Shown: piece after piece, positions 1-46,205 of the stretch
Numbering within the stretch: the stretch's first letter is position 1
How the letters are laid out: each line of letters starts with the position of its first letter
Source of the DNA: Nitrospirae bacterium JdFR-86
Lineage (GTDB): Bacteria; Nitrospirota; Thermodesulfovibrionia; Thermodesulfovibrionales; JdFR-86
Direction of reading: 5' to 3'
Length of the DNA stretch: 46,205 nucleotides
NCBI GenBank assembly: GCA_002011815.1
Contig: MTOV01000002.1
Location: forward strand, 188,043-234,247
Made by a program: the position numbers and the translations under genes
The notes under the pieces: model-generated
Database searches by the model: none
Told to the model about the DNA's origin: nothing
Seen by the model: the letters and a program-made list of their open reading frames with translations, nothing else

Positions 1-659
1 CTGTTGAACATAAACACCGAAAGGGTGAGAAAAAACATCGAAGGCACATCAACGAGCATCAGAGGCACTTGTGTAAAGAGATACGGTATGCCCAGAAGCA
101 ATAGTCCCCCGGATAAGCCAATCCTGTCGTTCCAAAGGTCTCTGCCTATAAGGCAGGTAAGCACAACAGTCAGGGAGAACAGTATGGTTGTAAAAATCTG
201 TATATAAAGCCTTGATTCCCCTATGAATTTAAATATCAGCCCGTAAAAGAAAGGGATAGCCGGCAGGTCTGTCCACACCTCTATCTGCCTGCCCCATTCC
301 TTGAAAAAATATCCGATACCATATAGCTCAAGGTGCTTAGCCTGCGTGAAGTATCTTGACGCATCAACAATAACCTCTGGCTCACGCCAGAAAAAGGCCG
401 CCAGAGCAAACGACAATACAAAAAGCATCTTGGCTTCGGGCAGGGAAAACCTTGAAAACACATAGGCTAAAACAGCGCCCGCCAGAAGGATTAAAAATAT
501 TTTTGACGCATCAACCCATTCAAACACCCATTGCCAGCTTGTAAGTCTGTTGTCATCCAGAGACCGGAAAACAAAAAGGACAACGAATATCAGAAGCGCA
601 AGAATCAGGGTTGTCAGGATATAATCTGACTTTTTAAATGCAGGCAAGATACTTTTCAT
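1..659 (-). CDS. Glycosyltransferase family 39-like membrane protein (3' part beyond window)
   Basis: The reading frame is open from an ATG at 659 to the left edge, about 219 residues, so the C-terminal part is missing. An in-frame TGA directly precedes the ATG, which fixes the start at or after this point. The protein begins MKSILPAFKKSDYILTTLIL and has several hydrophobic helices. A first-loop Asp-containing stretch (VIVDASRYFTQAKHLELYG) and a later helix containing LIGRDLWNDRIGLSGG resemble dolichyl-phosphate-mannose protein mannosyltransferase/ArnT-like (GT39/PMT) enzymes, which transfer sugars from polyprenyl-phosphate carriers in the membrane. The family call is inferred from this pattern. 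It lies downstream of two small DsrE/DsrH-like genes on the same strand, 82 nt after the second. The leader can form alternative G-rich/C-rich hairpins. Confidence 0.75.
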   Translation of the reverse strand, partial: MKSILPAFKKSDYILTTLILALLIFVVLFVFRSLDDNRLTSWQWVFEWVDASKIFLILLAGAVLAYVFSRFSLPEAKMLFVLSFALAAFFWREPEVIVDASRYFTQAKHLELYGIGYFFKEWGRQIEVWTDLPAIPFFYGLIFKFIGESRLYIQIFTTILFSLTVVLTCLIGRDLWNDRIGLSGGLLLLGIPYLFTQVPLMLVDVPSMFFLTLSVFMFN

Positions 660-741
660 TCAGGGGGCATCGACACTCAAGGGGTCTTCGACACCCCCTA
701 TATGCTAAATAATTGCTTCTGAAAAATAGTGTGCTTTTCCC

Positions 742-912
742 CTACCAGGAGATGACCTTGTCGTGAGAGAATATCTCATCTACTATAGTTTCATACGAGG
801 CCTCTTTCTTCGAAAGGTCAATAACCTTAACCTCATTGTCCTTGGACTGCGCCTCTATAATCTTGTTTGACAGTTCTGTCGGTCCATTAACCAGTATATG
901 GAGAATCTTCAT
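742..912 (-). CDS. Small DsrH/TusB-like protein, 56 aa
   Basis: A 56-codon frame starts at an ATG (912) with a very good Shine-Dalgarno sequence (AAGGAGGA, 6 nt before the start). It encodes MKILHILVNGPTELSNKIIE and ends DKVISW. The beta-strand start (MKILHIL), the alternating helix and strand pattern and a C-terminal Trp resemble the DsrH/TusB fold of sulfur-relay proteins. It has no cysteine, as is common for DsrH-like subunits, but it is only about half the usual length. It follows the DsrE-like gene by 19 nt, so the two are probably translated together and may form a heteromer. The family call is an inference; a diverged DsrE fragment is the alternative. Confidence 0.7.
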   Translation of the reverse strand: MKILHILVNGPTELSNKIIEAQSKDNEVKVIDLSKKEASYETIVDEIFSHDKVISW

Positions 913-931
913 TTTTATTCCTCCTTATTGA

Positions 932-1234
932 TTATAAGTTTATGACCCTGTCAGCATCATGCATCATGGTGGCGTTGTTGAACTGACTGCCGCAGACTAT
1001 CTCCTCAGGAATGCCCTCTTTGGAGACTGCCAGCTTCTGTGCACTGTGGTCACAAAAACTCATGCTAACGCCTTTTGTCTTACAGAGTTCTTTGAAAGAG
1101 TCATTTTCAAGCAGTTTTGTACCTTCATCCATGTTGAATATAATCACCTCATGCCCTTTTGAAACGGCAGCCTTTGTCAAGCCTATCACATCCTCAAGAT
1201 GCTTGTTCGTCGTGACCAGAATCCCCAGCTTCAT
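932..1234 (-). CDS. DsrE-like family protein
   Basis: A 100-residue protein starting MKLGILVTTNKHLEDVIGL. It shows the DsrE/DsrF-like alpha/beta pattern: a first beta strand (KLGILVTT), a helix, a second strand (HEVIIFNMDEG), and cysteines at three places (ELCKTKGVSMSFCDHSAQ and EEIVCGSQ). In DsrE-family proteins a cysteine near the third strand carries sulfur; the CDHS cysteine is the best candidate here. The start at 1234 is preceded by AAGGAGGGAGG. It is the first gene of a minus-strand operon with the DsrH-like gene and a GT39-like membrane protein. No dsrAB or tus partners lie in the window, so its role (sulfur carrier or peroxiredoxin-like) is open. Confidence 0.8.
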   Translation of the reverse strand: MKLGILVTTNKHLEDVIGLTKAAVSKGHEVIIFNMDEGTKLLENDSFKELCKTKGVSMSFCDHSAQKLAVSKEGIPEEIVCGSQFNNATMMHDADRVINL

Positions 1235-1282
1235 AGCCTCCCTCCTTAAAGAAAATTTTATCCGCTTTTATGAGACAGTATT

Positions 1283-1311
1283 TTTTAATAGAAAACCCGC
1301 CTAAATGTCAA
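1283..1311 (-). promoter_or_regulatory. Promoter of the DsrE-like operon
   Basis: On the minus strand a perfect -35 box TTGACA (1306-1311) is followed after 17 nt by TTAAAA (1283-1288), or after 15 nt by TATTAA (1285-1290). Transcription would start near 1276, about 40 nt before the DsrE-like start codon. Seen in sequence; the function is inferred. Confidence 0.55.
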
Positions 1312-1353
1312 TCCAAAATTAAAATTCTGAAAGATATTGTCAAAGATTAACCT

Positions 1354-2541
1354 GTGCTATCATATCTTCAAGGTAGCTTCAGAATACATCACACCGGAGA
1401 AAATACAACGTTTACAAGGGCAGACATAGAAAGGATATACGGCAGCCCGTTCAGCGACGGCAACCGCGTAGAACTTCTGTGGAAAGGCAAGGAAGCCTTC
1501 AAAAGCATATTCGACTCCATAAAAGCCGCCAGACAGTTCATCTGCCTTGAGTTTTACATCTACCGTAACGATGAAACCGGCACTGAACTCGGAGAACTCC
1601 TGAAACAGAAAGCCTCTGAAGGAGTCAGCGTATACCTGCTCTATGACCATCTCGGCTCTTTCGGCACACCAAGAAGATTCTGGAAAGACCTGAGAAGCGC
1701 AGGCATACAGGTAAGGGCGTCCCATCCGTTCAAGTGGTCTTCGCCAAGAAGCTACATGCACAGAGACCACAAAAAACTAATAATAGTAGACGGCAATCTA
1801 GCGTTTACAGGCGGGCTTAATATAGCCGATGAATACCGCGGAATCCACCTGAGAAGAAAAGAAGCATGGAGGGACACCGGCATTATGATCAGAGGTCCTG
1901 CCTCTGTAGCACTTTTTGACACCTTTAAAAAGGCATGGACAAAATGGGGCGGTAAGCCTATAAATTACACTCCAAAACCCAAAACCGAAGGAACCCTTCC
2001 GGTCATCCCTATCTTTGCCCACTCAGGCAAAGGAAGACGAAGGATGAGAAGACTCCTCTACTACAGCATAAACCATGCAAAAAAGGATATATGCCTTACT
2101 ACAGCCTATTTCACACCAAGCAAAAGAATGATCGAGACCCTCGAAGCAGCTGTAAAAAGAGGTGTAAGTGTAAAGCTTCTTGTGCCCGGTGAAAGCGATG
2201 TGCCGGCAGCCTACTATGCCGGAAGAGCATTCTTTACAAGACTCCTTAAAGCAGGTGTCGAGATATACAACTATATAGGCCAGGTGCTCCATGCAAAAAC
2301 CTACATATTCGATTGTTCATGGAGTATCGTAGGTTCGGCAAATCTCGATTTCCAGTCCCTTAGATGGAACGACGAAGGCAATGTCGGAATACTCGATGAA
2401 GGCTTTGCAAAACAGATGAAAGAAATGTTCAACGAAGACCTCAAACACTCAATAAAAATAAAAGAAGAAGACTGGCTGAAAAGACCCATAAGCGAAAAGA
2501 TAAAAGAAAAGTTCTTTTCACTCTTCAGAAGAAGGCTTTAG
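1354..2541 (+). CDS. Cardiolipin synthase-like phospholipase D family protein
   Basis: About 395 residues with two phospholipase D HxKx4D motifs: DHKKLIIVDG near residue 142 followed by TGGLNIADEY, and LHAKTYIFD near residue 312 followed by GSANLDFQS. This is the layout of ClsB/ClsC-type cardiolipin synthases, which join phosphatidyl groups at the membrane. There are no N-terminal transmembrane helices, as in ClsB. The C-terminus is basic (KEKFFSLFRRRL). The start is uncertain. A stop codon lies two codons upstream of GTG 1354, there is no Shine-Dalgarno sequence before it, and no ATG, GTG or TTG follows for about 100 codons. It ends 2 nt before the stop of the convergent PilZ gene. Confidence 0.88.
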   Translation: MLSYLQGSFRIHHTGENTTFTRADIERIYGSPFSDGNRVELLWKGKEAFKSIFDSIKAARQFICLEFYIYRNDETGTELGELLKQKASEGVSVYLLYDHLGSFGTPRRFWKDLRSAGIQVRASHPFKWSSPRSYMHRDHKKLIIVDGNLAFTGGLNIADEYRGIHLRRKEAWRDTGIMIRGPASVALFDTFKKAWTKWGGKPINYTPKPKTEGTLPVIPIFAHSGKGRRRMRRLLYYSINHAKKDICLTTAYFTPSKRMIETLEAAVKRGVSVKLLVPGESDVPAAYYAGRAFFTRLLKAGVEIYNYIGQVLHAKTYIFDCSWSIVGSANLDFQSLRWNDEGNVGILDEGFAKQMKEMFNEDLKHSIKIKEEDWLKRPISEKIKEKFFSLFRRRL

Positions 2542-2543
2542 GT

Positions 2544-3605
2544 TTACTCCTTGAGCCATTCCCTAATCTCCAGTTCCCTTTTCATTATATATCGCACGAT
2601 TTTCTCTTCATCCCACGGATGAACCATAAGCTTCACCCCATAGCGGAAGGCGCTGCCCTGTTGTTTTTTGAACTTTATAATGCCATAACTGAGCACAACC
2701 GCCTCCGGCAAAACAATAGTAAAGCCATATACATCACCCACCTGCAAGTTTCTGTTGCTTAAAAAGCCAATCCCCTGCTGGCTGATATTTGTTACCTTCA
2801 AAAGAACCGTAGGCTCATTCTCCATAAGCATAAAAAGACTAACCGGCATTTCACGGCTTGGTTCGACACGAACATGCTTCCTTCTCTCCAAAGCCATTTT
2901 TTCAGGTATGGACGTGTACACCTTATCGGCTTCCACCCTCTGGGTGTTTAACACCATCTCATAGGTTCTACTCTTATACGAGATGACCGCACCAATCTGC
3001 AGCCCTTTCTTCACCCCCCTGATGAGTTCCGGTGGTTTGAACTGGTGCAATACCAGAGTGTTGCCCTCCATCGTTTCAATATTGCATATGCCTCTTACGG
3101 TAAAAGACTCCTCGTCTTTTACCATCCGGAACGTAACAACAACAGGAATGCCCTCCCTTAAGCAGTAATCTAATGCATCTTTTACATTTAGGGACTCATC
3201 CACATGCCTTTCTTCCGGTGCCTCTTCATTTTCAATGTCAGGAGGCATGGATTTAAATCCTTCAGTGATATGGTTCTGTGCAACCTTGATGACGAAATTA
3301 ACAATTTTTCTGACCTCCTCGACTCCTGTCTTTTTTAAATCGAGGATTATTGCATTGTATAAATAAAGACTTTCACGCTCTATTGTCGGCTCAGGAGAGA
3401 TAAATATTATAGGGCCCTGAATACCCCTTGCCTTTGCATCAGCCACAAAATCAAAATGGTTTTCATCAAAAGGCACAAGCGCAATATCCCCTGCAAGGGC
3501 GTTGTTAAGAAATGCATTTTTAAGCTCATCTTCAGAAAGAAGCTTTACAGGCAGTCCTTCCTCCAAAAGCAGCTCGCTCAACTCCCGCGTCGTCCATATT
3601 CTCAT
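2544..3605 (-). CDS. PilZ domain protein with YcgR-like N domain
   Basis: A 353-residue protein. The C-terminal third is a PilZ c-di-GMP receptor domain with both binding motifs intact: RRKHVR (RxxxR) and NISQQG (N/DxSxxG), followed by the FRYGVKLMV strand. Before it lies a YcgR-type beta-barrel N domain (about residues 150-235). The first 120 residues look like a degenerate receiver fold (MRIWTTRELSELLLEEG, GDIALVPFD, GPIIFIS) without a convincing phospho-acceptor set. It probably couples c-di-GMP to motility or surface behaviour. A TATAAT box sits 9 nt before the ATG with no Shine-Dalgarno sequence, so its mRNA may be leaderless. It shares the 76-nt upstream gap with the divergent radical SAM gene. 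Confidence 0.88.
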   Translation of the reverse strand: MRIWTTRELSELLLEEGLPVKLLSEDELKNAFLNNALAGDIALVPFDENHFDFVADAKARGIQGPIIFISPEPTIERESLYLYNAIILDLKKTGVEEVRKIVNFVIKVAQNHITEGFKSMPPDIENEEAPEERHVDESLNVKDALDYCLREGIPVVVTFRMVKDEESFTVRGICNIETMEGNTLVLHQFKPPELIRGVKKGLQIGAVISYKSRTYEMVLNTQRVEADKVYTSIPEKMALERRKHVRVEPSREMPVSLFMLMENEPTVLLKVTNISQQGIGFLSNRNLQVGDVYGFTIVLPEAVVLSYGIIKFKKQQGSAFRYGVKLMVHPWDEEKIVRYIMKRELEIREWLKE

Positions 3606-3646
3606 AATTATTAAATTATATAAAAAAATTAATTGTAAAGAACAGC

Positions 3647-3675
3647 TTAACCTTCAGCCCTTACAGCGATATAAT
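3647..3675 (+). promoter_or_regulatory. Promoter of the radical SAM/peptide operon, leaderless type
   Basis: TTAACC (3647-3652), a 17-nt spacer, then a consensus TATAAT (3670-3675). Only 6 nt separate the -10 box from the ATG at 3682, which places the expected transcription start at or next to the A of the start codon. No Shine-Dalgarno sequence is present. Confidence 0.7.
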
Positions 3676-3681
3676 TAACCT

Positions 3682-4809
3682 ATGAGGTATTATCTTTCAG
3701 AAGACTGCGTTCTCAAGTGGCTTGAAACACCCTGCGTATACCAGATGAATACAGACGAACTCTTTGAACTTGATAACGAGGCATTCGAATTTCTGACAGA
3801 ATGCGCCGGTGAGAACGGATGCGATACAGAGGACAACGAATTTCTAAACTATTGCCTCAGCGAAGGCATACTCCAAACCGAAAAGCCTGATATAAAGAGA
3901 CTTCCGGTCAGCAAATCACCTGAGCCTTCTTTAAGGTATCTTGAACTTCAGATCACCAAGAAGTGTAATCTTAGGTGTAAACACTGCTATATAGGTCCGC
4001 CGGCTGACACAGAGCTGTCACTTCAAGACATAAAACGCACACTTGATGAATTTCAAGAAATACAGGGATTAAGACTCCTTATCACAGGCGGAGAACCTGT
4101 AATGCACACACAGTTCAATGAGATAAACGCCCTTCTTCCCGACTACGCCATGCGGAAAATCCTGTTTACAAACGGCACACTTATCACAGAAAGACTTCTT
4201 GAAGAACTCAATGTGGACGAGATACAGGTCAGTGTGGACGGCATCGGGGACTCGCATGATGCCTTAAGAGGAAAGGACAGTTTCAAAAAAGCCATAAGAT
4301 GTATAAAACTCGCCCTTGACAAAGGATTTGATGTCTCCGTGTCCACAATGGTGCACTCGGAAAACCTTGATGATTTCGATGAAATGAAAGAGATGTTTAA
4401 GATCATGGGGATAAAGGGCTGGACAGTAGATATCCCCTGCCTTGAAGGAAATCTAAAGGAAAACACGTCGTTTCATCTGTCTCCTGAGAAAGCCGGCAAG
4501 TATCTGAGATATGGCTTTGGCGCTGGACTTCACGGCGGTGGGGAAGGCTTTGCCTGCGGACTTCATCTGATGTCTGTAACCGCTGAAGGAAACTGTGCCA
4601 AATGCACATTTTATTCTGAAGAGCCAGTTGGACACATCAGCGAAGGACTGGCTCAATGCTGGCAGAGAATCAGACACATCAGACTTGAAGAACTCGACTG
4701 CGATTGCGATGAACTGGATATATGCAGAGGAGGCTGCAGATACAGGGCAGAACACCTGCTCGGGAAAGACCTTTACAAGTGTGTCCTCTATGATAAAATC
4801 AAGATATGA
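3682..4809 (+). CDS. Radical SAM/SPASM peptide maturase with PqqD-like N domain
   Basis: A 375-residue enzyme. Residues 1-70 look like a PqqD/RRE-type precursor-binding winged helix (LFELDNEAFEFLTE, FLNYCLSEGILQ). The radical SAM core carries CNLRCKHC (Cys95, 99, 102), binding the [4Fe-4S] cluster, and the SAM-binding GGEP (136-139). The C-terminal third is a Cys-rich SPASM domain (CGLHLMS, GNCAKC, DCDCDELDICRGGC, KCVLYD) for auxiliary clusters. This is the architecture of enzymes that modify ribosomal peptides, such as PqqE, AlbA and sactisynthases. A 20-residue Cys-rich peptide gene follows 21 nt downstream and is the likely substrate. It may belong to the group annotated as putative geopeptide maturases, but that could not be checked here. 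Confidence 0.9.
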   Translation: MRYYLSEDCVLKWLETPCVYQMNTDELFELDNEAFEFLTECAGENGCDTEDNEFLNYCLSEGILQTEKPDIKRLPVSKSPEPSLRYLELQITKKCNLRCKHCYIGPPADTELSLQDIKRTLDEFQEIQGLRLLITGGEPVMHTQFNEINALLPDYAMRKILFTNGTLITERLLEELNVDEIQVSVDGIGDSHDALRGKDSFKKAIRCIKLALDKGFDVSVSTMVHSENLDDFDEMKEMFKIMGIKGWTVDIPCLEGNLKENTSFHLSPEKAGKYLRYGFGAGLHGGGEGFACGLHLMSVTAEGNCAKCTFYSEEPVGHISEGLAQCWQRIRHIRLEELDCDCDELDICRGGCRYRAEHLLGKDLYKCVLYDKIKI

Positions 4810-4830
4810 GAAGCAAAGGGGGGTGGACTC

Positions 4831-4893
4831 ATGACCATCAAAAAATTCTCCAGAAAAATCTCAATTACTTGCAAATGCAAGGGTTCCTGCTGA
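4831..4893 (+). CDS. Candidate RiPP precursor peptide, 20 aa, Cys-rich
   Basis: An ATG at 4831, preceded by a strong Shine-Dalgarno stretch (AAAGGGGGGTGG, 6 nt before the start), opens a frame encoding MTIKKFSRKISITCKCKGSC and stops at TGA 4891-4893. The first 13 residues are basic and lack cysteine (leader-like). The last seven are CKCKGSC, with Cys14, Cys16 and Cys20 as possible targets for radical thioether or other crosslinks. It lies 21 nt behind the radical SAM/SPASM gene in the same orientation. Small size, Shine-Dalgarno quality, Cys-rich end and neighbour together support a ribosomally made, post-translationally modified peptide. No protease or exporter is adjacent. It is too short for ordinary gene callers. 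Confidence 0.72.
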   Translation: MTIKKFSRKISITCKCKGSC

Positions 4894-4961
4894 ATTGTCT
4901 TTCCGCAGCAGCCGATAGCCCATGCTTCAGGACTACCGGCTGCCCTCAGCAGGTTTGACCC
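4881..4961 (+). promoter_or_regulatory. Nested stem-loop overlapping the peptide stop codon
   Basis: Outer arms GGGT (4881-4884) and ACCC (4958-4961). Then a perfect 8-bp stem CCTGCTGA (4886-4893, containing the peptide TGA) with TCAGCAGG (4946-4953). Inside is a 7-bp stem GCAGCCG (4908-4914) with CGGCTGC (4937-4943), extended by TAG/CTA. There is no U-tract, so it is not a typical intrinsic terminator. It could stabilise or process the peptide mRNA, act as an unknown cis element, or form a recoding structure. The function is unknown. Confidence 0.6.
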
Positions 4962-4984
4962 GCATGCCGCTTTAATGCCATAAT
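4955..4984 (+). promoter_or_regulatory. Promoter of the TPR gene, leaderless type
   Basis: TTGACC (4955-4960), an 18-nt spacer and CATAAT (4979-4984). The ATG at 4990 begins only 5 nt after the -10 box and has no Shine-Dalgarno sequence, so transcription would start on or beside the start codon. The -35 box overlaps the 3' arm of the upstream stem-loop. Confidence 0.55.
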
Positions 4985-4989
4985 TACCT

Positions 4990-6684
4990 ATGAAAAAAAG
5001 CTTCTTCGTGATATTTTTGGCAGTCGTATTTTCCCTCTCCTGCACCCTAAAGCATACAAAGGTTCAAAATTACGACCCGGGGTTAAAAGATGCATATTAC
5101 TACTATATCCTCGGGTATGAAGCCGAGCTTTCCGGCAAATGGGAAGAAGCACTCGCCCATTACAGGAAGGCTCACAGCTTCGATCCAAAATCCCCGTTTA
5201 TAAGCATCCAAATCAGCTCCATTCTCCTGAAGATGGGAAAAATCAAAGAAGCCCTCATTATTGCCGAAGAAACAGTAAAACAAGCACCTGATTATGTTCC
5301 GGCATTGATGCACCTCGGACAACTCTACAACAGCCAGAACAATACAGAAAAAGCCATTAAAACCTATAAAAGAATCATCAAAATCGCCCCTGACAATAAA
5401 AACGCATATCTTCATCTCGGAGCCCTTTATATCTCCGAAAAGAAATACAACAAAGCCAAAAAAATACTAAAAACCTTGCTCGACAGAGACCCGGAAAACG
5501 TCATGGCCGTCTATTACATCGGTTACATCGAAATGGAATTAAACAACTATGACGCCGCTGAAGAACGATTTAAAGAAGTCTTAGACCTGAGACCGAATTT
5601 CGATGCCCCATACCTTTACCTCGGTCTTATAAGCGAGCTTAAAAACAATATCTCAGACGCGGAAAAATACTACAAGAAGGCAACAGAACTAAACCCTCAT
5701 AACACACTCGCAAGAGAAAAACTCATGCAGATATATATAAAACAGGAGACTGTTGACAAGGCGATCGAACAGCTAAAAGAAATGAATCTCTTCGACCCGT
5801 CGAATATAGATATTCATCGAAGGCTTGCCTCACTTTACATGAAGGACAAACAATATGCCGAGGCTGTAAAAGAATTCAGAATCGTGCTTGAGGCAAAACC
5901 CGAAGACATCTACATTAGATACTATCTGGCACTCGCTCTTGAAGAACTGGGAAGAAACGAAGAGGCTATAGAAGAACTGAAAAAGATTACTTCTCTTGAT
6001 CCCAAAAACATAAACGCCTTTGTATTACTCGGCTATATATACTCAAACCTCGGACGCGATGAGGATGCAGCCAGAGTTTATGAAGAGATACTGAGTTTTG
6101 AAAAAGGAAAGCCTGAAATCTTCGTCTATCTCGGAACCGTGTATCTGCACATGGAAGAGTATGAAAAGGCAGAGAAAGTCCTTAAAGAAGGAATTTCTCT
6201 GTTTGACACACACGATGAACTTCACTTCAGCCTCTCTGTTTTATATGAAAAACTTGGCAGGTTCGATGAGATGATAGAGAATCTCAAGCGCACCATAGAG
6301 CTTAATCCAGAACACGCAGAAGCACTAAACTATCTCGGTTACAGCTATGCGGAAAAAGGCACGAATCTGGAAGAAGCACTGTCGCTGATAGAAAGGGCGC
6401 TTCAGCTTAAACCTGACAGCGGCTACATCGTTGACAGTCTTGGCTGGGTCTACTTTAAGATGGGACGCTATAAGGAGGCAATTGATACACTTAAAAAGGC
6501 AATTGATATGGTTGACGATGACCCTGTTATTTACGAACATTTAGGCGATGCATACCTTGCAATAGGAATGAAATCAAAAGCACTTGAAGCATGGCAAAAA
6601 GCACTCCAGTTTCATGAAAAAGAAAAAGGGCTGAAAGAAAGAGTAGAAGAAAAAATAAAAAATCTCAGTAAAGACACCCCCTGA
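4990..6684 (+). CDS. TPR-repeat lipoprotein
   Basis: A 564-residue protein starting MKKSFFVIFLAVVFSLSCTL: a basic start, a hydrophobic segment and a lipobox-like SLSC, so it is probably a lipoprotein facing the periplasm. The lipobox is slightly off consensus at -3. From residue about 30 to the end it consists of roughly fifteen 34-residue tetratricopeptide repeats, seen as periodic A-x-x-x-Y/L-x-x-P patterns (for example LDRDPENVMAVYYIGYIEME and AIELNPEHAEALNYLGYSYA). TPR arrays of this kind scaffold protein complexes, often in cell-envelope or exopolysaccharide systems. It is 6 nt from ispE and is probably cotranscribed with it. No specific partner can be named. Confidence 0.9.
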   Translation: MKKSFFVIFLAVVFSLSCTLKHTKVQNYDPGLKDAYYYYILGYEAELSGKWEEALAHYRKAHSFDPKSPFISIQISSILLKMGKIKEALIIAEETVKQAPDYVPALMHLGQLYNSQNNTEKAIKTYKRIIKIAPDNKNAYLHLGALYISEKKYNKAKKILKTLLDRDPENVMAVYYIGYIEMELNNYDAAEERFKEVLDLRPNFDAPYLYLGLISELKNNISDAEKYYKKATELNPHNTLAREKLMQIYIKQETVDKAIEQLKEMNLFDPSNIDIHRRLASLYMKDKQYAEAVKEFRIVLEAKPEDIYIRYYLALALEELGRNEEAIEELKKITSLDPKNINAFVLLGYIYSNLGRDEDAARVYEEILSFEKGKPEIFVYLGTVYLHMEEYEKAEKVLKEGISLFDTHDELHFSLSVLYEKLGRFDEMIENLKRTIELNPEHAEALNYLGYSYAEKGTNLEEALSLIERALQLKPDSGYIVDSLGWVYFKMGRYKEAIDTLKKAIDMVDDDPVIYEHLGDAYLAIGMKSKALEAWQKALQFHEKEKGLKERVEEKIKNLSKDTP

Positions 6685-6690
6685 CAGACA

Positions 6691-7521
6691 ATGCTCACGC
6701 TTAAAGCTCCTGCAAAGATTAACTGGTTTCTTCTTGTCCTCGGCAGAAGACCTGACGGCTACCACGATATCCAGAGCCTGATGCAGTGTGTAAGTCTCTA
6801 TGATTATCTCACCTTTGAAGACTCAGACACTATCGAGATAATAACCGATGCTGATATTCCACTGGAGGAAAATCTCATTTACAAGACAGCAGTCAGGCTC
6901 AAAGAACAGTCAGGTGTAGAAAAAGGCGCAAGGATAACATTAAAAAAACATATCCCGCTTGCAGCAGGTCTTGGCGGCGGAAGCTCAGATGCGGCATGCA
7001 CCCTCAAAGGACTGACTACCCTGTGGAAGCTGAACATCCCTGAGGCAAAACTTTTAGAGATAGCAGGCACAATCGGCTCTGATGTGCCTTTCTTCCTGAA
7101 AGGGCATTCTGCCCTTGTGGAAGGCAGAGGGGAAAAAGTCACACCTGTAAGTCTTAAACGCTCATTTATCATGGTGCTTGTAAAACCCCCGGTGGGTGTG
7201 TCCGCAAAATGGGCGTATTCAGGCATAAAGGAACTGACAAAGAAAGCCAATAATATCGAACTCTTTATTCAGGCTCTCGAGGCAGGAGATTTCCCATCCA
7301 TTAAGTCAATGGCAAAAAACGACCTTGAAAATCCTGTGCTCAGAAGATATCCGGTGGTAAACGAACTCAAGGGCAAACTGCTTGACTGCGGTGCATTACT
7401 GGCTGCGATGAGCGGAAGTGGACCAACGGTCTTCGGAGTCTTTGAAAACCGAACAGAGGCGGAAAAGGCAGTAGATGCCGTATCTCCTCAGTGGGCAAAA
7501 ATCGTTGAGACCTTATTATGA
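6691..7521 (+). CDS. ispE: 4-diphosphocytidyl-2-C-methyl-D-erythritol kinase
   Basis: A 276-residue GHMP kinase of the non-mevalonate isoprenoid pathway. It phosphorylates CDP-methylerythritol at the 2-hydroxyl. The N-terminal signature APAKINWFLLVLGRRPDGYH is intact. The ATP loop PLAAGLGGGSSDAA lies near residue 90, and the C-terminal glycine-rich motif AAMSGSGPTVFGVF near residue 230. The length is normal. It starts 6 nt after the TPR gene, with no strong Shine-Dalgarno sequence. In many bacteria ispE sits just upstream of prs and rplY, as here, with tRNA-Gln in between. Confidence 0.96.
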   Translation: MLTLKAPAKINWFLLVLGRRPDGYHDIQSLMQCVSLYDYLTFEDSDTIEIITDADIPLEENLIYKTAVRLKEQSGVEKGARITLKKHIPLAAGLGGGSSDAACTLKGLTTLWKLNIPEAKLLEIAGTIGSDVPFFLKGHSALVEGRGEKVTPVSLKRSFIMVLVKPPVGVSAKWAYSGIKELTKKANNIELFIQALEAGDFPSIKSMAKNDLENPVLRRYPVVNELKGKLLDCGALLAAMSGSGPTVFGVFENRTEAEKAVDAVSPQWAKIVETLL

Positions 7522-7591
7522 TAAAATAAAAATGAGAGGGATATTTCAGCTTCAGATTCCGGCTGCATTTTGGTTGCAAAATCGGTCAAAT

Positions 7592-7621
7592 TTGACGGAT
7601 TTTGACGGTCTATGGTATAGT
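7592..7621 (+). promoter_or_regulatory. Promoter of the tRNA-Gln/prs unit
   Basis: TTGACG (7592-7597), an 18-nt spacer and TATAGT (7616-7621), giving a predicted start about 28 nt before the tRNA. A second TTGACG (7602-7607) lies inside the spacer, so the word is tandemly repeated. Confidence 0.65.
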
Positions 7622-7655
7622 GGAAAATCTCCTAACTTACGGAAATTATTAGGTT

Positions 7656-7731
7656 TGGGGCGTCGACAAATTGGCAAGTCAGGAGACTTTGGATCTCCCA
7701 TGTGGAGGTTCGAATCCTCCCGCCCCAGCCA
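7656..7731 (+). tRNA. tRNA-Gln (anticodon TTG)
   Basis: A 76-nt cloverleaf. The acceptor arms are TGGGGCG and CGCCCCA with discriminator G and encoded CCA (7729-7731). The anticodon stem GGAGA/TCTCC holds loop CTTTGGA with anticodon TTG. The T-arm contains GGTTCGAATCC. The 5' U of the mature tRNA and the weak first pair are typical of tRNA-Gln. Its 3' end is 17 nt from the prs start codon, so the two are probably made as one transcript and separated by RNase processing. Confidence 0.97.
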
Positions 7732-7748
7732 ATCGGAGGTATATGTAA

Positions 7749-8690
7749 ATGCCAGACGGTATAACCCTGCTGTCGGGTAATGCGCACACAGCACTCTCAG
7801 AAGAGGTTGCCAGACACATGAACATCCATGTGTGCGATGCCACGATTACTACATTCAGCGATGGAGAAATCTCGGTGCAGATAAACGAAAACGTAAGAGG
7901 CTCTGACGTATTTGTCATACAGCCTACATGCACACCGGTAAACCACAATATAATGGAGCTTCTTCTGATTATAGATGCCCTGAAAAGAGCATCTGCAAGA
8001 AGGATTACAGCAGTAATCCCATATTACGGTTATGGACGTCAGGACAGGAAGGCTCAGCCTCGTGTCCCCATATCGTCAAAACTCGTTGCAGATATCATTA
8101 CTGCTGCAGGAGCTAACAGAATTCTTACAGTCGACCTGCATGCCGGACAGATACAGGGATTCTTTAATATCCCTGTGGACCATCTCTATGCATCACCTGT
8201 GCTTCTGGACTACATGGGAAGATGTGAATTCAAAGACCTTGTCGTGGTTTCGCCTGATGCAGGCGGTGTCGAAAGAGCAAGAGCATTCGCCAAAAGACTC
8301 CGTGCATCGCTTGCTATTATTGACAAGAGGCGCGAAAAGGCAAATGTCTCACAGGTAATGAACGTCATTGGAGACGTCAAAGGCAAGGATGCACTTATAC
8401 TGGATGACATGATAGATACAGCCGGCACAATCGTTCAGGCTGCTGCTGCACTCAAGGAAAAAAAAGCACGAAGGGTATTTGCAGCCTGCACGCATGCCGT
8501 GCTCTCAGGTCCTGCTATCGACAGAATAAACGACTCGGTTATAGAAGAACTCATAGTCACTAACACAATACCGCTTGACAACAAAAAGAACAGATGCAAA
8601 AAACTCACTGTCCTTAGCATTGCACCGCTTCTTGCTGAAGCCATAAAGAGGATTCATGAAGAAACCTCTATAAGTTCGCTTTTTGTATAG
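7749..8690 (+). CDS. prs: Ribose-phosphate pyrophosphokinase
   Basis: A 313-residue PRPP synthase, making PRPP from ribose 5-phosphate and ATP for nucleotide, His and Trp synthesis. Visible class I features are the start [12 protein letters not shown], the Mg/ATP motif [11 protein letters not shown] near residue 128, the flexible-loop motif [14 protein letters not shown], and the PRPP-binding loop [13 protein letters not shown] near residue 215. The start has a GGAGGT Shine-Dalgarno sequence 8 nt upstream, lying in the 17-nt gap after tRNA-Gln. It is followed 10 nt later by rplY. Confidence 0.97.
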
Positions 8691-8700
8691 AGGAGGCAGT

Positions 8701-9375
8701 ATGCAAAGAATAACACTTAATGCTGAAATGAGAGATACAGTCGGTAAAGGGGCGGCAAGAGCCTTAAGAAGAGCCGACGTCATTCCTGCAGTTCTTTACA
8801 GGGCAGGCAAGTCCTACCCTATGAAACTGCAACGCAAAGAGCTCGTACACTTTATAAAAACGACCGCAGGAGAACAGGTTATCGTCAACCTGAAGTTTGC
8901 AGACTCTGACAGGCTTGCCCTGCTTAAGGAGTATCAGGTAGACCCTATAAAAGGAGAGCTCCTGCACGCTGACTTCTTCGAGGTCTCACTCACGGAGGAA
9001 GTAAGGGTAACCGTCCATGTCGTCACTGTCGGAGAACCGATAGGTGTTAAAAGAGACGGAGGCATACTCCAGCACGGTCTGAGAGAGATAGAAATCGAAT
9101 GCCTGCCTGACAAAATACCCGGACATATAGAAGTGGATGTTTCCGGACTTGAAACCGGAGACTCTATCCATGTAAGCGACCTTTCTCTTCCTGAAGGCAT
9201 AAAGGTTCTTACTGACCCGGCTGAACTTGTTGCAACTGTCACAGCACCTGTAGTTGAAGAGGTAGCAGTGCCGGCGGCTGAAGAGGAGGAAGCAGCAGAA
9301 GCTCCGGAAGTAGTCAAGAAAGGAAAGAAAGAGGAAGAAGCAGAAGAGGAGAAAAAAGAAGAGGAGAAGAGTTAG
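8701..9375 (+). CDS. rplY: 50S ribosomal protein L25 (CTC form)
   Basis: 224 residues. The N-terminal half is the L25 5S rRNA-binding domain (MQRITLNAEMRDTVGKGAAR, IPAVLYRAG, VDPIKGELLHADFFEV). The second half is the TL5/CTC-type beta domain (EIECLPDKIPGHIEVDVSGL). The tail is unusually acidic and Lys/Glu-rich (EEEEAAEAPEVVKKGKKEEE) and probably disordered. The ATG at 8701 is chosen because GAGGAGG precedes it; an in-frame TTG at 8683 has no such signal and falls inside prs. The prs-rplY-pth order is a widely conserved block. Confidence 0.95.
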   Translation: MQRITLNAEMRDTVGKGAARALRRADVIPAVLYRAGKSYPMKLQRKELVHFIKTTAGEQVIVNLKFADSDRLALLKEYQVDPIKGELLHADFFEVSLTEEVRVTVHVVTVGEPIGVKRDGGILQHGLREIEIECLPDKIPGHIEVDVSGLETGDSIHVSDLSLPEGIKVLTDPAELVATVTAPVVEEVAVPAAEEEEAAEAPEVVKKGKKEEEAEEEKKEEEKS

Positions 9376-9942
9376 TTGTGGGGGATTGTCGGACTCGGAA
9401 ATCCCGGCAGAAAATACTCAAGAACCAGACACAATATTGGTTTTCTGGTCATTAGTGAAATAACACAAAAACACGGAATACAGCTAGAAGAAAAACTTCA
9501 TTACAGGGCTGCAAAAGGCTCTATCAACAACACCGAGGTTGTCCTGATAGAGCCTTTAACATTTATGAACAAAAGCGGTATCGCTGTCAAAGAAGCCCTC
9601 AGAAGATTTAAATTCACCCATGAAAAACTAATCGTAATACACGACGACATTGATATGGAAACAGGAAGAGTTAAGATAAAAACAGGCGGCTCATCAGGCG
9701 GACACAGAGGCGTTGAATCCATCATCGAAAGCATCGGGACAAAAGACTTCATCAGAGTGAAAATCGGCATAGGCAGAGACCCTGAAATCCCGCCGGAAGA
9801 CTATGTATTAAGCAAATTCAGAAAGGATGAACTGCCGGTCATCAAAGAGGCCATAAAAACCGCATCCAATGCAGTAGAGAGTATCCTCACAAATGGCATA
9901 AATAAGGCGATGAACCAGTATAACAGAAAACCAAAGCCTTAA
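9376..9942 (+). CDS. pth: Peptidyl-tRNA hydrolase
   Basis: A 188-residue enzyme that cleaves peptidyl-tRNA released by stalled ribosomes. It shows IVGLGNPGRKYSRTRHNIGF with the catalytic His of the RHNIG motif, PLTFMNKSG, IVIHDDIDMETG with the catalytic Asp, and GGSSGGHRGVESI. It begins with TTG immediately after the rplY stop (TAGTTG), with a purine-rich stretch at the end of rplY as ribosome site. No better start exists, because the conserved GLGNPG motif begins five residues in. Confidence 0.96.
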   Translation: MWGIVGLGNPGRKYSRTRHNIGFLVISEITQKHGIQLEEKLHYRAAKGSINNTEVVLIEPLTFMNKSGIAVKEALRRFKFTHEKLIVIHDDIDMETGRVKIKTGGSSGGHRGVESIIESIGTKDFIRVKIGIGRDPEIPPEDYVLSKFRKDELPVIKEAIKTASNAVESILTNGINKAMNQYNRKPKP

Positions 9943-10069
9943 CCTCTCCGTGCCAGCCAGTCTGTATAAAGACTGATACCGGAAAATGCCCTTGAGCGGT
10001 ATTACAAAATTTTTGGTAACCTCTGTTGGCAAAAGGAGCATTCCTGAAAGGACAAACCCATAAGTCTGT

Positions 10070-10099
10070 TTGATTTTACTGCACTTTTCGGGTTATCAT
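10070..10099 (+). promoter_or_regulatory. Promoter of argD-argF-nth, leaderless type
   Basis: TTGATT (10070-10075), an 18-nt spacer and TATCAT (10094-10099). The argD ATG at 10106 lies 6 nt further, so the transcript should begin at the start codon. The gap from pth (9943-10105) otherwise shows only a weak AGTCT/AGACT hairpin near 9960-9975. Confidence 0.6.
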
Positions 10100-10105
10100 C
10101 TGCGT

Positions 10106-11305
10106 ATGGATGTCAAGAAGTCAATAGAGAATTCCAATACCTATCTCATGAATACATACAAGAGGTTTCCCATCGTCCTCAGGAAGGGACGGGGGATAAA
10201 GGTCTGGGGTGCTGACGGCAAGGAATACCTCGACTTTGTAGGCGGTATTGCAGTAAACGCACTGGGGCACTGCTACCCAAAGGTTGTAATTGCACTGCAA
10301 AAGCAGGCACAGCGGCTGATTCACGTATCCAACTTCTACCACATAGAGCCTCAGATTAAACTTGGAAAACTTCTTGTAGAGCATTCCTTTGCAGACAAGG
10401 TGTTCTTCTGCAACTCAGGTGCTGAAGCTAACGAGGCAGCAATAAAGCTGGCAAGAAAATACGCAAAAGAACATATTGGACCAGAAAGATTCGAGATAAT
10501 AACAACTCATAATTCTTTTCACGGAAGAACGCTTGGTGCACTTTCAGCCACAGGTCAGGAAAAATTCCAGAAGGGTTTTGAGCCTCTCTTGCCGGGGTTT
10601 AAACACGTGCCGTTTGACGATGTGACTGCTCTGGAAAAAGCCATTACAAAAAAGACATGTGCAGTGATGCTCGAGCCAGTGCAGGGAGAAGCAGGAGTAA
10701 AAGTGCCTGCTCCGGATTACCTGAAAAAAGTGCGGGAGATTTGCGACGCACACGGCATACTGCTTATCCTCGATGAGGTTCAGACAGGAATAGGACGCAC
10801 AGGAAAACTGTTTGCCTACGAGCATTTTGGAATCACCCCTGATATCATGACCCTGGCAAAGGCCATGGGTGGCGGCGCACCAATAGGAGCAATGCTTGCT
10901 ACTGAAAAGGTCTCCGAGGCGTTTAAACCCGCAGACCACGGCACAACATTCGGAGGCAACCCCCTCGTATGCGCTGCAGCATTAGCAACCATCGAGACAA
11001 TCCTTGACGACGGACTCATACTCGACCAGTGCCGGAGAATGGGTGCATACCTTATGGATAAGCTCAACTCGCTTAAAAAAGAGTTCTCAAGTATTATCCT
11101 TGACGTAAGAGGAATGGGACTTCTCATAGGCATGGAAATCACAAGAGACTGTGCACCTGTGGTAAAGGCATGCATGGACAGAGGACTTCTGATTAACTGC
11201 ACAGCAGGGACTGTCCTCAGGTTTATGCCGCCACTAATAGTCGAGGAAGACGACATAGACCGAATGACAGAAATACTTCAAGAGGTATTTGAAAGACTGT
11301 CATAA
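10106..11305 (+). CDS. argD: Acetylornithine aminotransferase
   Basis: A 399-residue class III PLP aminotransferase converting N-acetylglutamate semialdehyde to N-acetylornithine in arginine synthesis. Motifs: YLDFVGGIAVNALGH, FCNSGAEANEAAIKLARKY, HNSFHGRTLG, ILDEVQTGIGRTG and LAKAMGGGAPIGAM with the PLP lysine, plus TTFGGNPLVCAAALA. The ATG at 10106 is preferred over the in-frame TTG at 10070 because that TTG is part of the -35 box and the promoter -10 box sits 6 nt before the ATG. It is first in an argD-argF-nth operon. A related succinylornithine or GABA transaminase is less likely given argF. Confidence 0.95.
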   Translation: MDVKKSIENSNTYLMNTYKRFPIVLRKGRGIKVWGADGKEYLDFVGGIAVNALGHCYPKVVIALQKQAQRLIHVSNFYHIEPQIKLGKLLVEHSFADKVFFCNSGAEANEAAIKLARKYAKEHIGPERFEIITTHNSFHGRTLGALSATGQEKFQKGFEPLLPGFKHVPFDDVTALEKAITKKTCAVMLEPVQGEAGVKVPAPDYLKKVREICDAHGILLILDEVQTGIGRTGKLFAYEHFGITPDIMTLAKAMGGGAPIGAMLATEKVSEAFKPADHGTTFGGNPLVCAAALATIETILDDGLILDQCRRMGAYLMDKLNSLKKEFSSIILDVRGMGLLIGMEITRDCAPVVKACMDRGLLINCTAGTVLRFMPPLIVEEDDIDRMTEILQEVFERLS

Positions 11306-11333
11306 CTTTAGTCTTGCTAATTGGGAGGACGCT

Positions 11334-12235
<902 letters not shown>

Positions 12236-12239
<4 letters not shown>

Positions 12240-12868
12240 AAAAGGAAAAACAGGTAGCAGAAATCATCAGACTCTTAAAAAAACAATACTCTGAGCCGAA
12301 AACCGCTCTCCGTTTCAGAACCCCGTTTGAACTTCTCGTGGCAACTATACTCTCTGCACAAAGCACTGACGCACAGGTCAACAAACTCACCGAAACCCTG
12401 TTTAAAAAATACAAATCAATAAAAGATTATGCCTCTGCATCACTTGAAGCCCTCCAGAAGGACGTCTCATCGGTGAATTTCTACAAGACCAAGGCAAAAA
12501 ACATTCAGAACGCTGCAAAGATGATAATCGAGAAATACAATTCCGAAGTTCCAAAGACCATGGACGAGCTCCTCACACTTCCCGGCGTGGCAAGAAAAAC
12601 AGCAAATATCATACTCTCAAATGCATACGGCATAATCGAAGGCATCGCAGTGGACACGCATGTAAAACGCCTTGCACAGAGGCTCGGACTTACAAAAAAC
12701 GAAGACCCTGTAAAAATCGAGCAGGACTTAATGAAAATAACACCTAAAAAAGAATGGTCAAACCTCTCGCACCTTCTGATTCTGCATGGAAGGAACACCT
12801 GTCTTGCCAGAAACCCCAGGCACAAAGAATGCGTGCTTTATGATTTGTGCCCCTCAAGGGACATCTGA
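12236..12868 (+). CDS. nth: Endonuclease III with Cys-to-His change in the FeS loop
   Basis: A 210-residue HhH-GPD DNA glycosylase/AP lyase for oxidised pyrimidines. The helix-hairpin-helix LPGVARKTANIIL has the catalytic Lys, and IAVDTHVKRLAQRLGL has the catalytic Asp. The C-terminal cluster loop normally reads C-x6-C-x2-C-x5-C. Here it is Cys189-x6-His196-x2-Cys199-x5-Cys205; the codon at 12821-12823 is CAC. So the second ligand is His, and the cluster, if present, would be three Cys plus one His. Translation is coupled to argF by the ATGA overlap. Repair genes in arginine operons are not functionally required, so this is probably a chance linkage. Confidence 0.93.
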
Positions 12869-12887
12869 AAGCTCCCCTGAGAGGCAC
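12847..12887. terminator. Imperfect hairpin between convergent nth and fbp
   Basis: Arms GTGCCCCTCAAGGG (12847-12860) and CCCCTGAGAGGCAC (12874-12887) pair at 12 of 14 positions around a 13-nt loop, covering the nth stop codon. There is no clear U-tract on either strand, so it may be a weak or Rho-assisted terminator or an mRNA end protector. Confidence 0.4.
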
Positions 12888-12895
12888 TGTGAGGA

Positions 12896-13858
12896 TTAAT
12901 TTAAAGACGACAGTATTTCTTCGATATTGGCTTTGCTTCCGAGGAAAATAGGCACCCGCTGGTGCAGTGATTCAGGCTTTATCTTCAGCGTGTCTTCTTT
13001 TCCTGTGGTTGCCTTTCCATCGGCATGCTCTACAAGAAACGACATCGGAGCCACTTCATAAAGAAGCCTTAGCTTGCCGTTTTTGTTCTTTTCATCAGCA
13101 GGATAGGCAAAGAACCCGCCTTTTATCAAAGTCCTGTGGACATCAGCCACCATAGAGCCTATGTATCTTGAAGAACTGCCCTTTTCTTTAAGTGCGTTTA
13201 TATACTGTTTGAGTTTCTCATCCCACTTTAGATAATTCCCCTCGTTCAAGGAGTATATTTTCCCTCTTTCAGGGATTTTTATATCCGGATGAGAAAGCAG
13301 GAAAAGACCCACCGAAGGGTCAAGCGTAAAACCGTTTACCCCGTTGCCTGTGGAATAAACGAGCATCGTGGAAGAGCCGTAAAGAACATAGCCTGCGGCT
13401 ACTTGCTTGTAGCCTTCCTGAAGAAAATCCTCAACTGTTCCGGTAATCTTTTTATGAATAGAAAAAATAGTTCCGATGCTGACATTTACGTCTATGTTTG
13501 ACGAGCCGTCAAGAGGGTCAAAGGCTATTACATATCTGCCGTCCTTTCCGTTTTCAGGGAAGATAGGCTCTTCAAGCTCCTCTGAGGCAAGGGCATAGAA
13601 CTGCCCGCTGTCAGAAAGATGCTGTATCATGATTTCATTGGACAGGACATCGAGCTTCTGAACCTCCTCGCCCTGAACATTAACACCGCCTGCCCTGCCG
13701 AGAACATTCGCAAGACCAGCCTTTCCGACATGCGAGGCTATAATCTTGGTAGCTGTCTCAACAGCAGTCAGAGCCAATGACAAAGAGCCAGTAGCATTTG
13801 GATGCTTCCTCTCCTCCTCAAGAATAAACCGGTTTAAATCCATTCCTATGTGTGCCAT
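12896..13858 (-). CDS. fbp: Fructose-1,6-bisphosphatase class I
   Basis: A 320-residue gluconeogenic phosphatase making fructose 6-phosphate. It shows GEEVQKLDVLSNE, the metal-binding ASEELEEPI, the active-site FDPLDGSSNIDVNVSIGTIF, and the C-terminal substrate block RLLYEVAPMSFLVEHADGKA. The start MAHIGMDLNRFIL is preceded by a GAGG-type ribosome site (TCGAGGAGGTCGA). Together with ppdK in this window it supports gluconeogenesis from C2/C3 units. It is convergent with nth and divergent from the panB region. Confidence 0.96.
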   Translation of the reverse strand: MAHIGMDLNRFILEEERKHPNATGSLSLALTAVETATKIIASHVGKAGLANVLGRAGGVNVQGEEVQKLDVLSNEIMIQHLSDSGQFYALASEELEEPIFPENGKDGRYVIAFDPLDGSSNIDVNVSIGTIFSIHKKITGTVEDFLQEGYKQVAAGYVLYGSSTMLVYSTGNGVNGFTLDPSVGLFLLSHPDIKIPERGKIYSLNEGNYLKWDEKLKQYINALKEKGSSSRYIGSMVADVHRTLIKGGFFAYPADEKNKNGKLRLLYEVAPMSFLVEHADGKATTGKEDTLKIKPESLHQRVPIFLGSKANIEEILSSLN

Positions 13859-14012
13859 TCGACCTCCTCGAAATATGGATTAAACTTTAAATATCGTTCC
13901 AAAAGTAACATACATGTCGTGCAAAAGGCAACGGCAGCACCCCTTCCATATTTAATTCACAATTATAAGGTTATCTATTAATAATAAATTTAAGCTTTCA
14001 AGGAGGTATCAA

Positions 14013-14174
14013 ATGTTAAAGACCAAGGTATTGGCAACCGTATTCGGTCTGGCAAAATGGGCAAAGGCAGAGGAGGCTGGAGATAACCCAGTGCCAGCAG
14101 AAAATTTTACCATGAGAGGAGTCTCAGACTCCTTTTATGGTAAAATTAACAATCATGCCCAAGATTACCATTAA
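14013..14174 (+). CDS. Small uncharacterised ORF upstream of and overlapping panB
   Basis: A 53-codon frame starts at an ATG with a near-perfect Shine-Dalgarno sequence (AAGGAGGT, 6 nt before it). It begins [20 protein letters not shown] and ends NHAQDYH, overlapping the panB start. A possible promoter (TTCACA, about 17 nt, TAATAA) lies in the AT-rich gap 13951-13990. Its second half is written by a 45-nt inverted repeat, which is unusual for a coding sequence. It may be a genuine small protein, a leader peptide controlling panB, or the start of a gene truncated by the palindrome. No family is recognised. Confidence 0.45.
14103..14147. repeat. 45-nt near-perfect inverted repeat before panB
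   Basis: Arms AATTTTACCAT (14103-14113) and ATGGTAAAATT (14137-14147) pair perfectly. Next come GAGA/TTTT, which pairs as RNA with two G-U pairs, and GGAGTC/GACTCC around a UCA loop, giving a 21-bp RNA stem. It sits inside the small ORF and ends 7 nt before the preferred panB start codon. Confidence 0.75.
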
Positions 14175-14955
14175 CGATCTCTTAAAGAAAAAAGCCGAAG
14201 GCAGTAAAATCACAATGCTTACGGCTTATGATTATCCATTTGCGCAGATAGTCGATGAGGCAGGCATTGACGCCATACTCGTCGGTGACTCCCTTGCAAT
14301 GGTGGTTCAGGGGCTTGAAAACACGCTTCCGGTTACGATGGACGAAATGCTCTACCATACGAAGATGGTCTCAAGGGCAGTGAAAAACGCAATGGTTATA
14401 GGCGATATGCCCTTTATGTCGTATCAGGTAAGTGTAGAGGAAGCCGTAAGAAACGCAGGACGGTTTCTTAAAGAGGCAGGGGCAGCAGCAGTAAAGATGG
14501 AAGGCGGAAGCGAAGTCGCAGAACACATAAGGGCAATGACACGCTCTGAAATCCCTGTCATGGCGCACATCGGGCTTACGCCTCAGGCAATACACAGAAT
14601 GGGCGGATATAAAGTGCAGGGGAAAACCGAAGACGCACAGAAAAAACTCATCGAAGAGGCACACACCGTAGAGGATGCAGGAGCCTTCGCACTCATACTT
14701 GAGGCAATACCAATGGAACTCGCAAAGAAAATTACAGAAGAGCTTTCAATTCCAACCATAGGTATCGGAGCAGGCCCTTATTGCGACGGACAGGTTCTTG
14801 TAATCCATGACGTGCTCGGACTGTTTGAAAGATTTATACCGAAATTCGTCAAGCGATACACAAACCTGAAAGAACAAGCACTTCATGCAATAAAAATATA
14901 TAAAGAAGAGGTGGAAAAAGGTATTTTTCCATCCGATAAAGAGAGCTTTAAATAA
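14155..14955 (+). CDS. panB: 3-methyl-2-oxobutanoate hydroxymethyltransferase
   Basis: A 266-residue ketopantoate hydroxymethyltransferase, the first step of pantothenate/CoA synthesis, using methylene-tetrahydrofolate. Motifs: [31 protein letters not shown], the metal-site [25 protein letters not shown] and [15 protein letters not shown]. The ATG at 14155 gives [13 protein letters not shown], the family's normal N-terminus. An upstream in-frame ATG at 14137 lies in the hairpin arm. No Shine-Dalgarno sequence is present, and a TAAAAT box sits 8 nt upstream. It is followed 2 nt later by the thymidylate synthase-like gene. Confidence 0.95.
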
Positions 14956-14957
14956 AG

Positions 14958-15671
14958 ATGATGCCGTTTTTTGTAAATGCAAAGACCATATCTGATGCCT
15001 GGTTTCAACTTATTTACAATCTGTTCGACAATGCCTATATGCAAAAAATCCAGAAAGGCTCCTTCGAAAACGAACAGTACAGGCTTCAGTATCCAGGCAT
15101 TGCAGTATATATCGAACACCCTTATTACGATATGGTGCCGACGATGCCTCCGGCTTTAGGCATACCAGCGCCTACTACAATGGAGTATATCGAAGACTAC
15201 TTTGCAAACTACCTCATGAACCCTGAACTCAGCGAGAACGAGACATACAAATACGCAAGCAGAATCCATAACAAGATGCCCAAAGGCGGAACCCAGCTTG
15301 AACGCGTCATAGATATACTGAAGGAAAGCCCGCTTACCAATCAGGCTGTTATCGAGATAGCAACCCCTGAAGACCTTGATATATGTTACGGCAATGACGG
15401 AAAGCTCGACCCCCCATGCCTGAGACTCCTGGACTTCAAGGTCATACCAGCAGAGGACAAACTTATATTAACCGTAAGTGCCTATTTCAGGTCATGGGAT
15501 TTGTGGGCAGGGTTTCCTACGAATCTTGGAGGAATAGAACTTTTAAAACAATACATAGCAGGTGAGACCGGTCTTAAAAACGGCTCTATGTATGCATACA
15601 GCGCAGGTGCACACATCTACGGGTATCAGGAAGAGCTTGCGAGACTGAGAACTCTGAGAACAACTAAATGA
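14958..15671 (+). CDS. Thymidylate synthase-like protein
   Basis: A 237-residue protein whose C-terminal half matches the ThyA fold. It has LDPPCLRLLDF with a candidate catalytic Cys, FRSWDLWAGFPTNLGG (compare RSxD-x3-GxPFN of ThyA), and SAGAHIYGYQ at the place of GDxHxY. The His after the catalytic Cys in ThyA is Leu here. The N-terminal half is only weakly similar to bacterial ThyA, so it resembles the compact archaeal type. It could make dTMP from dUMP or act on a related pyrimidine. It lies 2 nt behind panB, another methylene-folate enzyme, and 10 nt before a CooC-type ATPase. Two adjacent ATG codons (14958, 14961) could start it. Confidence 0.72.
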   Translation: MMPFFVNAKTISDAWFQLIYNLFDNAYMQKIQKGSFENEQYRLQYPGIAVYIEHPYYDMVPTMPPALGIPAPTTMEYIEDYFANYLMNPELSENETYKYASRIHNKMPKGGTQLERVIDILKESPLTNQAVIEIATPEDLDICYGNDGKLDPPCLRLLDFKVIPAEDKLILTVSAYFRSWDLWAGFPTNLGGIELLKQYIAGETGLKNGSMYAYSAGAHIYGYQEELARLRTLRTTK

Positions 15672-15681
15672 GGATATACTG

Positions 15682-16449
15682 ATGTCATTCGTAATCGCAC
15701 TTTCAGGAAAAGGCGGCACAGGAAAGACAAGCATTGCAGCACTGACTGTGAGATATCTAATCGAAAAAAGAAAAGGTCCTGTGCTTGCCGTTGATGCAGA
15801 CAGCAATGCATGCTTTAACGAGGCACTTGGAGTAGAGGTGCATGCAACAATAGGAAACCTCAGAGAGGAATCCCTTGCAGTGGTGAGAGCCGGCACAGAA
15901 AGACCCGGAGGCATGAGCATGGAACAGCTATTTGACTACCAGGTGCAGCAGTCTATTATCGAAGCAAAAGGCTTTGACCTCATTGTCATGGGAAGACCTG
16001 AAGGTCCGGGATGCTACTGCGCCGCAAACAATATCATCAGAAAATACACTGACAAACTCTCGGAGACCTATCCGTATGTCGTAATAGACAACGAAGCCGG
16101 AATGGAACACCTTTCAAGAAGGACTACACATAATGTTGATTTACTTTTAATCATAAGTGACCCCACTATCAGAGGACTGCAGACAGCCAAAAGGATTAAC
16201 AACCTTGTTGATGAACTCTCCCTTGATGTTAAGGAAAGGGCAGTCATCATAAACAGGATTTCCGGCTCAGAAGGAGACGAGCTTAAAGAATATGCTGGAA
16301 ATCTGGGGCTTCAGGTGGCAGGTCTCATACCACAGGACAGCCTTATCTTTGACTACGACCTCAAGGGAAAACCCATAATAGAACTGCCGGATGACTCCAC
16401 TGCCCTTATGTCTGTGTTCAGTATCCTTGACTCTCTCAGGATACCTTAA
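15682..16449 (+). CDS. cooC: CooC-type nickel-insertion ATPase (CO dehydrogenase maturation)
   Basis: A 255-residue MinD/CooC-family P-loop ATPase. The deviant Walker A is ALSGKGGTGKTSIAAL, a switch-like Asp is in AVDADSNACFNEALG, and Walker B-like segments YPYVVIDNEAGMEHLSRRT and GFDLIVMGRPEGPGCYCAAN follow. The CYC (C-x-C) motif matches the metal-binding cysteines of CooC that load Ni into CO dehydrogenase. No cooS or acs genes are in the window. It implies a carbon monoxide dehydrogenase/Wood-Ljungdahl enzyme elsewhere. Its end overlaps the convergent galT stop by 14 nt. Confidence 0.88.
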   Translation: MSFVIALSGKGGTGKTSIAALTVRYLIEKRKGPVLAVDADSNACFNEALGVEVHATIGNLREESLAVVRAGTERPGGMSMEQLFDYQVQQSIIEAKGFDLIVMGRPEGPGCYCAANNIIRKYTDKLSETYPYVVIDNEAGMEHLSRRTTHNVDLLLIISDPTIRGLQTAKRINNLVDELSLDVKERAVIINRISGSEGDELKEYAGNLGLQVAGLIPQDSLIFDYDLKGKPIIELPDDSTALMSVFSILDSLRIP

Positions 16450-17431
16450 CTCCCCGCATAAAGGCAGCCACCTCTTCTGGAATGGATGCGTTCATATACA
16501 TGCCTGAGCCGAGTTCAAACCCTGCCGTCTGTATAAGACGGGGCACAATGCTTATATACCAGTGGAGGTATTCCGAGCGGAAGCGGAAAGGTCCGTTTGA
16601 GCGCACCACGTAGTTGAAGTCAGGGTCGTCGAGCCCGAAATAAAGTTTTGAAAGCGTCATCTTGAGATTATATGCAAGGTCTTCTATCTCCTCATCGGTA
16701 ATAAAGGCAAACGATGCCGCATGCCTCTTTGGGAATATCCATGTATGAAATGCAGACAGGGCTGCATATGGAATGAATGTAACAAAGTGTTTTGTATCAA
16801 GGATTATCCGTTTTCCGTCCTTGATCTCGTCTCTGAGTATTGCGCACACGAGGCAGTCACCTGTGTTGTCGAAATACCTCATTGCCTCGTCCATCCTGTT
16901 TCTGACCTGAAGAGGCGTTACAGGCGTGCCTATAAGCTGTGAATGCGGATGCTGAATCGTAGTCCCGGAAGCCAGACCGTGATTCTTAAAGATAATGGCA
17001 TGCTCGACCCTCGGGTCTTTAAAGACCTCTGTAAAACGAAGTTTATATACGTTTAAAACATCCATGATTTCTTCAACCCCAAGCTGAGCCAAGCCCACAT
17101 TGTGCTTTGCAGACTCTATTATTACCTCATGCTTTCCTATGCCTGAGACAAGATGTTTAAGCCCCTCATTAATCCTTACTCTTTCGCCTTCTGCCAAAAG
17201 GGCAGCGAACTTATTAGGCGTTACTCTTACCCTCCATTTTCCGTCGGCAGGCAGTCTCATTATTTCAGGTGGGGTCTTGTTCTCGTTGCCAGGACAGAAA
17301 GGACACGACTCAACAACTTCCGGAACGTATCTCTTTTCTCTTCGCTGGCGAAACTCTTCAGGCTTTTTCGCCCTCTCGGTCTGTATAATCACCCACTCCC
17401 TTGTAAGGAGGTTGAGTCTTAACTCAGGCAT
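16436..17431 (-). CDS. galT: Galactose-1-phosphate uridylyltransferase
   Basis: About 331 residues of a HIT-superfamily nucleotidylyltransferase. It has the zinc site CPFCPGNENKTPPE, FKNHGLASGTTIQHPHSQL with the catalytic HPHSQ histidine, AFHTWIFPKRH, and the substrate stretch YLHWYISIVPRL. It exchanges UMP between UDP-glucose and hexose 1-phosphate; in organisms without a Leloir pathway it may act on other sugar or ADP-linked substrates. The start is chosen as MPELRLNLLTREWVI by family alignment. Longer in-frame starts at 17449 and 17482 exist, and the latter has AAAGGGG upstream. Confidence 0.9.
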   Translation of the reverse strand: MPELRLNLLTREWVIIQTERAKKPEEFRQRREKRYVPEVVESCPFCPGNENKTPPEIMRLPADGKWRVRVTPNKFAALLAEGERVRINEGLKHLVSGIGKHEVIIESAKHNVGLAQLGVEEIMDVLNVYKLRFTEVFKDPRVEHAIIFKNHGLASGTTIQHPHSQLIGTPVTPLQVRNRMDEAMRYFDNTGDCLVCAILRDEIKDGKRIILDTKHFVTFIPYAALSAFHTWIFPKRHAASFAFITDEEIEDLAYNLKMTLSKLYFGLDDPDFNYVVRSNGPFRFRSEYLHWYISIVPRLIQTAGFELGSGMYMNASIPEEVAAFMRGVKVS

Positions 17432-17509
17432 CTTAGCAAATGTTACCATAAAACAAGAACCGTTGTTTTTGAATATGGACAATTTCCCCTTTATTCTTAC
17501 CGGGTGAAC

Positions 17510-17725
17510 TCACTGAAAAGCCTTTATGACCTCTTCTGCCCTCTCTTTATCCTGCTTCCTGACCAAAATCTTAATCTCACCAAATTTCCCGATATTTACA
17601 GGATAAGGACTTATCTTCGCCGACCTTAAAACCACTGATATGTCTCCGCTTTCCAGTATGTCTTTTATTATTTCCGCCTCCATGGCATCGTAAGTGACAA
17701 AAACCTCGACCCATTCTTTACTCAT
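17510..17725 (-). CDS. DUF2007-like small protein
   Basis: 71 residues, starting MSKEWVEVFVTYDAMEAEII and ending with IKILVRKQDKERAEEVIKAF. The beta-alpha-beta pattern with a strand, an AEIIKDILESGDI helix and a final VRKQDKERAEEVI matches small DUF2007 proteins (putative signal-transducing, ACT-like fold). The function is unknown. A TATAAT on the minus strand about 50 nt upstream may drive it together with galT. Confidence 0.75.
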   Translation of the reverse strand: MSKEWVEVFVTYDAMEAEIIKDILESGDISVVLRSAKISPYPVNIGKFGEIKILVRKQDKERAEEVIKAFQ

Positions 17726-17905
17726 CCACCCGCCTTTCAGCCCTTCTGGCTCTCTTTAACCGGCTGTTGCTAACATTATACGGCAACCCTTTTGCATTTC
17801 ATAATGATAAAAAATAAGACGGCGTTTTAGGCGACGGATTATTACCGTTTTGCACCCGCAACCTGCCGGAACTGACAGAAAAAGGGGGTTGTGAGCACTC
17901 TATGG

Positions 17906-17911
17906 TATAAT
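17906..17911 (+). promoter_or_regulatory. -10 box for the nnr operon
   Basis: A consensus TATAAT 38 nt before the nnr ATG, in the 224-nt gap 17726-17949. No good -35 box is found at 16-18 nt; the nearest candidate (TGACAG) is 21 nt away. Confidence 0.45.
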
Positions 17912-17949
17912 TTCTTTAACTTATTAATAAAAACAACAGAGGCGTCATT

Positions 17950-19479
17950 ATGAAAGTTGTCACCTCCAAAGAAATGCAGGCTATTGATAAAAAGACCATT
18001 GAGGGTTACGGGATTTCCGGACTCGTCCTTATGGAAAGGGCTGGTCTTGCAGTAACCCAGAGGACAAAAGAACTTTCAGCGCACAAAATCCTTGTTCTTT
18101 GCGGCAGTGGCAACAATGGTGGTGACGGTCTTGTTGTCGCAAGAAACCTCCATAATGCAGGCTATAAGGTAAAGGTGCTGATGGTCGGTAAAAAAGACCG
18201 CCTGAGTCCTGATTGCATGACACAATATAAAATCGCCAAAAAGCTGGGTGTACCTGTGGAGTTCAGGGTAAAACTGAAAGAAATAGACCTTCACGGCGCT
18301 CTGGTGGTTGATGCCATCTTCGGCACCGGATTAAGCAAGGAAGTAACAGGCAAAATCGCAGAGACAATCTCATTCCTGAATGACTCAGGCGTTCCTGTGG
18401 TTGCAGTGGATATACCATCCGGGATATCCTCAGATACAGGGCAGGTCTTGGGCACTGCTGTCAGGGCATCCATTACAGTGACTTTCGGCCTTCCAAAAAG
18501 AGGACATCTCCTTTATCCTGGTGCTGAATATACAGGAAAGCTCTTTGTCGAAGACATAGGCTTTCCACCAAAACTTTTCAAAAACATCAAATGCGAACTC
18601 CTTGAAAAAGACGACATGGCTTTGCTGCTGCCTGAAAGACCAAGGTATTCCCATAAAGGCTCCTACGGGCATGTATTGCTTGTTTCTGGCTCAAAAGGCA
18701 AGACAGGTGCAGCATGGATGGCGGCAAAGGCATGCCTTAGAACAGGTGCAGGACTCGTCACCATCGGCGTGCCTGACTCACTTTTAGATGTGCTTCAGTC
18801 AAAAGTTACAGAGGAAATGACACTGCCGCTTCCTGACCGGGGAGACGGCACACTTTCATTAAAAGCTCTCGATACAGTGCTCGGTTTTCTTTATGAAAAG
18901 GCTGACATACTCGCCATAGGTCCTGGCATCGGCACTAATGAAGAGACTCAGAAACTTGTCCATGAACTGCTCCAGAGATGCACAGCACCCATGGTCATAG
19001 ACGCCGATGGCATCAACGCCTTAAAAGGCAAAACCAGCTTACTCAAGAAAACCAGAGCGCCTGTGGTGCTTACCCCTCATCCCGGAGAATTCGCACGCCT
19101 TACAGGAAAGACTATTAATGAGATAGAAAAAAACAGAATTGACGCAGCAATGGCGTTTTCAAAAAACACAGGTGTTTATCTCATTCTTAAAGGAGTGCCG
19201 ACAGTAATTGCAGAGCCTGAGGGAAACGTTTACATCAACCCTACTGGCAATCCCGGCATGGCAAAGGCAGGGGTTGGCGACGTGCTTACAGGAATGACTG
19301 CCTCATTACTGGCACAGGGGTTAAGTCCGCTTGAGGCATCCCTCTTGAGTGTTTACACACACGGACTTGCAGGTGATATCGCATCGACAAAACAAGGACA
19401 GCACTCACTTATAGCATCAGATATCATCAACACCTTGCATGAAGCTTTTCAACACCTGAGGACACCTTGCAATACATAA
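17950..19479 (+). CDS. nnr: Bifunctional NAD(P)H-hydrate epimerase/dehydratase
   Basis: A 509-residue fusion of two metabolite-repair enzymes. Residues 1-215 are the YjeF-N epimerase (MKVVTSKEMQAIDKKTIEGY, CGSGNNGGDGLVVARN, VDIPSGISSDTG). Residues 225-509 are the ribokinase-fold dehydratase (LLVSGSKGKTGAAWMAAKA, RTGAGLVTIG, VVLTPHPGEFARL, NPTGNPGMAKAGVGDVLTG). It repairs damaged NADH and NADPH hydrates. It leads a plus-strand operon of ten genes. Its end overlaps the next gene by 13 nt. nadK, also acting on NAD, is five genes downstream. Confidence 0.96.
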   Translation: MKVVTSKEMQAIDKKTIEGYGISGLVLMERAGLAVTQRTKELSAHKILVLCGSGNNGGDGLVVARNLHNAGYKVKVLMVGKKDRLSPDCMTQYKIAKKLGVPVEFRVKLKEIDLHGALVVDAIFGTGLSKEVTGKIAETISFLNDSGVPVVAVDIPSGISSDTGQVLGTAVRASITVTFGLPKRGHLLYPGAEYTGKLFVEDIGFPPKLFKNIKCELLEKDDMALLLPERPRYSHKGSYGHVLLVSGSKGKTGAAWMAAKACLRTGAGLVTIGVPDSLLDVLQSKVTEEMTLPLPDRGDGTLSLKALDTVLGFLYEKADILAIGPGIGTNEETQKLVHELLQRCTAPMVIDADGINALKGKTSLLKKTRAPVVLTPHPGEFARLTGKTINEIEKNRIDAAMAFSKNTGVYLILKGVPTVIAEPEGNVYINPTGNPGMAKAGVGDVLTGMTASLLAQGLSPLEASLLSVYTHGLAGDIASTKQGQHSLIASDIINTLHEAFQHLRTPCNT

Positions 19480-20132
19480 TATATCCTGAGATATTCAACA
19501 TAAAAGCGTTCTTTACAGGCAAAGCCCCGGGAGTGGACACTGAAACATTAAAAAAACTCTCCGGGAAAAAACATATTTATTTTCCGGTTCAGAAACACAC
19601 AGGCAAAGTAATAACCCTGGATTCTGACATGACTCCGAAAATAGCAGATGCCGTGATAACCAAAAGAAAAGACATCTTAATAGGCGTTCAGGTTGCAGAC
19701 TGCGTGCCCATACTCCTTTATGACAGAAAAAGAAATGTCATCGGCACAGTGCATGCCGGCTGGAGAGGCACTGCCAAAGGAATACTCAAAAACACCATAA
19801 AAGAGATGACAATAAGATACAACTCTAAACCTGAAGACATAATAATCGCAATGGGTCCTGCCATAAGATGGTGCTGCTACCACGTAGGTGATGACGTGCT
19901 TGAAGCCGTTAAAAAGGAAACCGGAAGCGGTGAATACCACACGGTCAGAGACGGCAAATACTGTCTTGACCTGCCCTCTGCCAATAAATATCAGGCACTG
20001 TCCACCGGCATATCAGAGAAAAATATATGGATATTCGAAGAGTGCACATATTGTTATCCTGAAAAATTCCATTCTTATAGATATTCCAAAGGCACTACCG
20101 GAAGGCAGGGCGGCTTTATCGGAATGCCTTAA
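19467..20132 (+). CDS. pgeF: YfiH/LACC1-family purine nucleoside phosphorylase (PgeF-like)
   Basis: A 221-residue multicopper-polyphenol-oxidoreductase-fold protein. It has VADCVPILLYD (zinc Cys), GTVHAGWRGTAKGILKN (zinc His) and GPAIRWCCYHVGDDVL (Cys of the third metal ligand; the common motif is GPxIGxCCYEV). Family members act as purine nucleoside phosphorylase/adenosine deaminase, and the E. coli homologue edits peptidoglycan precursors. Start TTG 19467 overlaps nnr by 13 nt; the next Met codon is far inside the fold. The C-terminus YRYSKGTTGRQGGFIGMP is typical. Confidence 0.9.
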   Translation: MQYIIYPEIFNIKAFFTGKAPGVDTETLKKLSGKKHIYFPVQKHTGKVITLDSDMTPKIADAVITKRKDILIGVQVADCVPILLYDRKRNVIGTVHAGWRGTAKGILKNTIKEMTIRYNSKPEDIIIAMGPAIRWCCYHVGDDVLEAVKKETGSGEYHTVRDGKYCLDLPSANKYQALSTGISEKNIWIFEECTYCYPEKFHSYRYSKGTTGRQGGFIGMP

Positions 20133-20144
20133 GGGAGGTTTTAT

Positions 20145-20615
20145 ATGCTGAAGGCTATCGAGATAATGAAAAAGGATGTAATAACAGTTCCGCCTGACAT
20201 GACAGTGGAAGAACTCGGGAGGCTGTTTATCGAGAAGGACATAAGCGGAGCGCCTGTCGTGGACTCAGAGGGAAAGCTCTTGGGCATAGTAACGGAAAAC
20301 GACTTGATAGAACGGAACAAAAGACTCCACATCCCTACTGTGCTCAGACTGTTTGATGCATTCATTCCGATTGAGGGTGCTGACATGGTTGAAAAAGAAA
20401 TCAAGAGGATGTCCGCAACCGTGGTGTCCGAGATATGCACAAAAGAAGTGATAACAATAAACGAAGACACATCACTTGAGGAAATCGCCACCATAATGTC
20501 TGAGAAAAAAGTCCATCTGTTGCCTGTTATCAAGGCAGGCAAGATAGTGGGCATCGTCGGAAAACATGAGGTTATAAAGGGGATTGCAGGTGAGGGTCAT
20601 CACCAACAGTCCTGA
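20145..20615 (+). CDS. Two-CBS-domain protein
   Basis: 156 residues made of two CBS repeats. The first is AIEIMKKDVITVPPDMTVEE to GAPVVDSEGKLLGIVTENDL. The second is EICTKEVITINEDTSLEEIA to HLLPVIKAGKIVGIVGKHEV. Pairs of CBS domains form a Bateman module that binds adenine nucleotides. With no catalytic domain it is a free-standing sensor whose partner cannot be told from sequence. The start has GGGAGG 8 nt upstream. Its end overlaps tsaE by 26 nt. Confidence 0.92.
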   Translation: MLKAIEIMKKDVITVPPDMTVEELGRLFIEKDISGAPVVDSEGKLLGIVTENDLIERNKRLHIPTVLRLFDAFIPIEGADMVEKEIKRMSATVVSEICTKEVITINEDTSLEEIATIMSEKKVHLLPVIKAGKIVGIVGKHEVIKGIAGEGHHQQS

Positions 20616-21021
20616 TGAAACAAAGAAAATAGGTTTTAAATTCGGAAAACTCCTTAAGCCAGGACAGACCGTCTGCCTTTACGGAGACCTCGGTGCAGGA
20701 AAAACCACGTTCGTAAAAGGCATTGCAAAGGCATTAGGTATTAAAGAAAGAGATATAATGAGTGCAAGCTTTACCATAATATCAGAGCACGAGGCTGAGA
20801 TTCCTCTATACCATATAGACCTCTACAGGATTGAGAAAGGCGCAGACATGGATACAATCGGCATATATGATTATATCGGAGGCAACGGCATTGCAGTCAT
20901 AGAATGGGCGGAAAAGATAGATATCGAAGACTCTATAAAAGTAAATATTAATCTTGTCTCCAAGGACAAAAGAGAGATTATAATAGAAGGCATAAATGAA
21001 AAAGATTGGAATAATATGTAA
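20590..21021 (+). CDS. tsaE: tRNA t6A synthesis ATPase TsaE
   Basis: 143 residues. Walker A GDLGAGKTTFVKGIAKALG, then PLYHIDLYRIEKGADMDTIG and GIAVIEWAEKI, the hallmark of YjeE/TsaE, which powers the TsaBD complex making threonylcarbamoyl-adenosine at tRNA position 37. GTG at 20590 is chosen because AAAGGGG lies 7 nt upstream; a TTG at 20584 is too close to that site. It overlaps the upstream CBS gene by 26 nt and nadK by 26 nt. Confidence 0.93.
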   Translation: MRVITNSPDETKKIGFKFGKLLKPGQTVCLYGDLGAGKTTFVKGIAKALGIKERDIMSASFTIISEHEAEIPLYHIDLYRIEKGADMDTIGIYDYIGGNGIAVIEWAEKIDIEDSIKVNINLVSKDKREIIIEGINEKDWNNM

Positions 21022-21847
21022 AGCCGGTCGTCCTGAGCCACCTGAGATACTCAAGGATTTTCTGCCGTGGCTTAAGGACAAGGGCATAGAGGTGTTTCTT
21101 GACGCTGAGACAGCAGAGGCAATCGGCTCTCATGGCTACCCCCGCCCTGAGATTCCTTCCCTTGCCGAGATGGTCGTAGTGCTTGGAGGCGACGGCACCA
21201 TGCTCAGTGTAGCAAGGCTTGTATCTGAAAAAGGCATCCCCATATTAGGTGTAAATCTCGGCGGGCTTGGCTTCATAACAGAAGTCTATAAAGAAGAACT
21301 CTATGAGGCTATGGATAAGATACTCAAGGGACAGTGCCCTTCTGAAGAAAGAATGATGCTCATAGCCCATATCTACAGGCACGGAGAAAAAATCGCAGAA
21401 TATACGGCTTTAAACGATGTGGTTATAAACAGGGGGGCATCAGGAAGGATTATAGACCTTGAGACATATATAAATAACTTATATGTGACAGAATTCAAGT
21501 CTGACGGGCTGATAGTCTCGACTCCCACAGGCTCTACGGCATATTCTCTTTCAGCAGGCGGACCGATACTTTATCCGACACTGAACAGCATCCTGCTGAC
21601 GCCTATATGCCCTCACACACTCACCAACCGTCCGATAGTGCTCCCTGAGGACGTGGAGATTGAAGTCATACTGAAGTCGAAAACCGCAGACGTATTTCTT
21701 ACGATGGACGGGCAGGTCGGCTTTTCCCTGAGAGAAAACGACAAGGTTAAAATAAAGAAATCTCCTTACAAGACAATCCTGCTTATGCCATGCGAAAGAG
21801 ACCATTTTCAGGTGCTGAGAACGAAACTGAAGTGGGGAGAGAGATAA
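20996..21847 (+). CDS. nadK: NAD kinase
   Basis: A 283-residue enzyme phosphorylating NAD to NADP. The GGDG motif is in VVVLGGDGTMLSVARL, followed by GVNLGGLGFITEV, LNDVVINRG, and the NAD-binding STPTGSTAYSLSAGGPI. It starts inside tsaE (26-nt overlap, MKKIGIICKAGRPEPPE) and is followed 3 nt later by the UDG gene. Its placement in an operon with nnr groups NAD(P) synthesis with NAD(P)H repair. Confidence 0.96.
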   Translation: MKKIGIICKAGRPEPPEILKDFLPWLKDKGIEVFLDAETAEAIGSHGYPRPEIPSLAEMVVVLGGDGTMLSVARLVSEKGIPILGVNLGGLGFITEVYKEELYEAMDKILKGQCPSEERMMLIAHIYRHGEKIAEYTALNDVVINRGASGRIIDLETYINNLYVTEFKSDGLIVSTPTGSTAYSLSAGGPILYPTLNSILLTPICPHTLTNRPIVLPEDVEIEVILKSKTADVFLTMDGQVGFSLRENDKVKIKKSPYKTILLMPCERDHFQVLRTKLKWGER

Positions 21848-21850
21848 CAG

Positions 21851-22516
21851 TTGCAAGACCTGCAGGCAATAAAAACAGTTCTTGAGTTTTACAAGGCACT
21901 GGGAATTGACAGGCTTCCCCTGTCCATCCCTGAGACAGGACATCCCACGCCTGAGGAGAAGGCTAAGGCACTGAAAGCGCTCAGGCAGGAAATCGGCGAC
22001 TGCAAAAGATGCAAACTTTACAAAGGCAGAAAAAACCTTGTGTTCGGGGAAGGAAACCCTGATGCATCCCTCATGTTCATAGGCGAGGCACCGGGCAGGG
22101 AAGAAGACATACAGGGAAGACCATTCGTTGGAGATGCAGGAAGACTCCTTACAAGGCTTATAGAAAAAATGGGGTTTAAAAGACAGGATGTCTATATCGG
22201 CAACATTATAAAGTGCCGTCCACCTATGAACCGTGACCCCCAGGATGATGAAATCAGCACCTGTATGCCATTTATTAAAAAACAGATAATGATAATCTCT
22301 CCAAAGGTTATAATGTCATTGGGCAGGATATCTGCTCAGACACTCATCGGCGTGAAGATACCAATAACCAGATTGAGAGGGAAATTCTATGACTATGAGG
22401 GTATTCCCCTTATGCCTACGTTTCATCCGGCATATTTGCTCAGGAATCCAAGAGACAAGATGCTTGTGTGGTCAGACGCACAACAGGTGCTTGCAAGACT
22501 CAGGGAGGAGTTCTAA
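21851..22516 (+). CDS. Family 4 uracil-DNA glycosylase
   Basis: A 221-residue [4Fe-4S] uracil-DNA glycosylase. An N-terminal [18 protein letters not shown] has two cluster Cys. Motif A is [12 protein letters not shown]. Further cysteines are [12 protein letters not shown] and STCMPF. Motif B is [11 protein letters not shown]. It removes uracil from deaminated DNA, typical of thermophiles and many anaerobes. The TTG start at 21851 has GGGGAGAGAGA about 7 nt before it. The stop at 22516 abuts the ATG of the HIT gene. Confidence 0.94.
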
Positions 22517-23002
22517 ATGAAAACCCTCTGGGCACCGTGGAGAATACAGTATATTCTCTCGAAAAAAGAACCGCAGTGCATCTTCTGCAAATATCCAAAA
22601 GAGGACAAAGACAGGGAAAACTTAATCCTTCACCGCAGGGAACACACATATGTAATAATGAACCGGTATCCTTACAATAACGGACACCTCATGATAGTGC
22701 CTTATTTCCATACATCAACATTCGACGGGCTTTCCGATGAGGTGCTTAAAGAGATGATGACGCTTACGAAATACTCAGTGGACTGTCTTACAAAGGCATT
22801 CAGACCCGAAGGGTTTAACATAGGGATAAACATAGGAAAGGTGGCAGGTGCAGGCATAGAAGAACACCTGCATATTCATATAGTGCCCAGATGGGCAGGC
22901 GATGTAAGCTTCATGACCATTCTCGATGATGTAAGGGTAATTCCAGAACACATCATCGAGACTTACGACAAACTATATCCTGTTTTCAACAGAGACAGAT
23001 AA
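22517..23002 (+). CDS. HIT family nucleotide hydrolase/phosphorylase
   Basis: 161 residues. CIFCKYPKEDKDRENLILH at the N-terminus has a zinc-type Cys pair, then NRYPYNNGHLMIVPYFH and the catalytic histidine triad EEHLHIHIVPRW. Similar to Ap4A-phosphorylase-like HIT proteins (start MKTLWAPWRIQYIL), which split dinucleoside polyphosphates. It is directly joined to the UDG gene (0 nt gap) with GGGAGG just upstream. Confidence 0.93.
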   Translation: MKTLWAPWRIQYILSKKEPQCIFCKYPKEDKDRENLILHRREHTYVIMNRYPYNNGHLMIVPYFHTSTFDGLSDEVLKEMMTLTKYSVDCLTKAFRPEGFNIGINIGKVAGAGIEEHLHIHIVPRWAGDVSFMTILDDVRVIPEHIIETYDKLYPVFNRDR

Positions 23003-23017
23003 TTTCTAAAATTACCG

Positions 23018-24661
23018 ATGCTCAGAGAACTGAGGATAAAGAATTTTGCAATAATCGATGAGCTTACCGTGAACTTTGAACCCGGACTCAATGTCCTCAC
23101 CGGAGAGACAGGCGCAGGGAAATCAATAATCATCGGCGCACTCGGAATCGCTCTTGGACAGAGGGCATACACAGAGATGATAAAGACTGGAAGCACCGAA
23201 GCCTCTGTCGAGGCGTATTTCGACATACCCAATCACCCAGTCCTTGAAAACATGGGAATAGACTCATCAAACGGCATTATCATAAGACGAAACATCTCTT
23301 TAGCAGGAAAGACAAAGGCATATATAAACGACACAATGGTGAATGTGCAAAGTCTCTCAGAACTCGGAAAGACCCTTGTTGACGTGCACGGGCAGCACGA
23401 ACACCAGAGCCTGCTTTCAACCGAAAACCAGATGAGACTGCTTGACTACTTCGGAAAGCTTGAAAAGGACAGGGAAGCTGTCTCAGCCCTGTTTGATGAA
23501 GTGCAGACGCTTAAAAAGCAAATCGAAGACCTGAAACACAGCGTAAGAGAAAGGGCACAAAGGCTTGACCTGCTGAGATTCCAGATAAACGAAATAGACG
23601 CTGCATCAGTTACAGAAGGAGAAGATACAAGACTGGAAGAAGAAAGGGCAATACTCTCTAACCTGCACCGCCTCAATGAACTGATAGAGACATCCTATGC
23701 ACTGCTTTACAGTTCAGAAGGCTCTTGTCTTGAAAAGCTCTCTGCAGTGCTGGCAAACCTCAAAGAGATGTCTTCTATAGACAAAAGCGTCTCCGAACCC
23801 CTTGAGCTTCTTGAATCCGCCATGCCTCTTATTGAAGACGCATCGCTGTCTCTGAGGGGATACAAGGATAAATATGACATTGACCCTGAAAGGCTCTCTC
23901 AGGTCGAAGACAGGCTTGAGCTTATAAAAAACCTCAAGAGAAAATACGGAGATACGATAAGCGCCATACTGAAATACAGGGAGGATGCAGAAAAAGAAGT
24001 GCAGTCCATAGAAATGTCGGATGAATCGCTCGAAACACTGGAAAACGAACTCAGGGAAAAGGAAGCACAGCTTAACAAATCAGCATCCGAACTCTCAGAA
24101 AAAAGAAAAAAGCTGTCAAAAAATATAGAATCATCAATAAAGGCTGCACTGAGAAAGCTTGCGCTTGAGAAATCAGAATTTAAAATAGACATAAGACCTG
24201 CTCCTGTATCTTCAACTGGCATTGATACTGTAGAGTTTCTTTTTTCAGCGAACACAGGTGAAGCGCTCAAGCCGCTTGGAAAAGTCGCATCCGGAGGAGA
24301 ACTCTCAAGAATTATGCTTGCTATCAAGAGCACACTAAGGGATGCAGATGACATACCTGTCGTCATCTTCGACGAGGTAGATGCAGGCATCGGAGGCAAG
24401 ACTGCACAAAACGTGGCGGCAAAACTGAAGGAGATATCCAAAAACCGTCAGGTCTTGTGTATCACGCATCTGCCGCAGATAGCGTCTCTGGCAGACAAGC
24501 ACTTTCTTATAGAGAAGGCAGACAAAAAAGGCAGGGTTTGTGTTATGGTAAAAGAACTTGAAGGGAAAGACAGACAGGAAGAAATAGCAAGAATGCTCAG
24601 CGGAAAAGTAACCGAGACATCCCTGAAACACGCACAGGAAATTCTCACAAGGAGCGTATGA
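23018..24661 (+). CDS. recN: DNA repair protein RecN
   Basis: A 547-residue SMC-like ATPase for double-strand break repair. Walker A is in VLTGETGAGKSIIIGALGIALGQR. Two coiled-coil regions span about residues 155-235 and 290-385. The signature motif is KVASGGELSRIMLAIKS, and Walker B is VVIFDEVDAGIGGKTAQNV, followed by VLCITHLPQIASLAD. The ATG at 23018 is preceded by TAAAAT (23007-23012) 5 nt away and has no Shine-Dalgarno sequence, so it may also be transcribed from its own leaderless start. It ends ATGA, overlapping the ferredoxin by 4 nt. Confidence 0.96.
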   Translation: MLRELRIKNFAIIDELTVNFEPGLNVLTGETGAGKSIIIGALGIALGQRAYTEMIKTGSTEASVEAYFDIPNHPVLENMGIDSSNGIIIRRNISLAGKTKAYINDTMVNVQSLSELGKTLVDVHGQHEHQSLLSTENQMRLLDYFGKLEKDREAVSALFDEVQTLKKQIEDLKHSVRERAQRLDLLRFQINEIDAASVTEGEDTRLEEERAILSNLHRLNELIETSYALLYSSEGSCLEKLSAVLANLKEMSSIDKSVSEPLELLESAMPLIEDASLSLRGYKDKYDIDPERLSQVEDRLELIKNLKRKYGDTISAILKYREDAEKEVQSIEMSDESLETLENELREKEAQLNKSASELSEKRKKLSKNIESSIKAALRKLALEKSEFKIDIRPAPVSSTGIDTVEFLFSANTGEALKPLGKVASGGELSRIMLAIKSTLRDADDIPVVIFDEVDAGIGGKTAQNVAAKLKEISKNRQVLCITHLPQIASLADKHFLIEKADKKGRVCVMVKELEGKDRQEEIARMLSGKVTETSLKHAQEILTRSV

Positions 24662-24870
24662 AAGGCAAAATACTTATAGACAGTCAGACATGTAAAGGAT
24701 GCAAATACTGTGTGCTGGCATGCCCGAAAGGTGTAATAACTATAGAGGAAAAACTCAACACAAACGGTTTCTTTCCTGCAGCAGCCGTGCACATGAACGA
24801 ATGCACAGGCTGTGCCATGTGCGCAGAGGTATGTCCTGAGATAGCTATCGAGGTGTGGAAAGGCAAATAG
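24658..24870 (+). CDS. 2[4Fe-4S] ferredoxin, KorD/VorD-like
   Basis: 70 residues with two cluster motifs: CKGCKYCVLACP and CTGCAMCAEVCP. The spacing and ends (ILIDSQTCKGC, PEIAIEVWK) resemble the delta subunit of 2-oxoacid:ferredoxin oxidoreductases (KorD/VorD), which usually precede alpha and beta subunit genes. No such genes follow here; the next gene is on the other strand. It is coupled to recN by an ATGA overlap. It could be a stand-alone ferredoxin or an orphaned subunit. Confidence 0.9.
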   Translation: MKGKILIDSQTCKGCKYCVLACPKGVITIEEKLNTNGFFPAAAVHMNECTGCAMCAEVCPEIAIEVWKGK

Positions 24871-24904
24871 CCATACCTGGAGGGAGGAAAGGGTCTATGA
24901 CCCC

Positions 24905-26308
24905 TTAAAGCATATACTCTGCGAGGTTTATTCTGTATTTATTAGGGTCCATCGTCTTCATAATAGTTCTTGTGTACTTTCCATCTTTCTTTTCCGCAAG
25001 GTCAACGATATAGCCTGGCACTCTTCTGCCCTCGCTGTCCATAATCACCATAACTCTTGGTCTGTCCGGCAGCATGGCGTTACTGCTGTAGACAAGACCG
25101 AGTTCTTTTGTATTAAGCATTACCAGGGTTCCAACCGGGAAAACTCCCACCATGTTTATGAAAAACTTAAGAAGCAGGGGGTCAAGCTGTGCCCCTGCCC
25201 TTTCCATCATAATGCTTAACGCCCTGTCAGGCGGCAGTGGATTCCTTGAATACACCCTTGCCGAGGTCATGCTGTCATACTGGTCTGCAATGCTTACAAT
25301 TCTTGAATACAGGTCAAGTTCTGACAACTGCATCGTTTTTGGATATCCTGTGGGGTCATGACGAATATGATGTTCAAAGGCAACAATAGCAGCCCTTACA
25401 GAAACCACATCGAATCCCTTCATTTTGAGTATCGATCTGACGCCCCAGAGCGGATGCTGCTTCATAATCCTCCATTCTTCATCTGTAAAAGCCGTTGGCT
25501 TATTCAACACATCAATCGGCACCTCGGTCTTTCCTATATCATGGAAAAGTGCTACAAGACCGAGTTCCAGAAGCGACTTTTTGGGAAGTCCAAGCCTCTG
25601 CCCAAGAGCAATCGCCAGAACACTGACATTCACAGAATGATGATATGTATATTCGTCATAGTCCTTGATAGCTGTCATGCCTACCAGCAGCTCTTCCTGA
25701 TCAAGTATAAGGTCAACCATGGACTCAACAACCCGTTTCGCCCTCTTAACGTTAATCTTCTCACCTGCCTTTACCTTACTCATCACGCCCTTGGTGAAAG
25801 AAACAGCATTGAAATAAGTCCTTCTGACAACCTTCCGGATATCCTGGTCCCCGGCCTCATCTTTTATCTTTCTTAGCACTCCGACAGACAGGCTTTCCAC
25901 ATCTTCAATGCCTTCAGAGAGCGTCTCAAACGGAGTGTCTGAAAAAGAAGACGCAATAAACGCTTTTAAAAATATTCTCATGTCCTCGGCGGTTATTGCG
26001 CCTTTGAAGGTAATGCTTCCAAGCTTGTGCTTTTTGAACTCCCTCATAAGGGTGTCGAAACTCAGCAGGTATTCCATTGAGAATTTTATTCGTGTCTCAT
26101 TTATATAGAAATACTCCCCTACGAGTTCGAGCGTTATAGAACCTTCCCGTGCAATAAGCGGGTTTATCATTGCGACAAACTTATCCACTGAGTTAACAAC
26201 TGCAATATTTGAAGGGTCATGTATCTGGGAAGTCCTGACAATGGCTGCAAGCAGATTGACTATATCCTTGGCAACTTTTGAAAGTTCAGGCTGTTCGTTA
26301 CTGACCAT
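24905..26308 (-). CDS. HD-GYP-type phosphohydrolase
   Basis: A 467-residue protein. Residues about 15-125 form an N-terminal domain also found in the neighbouring HEAT protein. Residues about 220-370 are an HD-GYP-like domain with YHHSVNVSVLAIALG, ALFHDIGKTEVP, QHPLWGVRSIL, AFEHHIRHDPTGYP and VSIADQYDSMTS. The GYP motif is present though the loop before it is altered, so c-di-GMP hydrolysis is likely but not certain. The last 80 residues (PVGTLVMLNTKELGLVYSSN) are a small beta domain common in these proteins. Its start lies inside the end of the HEAT gene (11-nt overlap), so the pair is cotranslated. Confidence 0.88.
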   Translation of the reverse strand: MVSNEQPELSKVAKDIVNLLAAIVRTSQIHDPSNIAVVNSVDKFVAMINPLIAREGSITLELVGEYFYINETRIKFSMEYLLSFDTLMREFKKHKLGSITFKGAITAEDMRIFLKAFIASSFSDTPFETLSEGIEDVESLSVGVLRKIKDEAGDQDIRKVVRRTYFNAVSFTKGVMSKVKAGEKINVKRAKRVVESMVDLILDQEELLVGMTAIKDYDEYTYHHSVNVSVLAIALGQRLGLPKKSLLELGLVALFHDIGKTEVPIDVLNKPTAFTDEEWRIMKQHPLWGVRSILKMKGFDVVSVRAAIVAFEHHIRHDPTGYPKTMQLSELDLYSRIVSIADQYDSMTSARVYSRNPLPPDRALSIMMERAGAQLDPLLLKFFINMVGVFPVGTLVMLNTKELGLVYSSNAMLPDRPRVMVIMDSEGRRVPGYIVDLAEKKDGKYTRTIMKTMDPNKYRINLAEYML

Positions 26309-27944
26309 GTTGTTCTATCCTCCTGATAGCCGAGGATGCATACTCGCTGAGAAGTTTATTACTCGACTCCTTTAATTTTTCCAGTACCGGCAACGAATCC
26401 TTGCTGCCCATGAGTCCAAGGCTATATGCAGCACACGCCTTAAGTTCATTGTGTTTGCTTCTTCTGAACAAAGACTTGCTCTTCAGTATCTTCATAAGAA
26501 AATCAAAAACATCGGTATCCTTCCAGCGAGAAAGCACTTCAAAATATTCTTTCTTCTCGCTGAATTCTACACTCAGGAATTGTCTGTCTGATATTTTTCC
26601 GAGCACTGCACTCTTGGCATAAAGAGTTCCGATACTGCCGAGTGCTCTTACAGCAGCAGTCCTGACGGACCTTTCAGGGTCATCAAGGTAATCCTTTATT
26701 ATCTGTGCAGAGCTATCTCCGCCAAACTCCCCAAGGGCCCTTAAAACCTCTTTCCTGACCCTTATGTCACTGTGCTTTGCCATCTTTACCAAATAATCAA
26801 TGGCACGCCTGTCCCCGATCTTTCTGAACACATAGATGACATTTCTTACAACATACCACCTTTCATCCCTAAGCCCTTTTGCCAGTGCAGTCAAATCCTT
26901 GCTGCCAAGAAATGCAAGGGCATTGATGATATTCTTTCTCCCACCGATAGTCTTTAGATCGCCCAGCAAGGAAATAAGATGTGGAATCGCGCTTTTGTCT
27001 ACAAAACTTATATACTTGTCGAATACAGCCTCATTCACTCCGAATTCTGAGTCAAGTAACTCTCCCATAACCTTCAAAACCTCCGAGGAACTTGCATACG
27101 AAAAGATACGGTTCAACTCCCGCTTCTGCTCAACAGACAAGGCGGCTGCCTCAACGAACTCTTTTGTCCGTTTTAAAACACCGACTGCGCCTTCAAGTTC
27201 CCCGTGTCTCACATAGTAGCCGATGGCATTGCGCAGAATCTGGGAAATATCTCCATACTCTTCAAGAGACTCAGCCCGCCTGAGCATCTCAAAAAGTATA
27301 TCTATCATCTTTTGTCTCTTGTCACTTGAATCGGCTTCAATGTCCTTAAGGAGAGCCTTCAAATCACTGTCAGTAAGAGACATCAGATTAACTTCTTTTA
27401 CATCTTCTGCTTTCAATGCATCCTCGTAAGCCTTTGCCAAGTCGCCTTCAGAGGCAGATTTTTCCTTTACCTGCTCTACTGCAGCTTCTTCATATCCCTC
27501 GTCCTCTATAAGAACAGTGTCATCCGCCCTATACTTGATATGCTGAAAATCTTTATCCCAGAGAAGAGTAACAACATCATCCTCAACATCTTCTTTCTCG
27601 AAATCAAATGCAAGTATTTCGAGAAATTCCTGAAGCTCTTCTTCGGTAAGCCCTCTTTTAAATGTCAGTTCCCTGAGACCGTCCTTGAAGAAAAACAGTG
27701 CAAGGTTTTCATCCTTACCTGCGCCCTGAAACACCGGATCACTGCCGAGGAATATTTCGTTTCTCGTTATCCTGAGCTTGAGCTCATCCTGAAATTCAAA
27801 AAACTCCTCTATCTTTTTATACGTATCTTCGACTATTTTTATATATATGGGATTACTGGAAGGATACAACCTGAGATTTTTCTTTGCTTTCAGAAATGCC
27901 TGTATTACTTCCTTTGCAAACTTTACCTCGTCAAGAACTACCAT
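26298..27944 (-). CDS. HEAT-repeat protein
   Basis: 548 residues. The N-terminal domain (about 1-120: KNLRLYPSSNP, LKLRITRNEIFLG, DGLRELTFKRGLTEEELQEF) matches the N-terminus of the adjacent HD-GYP protein. A middle acidic linker follows. Residues about 320-545 are HEAT/armadillo repeats (IPHLISLLGDLKTIGGRKNI, ALAKGLRDERWYVVRNVIYV, DIRVRKEVLRALGEFGGD, RSVRTAAVRALGSIGT), a protein-interaction scaffold. No enzyme motif is seen. It heads a two-gene operon with the HD-GYP gene and probably acts as its partner. Confidence 0.85.
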   Translation of the reverse strand: MVVLDEVKFAKEVIQAFLKAKKNLRLYPSSNPIYIKIVEDTYKKIEEFFEFQDELKLRITRNEIFLGSDPVFQGAGKDENLALFFFKDGLRELTFKRGLTEEELQEFLEILAFDFEKEDVEDDVVTLLWDKDFQHIKYRADDTVLIEDEGYEEAAVEQVKEKSASEGDLAKAYEDALKAEDVKEVNLMSLTDSDLKALLKDIEADSSDKRQKMIDILFEMLRRAESLEEYGDISQILRNAIGYYVRHGELEGAVGVLKRTKEFVEAAALSVEQKRELNRIFSYASSSEVLKVMGELLDSEFGVNEAVFDKYISFVDKSAIPHLISLLGDLKTIGGRKNIINALAFLGSKDLTALAKGLRDERWYVVRNVIYVFRKIGDRRAIDYLVKMAKHSDIRVRKEVLRALGEFGGDSSAQIIKDYLDDPERSVRTAAVRALGSIGTLYAKSAVLGKISDRQFLSVEFSEKKEYFEVLSRWKDTDVFDFLMKILKSKSLFRRSKHNELKACAAYSLGLMGSKDSLPVLEKLKESSNKLLSEYASSAIRRIEQHGQ

Positions 27945-28017
27945 TTTTTAAAATAACACCCGACATAAAGGTTGTCAAATGAAGACTGCAGTACATTTAC
28001 GGCGAGCATCCGCTTTC

Positions 28018-28290
28018 TCAAAAGATCAGGATTCTTCTTTCTCGCGCAAAGTTCCTAATTATCATAGCTGCAGAATGCAGTCTCTGAAGCCTCATATTTC
28101 TCATCCGTATTGCCTGCACATCGGAATAGGGGAATTTCTCGCCCCTTATCTCAGATTGCACCTTCACTACCTCCTGATACAGTGCCTTCAGCGCCTCTGC
28201 ATCAAGCGGTTTGAGGAATATAGGGTTGACTGTGACATAACCCTCGGCTATATCATAAGCAACGGATTTAATGCTCTTGCCTCTTATCAT
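28018..28290 (-). CDS. Uncharacterised small protein downstream of tatC
   Basis: A 90-residue basic protein (MIRGKSIKSVAYDIAEGYVT to FARERRILIF). Its start lies within the last codons of tatC (23-nt overlap). It contains a hydrophilic helix (LDAEALKALYQEVVKVQSEI) and an Arg/Met-rich helix (AIRMRNMRLQRLHSAAMIIR). It has no signal peptide or cysteines. No family is recognised. The overlap implies translational coupling to tatC, and a conserved role with the Tat genes is possible but unproven. Confidence 0.65.
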   Translation of the reverse strand: MIRGKSIKSVAYDIAEGYVTVNPIFLKPLDAEALKALYQEVVKVQSEIRGEKFPYSDVQAIRMRNMRLQRLHSAAMIIRNFARERRILIF

Positions 28291-29062
28291 CCTCTGACTT
28301 CCTCTTTACAAATAATTTTGACACAAGAAGACCACCCTCGTAAAGAAATATTATCGGAACAGCCATCAGTGTCTGGTTAAAGGCATCAGGCGTAGGCGTG
28401 AGAATGGCAGCAGTAACGAATGCAAGCAGTACGGCATACTTTCTGTTCCTCGCAAGTGTCTGGTATGAGACAATCCCCGTGCGCGTAAGAAACACGATTA
28501 TCACCGGGAGTTCAAACACCGCACCGAATGCCAGTATAAATTTAAGACAGAAATCAATATATCTCTCAATGGAAATCATGGGGGTTAAAGATGCTGTCTT
28601 ATAACTCAGAAGGAACTTCATTGCAAACGGAAGCACAATAACAAAACAGAAAACCGTGCCGAAGAAGAACAGACCTGTAGCAATAATGATAAACGGTATT
28701 GCATATTTTTTCTCCCTTTGCAAAAGCCCCGGTGAGATAAACTTCCAGACTTGATGAAAAATTACAGGCAATGCCAGAATCAGCCCTGTAATCAGTGAAA
28801 TCTTCAGATGCACCCAGAACGCCTCGGCAGGCGCAAGAAAGACAAGGGAAGTAACAGCTCCCTCCCTCGGCACAAGCGATATAAACGGATACGCCGGCTT
28901 GAACGAAATACCTGAACGCATCGGAAGGGTAAGAAGCTTGAAAATGTTTTCAGAGAAATTAAAGCAAATCAGGAAGCCTACAAGAAGCGCAATTACGGAA
29001 ACTACTATCCTTTTTCTCAATTCAGCGAGGTGCTCTGTAAACGGCATTTTTTCTTCTGCCAT
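28268..29062 (-). CDS. tatC: Sec-independent protein translocase TatC
   Basis: 264 residues with six predicted transmembrane helices. The conserved N-terminal cytoplasmic start MPFTEHLAELRKRIVVSVIA is present, with the HLxELRxR motif and the TatC glutamate of the first periplasmic region. PVIFHQVWKFISPGLLQREK carries the Glu of the conserved F-x-x-PGL block. It is the twin-arginine signal receptor. The basic C-tail is long (FVKRKSEDDKRQEH). It follows tatA/B with no gap and overlaps the next small gene by 23 nt. Confidence 0.96.
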   Translation of the reverse strand: MAEEKMPFTEHLAELRKRIVVSVIALLVGFLICFNFSENIFKLLTLPMRSGISFKPAYPFISLVPREGAVTSLVFLAPAEAFWVHLKISLITGLILALPVIFHQVWKFISPGLLQREKKYAIPFIIIATGLFFFGTVFCFVIVLPFAMKFLLSYKTASLTPMISIERYIDFCLKFILAFGAVFELPVIIVFLTRTGIVSYQTLARNRKYAVLLAFVTAAILTPTPDAFNQTLMAVPIIFLYEGGLLVSKLFVKRKSEDDKRQEH

Positions 29063-29311
29063 TTACTGTTTCGCCTCGCTTTCCTGTTTTTTGTCTTCCT
29101 GGGTGTCTTCGGGCTTTTCCGGTCCTGTCAGGGGCTCATGTACATCATAAATTTCCTTGTTGACTTCAGACTTTATGTCCAGCATTGCTCTTTTCAGCTC
29201 GCCGACACCCTTTCCTATTGTTCTTGCAAGCTCAGGCAGTCTTTTGGGCCCGAACACAAGCAGGGCAACTATGAATATAACAATAAGTTCCTGAAAGCCA
29301 AGGTCGAACAC
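29063..29311 (-). CDS. Twin-arginine translocase subunit TatA/TatB
   Basis: 82 residues with one membrane helix ([15 protein letters not shown]), the hinge FGPKRLPEL, an amphipathic helix ([15 protein letters not shown]) and an acidic/basic tail. The Glu at position 8 and the MFDLGFQEL start are TatB-like, but the short length suits either TatA or TatB; one protein may serve both roles. It starts with GTG, sharing one base with the stop of the upstream outer-membrane gene (TAGTG). It is directly joined to tatC. Confidence 0.93.
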
Positions 29312-30099
29312 TACATGTCCTCTTCATATACTTTTTCGATGGGTTTTTCTTCTCGAGGAAAGTGCAATGTTATCGAAACCATAAGCCTGTATTCCGGAGC
29401 CCCGTCATCTATGTCAAACCCGACTCCTATAGTTGTAAACACTCCTTCTCCTGTAAGAAACCTGTAGCCTAACCTCGCCTCAAGCTGGTCTATGTCGTCT
29501 GAAAAGTGACTTTTCTCTCCATAAACCTCGCCGAGTATTCTGAAGTCATGGGCGGCTGAGAAATCTATTCCTCCGGAAAACCTCACCTCGTCTTCAAGCG
29601 AAGAATTACCAGGTATGCTGTAAAAGAGATTGGCATGACCATAGACAGGTCCCACCCGCTTGCTTACTGCAATGCCTGCCCCTATTGAGCCGTCTGTGCT
29701 GAGTTCGTCAGTCCCTGAAGAAAGAGCAACTGTAACAATATACGCAATCGACGGACCATATCTGCCTTCGTCAAAAAACCTGTGCTTTATGCCAAAGGTT
29801 ATGTCCTCAAGCCCGGTCTCGGAATTGTCAACATAAGGAACACTTATCCCTAATTCAACATTATCCGTAATGCCATAAGCAAGATGCGTGGAAAATCTGG
29901 AGAAATCAGGCTCTCCAGCCCTTTCGACAGAAAAAGCGACTGCCGCCTTCCCCTTCTCAGGAGAATTCGCACTCATCGTTGAAAAGACGCCATAAGGCGC
30001 AGGCGGCTGAAGTCCGCTCAAGTCAAGCCCATAACAATATCCGGTCAGGAGTATGACCGAAAAAAAGGGAAAAATCAGAAAGAAGACGCATTTTTTCAT
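29311..30099 (-). CDS. Putative beta-barrel outer membrane protein
   Basis: 262 residues. A signal peptide ([20 protein letters not shown]...CYGLDL) is followed by alternating short beta strands such as [47 protein letters not shown] and [11 protein letters not shown], typical of an 8-12 stranded barrel. No enzyme motif is seen. ATG 30099 is used because it begins the signal peptide; an in-frame upstream start at 30135 would only add a hydrophobic leader. It is 32 nt behind mfd and overlaps tatA/B by one base. Confidence 0.8.
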
Positions 30100-30131
30100 C
30101 GCTAAAACATACCAGAAAAAATCATAGACTG

Positions 30132-33100
30132 TCAATCGAGGGACACAGTCCCTTGCTCCTCATTTACAAGTGTTTCAAGTGCATTCTTGACATCTTCGAA
30201 CACATTTCCCTTTAAAGAAAGCTCAAACCCGTTGCGCTGAAACCTGACCCTGTTATTAAACACCTTGAGAACCCTCTCAGGCGCAAGGCGGGCATCCTCT
30301 GCAAAGACAAATCTCACCTTTCCGTCGGACTGACTGATGTCGGTAATCAGGAGCTTTTCCGCAAGCAGTCTCAGCATCATTATACCGAGGAGATTTCTGA
30401 ACTCCTGAGGCGGAGAGCCGAAGCGGTCTGCCATCTCAGCTTCTATGTCCTCAAGCTCTTCAATGGTCTTTGCATAAGCGATTGACCTGTAAACACCGAG
30501 TCTCAGTGCCATATCAGTTATGTAGTCTTCGGGTATAAATGCATTAAGCCTTATATTTATCGTAGGACGCACTTTTTCCCTTACTTCGATGCCCTTGAGT
30601 TCAGCCACTGCCCTCTCGAGCATTTCTATATACATATCGAATCCAACTGCGTGTATGTGTCCTGACTGTTCTGCTCCGAGCAGATTGCCTGCGCCTCTTA
30701 TCTCGAGGTCTTTCATCGCAAGCCTGAAGCCTGCGCCCATATAACTTAATTCCTGTATAGCCTGAAGCCTCTTCCTTGCCTCCTCTGTGATGACATGCTC
30801 CCCGGGTATCAGATAATAGGCAAATGCCCTGACATTGCTCCTTCCGACCCTGCCTTTAAGCTGATAAAGGTCTGCAAGCCCCATCCTGTCAGCCATGTTT
30901 ATGATTATGGTATTGGCAGTCGGTATATCAAGCCCTGAACCTATTATTGCAGTGCAGACCAGCACATCCACCTGCATGTCCAGAAAAGCCATCATTATCT
31001 TTTCAAGCTGTCCTTCACGCATCTGCCCATGAGCAACAGCCACCCTTGCATAAGGGACAATCCTCCTGATAAATCTTTCGACCTTGTCTATGTCCTGTAT
31101 CCTGTTGTGCACGAAAAAGACCTGCCCTCCCCTTGTAATCTCTCTGTCTATTGCCTCTTTTATAACGGTCTCGTTAAATACAGACACTATGCTCTTTACT
31201 GCGAGCCTTTCTTCAGGAGGGGTCTCTATCACGCTCATAGCCCTTATGCCTGAGAGAGCCATCTGGAGTGTTCTTGGTATAGGGGTTGCAGAAAGCGTAA
31301 GGACATCAATGCCTTTTTTAAGCTCCTTGATGCGCTCTTTCTGCCGGACTCCGAAACGGTGCTCCTCATCTATGATGAAAAGCCCTAGGTTTCTAAAAGA
31401 CACATTGTTTCTTAAAAGTGCATGCGTTGCTATGACTATGTCTATCCTGCCTTTTTCTATATTTTTTATGGTCTCAATCTGTGCCCTTTTTGGTTTAAAC
31501 CTGCTCAGGTAGTCTATTGTCACTGGAAATGCAGAAAACCTCTTCTTGAATATCCTGTAGTGCTGTTCGCAAAGCAGTGTTGTGGGCACAAGCACTGCTA
31601 CCTGTTTTCCGTCGTAAACAGCTTTAAACGCTGCTCTCATGGCGACTTCTGTCTTTCCATAGCCGACATCACCGCAGAGCAGCCTGTCCATCGGGCGGGA
31701 GGACTCCATATCCCTTTTAATCTCCTCGATGGTCTTTATCTGGTCAGGTGTTTCTTCATAGGGGAAAAACCTGTCGAACTCCCTGTGAAGCTCAGTGTCC
31801 CTGCTGAAGGAGAAACCCTTTGAGACCTCTCTTTCGGCATACAGCCTGAGGAGCTTTCCTGCCATCTCTTTCAGGCGTTTCCTTATCCTCTCTTTTGTCC
31901 TCTGCCAGCCCTTACCGCCGAGCCTGTCAAGTCTCGGCACAATCCCTTCTTCAGCACGGTATTTCTGAACCTTGTCCACTGCATAAAGAGGCAGATAGAG
32001 CTTGTCGCCCCCGGCGTACTCTATTGTCATTAAGTCGCACTCATAGCCTTCTATGCTCTGCCTTACCAGCCCTTTAAACCTTCCGATGCCGTAATCCCGG
32101 TGGACTATATAGTCTCCTTCTGTTAAATCCTCAATCGTCTTGACAAGCCTTGAGACTTTTGATTTTTTTATCGCCCTGTATGCTGGTCTTCCGCCGAATA
32201 TCTCGTTTTCAGTAAGTATCACCAAACCGGGTATGAACAGTCCTGCTGACAGTTCTCCAACGGATATCGAGACCCTGCCTTCATAATCCATGAGCTCTTC
32301 AAGCCCCACGACAGGGGAAATAACGCCTCCGTCCTTGAAGACTTCTTTAAGCCTCTCAGCCTGCCCGTCTGATGAGGAGATTACTATCACCCTGTTTTCC
32401 CTGCTCAGTTCCTTAACAGCCCTGGCAAGTTCGTCTATGTCCTTTCTTTCATCAGGAAGGATGCCGTATCCCCTGAAAGAGACAAGCCCTGCGTCAATAC
32501 CTTCGCCCCTGACGGCAAACCTCGAAAGCACCACTGCATCCTCAGGAATCTCCTGCACGGATTCAGAATAAAACCGCTTCATGCCCTGTGTAAGCTCATA
32601 GAATATCTTGCCGTCGTCAGGCTCTTTTGCAGGCATAATACTGAAAGCGTCAACCCCGGATACTGACCTCTGGGTCTCGACATCAAAGACCCTGATGCTG
32701 TCTATCACATCTCCGAAGAACTCTACCCTGAAAGGACGCTCCTCTGTAGAAGGAAACACATCTAAAATCCATCCCCGCATACTATACTGACCATTTTCCG
32801 TAACCAAAGGCACAGAGCTGTAACCAAGGGCTTCAAGCTTCTCCTTTACAGCATCCCGCTCAATCTCTGTGGACACACTGAGGCGAAGAATATCTTTTTT
32901 TAAGACATCCGGAAGCCACACGGTTTGCATCAGGGCATTTTTTGATGTAACAACAGACTGTGCGGTCTTTTCGCAAAAAAGCCTGTATATGGCTTCCGCC
33001 CTTTTGCCTGTAACGTCTGCTCCGTCAGACAAGGGCAGAAAGCATACGGATGAAACATCCGAATGAAAGACCTTTTTGTAAAACTGAATGTCCTGCCAGA

Positions 33101-33257
33101 TTTTAAGGGCAGACTCCTCTGTCTCATCCACCATGACAAACGGCTCTTCAATAAGCGAAAGGAAAAGCGAAATGGACGAGCCGGTAAGGTTGTAAACCCT
33201 TAAAGGGCAGGGGAAAAGACGGGATGAAAAACTCTTGACAAGCTCAGAAAAGTTCAT
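30132..33257 (-). CDS. mfd: Transcription-repair coupling factor Mfd
   Basis: 1041 residues, slightly short for Mfd (about 1150). The order is a UvrB-like N-terminal module (SMRGWILDVFPSTEERPFR, VEFFGDVIDSIRVFD), the RNA polymerase-interacting domain (LTEGDYIVHRDYGIGRFKGL), the RecG-like translocase (LLCGDVGYGKTEVAMRAAF; DEEHRFGVRQKERI; TLSATPIPRTLQMA; VAHGQMREGQLEKIMMAFL), and the C-terminal TRCF domain (LNAFIPEDYITDMALRLG). It removes stalled RNA polymerase and recruits UvrA. The N-terminal UvrB-like module appears trimmed by about 100 residues. Confidence 0.96.
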   Translation of the reverse strand: MNFSELVKSFSSRLFPCPLRVYNLTGSSISLFLSLIEEPFVMVDETEESALKIWQDIQFYKKVFHSDVSSVCFLPLSDGADVTGKRAEAIYRLFCEKTAQSVVTSKNALMQTVWLPDVLKKDILRLSVSTEIERDAVKEKLEALGYSSVPLVTENGQYSMRGWILDVFPSTEERPFRVEFFGDVIDSIRVFDVETQRSVSGVDAFSIMPAKEPDDGKIFYELTQGMKRFYSESVQEIPEDAVVLSRFAVRGEGIDAGLVSFRGYGILPDERKDIDELARAVKELSRENRVIVISSSDGQAERLKEVFKDGGVISPVVGLEELMDYEGRVSISVGELSAGLFIPGLVILTENEIFGGRPAYRAIKKSKVSRLVKTIEDLTEGDYIVHRDYGIGRFKGLVRQSIEGYECDLMTIEYAGGDKLYLPLYAVDKVQKYRAEEGIVPRLDRLGGKGWQRTKERIRKRLKEMAGKLLRLYAEREVSKGFSFSRDTELHREFDRFFPYEETPDQIKTIEEIKRDMESSRPMDRLLCGDVGYGKTEVAMRAAFKAVYDGKQVAVLVPTTLLCEQHYRIFKKRFSAFPVTIDYLSRFKPKRAQIETIKNIEKGRIDIVIATHALLRNNVSFRNLGLFIIDEEHRFGVRQKERIKELKKGIDVLTLSATPIPRTLQMALSGIRAMSVIETPPEERLAVKSIVSVFNETVIKEAIDREITRGGQVFFVHNRIQDIDKVERFIRRIVPYARVAVAHGQMREGQLEKIMMAFLDMQVDVLVCTAIIGSGLDIPTANTIIINMADRMGLADLYQLKGRVGRSNVRAFAYYLIPGEHVITEEARKRLQAIQELSYMGAGFRLAMKDLEIRGAGNLLGAEQSGHIHAVGFDMYIEMLERAVAELKGIEVREKVRPTINIRLNAFIPEDYITDMALRLGVYRSIAYAKTIEELEDIEAEMADRFGSPPQEFRNLLGIMMLRLLAEKLLITDISQSDGKVRFVFAEDARLAPERVLKVFNNRVRFQRNGFELSLKGNVFEDVKNALETLVNEEQGTVSLD

Positions 33258-33761
33258 AGTCTAAAGACAGCCGGCAAGAAACTGTAAATTCCCTGAAGGC
33301 ATTAAATTGATTATATCACATTCAGTGCAGTCGTTGATAAGAGGTGTGTTTGTAATGTTTTTTATGGGGCTATGCCCCAAACCCTTGTTACTTTTTTGCT
33401 TGTCCAAAAAAGCAACCAAAAAAAGGACACCCCGGAAAGTTTCCAGGCGGCTGAACTCCAACTACTGAACTGTTTTATTTTGCTCCTTGAAATCCTGAAC
33501 CTTATAACCCATTCGAAAATTTCAGGTGAATGAGGGATGCTGGAGGGTTAAAAATTAATTCGTGTTTGAGACCCGAAGGGTCGAGTTTGAATTAATTTAC
33601 CGGAAGCATCCCGAATGAACCGCCCGGAAATTTTCGAGGGCGCCCTTTTTGCGCTACTTTTTGGGCGAGCAAAAAGTAGCAAAGAGGGCACCTGAAATTT
33701 CCAATGTGGTTTAAACGGATGAAAAATGGTCTGTGCCCCTTTTATGCTATCATTTATTCTT
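33258..33761. repeat. Intergenic block of nested palindromes, non-coding
   Basis: No convincing gene in 504 nt. Hairpins seen: GGGGCTATGCCCC (33366-33378); GTTaCTTTTTTG (33387-33398) with CAAAAAAGcAAC (33405-33416). A nested palindrome has outer arms CGAAAATTTC (33514-33523) and GAAATTTTCG (33627-33636), middle arms GGGATGC (33534-33540) and GCATCCC (33606-33612), inner arms AAATTAATTC (33552-33561) and GAATTAATTT (33589-33598), and core GACCCGAAGGGTC (33570-33582). A last hairpin is 33642-33663 with 33670-33689. This looks like a dispersed structured repeat or MITE-like element. Confidence 0.7.
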
Positions 33762-34475
33762 ATGGAGAAGCGTCTTCAGAAAATCCTTGCAGAAATGGGC
33801 ATTGCCTCAAGGAGGAAAGCCGAAGAGCTTATCCTTGAAGGCAGGGTCACTGTAAACGGCAAGCCAGCAGTCCTCGGCATGAAGGCAGACCCTTCAAGAG
33901 ACCACATAAAACTTGACGGCAAGCTCCTTACAAAACCCGAACCCAAGGTCTACCTGATGTTTAACAAGCCAAGGTCAGTAGTCACCACACTTTATGACCC
34001 TGAAGGAAGACCCACGGTAAAGGACTACCTCAAGGGCGTAAAATACAGGGTCTATCCTGTAGGAAGACTTGACTTCGACTCAGAAGGACTGCTCCTTCTA
34101 ACGAACGACGGAGAGTTCGCCCATCAGGTGCTTCACCCCTCAAAAAAGATACCTAAAACATATCTTGTAAAGGTAAAAGGCATACTCGAAGACAAAGAAA
34201 TCAAAAAACTCGAAAGAGGCATAAAACTCGAAGACGGGATAACAGCACCAGCAAAAATCAAAAAAGTCAGGAAGGCTCAGAACAACTCATGGCTTGAGAT
34301 AACCATTCACGAAGGCAAAAAACGGCAGATAAGAAGAATGTTAGAAAGAGTAGGACACCCTGTAATCAGGCTCAAAAGAATAAGGATAAACGGGCTTGAA
34401 CTCGGTGACCTTAAACCCGGGGAGTTCAGGTATCTTTCATCTGACGAGGTAAAAAAGCTAAAATATACAATTTGA
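33762..34475 (+). CDS. rluB: RsuA/RluB-family pseudouridine synthase
   Basis: 237 residues. The N-terminal S4 domain is MEKRLQKILAEMGIASRRKA to RVTVNG. The catalytic motif YPVGRLDFDSEGLLLLTNDG carries the catalytic Asp, and HEGKKRQIRRMLERVGHPV is the family's C-terminal motif. The RluB/RluE/RluF group modifies the 23S rRNA decoding-adjacent region; exact target U2605 (RluB) is inferred. ATG 33762 is used because the S4 domain starts here and a TATCAT box (33748-33753) sits 8 nt upstream; the longer frame from 33726 covers the promoter. Confidence 0.92.
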   Translation: MEKRLQKILAEMGIASRRKAEELILEGRVTVNGKPAVLGMKADPSRDHIKLDGKLLTKPEPKVYLMFNKPRSVVTTLYDPEGRPTVKDYLKGVKYRVYPVGRLDFDSEGLLLLTNDGEFAHQVLHPSKKIPKTYLVKVKGILEDKEIKKLERGIKLEDGITAPAKIKKVRKAQNNSWLEITIHEGKKRQIRRMLERVGHPVIRLKRIRINGLELGDLKPGEFRYLSSDEVKKLKYTI

Positions 34476-34502
34476 TGACAGTAGAAAGATACAGGAGGCG
34501 TT

Positions 34503-36278
34503 ATGATTCGTGATATAGGGTGCGGCGAGGTAAAAGAACAGGACATAGGAAAAGAGCTTACTCTTTCAGGATGGGTCTTCAGAAGGCGTGACCACGGCGG
34601 ACTTATATTCATAGACCTGCGGGACAGAAGCGGAATACTTCAGGTGGTCTTCAGCCCTGAGGTCTCAGCCGAGGCGCATAACCTCGCACACGAAATACGC
34701 TCAGAATACGTCATAACAGTCTCAGGAGAAATCAGAAAAAGACCCGAAGGTACAGAAAACCCTGAAATACCTACCGGCAATATCGAACTTTACGCCAAAA
34801 CCCTTAAGGTGCTGAATGAGTCTGCCACCCTTCCGTTCGCCCTTGAAGAGGCAGCAGAAGCCTCTGAAGCCCTGAGACTTAAATACAGATACCTTGACCT
34901 CAGAAGACCTGAATTGCAGAAAAACCTGATTGCAAGACACAAGGCAACCAAGACAATCAGAGACTATCTGGATGAACTCGGCTTCCTTGAGATAGAAACC
35001 CCAGTGCTTACCAAAAGCACACCTGAAGGCGCAAGAGACTACCTTGTTCCAAGCAGGCTTAATCCTGGGCACTTCTATGCCCTGCCCCAGTCGCCCCAGT
35101 TATTTAAACAGATACTCATGATTTCCGGGTTTGAAAAGTATTTCCAGATTGTCAAGTGCTTCAGAGACGAAGACCTCAGGGCAGACAGACAGCCTGAGTT
35201 CACACAGGTGGACATCGAAATGTCCTTTGTTGAAAGAGAAGACATCTTCACAGTCATCGAAGGCATGATGAAAAGGCTGTTCAAAACCGTGCTTGACATG
35301 GAACTGCAAACCCCTTTCCCACGCCTGAGCTTTAAGGAATCCATGGAAAGATTCGGAAACGACAAGCCTGATACAAGATTCGGCATCGAACTCAAAGAAA
35401 TGGCAGACCTTGCTGAAAAAGGCTCATTCAAGGTCTTTCTTGACGCCCTTCAGTCAGGCGGAAGAGTCAAAGCCATCAACGGAAAAGGCATGGCAGGGCT
35501 TTCAAGGAAAGAAATAGACATGCTTACCGAGGAAGCAAAAGCATTCGGGGCAAAGGGGCTTGCATGGATAAAGGTTAAAAACGGGTTTGAATCCCCAATA
35601 GCCAAGTTCTTCCCTGAAGAAATCCTGAAAGAGATGGCAAAACGGCTTGAGGCAGAGGAAGGAGACCTGATGCTCTTTGTCGCTGACAAGGAGAGCATAG
35701 TCCACGACGTATTAAGCAGAATGAGGCTTGAACTCGGTAAAAGACTGAATCTCATCAAGCCCGGGTTTAACTTCCTCTGGATAACCGATTATCCGCTTCT
35801 TGAATGGGATGAGACAGAAGGAAGGTTTACAGCCATGCACCATCCTTTTACATCACCTACAGACGACGACATCGAGAGAATGCTCAGCGGAGACTTTGAA
35901 CCCGCCTCTCTTAAAGCAAAGGCATACGACATAGTGCTTAACGGCTACGAGATAGGCGGCGGAAGTATAAGAATACACAGGACTGACGTCCAGAGAAAAA
36001 TGTTTGACGTTCTGGGGATATCAGAGGAAGAGGCAAAAACAAAGTTTGGCTTTCTGCTTGATGCCCTGCGCTACGGCGCTCCCCCGCACGGAGGCATCGC
36101 GCTCGGACTGGACAGACTCATAATGCTCATGGTCGGGGCACAGTCAATAAGGGATGTAATAGCGTTTCCAAAGACACAGAAGGCTTTCTGCCTCATGAGC
36201 AATGCCCCGTCCGAAGTGGACGAAAAACAGCTCAAAGAACTGCATATAAAAACAGATGTTGTGATAAAAGGGCAATAA
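34503..36278 (+). CDS. aspS: Aspartyl-tRNA synthetase
   Basis: A 591-residue class IIb bacterial AspRS. The order is an OB anticodon-binding domain (residues 1-110: [20 protein letters not shown]), motif 2 ([20 protein letters not shown]), the GAD insertion domain (about 290-400), and motif 3 ([19 protein letters not shown]). The start has CAGGAGGCGTT with GGAGG 5 nt before the ATG. It follows rluB by 27 nt, probably in one transcript. Whether it is discriminating or also charges tRNA-Asn cannot be judged without gatCAB information. Confidence 0.97.
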
Positions 36279-36282
36279 CCCC

Positions 36283-36311
36283 TTGACAATTGGCTATCTC
36301 CTTAATATAAT
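36283..36311 (+). promoter_or_regulatory. Strong sigma-70 promoter of ihfA-merR-tRNA-Pro
   Basis: Perfect TTGACA (36283-36288), a 17-nt spacer and perfect TATAAT (36306-36311), 21 nt before the ihfA start codon. The best consensus promoter in the window. Confidence 0.85.
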
Positions 36312-36332
36312 TAAGAAAATTCAGGGGAGACT

Positions 36333-36608
36333 ATGACAAAAGCAGATCTTGTAGAGATTATTTTTGAAAAGGTAGGCCTTTCAAAGAAAGAGGCTCAGGA
36401 TATAATCGAGATAATATTCGACACTATAAAACAAGCCTTTCAGGAGGGGGAGTCCGTCAAGATTTCCGGCTTCGGCACATTTAATGTCAGAAAGAAAGCC
36501 GCAAGAAGAGGCAGAAATCCTCAGACAGGGGAGGAACTAGAGATAACCCCCCGCAGAGTGCTAACCTTTAAGGCAAGTAACCAGCTAAAGGCAGCCTTAG
36601 AGAAGTAA
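36333..36608 (+). CDS. ihfA: Integration host factor alpha/HU-family protein
   Basis: 91 residues. MTKADLVEIIFEKVGLSKKE starts the helical dimer part. VKISGFGTFNVRKKAARRGR and NPQTGEELEITPRRVLTFKA form the DNA-bending arm with its Pro intercalating residue. Length and sequence match IHF alpha. The gene order ihfA-merR-tRNA-Pro is familiar from deltaproteobacteria and relatives. An AGGGGAG ribosome site lies 4 nt before the ATG. Confidence 0.94.
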   Translation: MTKADLVEIIFEKVGLSKKEAQDIIEIIFDTIKQAFQEGESVKISGFGTFNVRKKAARRGRNPQTGEELEITPRRVLTFKASNQLKAALEK

Positions 36609-36609
36609 C

Positions 36610-36984
36610 ATGCAGAAAGCACATGCCAAAAACCTTAAGGCTAACAAAGCCTTTCCTGATAAACTCTTTTACAAGATAGGTGAGGTCAGTAAGATTGCTG
36701 ATGTCGAGCCATACGTGCTGAGATACTGGGAAAGCGAGTTCCCTTTTCTTAAGCCGAGAAAGAGTAAGTCAGGACAGAGAATTTACGTAAAGAAAGACCT
36801 TGAACTTATCTTTCAGATAAAAAAGCTTCTTTACGAAGACAGATACACTATTGAAGGCGTAAGGAAGAAACTCGGCGACAGCAGCGTTAATAAAAGGCAT
36901 TCAGCCAGGGAGTCCCTCTCAGCAAGCAACGCTGTTGAACACGTCAAACAGAGACTCAGGGAAATCCTCAACCAACTTAAATAA
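36610..36984 (+). CDS. MerR family transcriptional regulator
   Basis: 124 residues. The MerR winged helix is [20 protein letters not shown], then [20 protein letters not shown] and [20 protein letters not shown]. The RYWE-x-EFP variant belongs to the HspR/MlrA-like subgroup found after ihfA. The C-terminal part is a helix ([16 protein letters not shown]) with no effector-binding domain or metal cysteines. It is 1 nt behind ihfA, and its stop is 1 nt before tRNA-Pro. Confidence 0.9.
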
Positions 36985-36985
36985 T

Positions 36986-37062
36986 CGGGGCGTGGCGCAG
37001 CCTGGTAGCGCACTCGCTTGGGGTGCGAGCGGTCGGCAGTTCAAATCTGCTCGCCCCGACCA
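36986..37062 (+). tRNA. tRNA-Pro (anticodon GGG)
   Basis: A 77-nt cloverleaf with acceptor CGGGGCG/CGCCCCG, discriminator A and encoded CCA (37060-37062). The D-arm is GCGCAGCCTGGTAGCGC. The anticodon stem CTCGC/GCGAG holds loop TTGGGGT with anticodon GGG, and the T-arm contains AGTTCAAATCT. It begins 1 nt after the merR stop codon, so it is cut from the ihfA-merR transcript. Downstream sequence becomes AT-rich, with a small CCCTTA/TAAGGG hairpin at about 37121-37137. Confidence 0.97.
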
Positions 37063-37165
37063 TTAAAATCTCCTCCACATACATACACACACTACCCTTA
37101 TAGCCCCTTATATCATCCCACCCTTAACTACTAAGGGTTGTATTTACAAGCTGCTTATGTTTATA

Positions 37166-37660
37166 ATGAAGCAGAATATGCCTAGGTTGATTGCAACTAT
37201 AATTAGCATTATCGTTATAATCCTTCCTACTTCTGTCTTAGCAGGGTCTTACAACAAAACCTACGGAAACGCTACAGTTTTAGAAGTAGTATCTGTTTAT
37301 GATGGAGACACTTTCAAAGCCAATATTCAAGGCTTTCCTGCTATTATTGGAGAAAAAATCAGCATAAGAATATACGGAATAGATGCGCCAGAACTTAAAA
37401 ATAAAGATTCCCGAATAAGAGAATTAGCTCAAAAAGCCAAACAGTTTACAGCAGAGAGACTCAGGAAAGGCACAGTTATTACCCTTAAGAATATAAGACG
37501 GGGTAAATACTTCAGGATAGTAGCAGAGGTTTATATAGACGGAGTCAACCTTGGAGAGGAACTGATAAAGGCAGGCTTAGCACTACCATATTACGGCGGA
37601 AAAAAACCTGTGTGGAAAGACTACACTTTTTCAAATTCTGCACAAAGCCTTCCGAGGTAA
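37166..37660 (+). CDS. Secreted thermonuclease-family (SNase) nuclease
   Basis: 164 residues. A signal peptide (RLIATIISIIVIILPTSVLA) is followed by the staphylococcal nuclease fold: VVSVYDGDTFKANI with the Ca-binding Asp, IRIYGIDAPELKN (catalytic Arg and Glu), and FRIVAEVYIDGVNLGEELIK (second catalytic Arg). It cleaves DNA or RNA outside the cytoplasm. Codons are markedly more AT-rich than in neighbours, suggesting horizontal gain beside tRNA-Pro. The start is ambiguous (37157, 37166, 37178). A TATAAT (37162-37167) overlaps the first two, and 37178 would fit a short leader. The last 40 nt overlap the convergent gene. Confidence 0.85.
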   Translation: MKQNMPRLIATIISIIVIILPTSVLAGSYNKTYGNATVLEVVSVYDGDTFKANIQGFPAIIGEKISIRIYGIDAPELKNKDSRIRELAQKAKQFTAERLRKGTVITLKNIRRGKYFRIVAEVYIDGVNLGEELIKAGLALPYYGGKKPVWKDYTFSNSAQSLPR

Positions 37661-38184
37661 GGAATGAGCTGTTCCTTAGGCATGTCGGGCTTCTCATCCA
37701 GTGTTGCAGCAACGAGCTTCATAAACCCTATATCTATTTTCTTGCCTTCCAGCAAAAAGGACAGGACTTTTTTCTTCTTAAGGTCTTCCTTGCTGTAGAA
37801 TGTCTTTGCCTTTTTCTCGAACAGTTGTGAAGCTTCTGCCAGAAAGTCTTTTGTCTTCTTTGCTTCACATATGGCTACAAAATCGTGTATGTTGAACGTC
37901 CCCACAAACCCTTTGTATTTATCAGCAGTAATCTTAAGCACGGCAGCAGCCCACTGGATTATCTCTGCATGCCTGTCAGTGCCATACTTGATAAGATAAG
38001 GGTGTATGTTCGCAATCCTTATGTAAGAAACAGCATACCTGCCGAGTTTTGGAAATACCTTACTCGTCTTCTCTATAATGGCTGTTCTGTCAGGAAGGCC
38101 TGTAAGAAAATCAGGCCAGAGATAAGGATTGTCCTGTTTCTTGCGTAATTCACTTATATAACGTTTTGCTTCTCTGAGTCCCAT
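37621..38184 (-). CDS. Degenerate GGDEF-domain protein
   Basis: 187 residues. The start PDFLTGLPDRTAIIEKTSKV matches the D-x-LTGLxNR entry of GGDEF domains, and YAVSYIRIANIHPYLIKYGT follows as the substrate-binding strand and helix. Where the catalytic GGDEF should be, the sequence reads FNIHDFVAI, so the active-site motif is lost. It probably binds GTP or c-di-GMP weakly or acts as a signalling scaffold rather than a cyclase. The last 40 nt run antisense into the nuclease gene. Confidence 0.75.
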   Translation of the reverse strand: MGLREAKRYISELRKKQDNPYLWPDFLTGLPDRTAIIEKTSKVFPKLGRYAVSYIRIANIHPYLIKYGTDRHAEIIQWAAAVLKITADKYKGFVGTFNIHDFVAICEAKKTKDFLAEASQLFEKKAKTFYSKEDLKKKKVLSFLLEGKKIDIGFMKLVAATLDEKPDMPKEQLIPYLGRLCAEFEKV

Positions 38185-38294
38185 TTAATAATAATAGATA
38201 GCAATACTAACACCGCTGTGTCAACTTGAAATTCTAATTATAAAGCAATTTAAATACAGATTCTATAAGTATTTTCAGGCAGATTGAAAATGTA

Positions 38295-38320
38295 TTTCAG
38301 GGGGCTAAAGCCCCCTGAAA
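38295..38320. terminator. Perfect hairpin behind ppdK
   Basis: TTTCAGGGGGC (38295-38305), loop TAAA, then GCCCCCTGAAA (38310-38320): an 11-bp perfect stem 7 nt beyond the ppdK stop. The U-tract is poor on both strands, but the stem is strong enough to end or protect the transcript. Confidence 0.6.
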
Positions 38321-38326
38321 AGACAA

Positions 38327-41020
38327 TTAAAGAGTCGCCTTTGTAAGGTCTGCCTTCATCTTTTTCTTCAATGCAGCCTGTGCTGCTGCAAGTCTTGCTA
38401 TGGGGACCCTGTAAGGCGAACAGCTTACATAATTGAGTCCTATATTATGGCAGAACTCTATGGATTTAGGGTCACCGCCGTGCTCACCGCAGATACCCAT
38501 CTTCAGGTCTTTCTTAACCTTCCTGCCTTTTTCAACAGCAATCTTCATAAGAGCGCCTGTTCCGCCGATATCAAGGGTTATGAACGGGTCGTCTTCGAGT
38601 ATCCCTTTTTCAACATAGTAAGGGAGGAACCTTCCTGCATCGTCTCTTGAAAGACCGAAGGTGGTCTGCGTAAGGTCGTTTGTTCCAAAGGAGTAGAAGT
38701 CTGCCTGTGTTGCAATCTCGTCGGCTGTTATTGCTGCGCGAGGAAGCTCTATCATCGTGCCTACTGTATATGGAACTTTCGTGTTGTATTGTTTCTGCAC
38801 TTCATCAGCAGTCCTTACGACGAGCTCACGCAGCTCTTTAAGTTCATTAACGTGTCCGACAAGCGGAATCATTATCTCAGGTATTACCTTGACCTTTTGT
38901 TTCTTAAGCTCGCATGCCGCCTCCATTATGGCACGAACCTGCATCTCGTAAACCTCAGGATAGGTTATACCGAGTCTGCACCCTCTGTGACCGAGCATCG
39001 GATTGAACTCATGCAGAGCTTTGTTGCGGGCTTTTAGTTTTTCAAACGGCACATCCATCTCACGGGCAAGGGCTTTGAGCTCCTCGTCTGTGTGGGGCAG
39101 GAACTCATGCAGAGGCGGATCAAGAAGTCTGATAGTCACAGGGAATCCCTTCATCGCCTTGAATATTCCTATGAAGTCCTGCTTCTGCATCGGAAGGAGC
39201 TTTGCAAGGGCTTTCTTTCTGCCCTCTGTATCATCGGCAAGTATCATTTCCCTTACGGCTTTGATTCTGTCGCCTTCAAAGAACATGTGTTCTGTTCTGC
39301 AAAGCCCTATACCTTCTGCTCCAAAGTTTCTTGCCACCTGTGCATCATGAGGGGTGTCTGCATTTGCCCTTACACGGAGTTTTCTGAACTCATCCACCCA
39401 TTTCATGAACTTGCCAAAGTCACCTGTAAGTTTCGGCCGCATGAGCGGGGCTTCTCCGAGTATTACCTCACCGGTAGTGCCGTTAAGTGTAAGATAATCT
39501 CCTTCTTTAACTGTAAGATCGTTTACTGTGAAATACCTCTGTGTCTCATTTATATTGATAGCTCCGCATCCAGCCACACAGCATTTGCCCATGCCTCTTG
39601 CCACGACTGCAGCATGGGATGTCATTCCACCTCTTGCAGTCAGTATTCCTTGTGCAGCGTGCATTCCGCCGATGTCCTCAGGGGACGTCTCTGTCCTGAC
39701 AAGTATTACCTTCTTGCCTTCTTCAGCAGCTTTTTCTGCATCCTCGGCAGTGAAGACCACCTGACCAACTGCTGCACCCGGAGATGCAGGAAGCCCTTTT
39801 GCAATAACCTGAATCTTAGCCTTAGGGTCTATCATTGGATGAAGAAGCTGGTCAAGCTGCTGCGGGTCGATTCTCATTATAGCGGTCTTTTTGTCTATGA
39901 GCCTTTCCTTCACCATGTCTATTGCTATCTTGAGTGCTGCTGCTGCCGTCCTCTTGCCTACCCTTGTCTGCAACATGTAGAGCTCGCCGTCCTGAACCGT
40001 AAACTCGATGTCGAGCATGTCCTTGTAGTGTCTTTCCAGCTTCTTGTATATGGAATTAAGCTCCTTGTATGCCTTTGGAAAACGCTTTTTCATCTCGCTT
40101 ATGTGCAGGGGTGTTCTTATGCCTGCGACCACATCTTCACCCTGCGCATTTATGAGACACTCGGCAAAGAACTTGTTTTCACCTGTAGACGGGTCTCTTG
40201 TAAAGCCCACGCCTGTCCCTGAGTTTTCACCAGTATTTCCAAAGACCATTGCCTGAATATTGCAGGCAGTGCCAAGGTCGTGAGGGATGCCGTGCAGGTC
40301 TCTGTATTTTACGGCTCTGTCGCCAAACCACGAACCGAACACCGCATTAATAGCCTTCCTTAACTGCTCAAGCGGGTCTGTTGGGAAGTCTTCGCCAGTC
40401 TCTTTCCTGTAGATTCTCTTATATTCCTCCACGAGTTTTTTCAGGTCGTCTGCATCGAGCTCTGTATCCAGTTTTACACCTTTTCTTTCCTTCATTTCTT
40501 CGAGCGCCTTCTCGAATTTCTGCCTGTCGATGCCCATAACAATGCTTCCGAACATTGTGATGAACCTTCTCAGGGCATCGTAACCGAAGCGCTCATTGCC
40601 TGTTTTTCTTATGAGTGCTTTAAGTGTTGTATCGTTTAAACCGAGGTTAAGCACAGTGTCCATCATTCCGGGCATTGAGAACTTTGCACCTGAACGCACG
40701 GACAGAAGAAGCGGATTTTCGGCATCGCCGAATTTCATACCCATGACTTTCTCGATCTTCTTAAGTCCGTCAAGAACCTGCTCCCACATACCCGGCGGAT
40801 ACTTCTTGTTATTCTTAAAATACTCGTTACATGCCTCTGTGGTAATGGTCATGCCTGCAGGAACAGGAATCTTAAGATTTGTCATCTCGGCAAGGCCTGC
40901 GCCTTTTCCTCCGAGAAGGTCCTTCATGTCTCCTCTACCGTCGGCTTTACCTCCCCCGAAAAAGTAAACATATTTCTTTTTCCTAGAAGCCGCCTTCTTT
41001 TTTGTAGTCTTTTTTGCCAT
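38327..41020 (-). CDS. ppdK: Pyruvate, phosphate dikinase
   Basis: A 897-residue enzyme interconverting pyruvate and phosphoenolpyruvate with ATP and phosphate. The N-terminal ATP-grasp domain has [20 protein letters not shown] and [20 protein letters not shown]. The phospho-His domain has [20 protein letters not shown] with the catalytic His. The C-terminal PEP barrel has [29 protein letters not shown] and [10 protein letters not shown] with the catalytic Cys. The N-terminus has a Lys/Arg-rich extension ([16 protein letters not shown]) of about 16 residues. It supports gluconeogenesis or pyrophosphate-linked glycolysis alongside fbp. An AGGCTTTT region with CGGAGG precedes the ATG. Confidence 0.97.
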
Positions 41021-41339
41021 AAAAGCCTCCGAGAATCTAAATTTTTTTAGACTGACAACGATTTTCCAGCCTGATAGAGTAACCCATAGGACAGTAAAAT
41101 TTCAAATTTTCCTTTCTAATTTCACTATATTTCTTTTTTATAAACAAGACATGTCTTTGCACGGAGTTTTAAGGCAGGGAATAAAATATGGAAATATTTA
41201 TGCTGGATCAATTGTGTGGCCTGCTCTAATTCCGTTAAAAGAGGTTAACTCTATGATTGACAACGGGGGCAATTAATGTTTATAAATTAAGCGTTGTGTT
41301 TTTTGTTATGCATACTCTCCAGAGGAGTATAAAGAGGAT
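41021..41339. other. Intergenic gap between divergent ppdK and UDP-sugar dehydrogenase
   Basis: 319 nt, AT-rich, no ORF with coding character. It contains the plus-strand promoter listed separately. On the minus strand a TTGAAA (about 41103-41108) with a weak TTACTC box may serve ppdK. A TATAGT lies further upstream on that strand. Nothing else is recognised. Confidence 0.5.
41257..41286 (+). promoter_or_regulatory. Promoter of the UDP-sugar dehydrogenase
   Basis: Perfect TTGACA (41257-41262), an 18-nt spacer and TATAAA (41281-41286), about 53 nt before the ATG. Confidence 0.75.
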
Positions 41340-42638
41340 ATGACTTTGATTGAAAAGATTCAATCCAAGAAAGCCAGCATCGGTATCATTGGACTTGGGT
41401 ATGTAGGTCTTCCCCTTGTAATAGAGTTCTGCAAAGAGGGATTTAATGTGACAGGGTTTGACATTGACCCTGAGAAGATACAGATGCTTAAGGCAGGAAA
41501 GAGTTATCTCAAGCATATTGACGCCTCAAGGATTGTCCAGTGCAGTGCAATGTTTCAGCCAACCACTGACTATTCAAAACTCTCAGACATGGACTGCATA
41601 ATCATCTGCGTTCCTACACCACTTAACCAATACCGAGAGCCTGACCTGTCCTATGTGTTCAACACGACGAGAACCATTGCAAGGTACCTTCGTAAAGGGC
41701 AGTTAATAGTGCTTGAGTCCACTACCTACCCCGGAACAACAGATGAAGATATGAAAGCCATACTCGAAGAGTCAGGGCTTAAAGCAGGGGTTGACTTCTA
41801 TCTGGCATACTCGCCTGAACGCGAAGACCCTAACAATAAAGATTTTTCCGTACGGAATATTCCAAAGGTTGTAGGCGGCTATACAAAAGACTGTCTGGAG
41901 TCAGCAGTAGCACTTTACAGCCAGATTGTCGAGCGCACTGTGCCGGTTTCATCAACAAAGGTTGCAGAGGCAACAAAGCTCCTTGAGAACATATACAGGG
42001 CGGTTAACATTGCCCTTGTCAATGAACTCAAGATACTGTTTGACAAAATGGGAATTGATACCTTCGAGGTTATAGACGCGGCCAAGACAAAGCCTTTTGG
42101 TTTTCATGCATTTTATCCTGGACCAGGACTCGGTGGTCACTGTATCCCGATTGACCCCTTCTACCTGACATGGAAGGCAAGGGAGTACGACTTCCACACA
42201 AAGTTTATCGAGCTTGCAGGTGAGATAAATACATCTATGCCTTACTATGTAGTACAAAAGACCATCGAGGCACTTAATGAGAAAGACAAAAGTATAAACA
42301 GGGCAAAGATACTCATCCTTGGGCTTGCCTATAAAAAAGGAGTGAACGACACTCGTGAGTCACCCTCCCTTAAGATTATGGAGCTTCTGAACCATAGAGG
42401 TGCTGAAGTCGATTACAACGACCCTTATATTCCAAAGCCTCCGAAGATGCGTAAATACAAACTGGATAAAACCTCAGTGCCTCTGACTTCAGAGACCCTT
42501 GGGAAATACGATTGTGTTGTGATTGTCACAGACCATCCTGATTACGACCCGGAGTTTATACTCGAAAACTCCAAACTGGTAATTGACACAAGAAATTTTA
42601 TAAAGGCCCCACACACTGATAAGGTGAAAAAGGCGTAA
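41340..42638 (+). CDS. Nucleotide sugar dehydrogenase (UDP-GlcNAc 6-dehydrogenase type)
   Basis: 432 residues. NAD-binding IGIIGLGYVGLPLVIEFCKE; VPTPLNQYREPDLSYV; LESTTYPGTTDED; central EATKLLENIYRAVNIALVNE; catalytic PGPGLGGHCIPIDPFYLTWK with the active-site Cys; and KILILGLAYKKGVNDTRESP. The sequence is closest to WbpA/TviB-type enzymes that oxidise UDP-GlcNAc to UDP-GlcNAcA for surface polysaccharides; UDP-ManNAc dehydrogenase is an alternative. It has its own promoter and a strong shared terminator. Together with glmS and PEP-CTERM genes it suggests an exopolysaccharide region nearby. Confidence 0.9.
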   Translation: MTLIEKIQSKKASIGIIGLGYVGLPLVIEFCKEGFNVTGFDIDPEKIQMLKAGKSYLKHIDASRIVQCSAMFQPTTDYSKLSDMDCIIICVPTPLNQYREPDLSYVFNTTRTIARYLRKGQLIVLESTTYPGTTDEDMKAILEESGLKAGVDFYLAYSPEREDPNNKDFSVRNIPKVVGGYTKDCLESAVALYSQIVERTVPVSSTKVAEATKLLENIYRAVNIALVNELKILFDKMGIDTFEVIDAAKTKPFGFHAFYPGPGLGGHCIPIDPFYLTWKAREYDFHTKFIELAGEINTSMPYYVVQKTIEALNEKDKSINRAKILILGLAYKKGVNDTRESPSLKIMELLNHRGAEVDYNDPYIPKPPKMRKYKLDKTSVPLTSETLGKYDCVVIVTDHPDYDPEFILENSKLVIDTRNFIKAPHTDKVKKA

Positions 42639-42660
42639 TCGACTTTTTGCAGAGGCCAAT

Positions 42661-42693
42661 AAAAAAGGCAGTGTAAAAAACACTGCCTTTTTT
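42661..42693. terminator. Bidirectional intrinsic terminator
   Basis: Arms AAAAAAGGCAGTGT (42661-42674) and ACACTGCCTTTTTT (42680-42693) with a 5-nt loop. It ends in T-runs on both strands, so it serves both the dehydrogenase gene and the convergent PEP-CTERM gene. Confidence 0.92.
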
Positions 42694-42712
42694 ATGCTTA
42701 AGTTAAACTCTG

Positions 42713-43414
42713 TTATTTCCCTCGTCTGTAAAGAGCCAGTCCCAGAAGTCCTGAACCAAGCAGAAGCAGGGTTGCAGGCTCAGGAATAGGAGCAGTGTCA
42801 TGTTTGGCTCCGCCAGAGGAATTTACTATCCAGCTTCCTGCAAATGTGGAAGACTCAGCAGTTAAAACATTACCGCCTTTGTAATTCCACACAGCATAGT
42901 CAGGCTCCAGCGCTGCCCCTATGCCTGTCACGAAGTCGAAAGTAAAATCAAAAAGATCTGTAGAGGTAGTATCCAGCCAGCCGAAGTTTGTTACCTCACC
43001 AGCCACCAGGAGTCCCGAGTACTCATACGAACCGTCACCGTCCACATCAATGTCACCATATATTTCCAGGTCGTTGCCACCTACTCCACCAGCGAAGTTA
43101 CCTGCACTGTCCACATAGAAGCTTACACTGTACGTACCATTTTCAATGGTAGCAAAGGTGCTACCGTCGAAGGTAATCTGAAGTGCCGTTGCAGTCGAGC
43201 TGAACAGACCTGTAGTTGCATCATAGGTGTAGCTTCCAGTATTGTCAGAGAGAATGTCCGGATACTGCATGTAGCTTCCAACCCCGATCAATGCAGCACT
43301 AGCACCACCTGCTACCAGAAGCACACCCAGCACCGCAAGCAGTAAAATCCTTGAAAGTCTCACCGTTTTCACCTCCTTCCCTGAAATATTCGTTCTTAAA
43401 AATTCTCTTTTCAT
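42713..43414 (-). CDS. PEP-CTERM sorting domain protein
   Basis: 233 residues. A signal peptide (LSRILLLAVLGVLLVAGGASA) is followed by about 160 residues rich in Gly, Thr, Asp and Ser with low-complexity beta character. The C-terminal PEP-CTERM anchor IPEPATLLLLGSGLLGLALY ends RRGK and is recognised by an exosortase. This class is exported and linked to extracellular polysaccharide. Two in-frame starts each have a strong ribosome site: ATG 43414 (AAGGAGGG) and GTG 43363 (AAGGAGGTG, then 6 nt). The latter gives a more usual signal peptide length. A sigma-54 type promoter lies upstream. Confidence 0.93.
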   Translation of the reverse strand: MKREFLRTNISGKEVKTVRLSRILLLAVLGVLLVAGGASAALIGVGSYMQYPDILSDNTGSYTYDATTGLFSSTATALQITFDGSTFATIENGTYSVSFYVDSAGNFAGGVGGNDLEIYGDIDVDGDGSYEYSGLLVAGEVTNFGWLDTTSTDLFDFTFDFVTGIGAALEPDYAVWNYKGGNVLTAESSTFAGSWIVNSSGGAKHDTAPIPEPATLLLLGSGLLGLALYRRGK

Positions 43415-43465
43415 CTATTCCCTCCTTGTAAACGATTCCGTGCAAATGTCTTTGCTCATCATTTA

Positions 43466-43481
43466 TGCAACTGGCATGCCA
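43466..43481 (-). promoter_or_regulatory. Sigma-54 (-24/-12) promoter of the minus-strand PEP-CTERM gene
   Basis: Minus strand TGGCATGCCAGTTGCA: the GG and GC dinucleotides are exactly 10 nt apart, and 14 or more positions fit the TGGCACG-N4-TTGCA consensus. Transcription would start about 40 nt before the ATG at 43414. Confidence 0.8.
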
Positions 43482-43843
43482 GTTTTCAAGTGGTTGATTT
43501 TAAAGGATATTTTTCAGGACAGCATCTGAATCAGAGCTGTTCTGTAAACTATATCGACAAGGAGTTGTATGGAAAACCTTACACTCTGAAGAAAACCCTT
43601 CGGCAGTCAGCCATACCTGCAATGCATCTTTCTGCCCGGGGAAAGGACCTTTCCTCCTGCACCAAACCGCATAAATAAAGGGATTGACTCACTATCAGAT
43701 TATTTGCCGCAGGTTCTGCCCCCTGCTTTTATGAAAAATTCATCCTCTTTTAATTGAGATTTCTCATCGAAAGAGTGTTGAAAAAGTTTACACTGCAAAC
43801 ACCTCATCAAAAAAAACGCAACAAAAATAATAACTTTTACAGC

Positions 43844-43859
43844 TGGCATTAATGTTGCT
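43844..43859 (+). promoter_or_regulatory. Sigma-54 (-24/-12) promoter of the plus-strand PEP-CTERM gene
   Basis: TGGCATTAATGTTGCT with GG and GC 10 nt apart, the same layout as the minus-strand site. The start of transcription would fall near 43871, about 20 nt before the ATG at 43892. Confidence 0.75.
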
Positions 43860-43891
43860 TTTCTGTTTTGGGCTGGGAAAAAGGAGGAGTC

Positions 43892-44632
43892 ATGAAAAAG
43901 GCGATATTAGGCACAGTGGTTTTGTCTATGTTTCTTCTTGTTCTTACTCTGCATGTTGCTTACGCCGTCCCCACACTGCAGTTATATATTGAAGGTGCAG
44001 AATACGATGCACTCACAGAGACCTGGGTAATCGACTCCCCTGATTTTATCCTATGGGTTATAGGAGATGTGGAATCATACGGACCTATTGAAACCGTCAC
44101 CTTATCCGTTGCTTATGACAGTACTGAGACCGGCACTATCAGTCTTACACCTACTGTAGCAACCTCAGGGCTCCTACCTCCTCCTGGTGACACATCAATA
44201 TCAAACACACCTACTTTCAGAGACAGCGGCAGTGACACTCCTCCCCTGATGGGCAACGGGAGCCCCCTGCCTGCACACGGCATCTATGAGGAAGGAACAA
44301 GCTGGGAAACCTATGTATTAGATGACTTTACTCTTACGGATTCTCCAATTGGAGATTACACCACTGGTAAGTGTCCTGACGACCCGTCATGCACATATCC
44401 AAGTCTGGGACAGATTAATGCCTATGAGGTCAGCATCAGCGGCTACAGCTGGGTTCATTTCGATGCCTTTAACCATATAGTTGTGAACGAAAACCATAGC
44501 AAATACAGGTTTGCCCCGTTCTCGCACGACACAGAAGCAACGCCAACGCCTGAGCCAAAAACATTCCTGTTGCTCGGCTCAGGTCTGGTAATACTGGCAT
44601 TAGCCACCAGAAGCCTGCTTAAGGGGAAATAG
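43892..44632 (+). CDS. PEP-CTERM sorting domain protein
   Basis: 246 residues. A signal peptide (MKKAILGTVVLSMFLLVLTL... ending AYA) is followed by a Thr/Ser/Pro-rich secreted domain (LYIEGAEYDALTETWVIDSP, VAYDSTETGTISLTP) with a Cys pair in GKCPDDPSCTYPSLG. The C-terminal anchor is PEPKTFLLLGSGLVILALAT plus a basic end (RSLLKGK). The ATG at 43892 has AAGGAGGAG upstream; an in-frame TTG at 43868 lies before this site and is rejected. It is divergent from the other PEP-CTERM gene and probably co-regulated through sigma-54. Confidence 0.92.
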   Translation: MKKAILGTVVLSMFLLVLTLHVAYAVPTLQLYIEGAEYDALTETWVIDSPDFILWVIGDVESYGPIETVTLSVAYDSTETGTISLTPTVATSGLLPPPGDTSISNTPTFRDSGSDTPPLMGNGSPLPAHGIYEEGTSWETYVLDDFTLTDSPIGDYTTGKCPDDPSCTYPSLGQINAYEVSISGYSWVHFDAFNHIVVNENHSKYRFAPFSHDTEATPTPEPKTFLLLGSGLVILALATRSLLKGK

Positions 44633-44650
44633 CAAGGCACTTTTCAAGCC

Positions 44651-46205
44651 TTACTCAACAGTCACACTCTTTGCGAGGTTTCTTGGCTGGTCAACATTAC
44701 ATCCCCTTAGTACAGCAATGTAGTATGCAAGGAGCTGAAGAGGTATGACACTAACTAAGGGCGACAATATAGGATGGGTTGACGGGACATGAATCGCATA
44801 GTCCACCTTGTCTTTCAGATATTCATGCTCATCGGTTACAGCTATTACCCTTGCCCCTCTTGCCTTGACCTCTTCTATGTTGGAGAGGGTCTTTCCATAA
44901 AGGTCGTCCATGGGAATTACTGCAACAACAGGTAACCCTTCTTCTACAAGAGCAATAGGACCGTGTTTCATTTCTCCAGCAGGGTATCCTTCCGCATGAA
45001 TGTATGATATCTCTTTAAGCTTCAGTGCGCCTTCAAGTGCAATTGGATAGCTGATGCCTCTTCCGAGATAAAGAAAGTTGTTCGCCTGAGTAAGTGTCTT
45101 CGAAAGCTCTTTAATCTCTGAATCCTTTTCCAGCGCCTTCTCCATAAGATATGGCATCTTGAGGAGTTGCGACTTCAAGGTAGTCGCCTCTGCAGTAGTC
45201 AGCTTGCCCCTTTTCATTGCAAAGCCGAGTGCAAGCAGGCAGAGGGCTGCCATTTGTGTTGTGAATGATTTTGTAGATGCCACACCTATCTCTGGACCTG
45301 CCCTTGTGTAAAGCACTGAGTCTGCCTCTCTGGAAGACGTGCTCCCGACTACGTTGCAGATAGTGAGCGTTCTTGCACCTCTTCTTTTGGCTTCACGTTG
45401 TGCGGCAAGGGTGTCCGCAGTCTCACCTGATTGCGTGATAGAGATGAAAAGAGTGTACTCGTTTTCGATTATTGGCCGCTTGTACCTGTACTCTGAGGCT
45501 ATCTCAACATCTACTGGAATGCGGACAAGGCTTTCTATCATATATCTGCCGATGAGTGCGGCATGATAGGATGTGCCACATGCTACAATCTGCAGTCTTC
45601 TAAGCCCTGCAGTAAACCTCAGGGTAATACCAAGTTCATCCAGAAGCCTGCGAGGGTCTTCTATCCATTCCCTTAGGGTGTCCGTTACTACACGTGGCTG
45701 TTCGTATATCTCCTTGAGCATGAAATGCTCGTATCCTTCCTTTTCAGCCATGGATGCTGTCCAGTCAACCTCTATAACTTTATGCTCCACGGCTGTAGTG
45801 TCTTTAGGATTGAGATATTCAAGCTCAAACCTCTCTGCACTGAGCGTGCATATCTGCCCGTCTTCAAGAAAGATGAACTTTCTTGTGTAAGGAAGGATTG
45901 CTGGTATGTCAGAGGCAAAGAAGAACTCATCCTCGCCTAACCCTATCACCAGAGGACTTCCTCTTCTGGCAGCAAAAAGGGTGTACGGGTAGGCTTCGCT
46001 CATTGCACCAATAGCAAATGTGCCGCTTAGGTGAGAGGCTGTCTGCCGTATCGCCTCTTTTATAGATAAGCCTGTGTTCAGATACATTGAGACCATCTGC
46101 GGTATGATCTCTGTGTCCGTCTCTGAGGTAAACTGATGACCTTTCGACAGAAGATGCGCCTTCAGTTCCCGATAATTCTCAATAATACCATTGTGAACTA
46201 CAACC
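44651..46205 (-). CDS. glmS: Glutamine-fructose-6-phosphate aminotransferase (N-terminus beyond window)
   Basis: The frame is open from the right edge (VVVHNGIIENYRELKAHLLS) to the stop at 44651, about 518 residues; only the first 80 or so residues are missing, including the catalytic Cys. The glutaminase domain continues with LSGTFAIG and FFASDIPAILPYT. Two SIS isomerase domains follow: CGTSYHAALIGRYMIESL with SITQSGETADTLAA, and LGRGISYPIALEGALKLKEI with HAEGYPAGEMKHGPIAL. The C-terminus is DQPRNLAKSVTVE. It makes glucosamine 6-phosphate for UDP-GlcNAc, the precursor for peptidoglycan and for the dehydrogenase upstream. Confidence 0.96.
   Translation of the reverse strand, partial: VVVHNGIIENYRELKAHLLSKGHQFTSETDTEIIPQMVSMYLNTGLSIKEAIRQTASHLSGTFAIGAMSEAYPYTLFAARRGSPLVIGLGEDEFFFASDIPAILPYTRKFIFLEDGQICTLSAERFELEYLNPKDTTAVEHKVIEVDWTASMAEKEGYEHFMLKEIYEQPRVVTDTLREWIEDPRRLLDELGITLRFTAGLRRLQIVACGTSYHAALIGRYMIESLVRIPVDVEIASEYRYKRPIIENEYTLFISITQSGETADTLAAQREAKRRGARTLTICNVVGSTSSREADSVLYTRAGPEIGVASTKSFTTQMAALCLLALGFAMKRGKLTTAEATTLKSQLLKMPYLMEKALEKDSEIKELSKTLTQANNFLYLGRGISYPIALEGALKLKEISYIHAEGYPAGEMKHGPIALVEEGLPVVAVIPMDDLYGKTLSNIEEVKARGARVIAVTDEHEYLKDKVDYAIHVPSTHPILSPLVSVIPLQLLAYYIAVLRGCNVDQPRNLAKSVTVE

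Follow-up and report, generated by a model that had tools for sequence, protein, structure and literature searches.

A radical SAM/SPASM enzyme and a 20-residue cysteine-rich peptide, its probable substrate, are co-inherited in bacteria and archaea

We found that the window, by which we mean the whole analysed stretch of 46,205 nucleotides from Nitrospirae bacterium JdFR-86, carries two closely spaced genes on its forward strand. The first (3682-4809, with its stop codon at 4807-4809) encodes a radical SAM/SPASM enzyme of 375 amino acids, recognised from its open reading frame, a Pfam match, the SPASM cysteine pattern and the predicted fold. The second is a 20-codon candidate precursor peptide gene encoding MTIKKFSRKISITCKCKGSC, which runs from the ATG at 4831 to the TGA ending at 4893 and is marked out by its conservation, its co-occurrence with the enzyme and a pN far below pS. 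This peptide gene carries no annotation, and its C-terminal end reads Cys-Lys-Cys-Lys-Gly-Ser-Cys, the codons of which (4870-4890, forward strand) form the proposed modified core. Across the six frames of the entire 46-kb window, CxCxxxC followed by a stop codon occurs a single time, in this gene, and NCBIfam searches with the peptides returned no match. The 21 nucleotides between the enzyme stop and the peptide ATG (4810-4830, GAAGCAAAGGGGGGTGGACTC) contain a G-rich ribosome-binding site, AAAGGGGGG, where relatives carry AAAGGAGGTG at the equivalent place. The sequence-only reading had pointed to this frame 21 nt past the enzyme and to a strong Shine-Dalgarno sequence; the frame and a ribosome site are indeed there, but the site in the window is weaker than that of the relatives. 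In an AlphaFold model of a read-through fusion of enzyme and peptide, the peptide is disordered, with a pLDDT under 35, and its position is not fixed.

Upon examining the enzyme, we observe CNLRCKHC at residues 95-102, GGEP at residues 136-139 and the cysteines C292-x10-G303-x4-C308, C340-x-C342-x5-C348-x3-C352 and C367, which follow the seven-cysteine SPASM pattern Cx9-15Gx4C ... CxnCx5Cx3C ... C and which, like the CNLRCKHC motif, had been picked out from the letters alone. The SPASM cysteines are invariant across relatives, except C367, which is kept in 90% or more, and the spacing between the third and the fourth, one residue in the window enzyme, is variable among relatives. Radical_SAM (PF04055, 1.6e-23) is the sole Pfam name given to the enzyme, and the Pfam SPASM model does not match it despite the seven-cysteine pattern. 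With the CxxxCxxC motif and the core fold present, the enzyme belongs to the radical SAM superfamily and has a SPASM domain. Against NCBIfam the window enzyme stays far below every cut-off, including those of the sacti- and ranthipeptide maturase models, and its best score is 100 bits where 525 are required. The AlphaFold model (pLDDT 85) places N-terminal strands and two helices before the barrel, and the nearest structures to this fold, matching over the full length, are SkfB (5e-14) and SuiB, with SkfB 16% identical in the structural alignment. When the enzyme profile was compared with solved proteins, the nearest were again SkfB (7e-22), followed by cytosylglucuronate decarboxylase, PqqE (1e-14) and 5wgg/5why (1.4e-14), which we take to be CteB. 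Of these, SkfB, SuiB, PqqE and CteB are RiPP maturases, and SkfB and SuiB have an RRE. The predicted fold suggests an RRE-like N-terminal domain at about residues 1-80; sequence profiles detect no RRE (PqqD-like) domain in the enzyme, so the PqqD-like domain proposed by the sequence-only reading has the fold as its support and finds no echo in the profiles.

Regarding the peptide, the same 20-codon frame with a Shine-Dalgarno sequence lies directly 3' of the enzyme in 18 of the first 29 homologous loci, for which all downstream frames with at least two cysteines had been listed and the motif had not been used as a filter. When whole genomes were scanned with the tail pattern, 83 of 121 relatives had it, and the reversed control pattern gave 0 matches; a loose cysteine pattern was uninformative. 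The consensus is approximately M-x-I-[KR]-K-[VI]-x-[KR]-K-x(3)-T-C-K-C-x-x-S-C, in 19-20 codons; peptides encoded away from the enzyme have the same short frame, nearly always of 19 or 20 residues, and a similar ribosome site. Those of family f9, for example, have 19 residues (MIKKVSGKAMPTCKCKGSC), and several archaeal and actinobacterial peptides have one extra C-terminal residue. Overall, the peptide is conserved in more than 100 genomes from two domains of life. Among 113 distinct coding sequences from bacteria and archaea, the last seven codons show a pN of 0.10 and a pS of 0.93, and the tail is under strong purifying selection. C14, C16, S19 and C20 are invariant in these 113 sequences, the invariance of the cysteines being partly imposed by the search pattern; position 19 is serine in 113 of 113, having been left free in some pattern searches and allowed to be alanine in another. 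A Hydrothermarchaeum genome carries three copies of the peptide (L300, L304, L306).

The two genes are inherited together. Both genes occur in 99 of 346 genomes from the phylum and neither in 237; a further 6 carry the enzyme without the peptide and 4 the peptide without the enzyme (p = 1.5e-73). The enzyme orthologue, about 45-66% identical, is present in one copy in 82 of the 121 relatives. Four of the six enzyme-only genomes carry a tail variant in which lysine is replaced by histidine (CKCHSSC in G042 and G085, CKCHQSC in G131 and G155), and in another, G150, the enzyme gene is merely partial. On the other side, one of the peptide-only genomes (G333) has enzyme fragments beside its peptides, and the remaining three (G018, G087 and G090) are true exceptions, with a peptide and no orthologous enzyme in the assembly; enzyme loss, an assembly gap or another maturase may explain them. 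Shared ancestry was allowed for by shuffling the peptide labels 20,000 times within taxonomic families: enzyme and peptide agree in 114 of 121 genomes, the best shuffle reached 102, and 0 of 20,000 attained the observed value. In families f1, f3 and f4 the two genes are either present together or absent together, and the co-occurrence holds even though the pair is unlinked in about half of the genomes. In a second set, comprising 149 relatives of an Archaeoglobus, 20 have the enzyme and 19 the peptide, all 19 lying within the 20 (p = 4e-23); archaeal members were part of the training set of the peptide model, so that this set replicates the co-occurrence and not the motif. The sequence-only reading had expected a conserved CxCxxxC micro-ORF with a ribosome site and synonymous bias near related enzymes, and had named enzyme homologues lacking it as the finding that would count against the pairing. 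The micro-ORF accompanies the enzyme, beside it or elsewhere, in nearly all genomes with a homologue, and homologues without it are very few. Since the peptide is nearly always found in the same genomes as the enzyme, the enzyme very probably modifies it, and a cognate short precursor gene co-inherited with its maturase, as in an RRE-dependent radical SAM RiPP system, is what we observe here.

Next to the peptide gene in the window lies a gene for a TPR lipoprotein (4990-6684, forward strand; TPR by Pfam), followed by ispE (6691-7521). The order peptide-TPR-ispE (4831-7521 in the window; L133-L141) is kept in family f9, where the enzyme sits elsewhere, and the TPR gene is probably a conserved neighbour of the peptide and not part of the system. 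Peptide genes, for instance those at L133 and L014, often have a short hairpin (CCCTATGAAAGGG, CTTTGCACAAAG) that immediately precedes the ribosome site or overlaps it; such hairpins stand upstream of 100 of 113 peptide genes against 80 in controls, a mild enrichment, and the window has none. The peptide precedes TPR-ispE in many genomes, and this order and the hairpins would suit a regulatory leader peptide for the downstream gene, with the nearness to the enzyme incidental. Such a reading is strongly disfavoured and we give it very little chance of being right, as an unchanged peptide is followed by very different genes from one family to the next, no Rfam RNA element was matched upstream of the peptide genes, and the co-occurrence with the enzyme is left unexplained. 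As the sequence-only reading had remarked for this locus, there is no adjacent transporter or protease, and across loci none recurs beside either gene. Genes nearby encode rubrerythrin, Fe-SOD, a flavodiiron protein, a nitroreductase or a 2-oxoacid:ferredoxin oxidoreductase (KorAB) in several families of Nitrospirota and at some loci of Desulfobacterota and archaea, and this hints weakly at a link to redox or oxygen-stress physiology. The neighbourhood was dropped as a guide to function, since housekeeping neighbours vary by family and the redox genes recur only in part. In more than one phylum a second radical SAM/SPASM gene overlaps or follows the enzyme (L178, 7107-8400; L116, 2113-3090), as does a cupin-like gene in some loci.

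When the search was extended to named genomes, an alignment-based scan recovered the enzyme in Nitrospirota including Candidatus Magnetobacterium, in Desulfobacterales and other records labelled Deltaproteobacteria, in Rokubacteria and Actinomycetota, and among archaea in Methanoperedens, Archaeoglobus/Geoglobus and Hydrothermarchaeum, with more distant matches in Lokiarchaeota and Sifarchaeum; a single-sequence scan of genome contigs had found no relatives, and plasmids and viral contigs gave no matches. The peptide adjoins the enzyme in Desulfobacterales, Rokubacteria, Actinomycetota, Methanoperedens, Hydrothermarchaeum and Archaeoglobus, examples being MKIRKVKKTPTGLCKCKRSC (Desulfobacteraceae), MKIEKVRKESGICKCNASCA (Archaeoglobus), MKIRKIKKTARGTCKCHSSCA (Methanoperedens) and VRITKIPRRKGGTCKCNKSCG (Actinomycetota), and it was not found in two Lokiarchaeota and one Sifarchaeum that carry the enzyme. 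The enzymes form a single, largely taxonomic tree in which most groups are kept together. The spread across two domains may reflect great age or early transfer, and the enzyme tree fits either.

A small protein with C-x2/3-C-x-[FY]-[FY]-K...L-x-C motifs, matching no family in the libraries searched, accompanies the enzyme in several phyla. Its gene and that of the enzyme are no more than about 40 nt apart in Archaeoglobus, Geoglobus, Methanoperedens, Lokiarchaeota, Rokubacteria, Desulfobacteraceae and Actinomycetes (L178, L184, L181, L195, L197, L200, L176, L179). The protein is also encoded close to the enzyme in many Nitrospirota (cluster c6), where its motif (CxxCxFYK..LxC) is doubled, and 28 of 107 loci have it within 400 nt. 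In three genomes (L051, L067, L073) it is fused to a domain that we call cupin-like on our own reading, Pfam giving it no name, and the genome of the window has a relative of the protein distant from the enzyme. We rejected it as an obligatory third part, because some genomes that lack the enzyme contain weaker relatives, and it neighbours the enzyme in only those 28 of 107 loci. Its company does bear on what the enzyme acts upon, since with such a partner the real substrate could be another molecule, and the 20-residue peptide, whose three invariant cysteines could ligate metal, could then be a tiny metal- or Fe-S-binding partner (a subunit, activator or electron carrier). We consider this improbable, as the basic leader, the invariant short C-terminal core, the RRE-like domain and the SkfB/SuiB-like fold together make up the architecture of a precursor and its maturase.

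We conclude with good confidence that the radical SAM/SPASM enzyme has the 20-residue peptide as its dedicated substrate. From this pairing we infer a course of binding, modification and use: the RRE-like N-terminal domain would bind the basic leader (M-x-I-K/R-K-V..KK), and the 5'-deoxyadenosyl radical formed at the [4Fe-4S]/SAM centre would react with CKCxxSC, the C-terminal heptapeptide, most plausibly so that at least one of its three invariant cysteines becomes joined through a thioether cross-link. We propose this because maturases of sacti- and ranthipeptides commonly form thioethers on cysteine-rich cores; the invariant cysteines are compatible with a thioether from the cysteine sulfur to an alpha, beta or gamma acceptor carbon, and by this analogy we hold the chemistry to be plausible, at slightly less than even chances. 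The product would be retained in the cell, where it would serve anaerobic metabolism as a small peptide or cofactor of thiol or thioether type that is redox-active or binds metal. Such an intracellular role, which we think fairly probable, is suggested by the lack of a recurrent exporter or protease, the single copy and the host range. Going further, the pair might make a new redox or metal cofactor of the PQQ or mycofactocin type, derived from the CKCxxSC of the peptide, ancient and common to anaerobic bacteria and archaea such as Thermodesulfovibrio relatives, Desulfobacterota, Archaeoglobi and Methanoperedens, with a precursor among the shortest known ribosomal ones; we offer this tentatively, and the chances are rather against it.

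A different fate of the product, with the same pairing of substrate and maturase, would follow if the peptide were a scaffold whose C-terminal residues are modified and from which a small molecule is later excised, yielding a low-molecular-weight cofactor. The conserved residues do lie at the extreme C-terminus, as they do in mycofactocin according to general knowledge, the gene is single-copy with a housekeeping-like distribution in anaerobes of two domains, no exporter recurs, and in several families the surroundings repeatedly include the second radical SAM/SPASM gene, the cupin-like gene and genes of redox proteins (rubrerythrin, SOD, flavodiiron protein, nitroreductase, KorAB). However, the loci show no recurrent dedicated peptidase or additional biosynthetic gene, the redox genes vary in their presence, and the extra C-terminal residue of several archaeal and actinobacterial peptides does not sit well with excision, so that we judge a scaffold unlikely.

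A radical SAM/SPASM maturase with a short precursor is an already known kind of system, and the retained, modified peptide that we favour shares features with several of them. The SCIFF/CteB-type ranthipeptides of Clostridia have six cysteines in forty-five residues, an RRE-bearing radical SAM/SPASM maturase, a single lineage-wide copy and no clear export. The present pair likewise joins a short cysteine-rich peptide to a radical SAM/SPASM maturase (its domain RRE-like, by fold), in single copy, widely conserved and with no clear export. Unlike SCIFF, the peptide has 20 residues instead of about 46 and three cysteines in place of the six in about 45 that define SCIFF, the core lies at the very C-terminus, the gene is often unlinked and occurs in bacteria and archaea, and the enzyme falls outside the SCIFF maturase family. 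SkfB, the best match of the enzyme among solved structures in both sequence and fold, is the maturase of the sporulation killing factor sactipeptide, with an N-terminal RRE, a radical SAM and a SPASM domain; it acts on an exported antimicrobial and its cluster includes transporter and protease genes, in contrast to the present loci, which have neither. PQQ (PqqA/PqqE) and mycofactocin (MftA/MftC) also pair a very short ribosomal peptide with a radical SAM/SPASM enzyme, in their case for an intracellular redox cofactor, whereas here the core residues are other, the RRE-like domain is fused instead of separate, and no peptidase or later-step genes recur. The GeoRSP system and the putative geopeptide maturase of NCBIfam are similar in being radical SAM/SPASM enzymes of anaerobic hosts, but archaeal and actinobacterial homologues score only 78-91 bits with GeoRSP_rSAM, whose cut-off is 400. 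For the window enzyme this model falls outside the best 25 in NCBIfam, and the geopeptide model appears in none of the best-25 lists. The kinship with geopeptides suggested by the sequence-only reading thus gains no backing, the literature searched holding nothing on the geopeptide (TIGR04280) either.

Neither in NCBIfam and Pfam nor in the literature searched, which took in few subscription papers or preprints, did we find a description of the enzyme family, its 20-residue precursor, the frequent unlinking of the two genes or their occurrence in two domains. The system is tiny, consisting of two genes and sometimes a third. Annotation can easily pass over a gene of 20 codons, but in two domains of life this one has stayed with a single enzyme. 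Precursor genes need not adjoin their maturases, and RiPP searches based on gene neighbourhood therefore miss such systems. Overall, the pair points to a widespread new modified peptide or cofactor of anaerobes.
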